IMG/VR virus record: IMGVR_UViG_3300018424_000130
Span: 1 to 30,832 of that record
Reading direction: 5' to 3' (one strand)
Origin: a virus
DNA: 30,832 nt
In this document: positions 1-30,832 of the stretch, piece after piece
Numbering within the stretch: the stretch's first letter is position 1
How the letters are laid out: every line of letters starts with the position of its first letter
Position numbers and translations under genes: made by a program
Notes under the pieces: generated by a model
Seen by the model: the letters and a program-made list of their open reading frames with translations, nothing else
Databases searched by the model: none
Told to the model about the DNA's origin: nothing

Positions 1-78
1 CTGCAAGATGCGGTTGACGACCACGAGCAACGAATCCGAACGCTTGAATCGTTTCACTACCAGCGGAAAGACACATAG
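1..78 (+). CDS. C-terminal fragment of a small coiled-coil protein (partial)
   Basis: An open frame enters from the left edge and stops with TAG at 76-78, giving 25 residues. They are charged and heptad-like (DDHEQRIRTLE), the style of short coiled-coil proteins often found in phage structural or lysis regions. The TAG shares its last base with the GTG start of the terminase gene, so the two are probably co-translated. Position before the large terminase would fit a small terminase subunit or another small structural protein. The fragment is too short to assign a function. Confidence 0.55.
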   Translation: MQDAVDDHEQRIRTLESFHYQRKDT

Positions 79-1496
79 TGCCTCTCGTTCTTGGACGACT
101 TCCGCAAGACCGGGACGAACTTTGGATGTACTTGAAGGTCGTGTGGGGCATCACTATCCCTCGGCAAAAAGTTTGCGAGCACCATTCGACGCCGTTTGAG
201 GCTCTCGCTCAGGCGTATTTCGGTGAGACGCCGATCTCGATCTGGAAAGCCAGTCGAGGCTTCGGCGGCAAGAGCCAAACCCTCGCAGCTCTTGTTTGCA
301 TCGAGGCTGCGACCCTCGGTGCCGAGATCACAGTGCTCGGCGGCTCGGCGCAGCAAAGTCAGAACGTCCACGATGGCGCTCAAAAAATGCTCTTGTCGGA
401 TCGAGCACCCGACATGCTGAAGGGCGAACCTACAAAGTTTTCGACCAAACTCAAGAACGAAGGCAGCATTCTTGCTCTGATGGCATCGGAAAAATCAGTC
501 CGAGGCCCGCATCCTCAACGCCTTCGGCTCGATGAGGTTGACGAGCTTGAGATTCAACTTTTCGACTCGGCGCTCGGTCAGCCAATGGACAAGCGTGGCA
601 TCCGTTCGCAGGTCGTTGCGTCTTCGACGCATCAGTATGCGGACGGCACGATGACCGAGTTACTTCGCCGTGCAAACGAGCGAGGTTGGCCGGTCCACGA
701 GTGGTGCTGGCGGGAAAATATTGGCACCCCCGAAGAACCCGGCTGGCTGACCCAAGACCAAGTTGACCGCAAAAGAGTTGAGGTCAGCGAGCGGATGTTC
801 GCTATCGAGTACGACCTCCAAGAGCCGTCGTTTGATGGCCGTGCCATTGATGTCAATTTTGTCGAGCGGTGTTTCGATCAAGAAACCTACGGCTGGTTCC
901 TTGGGGAGCTTGACGAGTACATCACCGTCGAAGAACCAGTCGAAGGCGCTCGGTACGTCACGGGAGCTGACTGGGCGAAAGAAAAAGATTTCACGGTCAT
1001 CCGCACGTTCCGAACGGACGTTGACCCGTGGGTCGAGGTGGCCTTCCTTCGCACCGGTCGGAAGCCGTGGCCGGAGATGGTGGCCGACCTAGACGACACG
1101 TTGAATATGTACGGCGGCTTGTGCGTTCATGACGCCACTGGCATCGGCAACGTAGTTGATGACCTCATTACCTACGACAAGCGCAAAGTAAAGCCAGTCG
1201 TTCTCCGTGGCCGTGAGCGTGAGTCTGTGTTCACCCAGTACATCGCCGGGATCGAGCAAGACGGCCTTCGCTGCCCTCGAATCAAATATGTCTACGACGA
1301 GCACAAGTACGTCACCGACAAAGACTTGTTCGGTTCGGGACACCCGCCTGACTCGTTCATCGCCGGAGCGCTGGCATGGTCGATACGCCGCAAAGCTCAC
1401 CGACCGGATGTTCGCCCCGTCTCGATCACGAGAGAAGCGAGTCCGTGGACCATTGGTGACAACGACACTCGCATCTCCAAGGGGCTGGTCAGATGA
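78..1496 (+). CDS. terL: Terminase large subunit
   Basis: This 472-residue protein is the DNA-packaging motor ATPase and headful/end-cutting nuclease. The ATPase half has a Walker A-like loop at about residues 57-67 (KASRGFGGKSQ) and a Walker B at 148-155 (RLRLDEVD, acidic pair D152/E153). The C-terminal RNase H-like nuclease half shows GADWAKEKDFT (D298), HDATG (D352) and PPDSF (D425), the usual three acidic positions. Length is normal for phage large terminases. The GTG start at 78 overlaps the upstream stop by one base, and the protein begins directly with a plausible N-terminal domain. The stop overlaps the next gene as ATGA. Family assignment rests on motifs read by eye. Confidence 0.9.
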   Translation: MPLVLGRLPQDRDELWMYLKVVWGITIPRQKVCEHHSTPFEALAQAYFGETPISIWKASRGFGGKSQTLAALVCIEAATLGAEITVLGGSAQQSQNVHDGAQKMLLSDRAPDMLKGEPTKFSTKLKNEGSILALMASEKSVRGPHPQRLRLDEVDELEIQLFDSALGQPMDKRGIRSQVVASSTHQYADGTMTELLRRANERGWPVHEWCWRENIGTPEEPGWLTQDQVDRKRVEVSERMFAIEYDLQEPSFDGRAIDVNFVERCFDQETYGWFLGELDEYITVEEPVEGARYVTGADWAKEKDFTVIRTFRTDVDPWVEVAFLRTGRKPWPEMVADLDDTLNMYGGLCVHDATGIGNVVDDLITYDKRKVKPVVLRGRERESVFTQYIAGIEQDGLRCPRIKYVYDEHKYVTDKDLFGSGHPPDSFIAGALAWSIRRKAHRPDVRPVSITREASPWTIGDNDTRISKGLVR

Positions 1497-2230
1497 AGAC
1501 TTTGGTAATCGACATCGAGTCTCAGCCGTCGCTCGCATTCGTCTGGCAGCTTTTCCAAACGAACGTAGGGATCAACCAAGTTGAGATTCCGGGCAGCGTG
1601 ATTTGCTTCGCAGCAAAATGGGTGGGCGAGAAAAAGATTCACTTCCACTCGGACTTTCACGATGGTCATTCTGAAATGGTCGAGCGAGCGTGGACTTTGC
1701 TTGACGAAGCTGATGCGATCATTACCTACAACGGTCGGGCCTACGACTGTAAACATCTCCAGCGAGAGTTCTTGCTCGAAGGGCTGGGCAAACCAGCACC
1801 TCATATTGACATCGATTTGCTGCTCGTGATGCGAAAGAACTTCAAGTTCGCCAGCAACAAATTGGATTTCGTCGCTCAGCAACTCGACCTCGGATCAAAA
1901 ACGAAGCACGCCGGATTTGATCTGTGGAAGGGATGCATGGAGGGAGACGCTAAAGCTTGGGCGCTGATGAAAAAGTACAACCAGCAGGATGTACGGCTCA
2001 CCGAAGAACTCTTTGAGGCAACAAAAGAGTGGAATCACATGCTCCCCAACTACGCCCTCCACGGGCAGTCGGACGGTTGCCCTCGCTGCGGGAGTACAAC
2101 CGCCCCTGTGTCTCGTGGATTCAACTACACCAAGACAAGCAAGAACCGCCGCTACCAGTGCAAGGACTGCCACGGCTACTTCACGGAAAGGCTTGCCGAC
2201 CCAGAGCTTGAGCGCCCTCGTTATAAATGA
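1493..2230 (+). CDS. DEDD-type 3'-5' exonuclease (RNase H-like) with C-terminal zinc ribbon
   Basis: A 245-residue nuclease. The exonuclease motifs are in order: DIES (D7, E9), TYNGRAYD (D85) and YNQQD (Y162, D166), which is the DEDDy pattern of the YprB/DnaQ-like ribonuclease H superfamily. At the C-terminus, CPRCG (C196, C199) and CKDC (C223, C226) form a zinc ribbon, likely for nucleic-acid binding. It starts inside the terminase stop (ATGA), so it is translationally coupled to it. A role in proofreading or DNA/RNA processing during replication is inferred. It is followed at once by a strong hairpin. Confidence 0.8.
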   Translation: MKTLVIDIESQPSLAFVWQLFQTNVGINQVEIPGSVICFAAKWVGEKKIHFHSDFHDGHSEMVERAWTLLDEADAIITYNGRAYDCKHLQREFLLEGLGKPAPHIDIDLLLVMRKNFKFASNKLDFVAQQLDLGSKTKHAGFDLWKGCMEGDAKAWALMKKYNQQDVRLTEELFEATKEWNHMLPNYALHGQSDGCPRCGSTTAPVSRGFNYTKTSKNRRYQCKDCHGYFTERLADPELERPRYK

Positions 2231-2234
2231 GCAA

Positions 2235-2272
2235 GCCCCCTTGGCGCTCACACCCGGTTGCGCCAAGGGGGC
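2235..2272. terminator. Perfect 13-bp hairpin between convergent genes
   Basis: Bases 2235-2247 (GCCCCCTTGGCGC) are exactly complementary to 2260-2272, with a 12-base loop. The hairpin sits between the stop of the + strand exonuclease (2230) and the stop of the - strand primase (2288), the expected place for a bidirectional terminator. There is no clean T-run on either side, so termination strength is uncertain. Confidence 0.7.
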
Positions 2273-2287
2273 CGGTGCCCACGCCAC

Positions 2288-3235
2288 TTAGGGGACCAAT
2301 GAAGTAGGAGGAGCCTTCATGGAGTGGCGAACTCTGGATGAGGATTGTAGCGTATTTGCAAATTGCTGTGAAGACATCTCGCCCACATCCTTACAACTGG
2401 CAGGCCACTTTGATGGACGCCGAAGGACAATGCCGGAATCCCGCAAATCCTCGACAAGATGCTTCTCGGCCGCTCTACCGGCTCGGTCGGCATCAAGCAT
2501 CAAGAGTAGCGAGGTAGGAGCGAGGCTCTCGATCAGTTCAACTTGACGGCGAGAGGCTCTCGCCCCGAGGATCGCCACGGCCGGGGTGCCGAACGACCAC
2601 GCCTTGAGGGCGTCGATCGAGCCTTCGACCACGACGAGTCGATCGAGCCGCTCAAGAGAGGCCGCTTGAGCGAATCCGTAAAGAACGTGCGAAATCTTTA
2701 CGCCCTTCGGGTACTTGTATTTCGCAAAGTCTGGAGGAGGATTGCGGAAGCGCCGAACAACTCCGATCGGCCGACCGTGATGATCGTGCAGCGGAATCAC
2801 GAGCGCATCATCTTCTACGGCATAACCGAGTTGAAAGTCAGCAAGCACTTTCGGATCGCTGATATCTCGATCCGCCCAATAGCGTGCGGCGTCTTGCTGC
2901 CACCACTCGATCCAGTCGATCGGAAAAAGCTTCTGATCCGATGCTGCTGCAAGCGATTCTTCAACGTCTCCGATACGCTTCCGAGCGGTTGCGGCGGCAA
3001 GGCCGGGATCGTCCCGACCCGGACCGCTGCCGCTGTAACCGTCAACACCAAGGTGAGCGGCGAGCTTGGCGAAGTTGCCACGCTCCTGACAGGCGTAGCA
3101 GATGAAGAGTCCCTTCTCGATGTTGATCGAAAACGACGCTCCCTTTTCGTCGTGGAACGGGCACAGGCACGCCCACTCGTTGCCGGAGCGGGATGAAACG
3201 CTCAGGTGCTTCTCAACGAAATCGGCATAACTCAC
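2288..3235 (-). CDS. dnaG: DNA primase (CHC2 zinc finger plus TOPRIM)
   Basis: A 315-residue primase that would make RNA primers for the phage fork. The CHC2 finger is intact: C25-x2-H28-x17-C46-x2-C49. The TOPRIM fold follows, with the glutamate motif VVVEGSIDAL (E204) and the DxD motif LDADRAG (D248, D250). It is much shorter than a cellular DnaG of about 600 residues and lacks the C-terminal helicase-binding domain, which is usual for phage primases. The GTG start at 3235 overlaps the helicase stop as GTGA, so helicase and primase form a two-gene operon. Confidence 0.9.
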   Translation of the reverse strand: MSYADFVEKHLSVSSRSGNEWACLCPFHDEKGASFSINIEKGLFICYACQERGNFAKLAAHLGVDGYSGSGPGRDDPGLAAATARKRIGDVEESLAAASDQKLFPIDWIEWWQQDAARYWADRDISDPKVLADFQLGYAVEDDALVIPLHDHHGRPIGVVRRFRNPPPDFAKYKYPKGVKISHVLYGFAQAASLERLDRLVVVEGSIDALKAWSFGTPAVAILGARASRRQVELIESLAPTSLLLMLDADRAGRAAEKHLVEDLRDSGIVLRRPSKWPASCKDVGEMSSQQFANTLQSSSRVRHSMKAPPTSLVP

Positions 3236-4497
3236 AGCTCAGCCAGCCTGTCTTCATCAATGAGTTCTTGAGCGGCGTCTCCGCTGATCTCGGTGAATTG
3301 GCCGGAGTTCGGCCGGAATTCGGTGAACCAAAATTGACCGTCAGCACCATGACGGTATTTGGCTAGATGAAATTTGATGACATGCCGAGATTGCTGGGCC
3401 ATCGTGATGACCGCATCAGCGTCCTGACCGATGCTGTCCGAACCAGCAAGATGCTGAGTCCCCGGATGCCCCGAGTCGTAGCTCGCCCGATTGATCTGGG
3501 CGGCTGCCACTATCGGCACTTCGTAGGCTTGAGCGATTCCTTTGAGTTCGCCCGACAGCTCACTAATCTTTTGCCAGTCGCTCGCTCCTGACATCAGCGT
3601 GAGGTAGTCCACGAACAAGATGTCTGGTCGGTTCCGTTCAAGCTGAGCGGCGATCGAAGCCGGGGATACCTTGCCTCGTGAAGTGTCGTCAACGATGAGT
3701 TTGCCGGGAAGATCAGCTTTGAGCTTCTTGAGAAACTTCTTGTAGGCGATGAGGTCAACGCCTTTGCCGGACATGAGTTCGGCCGTCGTGAACATTTCTT
3801 TCGCGTTCTCACTTTGCAAAAACGTGTGAACCCGCATGGCGATCTGACTTTTTGATTGCTCAAGCGCATCGTACTGAACAGTTGCTCCGGCCATCAGCGC
3901 TGATGCTGCCATACGGATCAAGGTCCACGTTTTTCCTTGTCCGAGTCGAGCAGCTACTACGAAGAAGTCTCCGGGTTGAGGACCATTCGTTGCGAGATCA
4001 AGAGTTGGAAAGCCGGTGGGTAAACCAGCCATCCCTCGTTCGTTCGCTTTCTCACTCCGCCGAGAAACCTCGTTGAACACCGATTCCCAATCTTCAACAA
4101 CATCTGATTCGTTGGATGTAGTTGAAGCTTCACCGTGGAGTTGAACGAGAGCTTTCTGTAAATCTTCAAGAACACGCTGAGGGTTCTTGCGTTCCTCAAT
4201 CGAATCAAGAGCCGAGTCCATCGTGCGGATCATCATCTTGTTCAGAAAAGCATCCCTGAGTTCTCCAGTCGTGAACTCAACATCATCAACTTTCAGAATC
4301 AGAAAGTTGAAGAACTTCGACTTGAAAAGTGTTTTCGACGGACAAGACCGATGCCGGTCGATGTACCTAGCTATCCATTCCCATTCACTTCGGAAGTGAA
4401 AGAACCACTCGGCTGTTACTCCATTGGTCAGTGGAGTGACATGGTCTTCTTGACGAAGAATTGAAGAAATGAAAAGTTGTTCTGTTCTTGCTCCCAC
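3232..4497 (-). CDS. dnaB: Replicative DNA helicase, DnaB-like
   Basis: This is the hexameric 5'-3' fork helicase partner of the primase. I place the start at the GTG at 4497 because AAGGAGGA lies just upstream (complement of 4503-4510) with about 6 bases spacing. The frame remains open to 4602 but has no such ribosome binding site. From this start the protein is 421 residues. Walker A ARLGQGKT is at about 183-190, Walker B ILFVDYL at 293-299, a sensor-like AAAQINR follows, and a KYRHG motif at 380-384 matches the arginine-finger region. The N-terminal about 160 residues would hold the helical collar domain. It overlaps the primase start by four bases. Confidence 0.9.
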   Translation of the reverse strand: MGARTEQLFISSILRQEDHVTPLTNGVTAEWFFHFRSEWEWIARYIDRHRSCPSKTLFKSKFFNFLILKVDDVEFTTGELRDAFLNKMMIRTMDSALDSIEERKNPQRVLEDLQKALVQLHGEASTTSNESDVVEDWESVFNEVSRRSEKANERGMAGLPTGFPTLDLATNGPQPGDFFVVAARLGQGKTWTLIRMAASALMAGATVQYDALEQSKSQIAMRVHTFLQSENAKEMFTTAELMSGKGVDLIAYKKFLKKLKADLPGKLIVDDTSRGKVSPASIAAQLERNRPDILFVDYLTLMSGASDWQKISELSGELKGIAQAYEVPIVAAAQINRASYDSGHPGTQHLAGSDSIGQDADAVITMAQQSRHVIKFHLAKYRHGADGQFWFTEFRPNSGQFTEISGDAAQELIDEDRLAEL

Positions 4498-4635
4498 AAG
4501 AATCCTCCTTCTTGTTCGGCCGCTTGCGGCCTTGAGGTCGTTTCGACGAACCGAAGGCTTTGGGGTGGCGGCTTGAACTGGGACGGTATCACATGCTGTC
4601 AAGCCAGCAAGTCACTCACCAATAACTTGAATGAG

Positions 4636-4664
4636 TTGCAATGGAGCTTCATGTGTGAGATCAT
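4636..4664 (+). promoter_or_regulatory. Promoter upstream of the 4671 gene
   Basis: TTGCAA at 4636-4641, a 17-base spacer, then GATCAT at 4659-4664. The predicted start point (about 7 bases after the -10) is 4671, the A of the ATG, so the transcript may be leaderless. The -35 is embedded in CTTGAATGAGTTGCAATG, which recurs with one change at the 5641 promoter. Confidence 0.55.
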
Positions 4665-4670
4665 CTAGCC

Positions 4671-5612
4671 ATGAGTTACTACGCACCCGGCACCGTCCCC
4701 CACCGTCACTCTCTGAGCGATGCCCTCGACCCCGCTGACTACACCTTCATCGGTGAGTTCTACCACGGCATCTCACACGAGATCGCAAAAAGCTTCGCCG
4801 CAGAGCACGCTCATCTTGAGGTGTTTTTTGGCACCGGCGATTTCTTCGACCTTGTTCGCTTCGGTCGGCCTCGCAAGACCGATGGCGAAGCATTCCGTGG
4901 CTCCTGCGTCCTGTGCGGCGCAGCCTTCGCCTATGGCTCGGTCTTCCGCCATGTTCCGTCGGGCGAGTTCATCGCCGTCGGCCATATTTGCGCCGAAAAC
5001 TACTTGGCCTACGAGGACAAGAACAAGAAGAACCGTGAGAAGAAAATCCGCCACGCTCGCAAGCGTGAAGAGAACGCTCGCCGGAAGGCCGAGGCGACGG
5101 AGAAGTTTGACGCCTACGTTGCCGCTAACCCTGAGTTCGCTGCCGCCATCGTCGATGCTGCTGGTCACCACATTGTGATCGACATCGTGGGCAAGTGCCG
5201 TGCCTACCGGGGCGAGCCTTCGGAGGCGATGGCTGCGCTCGTCATCAAGATCGCCACTGAGAAAGCTGAGCGTGAGGCTGCTCGGGCTGCCGAGCCTTCG
5301 TTCGATCCGGTGCCGGTCCCCGAAATTCACGGCCGCACTCGCATTGAGGGTGAGGTCATCTTTGAGGGGATCAAGGATTCTGGTGGTCCCTTTGGCTCGA
5401 CTCACAAGATGGTTGTGCGGGTCACGCCGACCCCGACCACGGCGTTCAAGCTTTACGGGACTGTCCCTTCCGCCATCTCGGCCGTGAGCAAGGGCGACAA
5501 GGTTGCCTTCACCGCCCGCATCGAAGCGGGCGACCGTGACCCTGACTTCGGCTTCTTCAGCCGCCCGACGAAGGCCGAAATCGTTGAGCCTGCTGCCGAG
5601 TTGAGCGCCTGA
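4671..5612 (+). CDS. Conserved phage protein with CxxC zinc site, coiled coil and OB-like C-terminus
   Basis: A 313-residue protein of unknown function. Residues 80-105 contain CVLCG and GHICAENYL, a likely metal site. A strongly charged helix rich in K/R/E follows at about 115-145. The C-terminal third (GRTRIEGEVIFEG ... GDKVAFTARIE ... DPDFGFFSRPTKAEI) has the alternating pattern of a small OB-like beta barrel, a layout I recall from actinobacteriophage early proteins. A nucleic-acid role is plausible but unproven. It stands alone after the divergent promoter region, with no Shine-Dalgarno, in line with a leaderless start. Confidence 0.75.
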   Translation: MSYYAPGTVPHRHSLSDALDPADYTFIGEFYHGISHEIAKSFAAEHAHLEVFFGTGDFFDLVRFGRPRKTDGEAFRGSCVLCGAAFAYGSVFRHVPSGEFIAVGHICAENYLAYEDKNKKNREKKIRHARKREENARRKAEATEKFDAYVAANPEFAAAIVDAAGHHIVIDIVGKCRAYRGEPSEAMAALVIKIATEKAEREAARAAEPSFDPVPVPEIHGRTRIEGEVIFEGIKDSGGPFGSTHKMVVRVTPTPTTAFKLYGTVPSAISAVSKGDKVAFTARIEAGDRDPDFGFFSRPTKAEIVEPAAELSA

Positions 5613-5640
5613 AAGTTTTCAAAAAACTTTCTTGAATGAC

Positions 5641-5669
5641 TTGCAATGCCCACCAATACCTGCCATAAT
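5641..5669 (+). promoter_or_regulatory. Promoter of the noncoding RNA region
   Basis: TTGCAA (5641-5646), exactly 17 bases, then CATAAT (5664-5669): a near-consensus sigma70-type promoter. The box from 5632, CTTGAATGACTTGCAATG, matches the 4671-gene promoter at 17 of 18 bases. The predicted +1 at 5676 is the first base of a strong hairpin. Confidence 0.7.
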
Positions 5670-6120
5670 GGCATTGGAGCGGGGGGAGAAGCCCCCCGGG
5701 GCTTCCCCGCTCCCCCGGCTTTTCCGGGTGGGGATGCGACCCCCGCTAGGACGGCTCGGTGATCGCCCCGTGGGTGAGTCTGGAAGCGCCACGGGATACG
5801 GGACCGGCCCGGATCGGAGCGGAAAAGCGGCAAATGAGTTCCCAAGGCGTGAGCGGTTCATCAGCCGCAGTGATCGCCCTAAGCTCCAGTTCAGGCGTGG
5901 GCGAAAAAGCCCAGCGTCATCACAACAACGTCGTTGCCAAAGCTTCCCCCTCGGGGCGTGCTACGGCGGCCAGCGCTGCTCTGTGACCGGGCCGATTCCC
6001 TCGGCCGCTGTTCCCTTGGGAGAAAGGGAAGCCAACGCCCACAAGTCTTTGCGATTCGCTTTGCCGGTGCCCCGAAGGCTCGGCAGGGAAGCGAGCGAAT
6101 TGATCGAAGATTCACACCAC

Positions 6121-6227
6121 GGCTCTGCTAGCGCCCCTGATGAGGCGCTCAAGGAACAGGAGCACTGAGCGAAAGCTCGGTGAATGGGCGTAAAGCCCGC
6201 TCGGAGGTTCGATTCCTCCCAGAGCCA
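6121..6227 (+). ncRNA. tRNA-like element 1 (107 bases, atypical core)
   Basis: GGCTCTG (6121-6127) pairs perfectly with CAGAGCC (6220-6226) as a 7-bp acceptor stem. A textbook T-arm sits directly before it: GGAGG, loop TTCGATT, CCTCC (6203-6219). The D-arm position holds a 6-bp stem AGCGCC/GGCGCT. Between that and the T-arm I find GAGC-GAAA-GCTC and GGGC-GTAAA-GCCC hairpins but no normal anticodon arm with a 7-base loop. No CCA is encoded. It may be a tRNA with an insertion, a degenerate tRNA, or a tRNA mimic within a larger RNA. Confidence 0.5.
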
Positions 6228-6239
6228 CTAACAAATTTT

Positions 6240-6382
6240 TCTCCTACCGCCTTTGTGAAGATGGCAGACACACTTTATTGGAGCACCTAATTGCCGTTAG
6301 GTGCTCTAGAAGTGGTGGCGGAAACCCGGCTAATCGGCGGCAATCGATTGAAGGGAGTGAGGTTCGACCCCTCGTAGGAGAG
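6240..6382 (+). ncRNA. tRNA-like element 2 (about 142 bases, possible pseudoknot)
   Basis: TCTCCTA (6240-6246) pairs perfectly with TAGGAGA (6375-6381), preceded by a T-arm TGAGG-TTCGACC-CCTCG (6358-6374, one T-G pair). The stretch GTGAAGATGGCAGACAC (6254-6270) resembles a leucine-type D-arm. A 10-bp hairpin at 6281-6306 has loop TTGCCG, which is complementary to CGGCAA at 6338-6343, so a pseudoknot is possible. The core is about 60 bases longer than a tRNA and no anticodon can be assigned. Confidence 0.45.
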
Positions 6383-6570
6383 TCAATCAAATACTGCCGA
6401 GTCAGCGGGCTGGTCATCCGCACACGGCGTAGCTGGTAGAAGAGCCATTGAGCCTCCCAGCGTAGGCAGTCATCTCGCAACAAACAGGGGGAGAAAGAAT
6501 GACTGATTCACCCCGGACCTGAGCAAGTCGTAAAACTGCTCCCATTTCATCGCAGTCACAAAGGAGGAAA

Positions 6571-6801
6571 ATGACTGTTTCAGGTAACCCGTTCAACTCG
6601 TTCGTAACGCCGAGCTACCGAGCTACTTTCAACTGGAAGAACGTCGCTAAGTACGGATTTTTCCATGTCGATTCTCGGTTCGGCGGAGGCACGGCACGAG
6701 TTGTGGACGCCCGTTCGGGTCACACCCTCAAGACTTTTTGCTCTGACGGGACAGCGAAGGCCAAGGCTTTCGCTTGGAAGAAGTTCACGGCCAGCTCGTA
6801 A
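6571..6801 (+). CDS. Small conserved-looking protein of unknown function
   Basis: A 76-residue protein with an excellent ribosome binding site (AAAGGAGG just before ATG 6571). It is aromatic-rich and basic toward the end (FNWKNVAKYGFFHVD ... AKAKAFAWKKF), with a probable short beta-rich fold. No known domain is recognised. It is the first gene after the noncoding RNA region and ends 73 bases before the AAA+ gene, so it may be read through from the RNA promoter. Confidence 0.7.
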   Translation: MTVSGNPFNSFVTPSYRATFNWKNVAKYGFFHVDSRFGGGTARVVDARSGHTLKTFCSDGTAKAKAFAWKKFTASS

Positions 6802-6874
6802 TCGGCACTAATCTTTGCTAATCTCATGAATGGAGCAGTTCGCATCATTCATTCGTCAAGTTCAAGGAGGGACT

Positions 6875-8017
6875 ATGACTACTAAGAGGCCAAAAGCCAA
6901 GATGGGCAATCGCCCATCAGTTCCCGAGATTCGGGAACGTGTCCGCTCGCTATCGGCGGACGGATCGTCGTATACGGATGGGGTCATCGAGGCGCTTGAG
7001 TGGGCAGTGAATGGCGAGAGCTTTGATTCGCTTGACCGGCTCTTTCGTGGTGAAGCCACGGCCGTCGTCACTCCGACTGTCGAAGCTCCGGCTCCGGCTC
7101 CGGCTCCGGTTGCTCCGGCTCCGGTTGTTCCGGCTGCTCCGGTTGGCGATTCGCCGCTCGCTCACCTCATCCCCGTCGGCAAGTTCGGCAGCGGTTACAT
7201 CAACCGCAAGGTTGCTGGCTCGGTGCTCGACTTTGACGTTCTTGATGCCGCTCGTCGGACAAAGAAGAACGTCTTGATTGAAGGGCCGACCGGTTCGGCA
7301 AAGACATCTTTGGTCTTTGCTTACGCTGCTCGGGAAAACCTGCCGGTTGTGACCGTCGCATGTAATGGTGCTGTCGATCTCCGAGCATTGCTCGGCGGTT
7401 GGGTTCCGTCAACCGGTGGCGAGTTCACTTACGCTGCGGGCGACATCTTTGAGGTCGTCAAGCATGGCGGCATCCTGTACCTCGATGAGGTCAACTTCTT
7501 GCCACCCAAGATTGCGGCTGTTCTTTACGGCCTTCTCGACGGTCGCCGGTCGTTGTACCTGCCGGAGGCTGCTGGTTCCGATGTCCCGACGGTTGTCGAG
7601 GCTCACGAAGATTTCTTCGTGGTCGCTTCGCTCAACCCCGGTTACCTCGGTACTCGGCCCTTGAACCCTGCGTTTCGCAACCGGTTCACGGTGAAGCTCG
7701 ATTGGGGCTACAACGACGAGGTTGAGGCGAAGCTCATCAAGAGCCCTTCGCTTCGTGACCTCGCCCACCGCCTTCGTGAGCGGGTGACCGCTGGTGATCT
7801 CACGACTCCGGTTCCGACGAACGTTCTCATGGATTTTGAGGAGATCGTTGGCGAGCTTGGGTTTGAGTTCGCTGCGGAGAACTTCACCAACAACTTCGAT
7901 GTCACCGAGCGCCCGGTGGTTGTCGAGGTTCTGGCGATCTACCGTGATCGCATCGTCAGCGAACTCGCTGGCGATTCTGTTTCCATCGGCGGGGCCGACA
8001 GCGGCCCCGCCTTCTGA
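6875..8017 (+). CDS. MoxR/CobS-like AAA+ ATPase
   Basis: A 380-residue ATPase. The start at 6875 is chosen because AAGGAGG (6864-6870) precedes it; the frame is open further upstream. An Ala/Pro-rich linker at about 70-90 (APAPAPAP) separates a small N-terminal domain from the AAA+ core. The core has Walker A GPTGSAKT (137-144), Walker B ILYLDE (200-205), sensor-1 SLNPGY (252-257) and an arginine-finger region NPAFRNRF (264-271). Such ATPases act with VWA-domain partners as metal chelatases or protein-remodelling chaperones. The VWA gene follows 20 bases downstream, strongly implying a pair. The phage substrate is unknown. Confidence 0.88.
   Translation: MTTKRPKAKMGNRPSVPEIRERVRSLSADGSSYTDGVIEALEWAVNGESFDSLDRLFRGEATAVVTPTVEAPAPAPAPVAPAPVVPAAPVGDSPLAHLIPVGKFGSGYINRKVAGSVLDFDVLDAARRTKKNVLIEGPTGSAKTSLVFAYAARENLPVVTVACNGAVDLRALLGGWVPSTGGEFTYAAGDIFEVVKHGGILYLDEVNFLPPKIAAVLYGLLDGRRSLYLPEAAGSDVPTVVEAHEDFFVVASLNPGYLGTRPLNPAFRNRFTVKLDWGYNDEVEAKLIKSPSLRDLAHRLRERVTAGDLTTPVPTNVLMDFEEIVGELGFEFAAENFTNNFDVTERPVVVEVLAIYRDRIVSELAGDSVSIGGADSGPAF
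7988..8011 (+). other. Intercistronic 10-bp GC hairpin overlapping the end of the ATPase gene
   Basis: GGCGGGGCCG (7988-7997) pairs perfectly with CGGCCCCGCC (8002-8011) across an ACAG loop, just before the stop at 8015. No T-run follows, so it may stabilise the message end or tune expression of the VWA gene rather than terminate. Confidence 0.5.
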
Positions 8018-8037
8018 TTCTGAAAGGAGGGAAAAAA

Positions 8038-10059
8038 ATGAATGACAACGCTGTGTCTTTTGCAAATTTCGTTGCGAATCTTCGCCACTGGGCGACGACC
8101 AAGCTGAATAACGAGTTCGGAGAGATCACCGAAAGTGATGTCGAGCGAGTTGAAAGGTTTGTCGAGCGTGCTTCCGCGTGGGCAAGCGCCAGCGTCACTG
8201 TTGGCGAACGCGTGGCTTCGGTCCTCGGACGAGACGACATCGAAGTTCGCTTTGCCTACAGCAGCGGGATTGCGTTCACGGACGGCAAAGACATCTACCT
8301 TGGGGTCAACTGGTTCATCGAGAACATCGCCGCTCCGCTGCTCAGCAGCGAATACGGAAATGCAAACTCGGTAGCTCGTAGTTGGATTCTTCTGAAGGGC
8401 CTGATTTTTCACGAGGTGTCTCACATCATTTGGACTCCTCGCACAAGCCATCGCCCTCACAAGGATGTGCTCAAGAAGACCGAAGGGTCTTTCCGGCCGA
8501 AGCTTTTTCACGCCTTCAACTTGCTTGAAGACGCTCGTATCGAGAACCTGTTTACGGCTCGGTACGCTCCGGCGATTCCGGTGTTCGTGAACCTGATTCG
8601 AGAGGCACTTGTGTCTCCGAACCCGGCGAGTCCATCACTCGGGCTTCTCCTGCGTGGCAGGCATTACTTGCCTGCTGAGATTCGGAAGGCTGCTTGGGAA
8701 AACTTTGCGAGTGCAGCCACGAGTGTCGGCGAGTACACCGATGCCGAAGTTGATGCGCTTGGAAAGGACATCGACCGGTACACTCGGCTCGTTTTCCCGA
8801 CTGATGCTGACGCTGCTCTCGCCATCATTGAAGATGTTGAGCGTGCTCTGAAGGCTACTTACGCCACTCCGCCGGAGATTGATTCTCACGGCGATCTTGG
8901 CGAGGGTAGGCCAGAGCGTGTTGGCGATACCCGCAAGGACATCGAGCGTGTTAGCGAGAAGTTTGACGCTGACGCTGACGCTGACGCTGACGCCGATGCT
9001 GACGCCGATGCTGACGCCGATGCTGACGCCGATGCTGACGCCGATGCTGGTGCTGATGCCGATGCTGGTGCTGATGCCGATGCTGACGCTGACGCTGACG
9101 CTGGTGCTGGTGCTGGTGCTGACGCTGACGCCGATGCTGGTGGTGCTGACGCTGATGCTGGTGGTGACGACATTGGCAATGGAGTCAAAGAGCTTCTTGA
9201 CGACCTCGCCAACGAGCTTGATCTTGACAGCATCGTTGATCGGGAGTTCAAGGCAGTTGCTCGTGCTGCGGCAGTTGACGACGGGTTGGATACAACCGGC
9301 GACCGCAAGGTTGAACCGGCCAGCCACACCCCGATTCATGAGCTGCGGAGCCGCAACTGGGCAAGAGTCGTCCGCAAGAAGTTGGCTTCAGCCCTTGGCT
9401 CGGTGTTCTTCGACGCCGAAGACGGCTATGAGTCCGGCCACTCAACTGGCCGCCTCAACATTGCCGACTACATCGGCAGTCGTGGGCATCATCTCGATGT
9501 CTTCGACCGCTGGGTTGCGAATGCCGACGAGGCTACCTCGTTTGAGGTCGTTGTGCTGATCGACACTTCTGGCTCGATGGCTGGCAACCGTATGTGGAAT
9601 GCCGCAGCTTCAGCGTGGGCGATTGAGCGTGCGCTTGCTGACAACGACATTCCGTCTACCTTGATCTCGTTCGATACTCGGGCTGCGCTCATGAAGAGCA
9701 GCAGCGAGAGCTTCAGCGAGGCTTCGGTGCCTGAGTGGGCTGCTAATGGCGGCACCAACATCAAGAGTGCGGTTCGTTGGGCGAACGAAATCTTTGGTCG
9801 TAGCGACAAGACTCACAAGGTCTTGCTGACACTGACTGACGGTGCGTTCTACGTCGATGACGACGAGATGAAGAAGCTGAACAACGTTGCGGCTTCGATT
9901 CTCATCCGACTTGGCGAAGTCTACGAACACTACGATGGTGTCGATCACGGTCACACTGAGACGATCGTCTTCGGTACTGAAGCGGAGCTTCGGAAGATGC
10001 CGGACGTTCTTGGTGCCAAGATTCTGGAGACGACCCGAAACGTGGTGGCTTCCGCATGA
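8038..10059 (+). CDS. VWA-domain protein with HExxH site, CobT-like partner of the AAA+ ATPase
   Basis: A 673-residue protein with RBS AAAGGAGG. The N-terminal domain holds HEVSH (125-129) and NLLEDARIE (161-169), a zincin-like arrangement often seen in VWA proteins paired with MoxR ATPases. The middle, codons 8965-9165, is a 67-residue Asp-Ala(-Gly) repeat. The C-terminal VWA domain has a complete MIDAS: D509-x-S511-x-S513, T573 and D601 (LTDGA). By analogy with CobS/CobT and MoxR/VWA systems it would be an adaptor that recruits a substrate or metal to the ATPase ring. Whether HEVSH is catalytic is unknown. A strong terminator follows directly. Confidence 0.85.
   Translation: MNDNAVSFANFVANLRHWATTKLNNEFGEITESDVERVERFVERASAWASASVTVGERVASVLGRDDIEVRFAYSSGIAFTDGKDIYLGVNWFIENIAAPLLSSEYGNANSVARSWILLKGLIFHEVSHIIWTPRTSHRPHKDVLKKTEGSFRPKLFHAFNLLEDARIENLFTARYAPAIPVFVNLIREALVSPNPASPSLGLLLRGRHYLPAEIRKAAWENFASAATSVGEYTDAEVDALGKDIDRYTRLVFPTDADAALAIIEDVERALKATYATPPEIDSHGDLGEGRPERVGDTRKDIERVSEKFDADADADADADADADADADADADADADAGADADAGADADADADADAGAGAGADADADAGGADADAGGDDIGNGVKELLDDLANELDLDSIVDREFKAVARAAAVDDGLDTTGDRKVEPASHTPIHELRSRNWARVVRKKLASALGSVFFDAEDGYESGHSTGRLNIADYIGSRGHHLDVFDRWVANADEATSFEVVVLIDTSGSMAGNRMWNAAASAWAIERALADNDIPSTLISFDTRAALMKSSSESFSEASVPEWAANGGTNIKSAVRWANEIFGRSDKTHKVLLTLTDGAFYVDDDEMKKLNNVAASILIRLGEVYEHYDGVDHGHTETIVFGTEAELRKMPDVLGAKILETTRNVVASA
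8965..9165 (+). repeat. In-frame hexanucleotide repeat coding (Asp-Ala)n
   Basis: Tandem GAC/GAT-GCT/GCC units, shifting to GCTGGT units, encode an acidic low-complexity spacer of 67 residues between the metallopeptidase-like and VWA domains. The array is imperfect at synonymous positions and likely length-variable by slippage. Confidence 0.95.
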
Positions 10060-10067
10060 CCGGCAAG

Positions 10068-10111
10068 GGCCGGGGAGCAAGATTACTCTTGTTCCCCGGC
10101 CCCCTTTTTTT
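10068..10111 (+). terminator. Rho-independent terminator after the VWA gene
   Basis: A 15-bp stem (10068-10082 with 10087-10101, one G-T pair) with loop TTAC is followed by CCC and seven T residues (10105-10111). It closes the ATPase/VWA unit. Confidence 0.92.
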
Positions 10112-10126
10112 ATCTCCGGTGACGAG

Positions 10127-10155
10127 TTGCAGCCGGAGCAAAATTTCACTATCAC
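10127..10155 (+). promoter_or_regulatory. Promoter after the terminator
   Basis: TTGCAG (10127-10132), 17 bases, TATCAC (10150-10155, repeated immediately at 10156-10161). It lies between the terminator and the small membrane-protein gene and shares the AGTTGCAR -35 with other candidate promoters here. Confidence 0.5.
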
Positions 10156-10174
10156 TATCACACGAGGTATGAGC

Positions 10175-10318
10175 ATGGGTTGGGTGCAATGGTTGGCGAT
10201 CACGATGATCGTCTTGGCAGTCTTGAGTTCAGCCGCTGGAGTAGTGGCAACGATTTTGCTCGTCCGAGCAGAACAACAAGCAGAGGAAAGAGGAGAAGAC
10301 TTTTGCGAGAACAAGTAG
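10175..10318 (+). CDS. Small single-pass membrane protein
   Basis: A 47-residue protein. The ATG at 10175 is preferred, with GAGG (10164-10167) seven bases upstream; an in-frame ATG at 10169 is the alternative. Residues about 5-31 form one hydrophobic helix (WLAITMIVLAVLSSAAGVV), followed by a charged tail (RAEQQAEERGEDF). A role in lysis or membrane anchoring is possible. There is no family match by eye, and the position far from a recognisable endolysin cassette argues for caution. Confidence 0.6.
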   Translation: MGWVQWLAITMIVLAVLSSAAGVVATILLVRAEQQAEERGEDFCENK

Positions 10319-10323
10319 AAGTG

Positions 10324-10560
10324 ATGATGAGTGTCACCGTCGAAGATGGCACCTACTGGCCAGAAGGAATCACCAAGGAAGTCAATCGGCTGTCTTCGGG
10401 AGCAGGCTCTCCCGAGTATCTGACCGAGTTCATCTTCCAGAAGTTGAACGACATCCACGGGCTGAAGGTTCTTTGGACCCAGTGTGGAATCGTTGCGGTT
10501 GACGACGATTCAGGCTACGATCATGAATCAACACCGAAAGCCGAGGAGGCGAAGCAATGA
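10324..10560 (+). CDS. Small protein of unknown function
   Basis: A 78-residue acidic protein. GTG 10321, ATG 10324 and ATG 10327 are consecutive start options and none has a clear Shine-Dalgarno, so the start is uncertain. It reads like a small alpha/beta domain (TVEDGTYWPEGITKEVN ... GLKVLWTQCGIVAVDDD). Its last codons contain the GAGGAGG of the next gene, and its stop overlaps that gene's ATG, so it is translationally coupled to the probable ssDNA-binding protein. Confidence 0.6.
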   Translation: MMSVTVEDGTYWPEGITKEVNRLSSGAGSPEYLTEFIFQKLNDIHGLKVLWTQCGIVAVDDDSGYDHESTPKAEEAKQ

Positions 10561-11234
10561 AGTTGGCAACGAAGCAGTTCACTTCCGTCAAGGAAGTCAA
10601 GGAGTCGCTCAAGAAGGGCGGCGGCGGAAAAGGCTGGATCAAGAACATCCCGGCCGACGGCTTGACCGTGCGGTTCCTCGGTGAGCCGGAAACGTGGTTC
10701 GGTTACTTCGAGTATTGGACGGGCGAAGGCTTCTGCCCGATGGCCGAAGGCGAGATTCTTCCTGATGGTGCGAAGGCGAGCTTCCGATACCTCGTATCGG
10801 CAGTTGACACTGACACCGATCAGGTCGTTGCGCTCAAGCTGCCGAAGACGGCTGCGAATTCGCTCATGCTCAAGTACGAAAAGTACGGCACGGTCATCGA
10901 CCGTGACTATGAGTTGGACAAGCACGGCTCGGGCCTCGACACCACTTACGAGGTAACTCCGTGCGCTCCGTCCGATCGAGCGCTTGACAAGTACGAAGCG
11001 ATCGAGTTGGAAGAAGTCCTTGTTGATGCTCGCCGCCAAGCGCTCGGGGAGGAAGAGGACGGCCCTTTTGATTCAACCGATGTCGATGCCGACATCGAAG
11101 AAGATTTCGACCTTGATGAGATGAGCAAGAAGCAACTTCGCAAGCTCTTTGATTCAGTTCGGGGAGCAGGAAGCTCCGATGGGCTTTCACGGTCCGAGAT
11201 GGTCGATGTTCTGGTAGACGAACTGGAACGCTGA
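10557..11234 (+). CDS. Probable single-stranded DNA-binding protein
   Basis: A 225-residue protein with RBS GAGGAGG. The N-terminal about 145 residues (GGKGWIKNIPADGLTVRFLGEPE ... KYGTVIDRDYELDKHGSGLDT) match the pattern I know from phage gp32-like/T7 gp2.5-like ssDNA-binding proteins: a glycine-rich lead, an FxxxPxxW-type strand and a conserved YEL..HGSGLDT block. The C-terminus from about 165 is very acidic (EEEDGPFDSTDVDADIEEDFDLDE) and ends in a short helical segment; acidic tails in SSBs recruit partner proteins. It would coat ssDNA at the phage fork. A hairpin terminator follows. Confidence 0.65.
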   Translation: MKLATKQFTSVKEVKESLKKGGGGKGWIKNIPADGLTVRFLGEPETWFGYFEYWTGEGFCPMAEGEILPDGAKASFRYLVSAVDTDTDQVVALKLPKTAANSLMLKYEKYGTVIDRDYELDKHGSGLDTTYEVTPCAPSDRALDKYEAIELEEVLVDARRQALGEEEDGPFDSTDVDADIEEDFDLDEMSKKQLRKLFDSVRGAGSSDGLSRSEMVDVLVDELER

Positions 11235-11246
11235 TCCCCCACATCC

Positions 11247-11288
11247 GAAGGGCCACCCTGCGATCCGCCAGTGGGGTGGCCCTTCTTT
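11247..11288 (+). terminator. Hairpin terminator after the SSB-like gene
   Basis: GAAGGGCCACCC (11247-11258) pairs perfectly with GGGTGGCCCTTC (11274-11285), loop of 15 bases, followed by a short TTTCT tail. Confidence 0.75.
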
Positions 11289-11303
11289 CTCTAGGAGGTA
11301 GAG

Positions 11304-11678
11304 ATGACATCAGTAATTGACGAGCTTCTTGCTCAGTTGCACGACACCCGAGCAAAGATCAAAAGCTTGGAAGAATGGGCGAAGACTGCCCAGCGTGAAG
11401 TTCTTGACGCTACACCCGAGGGAATTGAGAGTCTCCCGTGGAGCGTCGAATCGAGCCAAGGTACGGCGACGGTTGTCCGGCCGACGACCATCAAGTTCAA
11501 CGAAGAAGCTCTTGCGGCCGAGCTTGGCCCGGAACTTTGGAGTCAAGTCACAAAAGTTTCTGTCGATCAGAAAAAGCTGAGCGACCTTGTGTCACGAGGC
11601 ATTGTGCCGATCGAGACGGTTGTGGCGAATTCGGAAGAGGTTGCTCGAACTCCGTATTTGCGGACGAAGGAAGCGTGA
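11304..11678 (+). CDS. Protein of unknown function with N-terminal coiled coil
   Basis: A 124-residue protein with a strong RBS (AGGAGG at 11293-11298). Residues about 5-35 form a heptad-like helix (IDELLAQLHDTRAKIKSLEEW), followed by a mixed alpha/beta region (GTATVVRPTTIKFNEEALAAEL) and a short C-terminal helix. The pattern resembles small phage proteins linked to recombination nucleases, but I do not recognise the family. The stop overlaps the GTG of the lipoprotein gene as GTGA. Confidence 0.7.
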   Translation: MTSVIDELLAQLHDTRAKIKSLEEWAKTAQREVLDATPEGIESLPWSVESSQGTATVVRPTTIKFNEEALAAELGPELWSQVTKVSVDQKKLSDLVSRGIVPIETVVANSEEVARTPYLRTKEA

Positions 11679-12262
11679 GCCGTTTCGTGGTCGCTGCGTT
11701 GGCGGTGTTAGCAAGTTGCGCTCAGGACGACCCGATTGCGCCCCAGCTTGACCTGTCTGGAGGCGCCATAGCGATGGTGGTGAGAGAGCCATATATCACT
11801 TCAACGACGACCTCAACGACTACGACTACCACCACCACGACGACAACTACCACGACAACGACCACGACTCTTCCGCCGAAGAAAAGCCGTGTGGGCAGGC
11901 CGAGTGCTCCTGTCGAGATTCGGCAGATTGTTGAATCACTTTGGGGGCCGGAATACGAGCGAGCACTAGATGTGGCGTGGTGCGAGTCAAGATTTGACCT
12001 GCAAGCCAAGAACCCAACAAGCAGCGCATCAGGACTCTTCCAGTTGTTGGCGCCGTGGACCCGTGAACCCGGCACTGGCCGATCTGTCTGGGGCTGGGAG
12101 TTCACCGATGACGGAGAGAAGCTTTCTGCTGCGGCTGGCTTGGGAATCAGCACAGACGATGCACGGTGGACACTTCGCAATGCCGAAGTGGCTTACGAAA
12201 TCTACAGTCGAGCAGGTGACTCATGGCGGGCGTGGAATGCATCAAAACATTGCTGGGGGTAG
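11675..12262 (+). CDS. Lytic-transglycosylase-like lipoprotein
   Basis: A 195-residue secreted protein. The GTG at 11675 overlaps the upstream stop and gives a short lipoprotein signal ending in the lipobox LASC (C15). A poly-Thr linker follows (codons 11798-11869), then a lysozyme/SLT-like domain. The catalytic glutamate is probably E104 in AWCESRFD, followed by the typical SSASGLFQ helix start and a C-terminal DSWRAWNASKHC block. It would cleave peptidoglycan from a membrane-anchored position. Either it is a lysis protein, or it remodels the wall during infection. A lipid-anchored transglycosylase is unusual for a phage endolysin. Confidence 0.75.
   Translation: MSRFVVAALAVLASCAQDDPIAPQLDLSGGAIAMVVREPYITSTTTSTTTTTTTTTTTTTTTTTTLPPKKSRVGRPSAPVEIRQIVESLWGPEYERALDVAWCESRFDLQAKNPTSSASGLFQLLAPWTREPGTGRSVWGWEFTDDGEKLSAAAGLGISTDDARWTLRNAEVAYEIYSRAGDSWRAWNASKHCWG
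11798..11869 (+). repeat. In-frame ACN repeat coding a Thr-rich linker
   Basis: Twenty-four codons, almost all ACN threonine codons with two TCA serines, link the lipobox region to the transglycosylase domain. Such stalks are common in secreted proteins of some actinobacteria. Confidence 0.9.
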
Positions 12263-12292
12263 TTGCAGAATGATTTTGCTTGCTGCTATTGT
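12263..12292 (+). promoter_or_regulatory. Promoter before the ParB-like gene
   Basis: TTGCAG (12263-12268), 18-base spacer, TATTGT (12287-12292). Predicted start about 12299, giving a 26-base leader that contains the GAGGAGG of the next gene. Confidence 0.45.
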
Positions 12293-12324
12293 TACCAAAA
12301 CACCTAAGCCCTGAGGAGGCGCAG

Positions 12325-13143
12325 ATGCCAAACGCATCTATCAAGAGAGTCACTCCCAAGTTTGCGGAGCGGCTCATCAAGCACACCGACCAAATGGTCA
12401 AGGGGGGCAAAGCCCTCAAGAACCGGCCGGTCAACAACAACCGAGTTGAGAAGTACGCAGCGATGATGCGGGATGGCCAGTGGCGATTCACTGGCGAGCC
12501 GATTCAGTTGCATCCCGACGGCTACTTGCTCAACGGCCAGCATCGGCTTCATGCCGTCATCAAATCCGGCACAACGCACCAAATGGTTTTGGTTGACGGA
12601 GTTGACAAAGACTCCTTCCGTGTCATGGACACCGGAATGGGTCGTCGTCCCGCCGACGCCTTGATGGATGTCGATGTGCCGAGCAAGTCCACTCTGATGG
12701 CGGCTGCGAAACTGATGGTGTGCCACAACGCTGGCTTGGACTTTTTCAAGACACAGAACCTGAACCTTGTGACTCGGCAAGATCAGGCCGAGTACGTCAT
12801 CAGCAACGCCGATTTCATGTCGAAGTGGGTCAACGTTGCTTGGCGAACCTACGAACATTCGGGCGGTACAAACACAGCTTGGCTGACCTTCTTCATGATG
12901 GCTCGTGACGCCGGAGAAGAAGCCGCTTTGCAAGACTTCATTGATGGAGTTCGGACTGGTGCAAATCTGCAAGCTGATGATCCTCGCCTTGCCCTTCGTA
13001 ACTGGCTTCTTCGGCTCGGCCAGCCAAAGCCCCAGTCTCAGGTCATCGTCAGCACGATTGTGCGAGCGTTCAACGATCACCTGAAGGGTGCAAGTCGCCA
13101 GATGATGCGACCCGCTTATTCGCTTACCAAGATTGGAGCATGA
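12325..13143 (+). CDS. ParB/Srx-like domain protein
   Basis: A 272-residue protein. The start is set by GAGGAGG (12313-12319) five bases before ATG 12325. The N-terminal about 110 residues (NNNRVEKYAAMMRDGQW, GEPIQLHPDGYLLNGQHRLHAV) carry the ParB-type pattern in which GQHR matches the conserved phosphate/nucleotide-binding motif of the ParB/sulfiredoxin fold. The C-terminal half is helical with no known domain. Stand-alone ParB-like proteins are common in phages, where they have been linked to nuclease, regulatory or partition roles. No ParA is in the window, so active partition is not supported. Confidence 0.75.
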   Translation: MPNASIKRVTPKFAERLIKHTDQMVKGGKALKNRPVNNNRVEKYAAMMRDGQWRFTGEPIQLHPDGYLLNGQHRLHAVIKSGTTHQMVLVDGVDKDSFRVMDTGMGRRPADALMDVDVPSKSTLMAAAKLMVCHNAGLDFFKTQNLNLVTRQDQAEYVISNADFMSKWVNVAWRTYEHSGGTNTAWLTFFMMARDAGEEAALQDFIDGVRTGANLQADDPRLALRNWLLRLGQPKPQSQVIVSTIVRAFNDHLKGASRQMMRPAYSLTKIGA

Positions 13144-13493
13144 TGACCCATACGAATGTTTTCCACCCTGCCCGTGATCCGAAGAAACACGCCGTTACGG
13201 AGTTGCTGCTTTCTGGTCAAACGATCTCGTGGTCTAACATTTTGTCGGAAGTTGGCTCGTTTAGCCCAAGAGCAATGGGCTACGTTCTTCGAGGGATTGA
13301 AGACCAGCAGGGCACGATTCTCCGAGTCCGTGACCCTGAGCACGGAACTCTTTATCGCTACGACCCGGAAGTTCCTTGGGATGACCGATACCGCTTGAGT
13401 AGCATCGGGTCAGACGCCGAAAGACAGCGAGAGTTGAATGGCGAAGTCAACACGAGCGCAGCGAAGCCGCAAAGACAAGTGGATTTTCTGTGA
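13140..13493 (+). CDS. Protein of unknown function
   Basis: A 117-residue protein coupled to the ParB-like gene by an ATGA overlap. The middle (VTELLLSGQTISWSNILSEVG, SPRAMGYVLRGIEDQQ, ILRVRDPEHGTLYRY) reads like a winged-helix domain: three short helices then a beta hairpin. It may therefore bind DNA, but no family is recognised. The last 56 bases overlap the next gene. Confidence 0.6.
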   Translation: MMTHTNVFHPARDPKKHAVTELLLSGQTISWSNILSEVGSFSPRAMGYVLRGIEDQQGTILRVRDPEHGTLYRYDPEVPWDDRYRLSSIGSDAERQRELNGEVNTSAAKPQRQVDFL

Positions 13494-13722
13494 CCTTTGT
13501 GGGCGCTTGACGTTCACCGATCAAGAAGAAGTTCAGTGGTGGCTCGTGGGCAGCGATTACGGCACAAAAGTCGTGCGCTGCCCACAGCACATTTCGGAGT
13601 GGTCTTTGCGGATTTCCGGTAGAGGCCGAACAATGGAGTCCTACCGTTGGATGCGGTTGGCAAAGCAGCACGACAAGTACGACCCTCACACGAGTTGGAT
13701 CGAGCCGGTGCTGTTGGAGTAG
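13438..13722 (+). CDS. Small zinc-binding protein of unknown function
   Basis: A 94-residue basic protein with a probable zinc site made of FCDLCG (C-x2-C) and VRCPQH (C-x2-H). It starts at ATG 13438 inside the preceding gene and ends 8 bases before the polymerase start. Context suggests a replication or regulatory accessory. The function is unknown. Confidence 0.6.
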   Translation: MAKSTRAQRSRKDKWIFCDLCGRLTFTDQEEVQWWLVGSDYGTKVVRCPQHISEWSLRISGRGRTMESYRWMRLAKQHDKYDPHTSWIEPVLLE

Positions 13723-13730
13723 GGGGGCAA

Positions 13731-16409
13731 ATGTTTTTTCACACCCACGTTCACAGCGAGTTCTCTTGTTTAGACGGGATGGCTGACATCCCCACCCTTG
13801 TGGACAAGGCTGTGGAGATGGAGCAGCCGGGGATCGGGCTGACCGATCACGGAAATATGAGCGGCACGTTCCAGTTGTATACCTCGGCTAAGAAGGCGGG
13901 GATCAAGCCGTTTCTCGGACTTGAGGCGTATTACGTCGATGACGTAACGGACAAGGGAGCGAAACGTCATCATTTGAGCCTTCTTTCGTACACGACCGAG
14001 GGCTATCAGAACCTCGTTCGACTTTGCTCCTTGTCGAACCAACGTGACCATTACCACTACAAGCCTCGTATTGACCGACTTGATCTTGTTCGTGCAGCGA
14101 AGAATGGGCAGTTGGCTGGCATCGCTTGTTTGACCGGGTGCTACTTTTCGGCCGTCTGCCAAGCGATAGTGGCGCAACCGGACGAAGACTACGGAGTTCA
14201 ACAAGCGAAGCCGATCGTGAACTTTTTCAAGTCGGTCTTTCCGATGGTCTTCGTTGAGGTGCAGCATCATCGAACTCCTCACCCGGACGGCTGGGACGAC
14301 GATCGACTGGTCCGGGCGCTGTGGCGGTTGGCAAACGAAACGAGTTGCCCGCCGATCATCACGAACGATTGCCACTACTGCGATCGCCGGGATCACGAAG
14401 CTCATTCGATGATGAAGTCAGTTGCTTATTCGTCGGATGTTTCTGAGGTGTCGTTCCCCGGCGATTCGTACCACTTTGCAACGGAACGCTGGGTCAAGAA
14501 CCATTACCGAGATCATATGGATGTGTGGGATGCGGCTCAGTCCTCGTATGGCCTCTTGCTGGACTCTCACAGCCTCTCAATCCCGCCGCTGGACAAGTAC
14601 CAGTACCATGTCCCGAAGCTTGCAGATGACCCTCTGAAAGCCTTGGGCAAGCTTTGCCGGAAGGGGTTACGACGCCGTGGCTTGTACGGCATCGAGTACG
14701 ACAGCCGAGTCGAGTATGAGCTAGGAGTGATCGACGGCCTTGGGTTCGCTGACTACTTCTTGCTTGTTCACGATTACGTTCAATGGTGCGAAGACGAAGG
14801 CATCCTTGTAATGGCCCGTGGCTCCGCAGCCGGATCGCTCGTTTGCTACTCCCTCGGCTTCACGCAGGTCAATCCTCTTGAGTGGAATCTCACGTTCGAT
14901 CGGTTCTTGACTCCTGACCGAGTTCGGCCGCCAGACATCGACCTTGACATCGAAGACGTTCGCCGTGCTGATGTCGTTGATTACTTACAAAGTAAGTACG
15001 AGATCGTGCAGATCGGCACTTACAACCGCATGGGATACGACGAAGAAACAGGTCGAGGCTCGTTGTTCGTTCAGTACATGAGCGCCCAGCGAAAAATCTT
15101 GGGCGAAAAATTTGCGGGAGAATTGGGCAAGATCACCAATCTTCACGAATTAGCACGAGTTCGACCCGACGATGCCAAGAGCCTCAAGCACTTGAGCGAA
15201 GTCCCGCTGCGTCGGTCACCCGGTGCTCACGCCGCTGGCTTCGTCGTGTCCGCTCCACCGAATCACACGATCAAAGAGTGGCTGCCGACAATGCTCATCC
15301 CGAGTTCCGATACTGTGGTCACGCAGCACTTGATGGATGATGTCGAAGATGCGGGCTACATCAAAGTCGATCTTCTTGGACTTCGTTCTTTGACGAGCAT
15401 GAGACGCTGCTTGGAGTTGCTTGGCCGAACACCGAAAGACGGCATGGGATGGATTCCTCTTGATGACGCTGAGACGTTCAAGTTCTTGAGGAAAGGTCGG
15501 GCCGAAACAGGAGTCTTTCAGTTGGAAGGGTTTACGGCGGCAAAGGGCTGTCGAGAGGTCAAGCCGAAGACAGTTCAAGACCTGATCCTTATCAACGCCC
15601 TTTACCGGCCAGCGACCATCGACTTCGGATACACCGAAAAGTTTCTGGAGAATCGAGCGAAGCCGAGCGAAGTCGAGTACCCGCACGACATTTTCAAGGC
15701 TCATCTTGCCGAAACTTTCGGAGTGCCGGTCTTTCAAGAACAAGTGTTGGCGATTCTTCGTGACCTTGGGATGCCCATCGAGAAGCTCAATGACTTCCTT
15801 ACGGCGGTCAAGGGCAAGCACGCCAAAGGCGGCTACTCCGACAAGTCGAACGCCTTGGTGGCTGGAGCACGCCAAGACTTCGATCGACTCTGCTCGTATC
15901 AAGGCATGAGCGCTCAGCAAACTGAAGAGGCATGGTCGCTCATCGAAGGTTTCGCCGCATACGGGTTCAATCGGGCGCACGCTACTTGTTATGCAATGCT
16001 CGGCTATCAGTTGGCCTACCTGAAGGTCAATCACCCGATTGAGTTCCATGCCGCTCTGCTAGAGACAACGGCAGGTACACCCAAAGAAGCAAAGTATGTG
16101 AAGGAGACACGCCGAGTTGGGGTGCCGGTGTTGGGGGCGTGCGTCAATCGAAGCAGCATGTCATGGACTGTCGATTCGACCGGCAAAGGCGTTCGCCGTG
16201 GGCTAGTGTCGATCAAGCAAGTTGGCCCTCGGGCCGCACAGGCGCTAGCCGATCATGCACCTTACGAGTCGATGGAAGACCTCATTGAACGGTGCCCTGC
16301 GAAAACCGTCACAGGCGGAAAGAACTGGGCGAAGGACGGAACTCTCAACGGAGTTCTTGGTCGCCTTCAAGAAGCTGGCGCTCTACAACAACTAGGAGTC
16401 AAAAGATGA
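13731..16409 (+). CDS. dnaE: DNA polymerase III alpha subunit
   Basis: An 892-residue C-family replicative polymerase. The start at 13731 follows an AGGGGGG Shine-Dalgarno; the frame is open upstream, but this start gives the exact PHP beginning. The PHP domain looks intact (HTH at 4-6, TDHGN near 38-42, GLEAYYV with E65, TNDCHY), so it could retain metal-dependent proofreading. The palm carries PDIDLD (D402, D404) and KVDLLGLRSLT (D547), the three catalytic aspartates. A helix-hairpin-helix-like region lies near the end. It lacks the C-terminal OB and tau-binding domains of the host enzyme of about 1160 residues. It overlaps recA as ATGA. Confidence 0.92.
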   Translation: MFFHTHVHSEFSCLDGMADIPTLVDKAVEMEQPGIGLTDHGNMSGTFQLYTSAKKAGIKPFLGLEAYYVDDVTDKGAKRHHLSLLSYTTEGYQNLVRLCSLSNQRDHYHYKPRIDRLDLVRAAKNGQLAGIACLTGCYFSAVCQAIVAQPDEDYGVQQAKPIVNFFKSVFPMVFVEVQHHRTPHPDGWDDDRLVRALWRLANETSCPPIITNDCHYCDRRDHEAHSMMKSVAYSSDVSEVSFPGDSYHFATERWVKNHYRDHMDVWDAAQSSYGLLLDSHSLSIPPLDKYQYHVPKLADDPLKALGKLCRKGLRRRGLYGIEYDSRVEYELGVIDGLGFADYFLLVHDYVQWCEDEGILVMARGSAAGSLVCYSLGFTQVNPLEWNLTFDRFLTPDRVRPPDIDLDIEDVRRADVVDYLQSKYEIVQIGTYNRMGYDEETGRGSLFVQYMSAQRKILGEKFAGELGKITNLHELARVRPDDAKSLKHLSEVPLRRSPGAHAAGFVVSAPPNHTIKEWLPTMLIPSSDTVVTQHLMDDVEDAGYIKVDLLGLRSLTSMRRCLELLGRTPKDGMGWIPLDDAETFKFLRKGRAETGVFQLEGFTAAKGCREVKPKTVQDLILINALYRPATIDFGYTEKFLENRAKPSEVEYPHDIFKAHLAETFGVPVFQEQVLAILRDLGMPIEKLNDFLTAVKGKHAKGGYSDKSNALVAGARQDFDRLCSYQGMSAQQTEEAWSLIEGFAAYGFNRAHATCYAMLGYQLAYLKVNHPIEFHAALLETTAGTPKEAKYVKETRRVGVPVLGACVNRSSMSWTVDSTGKGVRRGLVSIKQVGPRAAQALADHAPYESMEDLIERCPAKTVTGGKNWAKDGTLNGVLGRLQEAGALQQLGVKR

Positions 16410-17440
16410 CAGCGGCTCAAAACCTGATGAAAGAGATCAACGCCGCTCTTGGTGCTGGCACGGTCGTGATGGCGAACGACGAGTCGCTCAAAGTTGGGCG
16501 GCTTCCCACCGGAGTTCTACCGATCGACGTTCTGCTCGACGGTGGCATCCCGACGGGGCGGTTCACCGAGCTGTTCGGCGCTTACTCGACGTTGAAGTCC
16601 TACATCGCCTTATCGTGCATCGCTCAGACGCAAGCGGCAGGCGGTGTTTGCGCCATCGTTGATACCGAGCACGCGTATGATCCGGCATGGGCTGAGTCCA
16701 TCGGTGTGAACACGGCGGACCTGATCTATCAGTCGCCGGAGACTGGCGAAGAGGCCATCGATGTTTCCGAAGTATTGATCCGAAACGGAGTTGACCTGAT
16801 CGTGTGGGATTCGGTGGCTGCCACCCTTCCTCAAGCGGAGGGGAACAAGCGGATGTCAAAGGAATCAGTTCAGCCCGCTCGGCTGGCGGCTTTGATGTCG
16901 CTAGGGATGCGTAAGCTGACGGCAGCGAATGACAAAACGGCGATCCTCTTCATCAATCAGACTCGGCTGGCAGTTGGAGTTGTTTTTGGTGATCCTGAAA
17001 CCGTGCCGGGTGGTAAAGCATTGCCGTTCTATGCGAGCTACCGAGTTGCTCTTCGCAAGGCAGGCAAGGAGAAAGAGAAGGTTGATGTCACTGGGCCTGA
17101 TGGCCGAAAGGCGCAAGTCAATCAGGTCACGGGCCACAAGATTCGGGCGACGTTGGAGAAGTCGAAGTTGTCGGCCCCGAGCCGAGATGTGCTATTCACG
17201 TTCGACCTTGAGACGGGCGCAGTTGACGAAGCCTCTTACATCATGGGGGCAGGAGTTGAGCATGGCATTGTTCGACATGAAGGGAGATCGTGGTGGCTAG
17301 AGGGCGAAAGCAACAAGATCGTGGGAACGGAGAAGTTCCTTGGCTGGCTGAGGGCGAACCCGGAAAAGTTGGCGAAAGCGAGGGCGGAACTCTTGGTGCT
17401 CGTTGGCGGCCAAGAACTCGCCAGCAAGACGGACGAGTAA
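16406..17440 (+). CDS. recA: RecA-like recombinase with an altered Walker A
   Basis: A 344-residue strand-exchange ATPase. The start at ATG 16406 overlaps the polymerase stop; longer in-frame starts run inside dnaE and are unlikely. RecA features include VDTEHAYDPAWAESIGV (catalytic-type E88), Walker B LIVWDSVAA and FINQTR followed by the DNA-binding loop. The P-loop is GAYSTLKS (58-65), where the usual glycine before lysine is leucine. It retains K and S, so ATP binding may persist. Phage RecA proteins serve recombination-dependent replication and repair. It overlaps the following nuclease gene. Confidence 0.88.
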   Translation: MTAAQNLMKEINAALGAGTVVMANDESLKVGRLPTGVLPIDVLLDGGIPTGRFTELFGAYSTLKSYIALSCIAQTQAAGGVCAIVDTEHAYDPAWAESIGVNTADLIYQSPETGEEAIDVSEVLIRNGVDLIVWDSVAATLPQAEGNKRMSKESVQPARLAALMSLGMRKLTAANDKTAILFINQTRLAVGVVFGDPETVPGGKALPFYASYRVALRKAGKEKEKVDVTGPDGRKAQVNQVTGHKIRATLEKSKLSAPSRDVLFTFDLETGAVDEASYIMGAGVEHGIVRHEGRSWWLEGESNKIVGTEKFLGWLRANPEKLAKARAELLVLVGGQELASKTDE

Positions 17441-17697
17441 CTGAGAAGAAGGTCGCAAAAGATTTGGGTGCTCGCCTTCATCCCAACTCGGGTGCTTTGC
17501 GAATCAAGCACGATGCCAGTGATCGAGAGACGCTGTACGAAATCAAAGATGCGAACAAGACTTACACCCTGAAAGCTGAAGAGTTGAACGAGCTTTGGAC
17601 GAGGGCAGCCCGAGAGCTGAAGGCACCGGAGTTCGTTGTTGTGTTCAAGCACCACGGCATCACAGCTACAATGGCTGTCACGAAGGAGATCAGTTGA
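17293..17697 (+). CDS. Small PD-(D/E)XK nuclease, Holliday-junction-resolvase-like
   Basis: The conserved core (EKKVAKDLGARLHPNSGA, KHDASDRET, LYEIKDANKTY) shows the nuclease pattern E51, D74, E83-x-K85 of small archaeal-Hjc-like phage resolvases. The start is difficult. There is no ATG near the recA stop, and the best candidate is GTG 17293 with AGGGAG six bases before it (134 residues), overlapping recA by 148 bases. CTG 17344 is possible, and TTG 17464 would remove E51. A -1 frameshift fusion with RecA is conceivable, but I see no obvious slippery site. Confidence 0.6.
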   Translation: MARGRKQQDRGNGEVPWLAEGEPGKVGESEGGTLGARWRPRTRQQDGRVTEKKVAKDLGARLHPNSGALRIKHDASDRETLYEIKDANKTYTLKAEELNELWTRAARELKAPEFVVVFKHHGITATMAVTKEIS

Positions 17698-18494
17698 ACG
17701 ACCTAAAGAAGCACATCAAAATTCTCAAGCAGAACTCGGGGAAGATCACTCCGAAGCTGATGGGGTGGTTGAACGACAACGACGGAATTCACACCGATGA
17801 CCCTGAGATCATCTCAAAAGTTGTGTCGATCCTTGCTCCACCGACGAGCGATCGTTCCGGCCACTTCCACCCATCGCAGTTGTATCAGTGCCCTCGAAAG
17901 CAAATCTTTGAGTTTCACGGCTTGAAACCGGCTGCCCAGAATTACAACCCGACCCTTCAGAATCTTTTCAACGACGGCCACTTCCGTCACCTTCGCTGGC
18001 AAATCATGTTGCTGAATGCGGGTGTGCTGACCGACATCGAAGTCAAGACCACGATGCCTCACTATCGCTTGGGTGGTTCAATGGACGGCGTCAACGAAAA
18101 TGAAGGTTGGGTCTTTGAGTTGAAAGGCACCTCACAGTTCGCTTCGATCCAACGTAACGGCGTGATGACTCCGCACAAGAAGCAGATTCAGGCGTATCTG
18201 CTTGCGTCAGGGTACGACACCGCTTACATCGTGTACGAAGACAAGTCGTCCCAAAGCTGGGCTGAGTTTGAGATCAAAAAAGACGCCGAAACGGTTGACG
18301 AGATCGAGTCCATTCTCGTGATGCTCAACGAAGGCCTTGATGGAGGGGAGCTTCCACAGCCGTATGAAGACTGCAAAAATCAAACGGGTTCAACCTTCGA
18401 CCGCTGCCCATTCTCAGGAGTCTGCCTTGGCTTCTCCGCTTCCGAAGAAGTCGCTCAGAGAGTTCAGCTTGCCGCCCGGAATAGCAACGGTTGA
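17694..18494 (+). CDS. Cas4-like RecB-family exonuclease with Fe-S cysteines
   Basis: A 266-residue nuclease. TTG 17694 is chosen because AAGGAG lies 5 bases upstream and it overlaps the previous stop (TTGA). Motifs are those of Cas4/RecB-like PD-(D/E)XK enzymes: H97 region, GSMDG (D131), FELKGT (E142-x-K144) and KKQIQAYL (Q164). Four cysteines (C66 in YQCPRK, then C227, C238, C244) are placed as in 4Fe-4S Cas4/AddB nucleases. It is probably a recombination exonuclease that makes ssDNA ends for RecA. No CRISPR array or other Cas gene is present. Confidence 0.82.
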   Translation: MNDLKKHIKILKQNSGKITPKLMGWLNDNDGIHTDDPEIISKVVSILAPPTSDRSGHFHPSQLYQCPRKQIFEFHGLKPAAQNYNPTLQNLFNDGHFRHLRWQIMLLNAGVLTDIEVKTTMPHYRLGGSMDGVNENEGWVFELKGTSQFASIQRNGVMTPHKKQIQAYLLASGYDTAYIVYEDKSSQSWAEFEIKKDAETVDEIESILVMLNEGLDGGELPQPYEDCKNQTGSTFDRCPFSGVCLGFSASEEVAQRVQLAARNSNG

Positions 18495-18795
18495 CGACCT
18501 TCGTGGCGAAATTGATGGCTACTTAGAAGTTCTACTCGGGCGAGTTGACCCGCCGATCTCCAACGGTCCGCTCACATTGATGGAGTATGCCAACGCCGTT
18601 TACTCCCGAGGAGTTGAGATCACCATGCTGATCCAGCGAGGCGAAGCAAACGGGCACGTTGCGAAGCACAGCGAGCACTACAAGTTCCGAACGGGTGAAC
18701 TTCGCAACTTTGTTGAACTTGCCCGAGCAGCGATCGACCTTGGCTCTCGGCGGCTTACTGCGGCGAAGATGTCGCATGACCTCCAATACGGATGA
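18427..18795 (+). CDS. Helical protein of unknown function
   Basis: A 122-residue protein from TTG 18427, preceded by CAGGAG at 18415-18420; ATG 18364 is an alternative start with a poorer ribosome site. It is mostly helical (VDDLRGEIDGYLEVLLGRV, LMEYANAVYSRGVEITMLI, ELRNFVELARAAIDLGSRRL). No motif is recognised. It overlaps the Cas4-like gene by 68 bases and the RuvC-like gene by 20, so it belongs to the recombination operon. Confidence 0.6.
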   Translation: MASPLPKKSLREFSLPPGIATVDDLRGEIDGYLEVLLGRVDPPISNGPLTLMEYANAVYSRGVEITMLIQRGEANGHVAKHSEHYKFRTGELRNFVELARAAIDLGSRRLTAAKMSHDLQYG

Positions 18796-19285
18796 GTTCG
18801 TTTCGCTCGGCATCGACCCCGCCGCATCAAGAGCTTCATTCGTTGCCTTGTGCGGCGAAGATTATGCGATCTTTGATTACCCCAAGCTCGGCAAGTCAGG
18901 AGCGGTCGCTTGCGCTGCTGGCTACGAAGCGGCGAGCGAAGTTGTCGAGTCCATTGTGAGCCGGTGGATTGGAGCCGACTTCGCCGCTCATATTGAGAGT
19001 CCTATTGTCGGTCGAGGTGGTGTTAGGGCAACTATGGTTCAGTGCTGGACAGCCGGTGCAATTTTGGCTGCCCTTCATCAGCACAAGATCGAAGTTGGCT
19101 TGGCAAATGTCTCATCGTGGAAAAAATCTGTCGTCGGGCATGGGCGTGCCACCAAAGAAGAGGTCGCCAGCTTCGTGGGACTTCGATGGCCTGCTCTCCA
19201 CGCAGAAGCAGCAGGAAGCCAAGATGTCTTTGATGCCACATGCATCGCACATTTTGGGCGAATCGCTTCCAAGCGAATGGGTTGA
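18776..19285 (+). CDS. RuvC-like Holliday junction resolvase
   Basis: A 169-residue RNase H-fold nuclease. Acidic residues match RuvC: D14 (LGIDPAAS), E74 (HIESP) and D150/D153 (SQDVFDATCIAHFG). The VSSWKKSVVGHGRATKEEV segment matches the RuvC pattern before the last aspartates. It would resolve recombination or replication junctions before packaging. Having this, a second resolvase-like nuclease and a Cas4-like nuclease next to recA points to recombination-driven replication. ATG 18776 lacks a strong Shine-Dalgarno and is probably coupled to the upstream gene. Confidence 0.82.
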   Translation: MTSNTDEFVSLGIDPAASRASFVALCGEDYAIFDYPKLGKSGAVACAAGYEAASEVVESIVSRWIGADFAAHIESPIVGRGGVRATMVQCWTAGAILAALHQHKIEVGLANVSSWKKSVVGHGRATKEEVASFVGLRWPALHAEAAGSQDVFDATCIAHFGRIASKRMG

Positions 19286-19553
19286 GTACGCTGCTTGCAA
19301 GGGCGAAACCGCAATGTTCTTCAGGCACGCTTGCACTCGCAAGTGTGATTACGAACCGGGATGCCGACGCTTGAAGTCCGTCAAGGCTTGCTTGGAAGTT
19401 TGCGAGGGGTGCCCGGTTCTTGAGAACTGCCGGAAGTGGGCGGTTGCCGAATTGCCGATGGGAGTTGCGGGCGGCATGACCGAGCACGAGCGTTGGGCGC
19501 TCGGTCGAGTGCTTGGAATCTATCCAGATCGAGAACCGCTCTGGCTCTGGTGA
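19224..19553 (+). CDS. whiB: WhiB-family Fe-S transcriptional regulator
   Basis: A 109-residue protein. ATG 19224 has AGGAAG five bases upstream. The four cluster cysteines are C25, then C60-x2-C63-x5-C69, and the turn motif usually GVWGG appears as GVAGG (80-84), followed by TEHERWALGR. Three extra cysteines (C37, C41, C47) sit between the first and second ligands, which is unusual. WhiB proteins are restricted to actinobacteria and their phages, so this gene supports an actinobacterial host. It may redirect host sigma-factor-dependent transcription. It overlaps the RuvC-like gene by 62 bases. Confidence 0.85.
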   Translation: MSLMPHASHILGESLPSEWVEYAACKGETAMFFRHACTRKCDYEPGCRRLKSVKACLEVCEGCPVLENCRKWAVAELPMGVAGGMTEHERWALGRVLGIYPDREPLWLW

Positions 19554-19600
19554 CCGAGCAAGGTTAGCCTCGGCCGAAACGTCCGATTGAAGGATTGGCT

Positions 19601-20998
19601 GTGCCTCCCCAAAACTCCAATAACAGTCTATTCACCGAAACAGGCTTGACCGGCCTCCGCCGCTCAAGCGGATACATCCAAGAAGAGTTCCTCCCGCAAC
19701 TCAAGGGCTACCGTCAAATCTCGATCTTTCGAGAGATGAGGGACAACGACCCAGTTATCGGTGCGATTCTTTATGCCATCGACAAGCTGGTTCGCCAAGT
19801 CAAGTGGCGAGTTCAGCCCGCCACGAAAAACAAAGCGGACAAAGAAGCAGCAGCCTTTGTTGAGTCCTGCCTCATGGACATGAGCGCTTCGTGGCCCGAT
19901 GTCGTTTCCGAAGTCATGTCGATGCTGGTGTACGGATGGTCTTACCACGAAGTCGTTTACAAGAAGAGAGACGGAGACAGCCGCAACCCAAAGAAAAGGT
20001 CGAAGTACGACGACGGAAAGATTGGCTGGCGAAAAATTTCAATCCGAGCGCAAGACACTCGGGAAAAGTGGGAGTTCGATGAGCAAGGCGGTATCCGAGG
20101 TCTTATTCAGTCCGCTCCACCGAAGTACGACTTGACGTTCATCCCGATCGAAAAAGCGTTGTTGTTCCGCACGAGTTCGGAGAAGAACAACCCTGAGGGT
20201 CGTTCCGTATTGCGGAACGCCTACCGGCCGTGGTATTTCAAGCGGCGAGTCGAAGAGATCGAAGCCATCGGAATTGAGCGTGACCTCGCTGGTTTTCCCG
20301 TCATGTACGTCGATCCAGACATTATGCGGGAAGACGCCACCGGGGCGAAGCAACAAATTTTCCGTGACTATCAAGAGATGGTCGTCAACATTCGACGAGA
20401 TCAGCAAGAAGGTTTGATCCTGCCGTCGATGTACGACGAGCAAGGCCATCAGATTTACAAGCTTGAGCTGCTTTCTTCGGGCGGCTCTCGTTCTTTCGAC
20501 ATCAACACGACTCTGCAACGGTACGACCAGCGCATCGCCACAACTGTGCTGGCTGACTTCATCCTGCTCGGCCAGCAGGCGTATGGCTCGTATGCTTTGA
20601 GTTCCGACAAGACAAATCTTTTCTCTGTGTCGATCGGAACGTATCTCCAGATCATCGAGAACGTGATGAACGAGCACGCCATCCCTCGGCTGTTCAAGGT
20701 CAACGGGATCAAGACGAAGGCGTTGCCGGAACTCAAGTACGGAGAGATTGAGACTCCTCCGCTTACGGAGATCGGCACGTTTATCCAGCAACTCGCTGGT
20801 GCGGGCGCTCCACTGTTCCCCGATGATGACCTTGAGAACCATCTTCGTGGCATGGCTCACCTCCCCGAACGTCGTGAGTCAGCGAAGGGCGATGTGGCAG
20901 CGGCTGGCAAAAAGAGTGTCCCTGCCGCTCAGATGAACGAGAAGCAGCCGCCGCCTCAGGCGAAAGCAGTTCAAGCTCCTAAGCCCGACAAGGAGTAG
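19601..20998 (+). CDS. Portal protein
   Basis: A 465-residue portal, the dodecameric ring through which DNA enters and leaves the head. GTG 19601 has AAGGA six bases upstream; TTG 19595 is an alternative. The N-terminus (YRQISIFREMRDNDPVIGAILYAIDKLVRQVKW region) and the central RRVEEIEAIGIERDLAGFPVMYV block fit the Mu gp29/DUF935-type portal family. The C-terminus after about 420 is low-complexity (Ala/Lys/Pro/Gln). It is followed two bases later by the head morphogenesis polyprotein, the classic portal-minor head order. Confidence 0.85.
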   Translation: MPPQNSNNSLFTETGLTGLRRSSGYIQEEFLPQLKGYRQISIFREMRDNDPVIGAILYAIDKLVRQVKWRVQPATKNKADKEAAAFVESCLMDMSASWPDVVSEVMSMLVYGWSYHEVVYKKRDGDSRNPKKRSKYDDGKIGWRKISIRAQDTREKWEFDEQGGIRGLIQSAPPKYDLTFIPIEKALLFRTSSEKNNPEGRSVLRNAYRPWYFKRRVEEIEAIGIERDLAGFPVMYVDPDIMREDATGAKQQIFRDYQEMVVNIRRDQQEGLILPSMYDEQGHQIYKLELLSSGGSRSFDINTTLQRYDQRIATTVLADFILLGQQAYGSYALSSDKTNLFSVSIGTYLQIIENVMNEHAIPRLFKVNGIKTKALPELKYGEIETPPLTEIGTFIQQLAGAGAPLFPDDDLENHLRGMAHLPERRESAKGDVAAAGKKSVPAAQMNEKQPPPQAKAVQAPKPDKE

Positions 20999-21000
20999 CC

Positions 21001-24000
21001 ATGCCGCCATACGAGGACTTCTCTTCTGAAGACCTTGCCGAAGAAATCTGGGCCATGACGGAGCGTGAAGAGCCGAGCATGGTCAAGGCGTTCTTGGCGG
21101 CGATGGCGTCTTTGCTCGGCGTGAGCACGGTTTACCGTCTCACCCAGCGAGTTGACGACGGCGAAATCATGGGCATGTCCGAGGTTGTCAACGACGCTCT
21201 TGCACAAGTCGAAGTCGATAGTGGAGCTTTTGCTCCTGTTCAGCAGTCGGTAATGCAGCAGGCAGGTCAGTTGACGGCTGATGCTATTGGTCCTGCTTAC
21301 AACGGTGTTTCTCCTCGTGCCCTTACAGCCGCCAGCAACATCACGAGCTACCTCGTTCGTTACGTCAGCGAGTCGATCCAAGAAAACCTTCGCCAGATCA
21401 TCAGAGATCAAATCGAGGGCGTCATTACTCGTGATGAAGCTCGCCGTCGTATCAGGCAACAAGTTGGCCTTCTACCTCAGCACGCTTTGGCGGTTCAGAA
21501 TCTTGAGTCGAACTTGTTGGCCTCGGGGATGTCAATCGCTCAGGCGCAAGCTCAGGCGGCTGCGTATGCTGAGCGATTGCTTCGGTATCGAGCCGAGATG
21601 ATCTCTCGGACAGAAGTTGCTCGGGCTGCTTCGGTCGGTCAGCAGGAGTATTGGGAGCAGTTGGCCGACGATGGCTTCTTGCCGCCGAACACATTGCGGA
21701 AGTGGATCGTCACTCCTGACGAAAAGCTTTGCGAAATCTGCGGGCCGATGGACGACTTGCTCATTCCTCTTGATGGCTTTTGGAACTTGAACAACGGCGA
21801 TCAGGTGTACTACCCCACGGATTCTCACCCGAACTGCCGTTGTTCGATGGGGCTAGTTTTCCCCGACCAGTTTGGCAAAGCTGACCCGCTCGGCTTGCAG
21901 CGGTGGTTGGCGATGCGCCCCACTGTTGTGAAGCACGCCAATCACGACCAGAAGAGTCATGGCAATTGGGCGAAGGATCGCCCCAGTTCATCTCAGCTCA
22001 GCGCTGAAGAGTTGGCCGAAGAGATAGAGCAGTGGAAGCAAAACTATTGGTCGCTTCTCCAACAAGCCGTGAGGTACACCACGGCAAAAGGCACCGTTTC
22101 GTCAGGGTCGTATCTGCAAGGTGCAGAACTGGTTGGAAAAATTACTGGTGCCAAGCCTGACGCAGTGGCGCTCGCTGCTGCGAGCGACACCCCTGCTACC
22201 GATGCAAAGATGGGGTTCTTCAGGGAAGAGGACTTCGGCCGCATTGCAGAAGAAATTATGAAGATCGGCCTGCTCAGGGACGAGTTGGAAGCGGCGTACT
22301 CTTTCAAGCCCAGTGACGGCTCTGACAGAACGACGGTAATGGCCGCCGCTGAGATTGAATGGTACAGAGACGCCGTTCAAGTGCAGATTCCCGGACTGGA
22401 GAAGATCGGAGAGTTGCTGAGTTCCTACCTCGAAGGCTCCCGGCTTCTGGCTGACAATGTTGACCTCGACTTGCTCACTACACCTCCGCCCGACGGCAAG
22501 ATGACTTCGTGGGCAGATTCAGTCGCTAGCAACTCTGATGGCGGGGTGGGGTTCGTGGAAGCGGTCAGGCGGCTGGCGAAATTCACCAATACTGGGGCTG
22601 GAGGATACGCCCAGTTGATGACAGCATCAGGCGAGTTGCTGAGCGCACACATCCGCAAGGCAATGAGCCAGCAAAACTTGTTTACGGCCAGTGAAGCCAA
22701 GCTGGATGAGTCAGTGGGCACCTACAACCTTGCTCGTGGGCCTGAGGCTTACCAGCTAGAGCAGCCACTCCCGTATTACGAGTTCAGTGACCCCCTCTTT
22801 GAGATGCTGCCTCCGAGCACTTACAGGGCAATCAGCAACATCTTGGACGTTGCGCTGGCTGATCCGGGTACTGCCCCTATTGATACCAGCGGCATGGGGA
22901 TAACTACTCTTTACAACCGGATGGTTGCCGGAGCCGTCAAGCACTCGGTGAACGGCCGTCTTGCTGAACGCATCTATGAGCAGACGAACGGTGGCTTCCT
23001 CTACCCCAGCGCACCCGGCCCTTCGCCAATGAAGGTCATTTACGATGTCGTAAACGATCAAACGAGAGCTTGGGCAACCTCGGCAGCTTCTAAGGATTCG
23101 GCCCTGCTTCAGCAGGTCGTGGCCGACATGGTTGGCCGCCCCGAATCATTCGACAGCTTTGCCGAGCGGCAAAACCATGTTCGCATGGACGAAAACCGGT
23201 TCACTGCGATCACTAGAGTATACGCTCAGGCGGTTTACGCCGAGACGCAGGCACTGCTGGGCATCAAGCCTGAGAATCGAACTGTCAGGGCAGCTAGGGG
23301 CACCACGCTGTCCCCAGACACTGAGTTCGAGTTGCCAGCAAAGGTGGTGGAGGCAGCAATTCTTGAAGGGAGCGGGACGCAAAGTACGAGGCTGAGGGAT
23401 TCGTCGTGGGAAGTTTCGACCGACACGATCGGTAGGCAACCGCTGTCGTCTTGGGCCACGGACACACAGGTGGCCCATACCTTTGCCAATCTCAACCCGG
23501 TCAGCAGTGGCCAAGTGCCAAGCTACGGTGCGTTCCATCTTGTGCAGCGAGCATCAGTTCCTGCCTCACAAATCTTCTCCACCGCCCTGACTGGGCCGGG
23601 ATGCTTGGCGGAGCAGGAAGTCATTGTTCTTGAAGGCACGAGGGGCAAGACGAGCCTCTCAGTTGTATTCGAGGGCGGGCGCAACGAAAATAACGGGGCG
23701 CTGCAACGTGCCCAAGCCCGTGACGCTGACGGCGATGGCTGGATTTACGAGGGCACCGAGCAGGAAATGTTCGTCGGGAAGGTTAGCAAGGCGGGCAAGA
23801 AGTTCAAGTACGACCGCAAGGTGCCCTTGCAGAACCGTGTGGGGATCGCCTCGCTACTTACTTGGATTCCCGACAACTGGGATGCTGCCTACCTTGATGA
23901 AGAGCCAGTCGAAAAGCACGCTTCCCACGATCAGAAGAGCCACGGCAATTGGGCCAAGGGGCGGTCGGGCAAACCGCTTTGGGAGCAAGTTGTCGATGCG

Positions 24001-27000
24001 TGGGACGCAATCCTGAAGCCAAGTAGCCAATCGGATGTCATGGAGGCTTTCCCAGAGCGCTTTGAGCAGCGGTATCTTGCCGAACGTGGCGTCAAAACCA
24101 AGTATCTAAAAATTGGCGAAACCATCACTAGAAGCGAGCAGACGCCCGACGGGCGCTGGCAGCTTTACGACATAACTCCGTGGGACACCAAGAATCTTGG
24201 TTCGCCTTACGCTGGAGATAACCGACCGACGACTGTGCCCGGTAGTCGTGGCAACGACATGAGTAACCCCAATGTGCGGGTCGAAGGCTCTGAGCGCCCC
24301 GGCGACTTTGTGTATCGGGTGATGGCCGAGTCCGAGTACCAGCAAGCGATGGAGCGTGGATACTTCGGGTCCGATCAGCGGATGAACCTTGGCAACGAAG
24401 GCACTGTGTTTTCCAAGGACAAGACAGGGACTTTCTACTGGCCGAAGGAAGAGCCTGCTCGGATCGTTCGCTTCAAGTACGACCCAGAAATCATGTACTA
24501 CGACAAGGCCGACGAGTACATCAAGACTGGATCGCACTACGTCGATACGGGCGAGGGTGGCTACAACAGGACAGAAGTCAACCCGGTAATCAAGCCGGTG
24601 CCTTTTGATCTTGTTGATGAGGTTTCGGCGCTACTGCCTAGTAAGAACGACATCCAAGCCGACCGTGACGAGCGCCAAAAAGTTGGCAAGCACGCTTCCC
24701 ACGATCAGAAGAGCCACGGCAACTGGGCAAGAGGTGTCGGAGTTCCCGAGGGCTATGTCGCCTTGTCCGCCGAGGAGTACGCCGAGTGGGACCAGAGCAA
24801 TGCTCCGAGAAGTTCCTTTGCTTACTCGACCAAGGCGGGCTTCCTCGTTGACTCGGCTGACATCAAGCCGACCAACTCTCCTCAAGAGTTCTTTGAGAGA
24901 GAGCTTGGTCAAACTTTTGATGGCAGTGGCGTAAACCCAAAAACCGGTCGTCCTTACAACTCCATCGCTGAACAAATAGTCAACTCAATTTCGCCAAGCA
25001 ATTTGAAAAGGGCTGTCGATCAAATCTTCGGTGCCACGATTACAACTCCTGATGGGAAGCGAACAATCACCTGCAAGGTTCTCGCTGTCACCGAAAAATC
25101 CGGCCAGCTACAAGTAGATTGTGACATCAACCTGCGGGATAACCAAACAGGTCGAATATTCAACACCGGCAGCACGATCTGGCGAAACTTGTCTTGGTCT
25201 GGCGCAGATGGCAAGGTCAAAAACAGGCTGTTCACTCTGGCCGAATCTTTGCAGGAGCAAGGGTTTGGCAGTACGTTACTTCGCCACTGGGAGGACCAGC
25301 AGGCGCTGGCAGGGTTTGACGAGGCAGTAGTTCATGCTGTCTCGAACTACAGCGACATGAACGGTGGATACGTCTGGCTCAAGACTGGCTACGAACCGAA
25401 AGACCCCGACCTTGTTATCGAGCAAGTAGGTGGTCCCCAAAGTTTGATAGGGCAAGTTTTCAATTTTGATATAGCCCCAGACTTGAAAAAGCAGTTGACG
25501 GCTGAGTTCAAGGAAACTTGGGAAGAGGCTGCTGTCGAGAGTCTCGGTGTTGGTCAGCCGGGATCAAACGTCACGCTTGGCGATATTAGGGCAGAGATCG
25601 ACAGGAGGGTGGAAAATTTGGTGGGCTGGGTTGCTCAGTCTTACAGGGATGAGGCGATTACGACCGCATCAAATACGCCGTTCACGCTATCCAGCGCCAA
25701 AGACATCTTGAACTTCGGCCATGAGGTTTACAACTCATTGGAATTGGTGAATGTCAACATTGATCGGAGCGACACCAGACTGTTCTTTGACAACGGTGAG
25801 CAGTTTGAGGGCTTTCAGGATTTAGTTTCCATTGACCCTCGGCGTTACATCGACAGGGATGACATGGAGAAACATTGGGTGGACATTCTGAAGAGCAAGG
25901 CTAAATGGGAAGGCTCAAAACGCTTGTCTCCTCGCCCTGACCGTGACTCTGACCAGCGACTTGTCCGGCTGGATGAGATCGACCGTGACGGAGACGGAAT
26001 CATTTTGGAAGGCACCGAGTTTGAGCGTTTCGTCGGAAAGTCGTTGCGTGGCCCGAAGGCACCTAAGTCGATAGTGGAGCTTTACAACTGGTGGGTTGAC
26101 AACGACCCAGCCGCTTGGGAGAAAGATGTTCCAGAAGTACAGGCCAGTTATCGCCGGTTCTTCGATTCCATTGACAAGCCAGTCGAAAAGCACGCCGATC
26201 ACGACCAGAAGACTCACGGGAACTGGGCTAAGGGGCGGAAGAAGAAGCAGGCTGCCCGTCGAGTGCTAGTCGGTGCGGCTGCCCTGAAGCCGTTTGCTGA
26301 CCGAGAGTATTCTCGCCCCTTAGGGGAGTTCTATGCCGAGGAGTACGGCTGGCAAAGCGACAAGCCTATGGAGTATGAGAAGCTGTACGAGCAGTCGTTC
26401 TCGCCTTTCCCCTTTGACAAAGAACGCCAAATGTGGCCGCCTGAAACCTACGAGCAGGGGTTCGAGGAGTTCAAGGGCAATGAAGAAGAGTGGGAAGGGT
26501 GGAAGCGCAAGAAGCTCAAAGAGCTAGGCTTAGACTACGAGCAGGATATTCGCTTCCTTGATTGGGAAGGGGGCGAATACTTCGGCCGACGCTTCACGGA
26601 CTACAAGCGCACTTCGGATACTGAGCCAAAAGATGCTCACGAAGCGGTGATGGGCCTTACCCGTAGCGGCGGCGGCCTTGACTTCAAAGAGTTCACTGAG
26701 AACTACGAACCGAGCATCCGAACGGCACTTGGCGGTTTCAGGGGCTACACCCTCAATGACCTTGATGTGGTTTTTTGGAACGGGTGGAGGCAAAGCCCCT
26801 ATGAAGATTCATCTTTCCCGGCGAATCGAGTTCGGACAGCGATGCATATTGCAGCAGTTCAGCTCTTCAATGAGGAGCGCAACATGGAGAGTTGGCTCAA
26901 AGGTGTCAGGGAATACAGAGATGGAAATCCGGGCGACCCATATGCCATAGATGCTTACCGAGCCAGCGAGTTGATAATCGCCCCCGACGAGCGACAGCAA

Positions 27001-28608
27001 AAAGGCGTCCAAGCAGCCCGTGGATGGTGGGAGCACAACTACGCCGAGACGCAGAAAGCGTTTGCGGATGCCGGTGTAACGCATGTGGCTCTGACCCGTG
27101 GCTACACCAAGCGCTTTGAGGGCGACACAGTAACCCCGAGAGAAGCCACTGCGGTGTCGTCGTGGACGGCTAACCCTGAAATGGCTGCTCGGTTCGCTGG
27201 AGGTTTCGGGGTGTTCGATCCACCGCCCGGTTACTTCAATCCGAATCCACCATGGAGGAATACGAGGGGGACAGTGGTCTATGACTTGGTGCCAGTCGAG
27301 GACATCGCCTTGGTCATAGGTGGAACCGAGAGTGAAGTCGTCGTCATCAACCGCCCCGGCAAGTCGTATCCCTCCATGACTTTCCCCGAGGGCACGCAGG
27401 ACACTCAGGCCGCTGAGATAATTAGCAGCCGCCTCCAAGGGATGATCGATCGTGACAACGATGGAATCGTTGGCGAGGGAACCGATCAAGAACGCTTCGT
27501 CGGCAAGCACGCCAATCACGACCAGAAGACTCATGGCAACTGGGCTAGGGGCCGAAGCCTAGATGTAATCAAAGAGTTCGATTGGAAGTCGAAGGGAATG
27601 GAAAGCGCTCAAATGACTTACAACTGGCTCGATGCCAATGGTGTCACGGTGTTTCCGTCTCAGCCGGGTGTGGGCACCGCATTCTTCACGAGCCGAGCAG
27701 GGGAGCTGCCGGGTAAAGCGATAGTTCGCAATGACTCGGGTGAGATGGAAGTAGTTGACATCACTATTTCTGACCCTTTCACTGTGGGTGGCTGGGGAAA
27801 CATTAGGAACCCGAAACTCACGCCTAAGCAAAAGAAGGCCATTCTGGACACGTTGAACAAGATCAGCCCAGAGTTCCGCCCCACTCATGTGAAGGTAGCC
27901 GCGAAGTCCAACATCGGTGGAGGGTGGTATGTTCAGAACCAAGATGTGCTTCGTAGTAACGAAATTGTGATTTCGCTGTGGTCAATTCCGGGGATATTTG
28001 AGAACGACGAGGTATGGGAGGTTTTCAAGAATGAGCCTGAGTTGGCGGCGGCGATTGGCAAGCCTTTGGACGAAATATCACGTTGGAAAAAGTACATCCA
28101 AACCTTGCAAACCAGACCGTCTGAGGAAGCTTGGGGTCATCTCGAAAAAACTGTGATCCACGAGGCTGGGCACGCCGCTGAACGACGGATGTGGGAAGGT
28201 CTTTCGCCTCTTGATGAGCAGGTCTGGAGGAGTCACATCAGCGCTAAGTGGATTGACGAGACTCGTGTCTTCTTCAATGAACACTTCCAAGTGCTTGAGA
28301 TTCTTGGCATCGCCGGGGCGGGCAGGTATAGAAATGGCCCCGGCGACCAGCACTACTACTTGGCTGCGACGAATCAGCTTGGAGACACAGTTTTGGGAAA
28401 GAGGTTGAAGTTGAAGCACAGTTCGGAAAATGATTCCCAAAGTGACGCTCGGGCTGACGCCGAACTTTTTGCTGAGTGGTTTCGGTTCGGGGTTCAGGGT
28501 CTTCCGTTCCCGAATGGTCACATCATTGATGAGTTCTTTGACGGTGTGATTGACGGTGATGGGGATGGTTTTGTGTTCGACGGCACCGATCAGGAAAGGC
28601 GAGCGTGA
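21001..28608 (+). CDS. Giant modular head protein: SPP1 gp7/Mu F domain plus effector-like modules
   Basis: A 2535-residue protein with RBS AAGGAG. Residues 1-310 are a minor head/morphogenesis domain (ISRTEVARA, C244/C247, H276-P-N-C279-x-C281). Linker KHAxHDQK(S/T)HGNWA recurs at residues 311, 972, 1230, 1730 and 2169. Module 1 ends in an ART-like domain (RAARG R766, SSWATD about 816, E871-Q-E873). Module 2 (987-1229) has a YRVMxxxEY ... YFxSDQRMN pattern. Module 3 contains a GNAT-like stretch (QGFGSTLL at about 1420, GGYVWLKTGYE). Module 4 is a second ART-like domain (LTRGY R2033, SSWTANPEMAARF, E2110-S-E2112). Module 5 is a zincin (HEAGH 2387-2391, later ELFAEWF). EF-hand-like loops mark several module ends. 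I infer head-packaged effectors, comparable to T4 Alt and internal proteins; processing is not proven. Confidence 0.85.
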   Translation: MPPYEDFSSEDLAEEIWAMTEREEPSMVKAFLAAMASLLGVSTVYRLTQRVDDGEIMGMSEVVNDALAQVEVDSGAFAPVQQSVMQQAGQLTADAIGPAYNGVSPRALTAASNITSYLVRYVSESIQENLRQIIRDQIEGVITRDEARRRIRQQVGLLPQHALAVQNLESNLLASGMSIAQAQAQAAAYAERLLRYRAEMISRTEVARAASVGQQEYWEQLADDGFLPPNTLRKWIVTPDEKLCEICGPMDDLLIPLDGFWNLNNGDQVYYPTDSHPNCRCSMGLVFPDQFGKADPLGLQRWLAMRPTVVKHANHDQKSHGNWAKDRPSSSQLSAEELAEEIEQWKQNYWSLLQQAVRYTTAKGTVSSGSYLQGAELVGKITGAKPDAVALAAASDTPATDAKMGFFREEDFGRIAEEIMKIGLLRDELEAAYSFKPSDGSDRTTVMAAAEIEWYRDAVQVQIPGLEKIGELLSSYLEGSRLLADNVDLDLLTTPPPDGKMTSWADSVASNSDGGVGFVEAVRRLAKFTNTGAGGYAQLMTASGELLSAHIRKAMSQQNLFTASEAKLDESVGTYNLARGPEAYQLEQPLPYYEFSDPLFEMLPPSTYRAISNILDVALADPGTAPIDTSGMGITTLYNRMVAGAVKHSVNGRLAERIYEQTNGGFLYPSAPGPSPMKVIYDVVNDQTRAWATSAASKDSALLQQVVADMVGRPESFDSFAERQNHVRMDENRFTAITRVYAQAVYAETQALLGIKPENRTVRAARGTTLSPDTEFELPAKVVEAAILEGSGTQSTRLRDSSWEVSTDTIGRQPLSSWATDTQVAHTFANLNPVSSGQVPSYGAFHLVQRASVPASQIFSTALTGPGCLAEQEVIVLEGTRGKTSLSVVFEGGRNENNGALQRAQARDADGDGWIYEGTEQEMFVGKVSKAGKKFKYDRKVPLQNRVGIASLLTWIPDNWDAAYLDEEPVEKHASHDQKSHGNWAKGRSGKPLWEQVVDAWDAILKPSSQSDVMEAFPERFEQRYLAERGVKTKYLKIGETITRSEQTPDGRWQLYDITPWDTKNLGSPYAGDNRPTTVPGSRGNDMSNPNVRVEGSERPGDFVYRVMAESEYQQAMERGYFGSDQRMNLGNEGTVFSKDKTGTFYWPKEEPARIVRFKYDPEIMYYDKADEYIKTGSHYVDTGEGGYNRTEVNPVIKPVPFDLVDEVSALLPSKNDIQADRDERQKVGKHASHDQKSHGNWARGVGVPEGYVALSAEEYAEWDQSNAPRSSFAYSTKAGFLVDSADIKPTNSPQEFFERELGQTFDGSGVNPKTGRPYNSIAEQIVNSISPSNLKRAVDQIFGATITTPDGKRTITCKVLAVTEKSGQLQVDCDINLRDNQTGRIFNTGSTIWRNLSWSGADGKVKNRLFTLAESLQEQGFGSTLLRHWEDQQALAGFDEAVVHAVSNYSDMNGGYVWLKTGYEPKDPDLVIEQVGGPQSLIGQVFNFDIAPDLKKQLTAEFKETWEEAAVESLGVGQPGSNVTLGDIRAEIDRRVENLVGWVAQSYRDEAITTASNTPFTLSSAKDILNFGHEVYNSLELVNVNIDRSDTRLFFDNGEQFEGFQDLVSIDPRRYIDRDDMEKHWVDILKSKAKWEGSKRLSPRPDRDSDQRLVRLDEIDRDGDGIILEGTEFERFVGKSLRGPKAPKSIVELYNWWVDNDPAAWEKDVPEVQASYRRFFDSIDKPVEKHADHDQKTHGNWAKGRKKKQAARRVLVGAAALKPFADREYSRPLGEFYAEEYGWQSDKPMEYEKLYEQSFSPFPFDKERQMWPPETYEQGFEEFKGNEEEWEGWKRKKLKELGLDYEQDIRFLDWEGGEYFGRRFTDYKRTSDTEPKDAHEAVMGLTRSGGGLDFKEFTENYEPSIRTALGGFRGYTLNDLDVVFWNGWRQSPYEDSSFPANRVRTAMHIAAVQLFNEERNMESWLKGVREYRDGNPGDPYAIDAYRASELIIAPDERQQKGVQAARGWWEHNYAETQKAFADAGVTHVALTRGYTKRFEGDTVTPREATAVSSWTANPEMAARFAGGFGVFDPPPGYFNPNPPWRNTRGTVVYDLVPVEDIALVIGGTESEVVVINRPGKSYPSMTFPEGTQDTQAAEIISSRLQGMIDRDNDGIVGEGTDQERFVGKHANHDQKTHGNWARGRSLDVIKEFDWKSKGMESAQMTYNWLDANGVTVFPSQPGVGTAFFTSRAGELPGKAIVRNDSGEMEVVDITISDPFTVGGWGNIRNPKLTPKQKKAILDTLNKISPEFRPTHVKVAAKSNIGGGWYVQNQDVLRSNEIVISLWSIPGIFENDEVWEVFKNEPELAAAIGKPLDEISRWKKYIQTLQTRPSEEAWGHLEKTVIHEAGHAAERRMWEGLSPLDEQVWRSHISAKWIDETRVFFNEHFQVLEILGIAGAGRYRNGPGDQHYYLAATNQLGDTVLGKRLKLKHSSENDSQSDARADAELFAEWFRFGVQGLPFPNGHIIDEFFDGVIDGDGDGFVFDGTDQERRA
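21931..21975 (+). repeat. HDQK linker copy 1
   Basis: Encodes KHANHDQKSHGNWAK directly after the head morphogenesis domain. It marks the boundary between the structural domain and the first appended module. Confidence 0.9.
23722..23781 (+). repeat. EF-hand-like loop copy 1
   Basis: Encodes DADGDGWIYEGT followed by EQEMFVGK, a DxDxDG calcium-loop pattern at the end of the first ART-like module, 64 residues before linker copy 2. Confidence 0.8.
23914..23958 (+). repeat. HDQK linker copy 2
   Basis: Encodes KHASHDQKSHGNWAK preceded by EEPVE. It is nearly identical in DNA to copy 3, differing at a few third positions and at the last codon. Confidence 0.9.
24688..24732 (+). repeat. HDQK linker copy 3
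   Basis: Encodes KHASHDQKSHGNWAR. The upstream ADRDERQKVGK looks like a decayed EF-loop/FVGK segment. Confidence 0.9.
25981..26040 (+). repeat. EF-hand-like loop copy 2
   Basis: Encodes DRDGDGIILEGT then EFERFVGK, at the end of the GNAT-like module. Confidence 0.8.
26188..26232 (+). repeat. HDQK linker copy 4
   Basis: Encodes KHADHDQKTHGNWAK, preceded by DKPVE. A spacer of about 50 residues with aromatic and charged residues separates it from the EF-like loop. Confidence 0.9.
27448..27549 (+). repeat. Fused EF-hand-like loop and HDQK linker copy 5
   Basis: The EF-like loop DRDNDGIVGEGT, DQERFVG and the linker KHANHDQKTHGNWAR are joined directly: the K of FVGK is the first K of the linker. 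This shows the two elements are parts of one boundary unit. Confidence 0.9.
28552..28605 (+). repeat. EF-hand-like loop copy at the protein C-terminus
   Basis: Encodes DGDGDGFVFDGT then DQERRA and stop. The giant protein thus ends exactly where other modules have their EF-like boundary, and the next gene begins immediately. Confidence 0.8.
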
Positions 28609-29702
28609 TGCCTGACATCTTTGGCTTACTCTCCTTGCCCAACTTGACGGATGAAGATTTCGACTTCATAGCTGAGGTGCTTGTTGAGTCCGAAAGTGTT
28701 TCTAAGCATGAGGGTGGAGGCCACGACCAGAAGACTCACGGGAACTGGGCAAAGGGGCGGGCGGAGGAGTATCAAGGGCAGCACACCCCACCTGAAGACG
28801 CTGCACCCCTTCACGACTTGTTGGCCGAAGGAACTTGGTTCCCTGATGATGTCTACACTCACCCTCAGTTCTATGTTCACGGTGATGATGATGTCGTGGC
28901 TGAAAGTTTGGCAGCGATCCGAGAGGCACGAGGGAAACCTGACGCCCTCATCACGGTTTACAGGTCAGTCCCGCCGGGGGTGACTTCTATCAACACTGGT
29001 GACTGGGTATCTCTCTCTCGGGCTTACGCCGAGAACCACGGTGCTGAGAGGGACCGTGAGTATTGGGACGCCGACCGTGAATGGACGATTGAAGGGCCGA
29101 CACCTGAGACTACGGCTTCGGGAGTCGGGCAGTGGGTGTCTTACGACAAGCCTCGTGATTGGCCGGTGGTTGAAGCAAAAGTTCCTGCTCGTCTGATCTT
29201 GAACGGCGGCAACGACCTGATTGAGTGGGGCTACTGGGGGCCGGATGTTGAAGACGGTGAGGCGATCTCTAAGCACGCCGAGCACGACCAGAAGTCACAC
29301 GGGAACTGGGCATCCGCTCTCTCAGGCTCGCCGGATCGACCAGAAAGTTTGGGCACCTATCGACCTCCAGCCGAGTTCAATGATCGGATTGGACGGTGCT
29401 ACGAATTGTCTTGGCGCACAGTGACACAAATGCCCAAGCAAGGGTATCTCGTTCATGGTTCAATCCAAGGCGCAGGGAAAGAGCGCATCCCTCATGCTTG
29501 GACCGAAGTCGATGACTTGGCTTATGACCCAGTGTTGGACGAGTGGTTCCCAGCCGAGTTCTATCGTGATATGACGAATGCTGAGGTGGCAGAAAAGTAC
29601 ACCAAGGACGAGGTAAACATGATTGTTACCCGAGAGTTGAACATGGGGCCGTGGCACGACGAACCTTACGGGTTGAAGTGGTATGAGGAGCGGGGCTTGT
29701 GA
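28608..29702 (+). CDS. Two-module putative effector: ART-like domain and papain-like domain with HDQK linkers
   Basis: A 364-residue protein. ATG 28608 overlaps the preceding TGA by one base; GTG 28605 is also possible. Linkers lie at residues 33 and 222. Between them is an ART-like domain with R119 (VYRSVP), S135/S137 in a GDWVSLSRAYAENHG block and E206 (NDLIEWGY), a pattern I recall from phage-borne ADP-ribosyltransferase-like proteins. After the second linker a compact domain carries C264 (GRCYELS), H296 (PHAWTEV) and D307 (AYDPV), a possible Cys-His-Asp thiol hydrolase triad. Its layout continues the polyprotein, as if a module had become a separate gene. Activities are inferred. Confidence 0.75.
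   Translation: MPDIFGLLSLPNLTDEDFDFIAEVLVESESVSKHEGGGHDQKTHGNWAKGRAEEYQGQHTPPEDAAPLHDLLAEGTWFPDDVYTHPQFYVHGDDDVVAESLAAIREARGKPDALITVYRSVPPGVTSINTGDWVSLSRAYAENHGAERDREYWDADREWTIEGPTPETTASGVGQWVSYDKPRDWPVVEAKVPARLILNGGNDLIEWGYWGPDVEDGEAISKHAEHDQKSHGNWASALSGSPDRPESLGTYRPPAEFNDRIGRCYELSWRTVTQMPKQGYLVHGSIQGAGKERIPHAWTEVDDLAYDPVLDEWFPAEFYRDMTNAEVAEKYTKDEVNMIVTRELNMGPWHDEPYGLKWYEERGL
28704..28754 (+). repeat. HDQK linker copy 6 (two extra residues)
   Basis: Encodes KHEGGGHDQKTHGNWAK, a variant with two additional glycine-type residues before HDQK, close to the N-terminus of the second gene. Confidence 0.88.
29271..29315 (+). repeat. HDQK linker copy 7
   Basis: Encodes KHAEHDQKSHGNWAS between the ART-like and papain-like domains. 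Confidence 0.88.
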
Positions 29703-29827
29703 GCAAAGCTGTCAACGAAAAGCATCTAGCTCGGCTTTTTGAGCAAGTTTCGGATGCTAGAGTCAAAGTTCCATCAGTCGAGAAGCACGCCGAGCACGAC
29801 CTCATTGACGAGCCTTCCGAAATCTAG
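29699..29827 (+). CDS. 42-residue gene ending in a truncated HDQK linker
   Basis: GTG 29699 overlaps the previous stop as GTGA, as at other junctions in this phage, and the frame runs to TAG at 29825-29827. The protein reads as a short helix (NEKHLARLFEQVSDARVKVP), then SVEKHAEHD, then LIDEPSEI. The first seven linker residues are intact (KHAEHD preceded by VE as in other copies) and the QK(S/T)HGNWA half is missing. It is either a decayed N-terminal module or a small linker-bearing peptide. The shape, an N-terminal helix then a linker, resembles the start of the previous gene. Confidence 0.6.
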   Translation: MSKAVNEKHLARLFEQVSDARVKVPSVEKHAEHDLIDEPSEI

Positions 29828-29849
29828 TTAGGGGCAGTACCGTCCAGTG

Positions 29850-30110
29850 ATGGACACTGTGAGAGTTCCTCCTGATGCGCTAGTGCCACCGATCGGCTCG
29901 ATCTTGTGGCCGAACATGGTGCCGAATCATGGAATCACCATTGTGGACGGGTTGCAGGAGAGCGGCCAGCCAACACTTCATGTGGCGTTTTCGACTGACA
30001 CTCCTCCGTGGGTTCTGATCGGCCTGCTGGAGTCGGCGCTGCAAGATGTGAAGCAGGCGTGGGAGCACGGCATGTTTGACCCGCATCAGGCCGATTTAGA
30101 CGATGAATAA
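29850..30110 (+). CDS. Small protein of unknown function
   Basis: An 86-residue acidic protein from ATG 29850 (GTG 29847 possible). It has a beta-rich first half (GSILWPNMVPNHGITIVDGL) and a C-terminal helix (WVLIGLLESALQDVKQAWE). No family is recognised. It sits between the linker-containing genes and the prohead protease, so a small head-related role is plausible. Confidence 0.6.
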   Translation: MDTVRVPPDALVPPIGSILWPNMVPNHGITIVDGLQESGQPTLHVAFSTDTPPWVLIGLLESALQDVKQAWEHGMFDPHQADLDDE

Positions 30111-30123
30111 AAATTGATAGCAC

Positions 30124-30152
30124 TTGCCTAGCTGCACCAACGGATCAATGAT
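30124..30152 (+). promoter_or_regulatory. Possible promoter before the prohead protease
   Basis: TTGCCT (30124-30129), 17 bases, AATGAT (30147-30152). Predicted +1 at 30159 would be the A of the protease ATG, again a leaderless arrangement. The match is weak. Confidence 0.3.
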
Positions 30153-30158
30153 GTTGGA

Positions 30159-30832
30159 ATGGCAGTCGCAAAAGGCTCAATCACCAAGGTTGACGAGGAC
30201 AAGCGCCTTGTTTTTGGTTGGGCGAACATCATCAAGGACGAGCAAGGCCAGCTTCTTCTTGACCGGCAAGACGATTTCATCGACTCGGAAGACGAGCTTG
30301 AGAAAGCCGCTTATCAGTACGTCTTGAACAGTCGAGACGGCGGAGAGATGCACATCCGCAAGGGCGTCAGCACAATGGTTGAGTCCGTTGTGTTGACAAA
30401 AGAGAAGCAAGCGGCACTTGGCATCCCTGAGGGGGTCGTGCCAACGGGCTGGTGGATCGGGTTCAAGGTTCTTGACGACCGAGTGTGGAGCCAAGTCAAG
30501 AAAGGTGATTACGTCGGCTTCTCAGTTCATGGCACCGGCCAACGTCAGAAGAAGAGGTTGAAGCCGGGTGAGTACACCGAGATTGGCAAAGCGGATAGTG
30601 AGACGAAGGTTCGGGTAACGCCAAACTTTTTGGAGTTCTTGTCGAAAGCGATCGAAGCTAAGACCGAAGAGATTCTTGCTCGGACACGAGAGCTTCGTAA
30701 GGGTGGGCCGGGTAGCGGCGAAAACCCCGGTCATGATTTTCGGGGTAACCAGCACACTGGTGGCATCAAGGGTCGGGGGAGTTCAAGTGGAGGCGGCTCT
30801 CGTGGTGCGACGGCTACGAAGCCGAAGCCGAA
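30159..30832 (+). CDS. Prohead protease, XkdF-like (partial, runs off the right edge)
   Basis: About 224 residues are visible. The N-terminal domain (VFGWANIIKDEQGQLLLDRQDDFID, then AAYQYVLNSRDGGEMH) matches the XkdF/Peptidase_S78_2 family of capsid maturation serine proteases. H65 (EMHIR) and S122 (GFSVHG) are the likely catalytic pair, and the PTGWWIGFKVLDD block is typical. After a helix at about 155-180 comes a Gly-rich segment (30702-30764) with PGSGENPGHDFRGN, and a low-complexity tail that may serve as a scaffold. The start was chosen from the conserved N-terminus; there is no clear Shine-Dalgarno. Capsid genes would be expected just downstream. Confidence 0.85.
   Translation, partial: MAVAKGSITKVDEDKRLVFGWANIIKDEQGQLLLDRQDDFIDSEDELEKAAYQYVLNSRDGGEMHIRKGVSTMVESVVLTKEKQAALGIPEGVVPTGWWIGFKVLDDRVWSQVKKGDYVGFSVHGTGQRQKKRLKPGEYTEIGKADSETKVRVTPNFLEFLSKAIEAKTEEILARTRELRKGGPGSGENPGHDFRGNQHTGGIKGRGSSSGGGSRGATATKPKP

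Follow-up and report, generated by a model that had tools for sequence, protein, structure and literature searches.

The window analysed here is the whole stretch of DNA in a 30.8-kb virus record (IMGVR_UViG_3300018424_000130; 30,832 nt) from an actinobacteria-type phage. Judged by replication and packaging genes it lies close to the Gordonia phages GMA6, DalanDe and ChisanaKitsune and the Brevibacterium phage Cantare, with whose helicases the helicase of the window shares about 37–41% amino-acid identity. In the left part of the window the genes for a DnaB-like helicase on one side and a MoxR-like AAA ATPase and a VWA/CobT-like protein on the other enclose a long stretch without evident genes (Table 1). 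The product of the first gene downstream of this stretch had no match in a family search. Codon statistics trained on this phage's own genes gave 0.21–0.44 bits/codon for those genes and −0.29 to +0.02 for every open reading frame in 5453–6596, and the region from 5612 to 6570, which has no coding bias in any frame, is noncoding. This bears out an earlier note on this DNA, which had found no convincing gene here and had placed a putative RNA at 5676–6560; these coordinates are sound.

Table 1. Features of the noncoding locus and its neighbours in the window, followed by mini-tmRNAs on other phage contigs (contig label before the position)
Feature	Position	Strand	Remarks
DnaB-like helicase	3232–4602	-	divergent from RNA; marks the locus upstream
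Gene, function unassigned	4671–5612	+	C-terminus related to ssDNA-binding proteins; 5' flank of noncoding stretch
Candidate sigma-70-like promoter	5641–5669	+	TTGCAA-17-CATAAT; 9/12 matches, TG in front
Nested 38-nt hairpin at predicted +1	5676–5713	+	−27.9 kcal/mol, z −2.1
RNA 5' part, untranslated, about 445 nt	5676–6120	+	no coding bias in any frame
TLS1	6121–6226	+	acceptor 6121–6127/6220–6226; T arm 6203–6219, loop TTCGATT
TLS2	6240–6381	+	acceptor 6240–6246/6375–6381; T arm 6358–6374, loop TTCGACC
Untranslated stretch up to next gene	6382–6570	+	ends in ribosome-binding site AAAGGAGGAAA
First gene 3' of RNA, 76 aa	6571–6801	+	0.315 bits/codon
MoxR-like AAA ATPase	6830–8017	+	assigned by protein family searches; locus marker
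VWA/CobT-like gene	8038–10059	+	forms, with the MoxR-like ATPase, the downstream operon marking the locus
Mini-tmRNA	L220:48–127	-	pattern scan
Mini-tmRNA	L222:2849–2929	-	pattern scan
Mini-tmRNA	L223:1744–1823	-	pattern scan
Mini-tmRNA	L224:2411–2490	+	pattern scan
Mini-tmRNA	L225:715–795	-	pattern scan
Mini-tmRNA	L226:971–1051	+	pattern scan
Mini-tmRNA	L228:1682–1762	-	pattern scan
Mini-tmRNA	L096:6797–6874	-	pattern scan

Taken alone the promoter is weak, as about one such site per three kilobases, or ~0.7 in the region, is expected by chance. It gains support from the syntenic RNAs, which have sites of the same architecture at their 5' ends: in all four relatives scanned (L096, L107, GMA6 (L005) and ChisanaKitsune (L004)) a promoter with 10–11 of 12 matches, and with a spacing that is always 17 nt, lies at the 5' end of the noncoding stretch (9–11 of 12 when the window is included). 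The hairpin that the earlier note placed at the predicted +1 was confirmed there; it starts 7 nt past the -10 hexamer, and 6 of 200 shuffled sequences folded as well. A perfect palindrome, TGCCATAATGGCA, can be read off the sequence at 5661–5673, where it overlaps the -10 hexamer, and TATGCCATAGGCGTA occupies the matching position in the Gordonia promoters. From their placement, the two may represent a shared operator.

Folding energy between 5700 and 6100 is no better than that of shuffled sequence (sliding z about 0), so that the many stems described there earlier do not exceed what chance gives, and no sequence relative of 5714–6120 was found among phage records or the fetched loci. Likewise, neither the region nor the left 20 kb as a whole had a match among phage records in DNA similarity searches. 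In the 3' stretch a D-arm-like fragment near 6420 is unpaired and has no T arm. As the + strand shows no terminator-like site between the promoter and 6571, the transcript, as read from the sequence, probably runs on to the gene that starts there.

The most distinctive features of the region are two tRNA-like structures (TLSs). A strict search for a 7-bp acceptor stem, a 5-bp T arm and a TTCRANY loop on both strands of the window returned two elements only, in tandem and both on the + strand of the noncoding stretch, against 0.005 expected per shuffle. Both contain the 12-bp acceptor/T stack with its loop, and both fold far better than shuffled sequence (z −4.1 for TLS1 and −3.9 for TLS2; no shuffle was as good), which substantiates the tRNA-like elements noticed earlier. 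Neither forms a cloverleaf with a 7-nt anticodon loop, hairpins being found instead. TLS1 has a D-like arm, a GAAA-capped 7-bp stem replacing the anticodon arm and an extra hairpin, and TLS2 has a short D-like arm and a long hairpin replacing the anticodon arm. In place of CCA, their 3' ends are encoded as ACTA and GTCA. ARAGORN predicted no tRNA gene in the window (a run at relaxed thresholds gave many cloverleaves overlapping one another and was discarded), and the best Rfam match of TLS1 was tRNA-Sec with 30.5 bits (E 0.0012), under the gathering score of 47. An exact-pattern scan for TLS1 in other contigs found none.

The order DnaB helicase, RNA, AAA ATPase, VWA recurs in Gordonia phages and in IMG/VR contigs. 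Over a hundred IMG/VR loci (L numbers) were fetched by scans with ATPase and helicase alignments; a protein scan of viral contigs with the ATPase of the window alone gave no match, and one with the protein upstream of the RNA gave a single weak match. Many of these loci have noncoding stretches of 450–900 nt upstream of DnaB on the divergent strand. In 2.79 Mb of related loci the TLS search returned 50 matches and, after shuffling, none; some contigs are counted more than once among the 50, and a few of the matches are ordinary tRNAs. Most of the 50 lie beside DnaB on the divergent strand. Five loci (L103, L107, L108, L109 and L110) have a minimal TLS, GCCAGTG...CACTGGC, with inserts of 18–27 nt; L104–L106 have a variant of it and L113 has another TLS. 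In an alignment of TLSs (n=11) the 12 acceptor/T pairs were 99.2% paired, a measure biased by rows that were partly picked by a pairing search, and 10 of the 12 had changed on both sides. The covariation score was 0.908 against 0.224 when shuffled, and sliding the partners lowered pairing to about 50%.

The stretches of L103 and L107 are 91% identical and those of L109 and L110 88%. In both pairs substitutions are spread evenly across codon phases, and indels of 1, 2, 4, 5, 7 and 19 nt, among others, break any frame; from this sequence comparison, these stretches evolve as noncoding. A conserved protein-coding frame had been named as grounds for refuting an RNA at this locus, and neither in these two pairs nor in the Gordonia phages do substitutions show codon periodicity or indels respect a frame. 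A motif TTGA[AC]AAC, expected at 0.07 per kb, follows the promoter or 5' hairpin in L095, L096, L104, L107, L108, L109/L110, L113 and GMA6; it is absent from the window and from the Chidieberevirus RNAs. We take it to resemble boxA of Gram-positive and actinobacterial rRNA leaders, an antitermination signal. The boxA of rRNA leaders recruits Nus factors and shields untranslated transcripts from Rho.

Two kinds of repeated hairpin were seen beside these RNAs. An intergenic hairpin with GCGCCACCA lies 3' of the TLS and is repeated between the downstream genes in L103, L107, L108, L109 and L110 (for example L110:2204–2241 and 1120–1154), and between DnaB and the RNA promoter L103, L104, L108, L109 and L101 have arrays of another repeated hairpin, for example AAACCCTTACTGGGTAAGGGTTT. 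The latter could be terminators, operators or origin iterons.

Evidence for an extensively structured RNA comes from the cultured relatives. The syntenic locus of ChisanaKitsune and related phages offers no convincing gene over about 800 nt; no RNA has been annotated there, and the annotations of two of the phages include one short hypothetical ORF. From an alignment of seven Gordonia phages we obtained a consensus structure with 229 pairs, in which one helix closes the RNA end to end; 99.9% of cells are paired, although this alignment served both to predict the structure and to score covariation. Thirteen pairs had changed on both sides and 35 cells were doubly changed against 15.0 in shuffled alignments; the number of pair types did not exceed that of shuffles. 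We regard this covariation as good rather than conclusive evidence for a structured RNA. The Gordonia RNAs differ by indels of 1–2 nt and lack codon periodicity, which excludes a conserved protein, and on the modelled structure these cultured phages have at the locus an ornate RNA that annotation has missed. The ornate RNA of the earlier note is thus upheld by comparison for the syntenic Gordonia locus and not for the 5' 450 nt of the window itself, where z is about 0; the check for covarying stems that the note had called for showed conserved pairing in the former and in the TLSs, and for 5714–6120 of the window the searches gave no relatives to align. A search of the Gordonia RNAs against Rfam gave no match and detected no TLS; in the absence of an Rfam-detectable TLS from these RNAs, the TLS does not appear to be essential to the locus. 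A joint alignment of the repeat modules of the Gordonia and GMA6 RNAs was too poor for use.

The earlier note had likened the RNA to the GOLLD/ROOL type. The covariance models of GOLLD, ROOL, OLE and HEARO (Rfam) had no match at E<=10 in the window between 5400 and 6900, and none at E<=1 in the relatives, so membership in these families is not borne out. GOLLD and ROOL are often found near tRNA islands and tRNAs are sometimes present within the GOLLD linker (PMC12286853); by ARAGORN no tRNA genes accompany the RNA in the window or at the Gordonia and Brevibacterium loci. The likeness is that of large phage-encoded noncoding RNAs with extensive secondary structure, whereas here the tRNA-like parts lack anticodons and lie at the 3' side, and the locus adjoins DnaB and the AAA/VWA operon. 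It is conceivable that the RNA is nevertheless a true GOLLD, ROOL or other described giant RNA too divergent for its model, as size, phage setting, the extensive structure of the Gordonia relatives and the tRNAs of the GOLLD linker (PMC12286853) would fit, but with no match at these thresholds we hold this to be very unlikely.

A second likeness is to tmRNA, which RNase P cuts at the 5' end and whose upper half is tRNA-like without an anticodon (PMC3985003). The TLSs of the window share the acceptor/T half without an anticodon; they differ in that tmRNA is not their best match (within the clan this is tRNA-Sec), in carrying no tag sequence, and in the C3-G70 pair of TLS1. A tmRNA domain with the TGGNNTCGAC D loop, a tag sequence or pseudoknots was not found in the window. 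In some relatives the resemblance is closer. The RNAs of L096 and L097 have a 3' tRNA-like domain that matches the tmRNA model with 64.7 bits and has no mRNA part. Freestanding tmRNA-like domains, also without an mRNA part, lie beside DnaB at L198:860–939(-) and L208:26–105(-), and another is found downstream of DnaB on the same strand at L089:4346–4428(+). The domains of L096, L089, L198 and L208 match the model at both ends with nothing between, and have a G3:U70 pair. Mitochondrial tmRNAs of jakobids lack the tag sequence and pseudoknots as well (PMC3985003). L096 also matches mascRNA/MEN beta (MALAT1, RF01684) weakly (26.1 bits, E 0.011); there too a long noncoding RNA has a tRNA-like 3' end, but that RNA is eukaryotic and we draw an analogy of architecture and claim no homology.

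One pattern scan of diverse phage contigs returned 'mini-tmRNAs' of ~78–81 nt (Table 1) with G3:U70, the TGGNNTCGAC D loop, a short P2 helix and a closing loop of similar sequence, which leaves no space for a tag sequence or pseudoknots. Within the present phage lineage, the tmRNA-like domains of the L200 group begin a few bases past a TATAAT box, as if transcribed alone.

A noncoding RNA with tRNA-like structures is well supported by these observations, and the part of the earlier note in which a noncoding RNA has tRNA-like elements and a promoter of its own stands on the coding statistics, the TLS search and the promoters of the relatives. Its transcription, its cleavage by RNase P and a role for the freed RNA are what we infer. 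The acceptor/T half of tRNA is the part recognised by RNase P, RNase Z, the CCA-adding enzyme and EF-Tu, and tRNAs punctuate mixed operons. The promoter would drive a long untranslated RNA from about 5676 into the operon starting at 6571. As TLS1 and TLS2 mimic the half of tRNA that RNase P and RNase Z recognise, they would be substrates for these enzymes, and host RNase P (and RNase Z) would most likely cut at 6120/6121 and around TLS2. These cuts would free the 5' RNA of roughly 445 nt from the ATPase mRNA and give it a defined 3' end. The freed RNA would be the functional product, likely a structured phage RNA that infected cells make in large amounts; an abundant structural RNA is our first guess because GOLLD and ROOL have been so proposed (PMC12286853). 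That an untranslated phage RNA heads the ATPase operon, is freed at the TLSs by host RNase P and acts itself is the explanation we favour and consider reasonably probable.

Its main rival, by analogy with cluster A mycobacteriophages, is an RNA of a replication origin, in which case the phage would have its origin here, next to DnaB and primase, and the RNA would prime or regulate replication. The RNA adjoins the divergent DnaB and primase, hairpin-repeat arrays lie upstream of it in L103, L104, L108 and L109, and cluster A phages require noncoding RNAs of about 400–500 nt, near replication or partition functions, for prophage replication (PMC7157519). Those RNAs adjoin parABS, however, which a non-exhaustive search did not identify nearby, and the part of the source consulted reports no tRNA-like portion (PMC7157519); a replication primer, moreover, needs no anticodon-less tRNA mimics. 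Across the window the cumulative GC skew is lowest at this locus, but it was judged uninformative as an origin signal since gene direction switches there, which alone can cause a change of skew. We consider an origin RNA unlikely. The absence of a terminator between the RNA and 6571, with genes directly 3' here as in the relatives, would also suit a long regulatory 5' leader of the AAA/VWA operon that has no RNA function of its own and whose TLSs act on the downstream mRNA by timing or stabilising its expression. A leader of about 900 nt would be very long, though, and the RNAs of relatives retain extensive pairing over about 800 nt, so this seems quite improbable to us. The D-arm and T-arm pieces, the unpaired fragment near 6420 and the lack of any predicted tRNA gene could finally be read as decay, the TLSs being remnants of a phage tRNA cluster in otherwise neutral intergenic DNA. 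Drift would be expected to erode both halves of a tRNA alike, but both acceptor stems and T loops are intact and the anticodon arms are replaced by stable hairpins; relatives maintain the acceptor/T pairing through double changes, and L103, L108 and L113 have intact acceptor/T stems and no anticodon. Decay therefore hardly comes into question.

As to the RNA of the window, its kind, a large structured phage RNA, is known and no described family fits it, so that it likely represents an undescribed class. Only locus and architecture support a single class for the RNA of the window, the Gordonia RNA and the TLS-bearing RNAs: the window had no match to profiles built from the group-A and Gordonia RNA alignments, and as no sequence relative was found the homology of its RNA with those of relatives rests on synteny and architecture. 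It is tempting to speculate, and we do so tentatively, at somewhat less than even confidence, that this is a class set by locus and architecture and not by sequence, with anticodon-less tRNA or tmRNA mimics cut by host RNase P at its end. Such a class would comprise fast-evolving structured RNAs beside the replication helicase, many with an antitermination signal like that of rRNA leaders, and the mimics may also engage AlaRS, EF-Tu or SmpB and so interfere with ribosome rescue.

To our knowledge no function has been assigned to giant phage RNAs of the GOLLD/ROOL kind. The present locus adds a group of large RNAs tied to a fixed genome position, and eleven sequenced Gordonia phage records link the group to phages amenable to laboratory culture, which makes transcription, structure and the phenotype of a deletion directly testable. 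The tRNA mimics suggest a concrete route by which phages might use a host enzyme to set where such RNAs end, and the tmRNA-like domains that lack a tag sequence would be an unexpected phage counterpart of the jakobid mitochondrial form.

A few loci depart from the common arrangement. About 420–620 nt upstream of the DnaB match (-) in L111 there is a shortened group-A RNA with a boxA-like start and a GCGCCGCCACCA end, the middle being mostly missing. A genome scan for DnaB gave two loci only, one of which, L235, is a phage contig binned with a Thiotrichales MAG; about 1000–1700 nt upstream of its DnaB lie about 650 nt without an evident gene but with repeated CGGAGAGTC motifs, in which no TLS was found. 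In two further loci a canonical-looking tRNA (L030:3851–3922 and L031:1828–1899) lies directly upstream of an apparently noncoding stretch near the ATPase gene.
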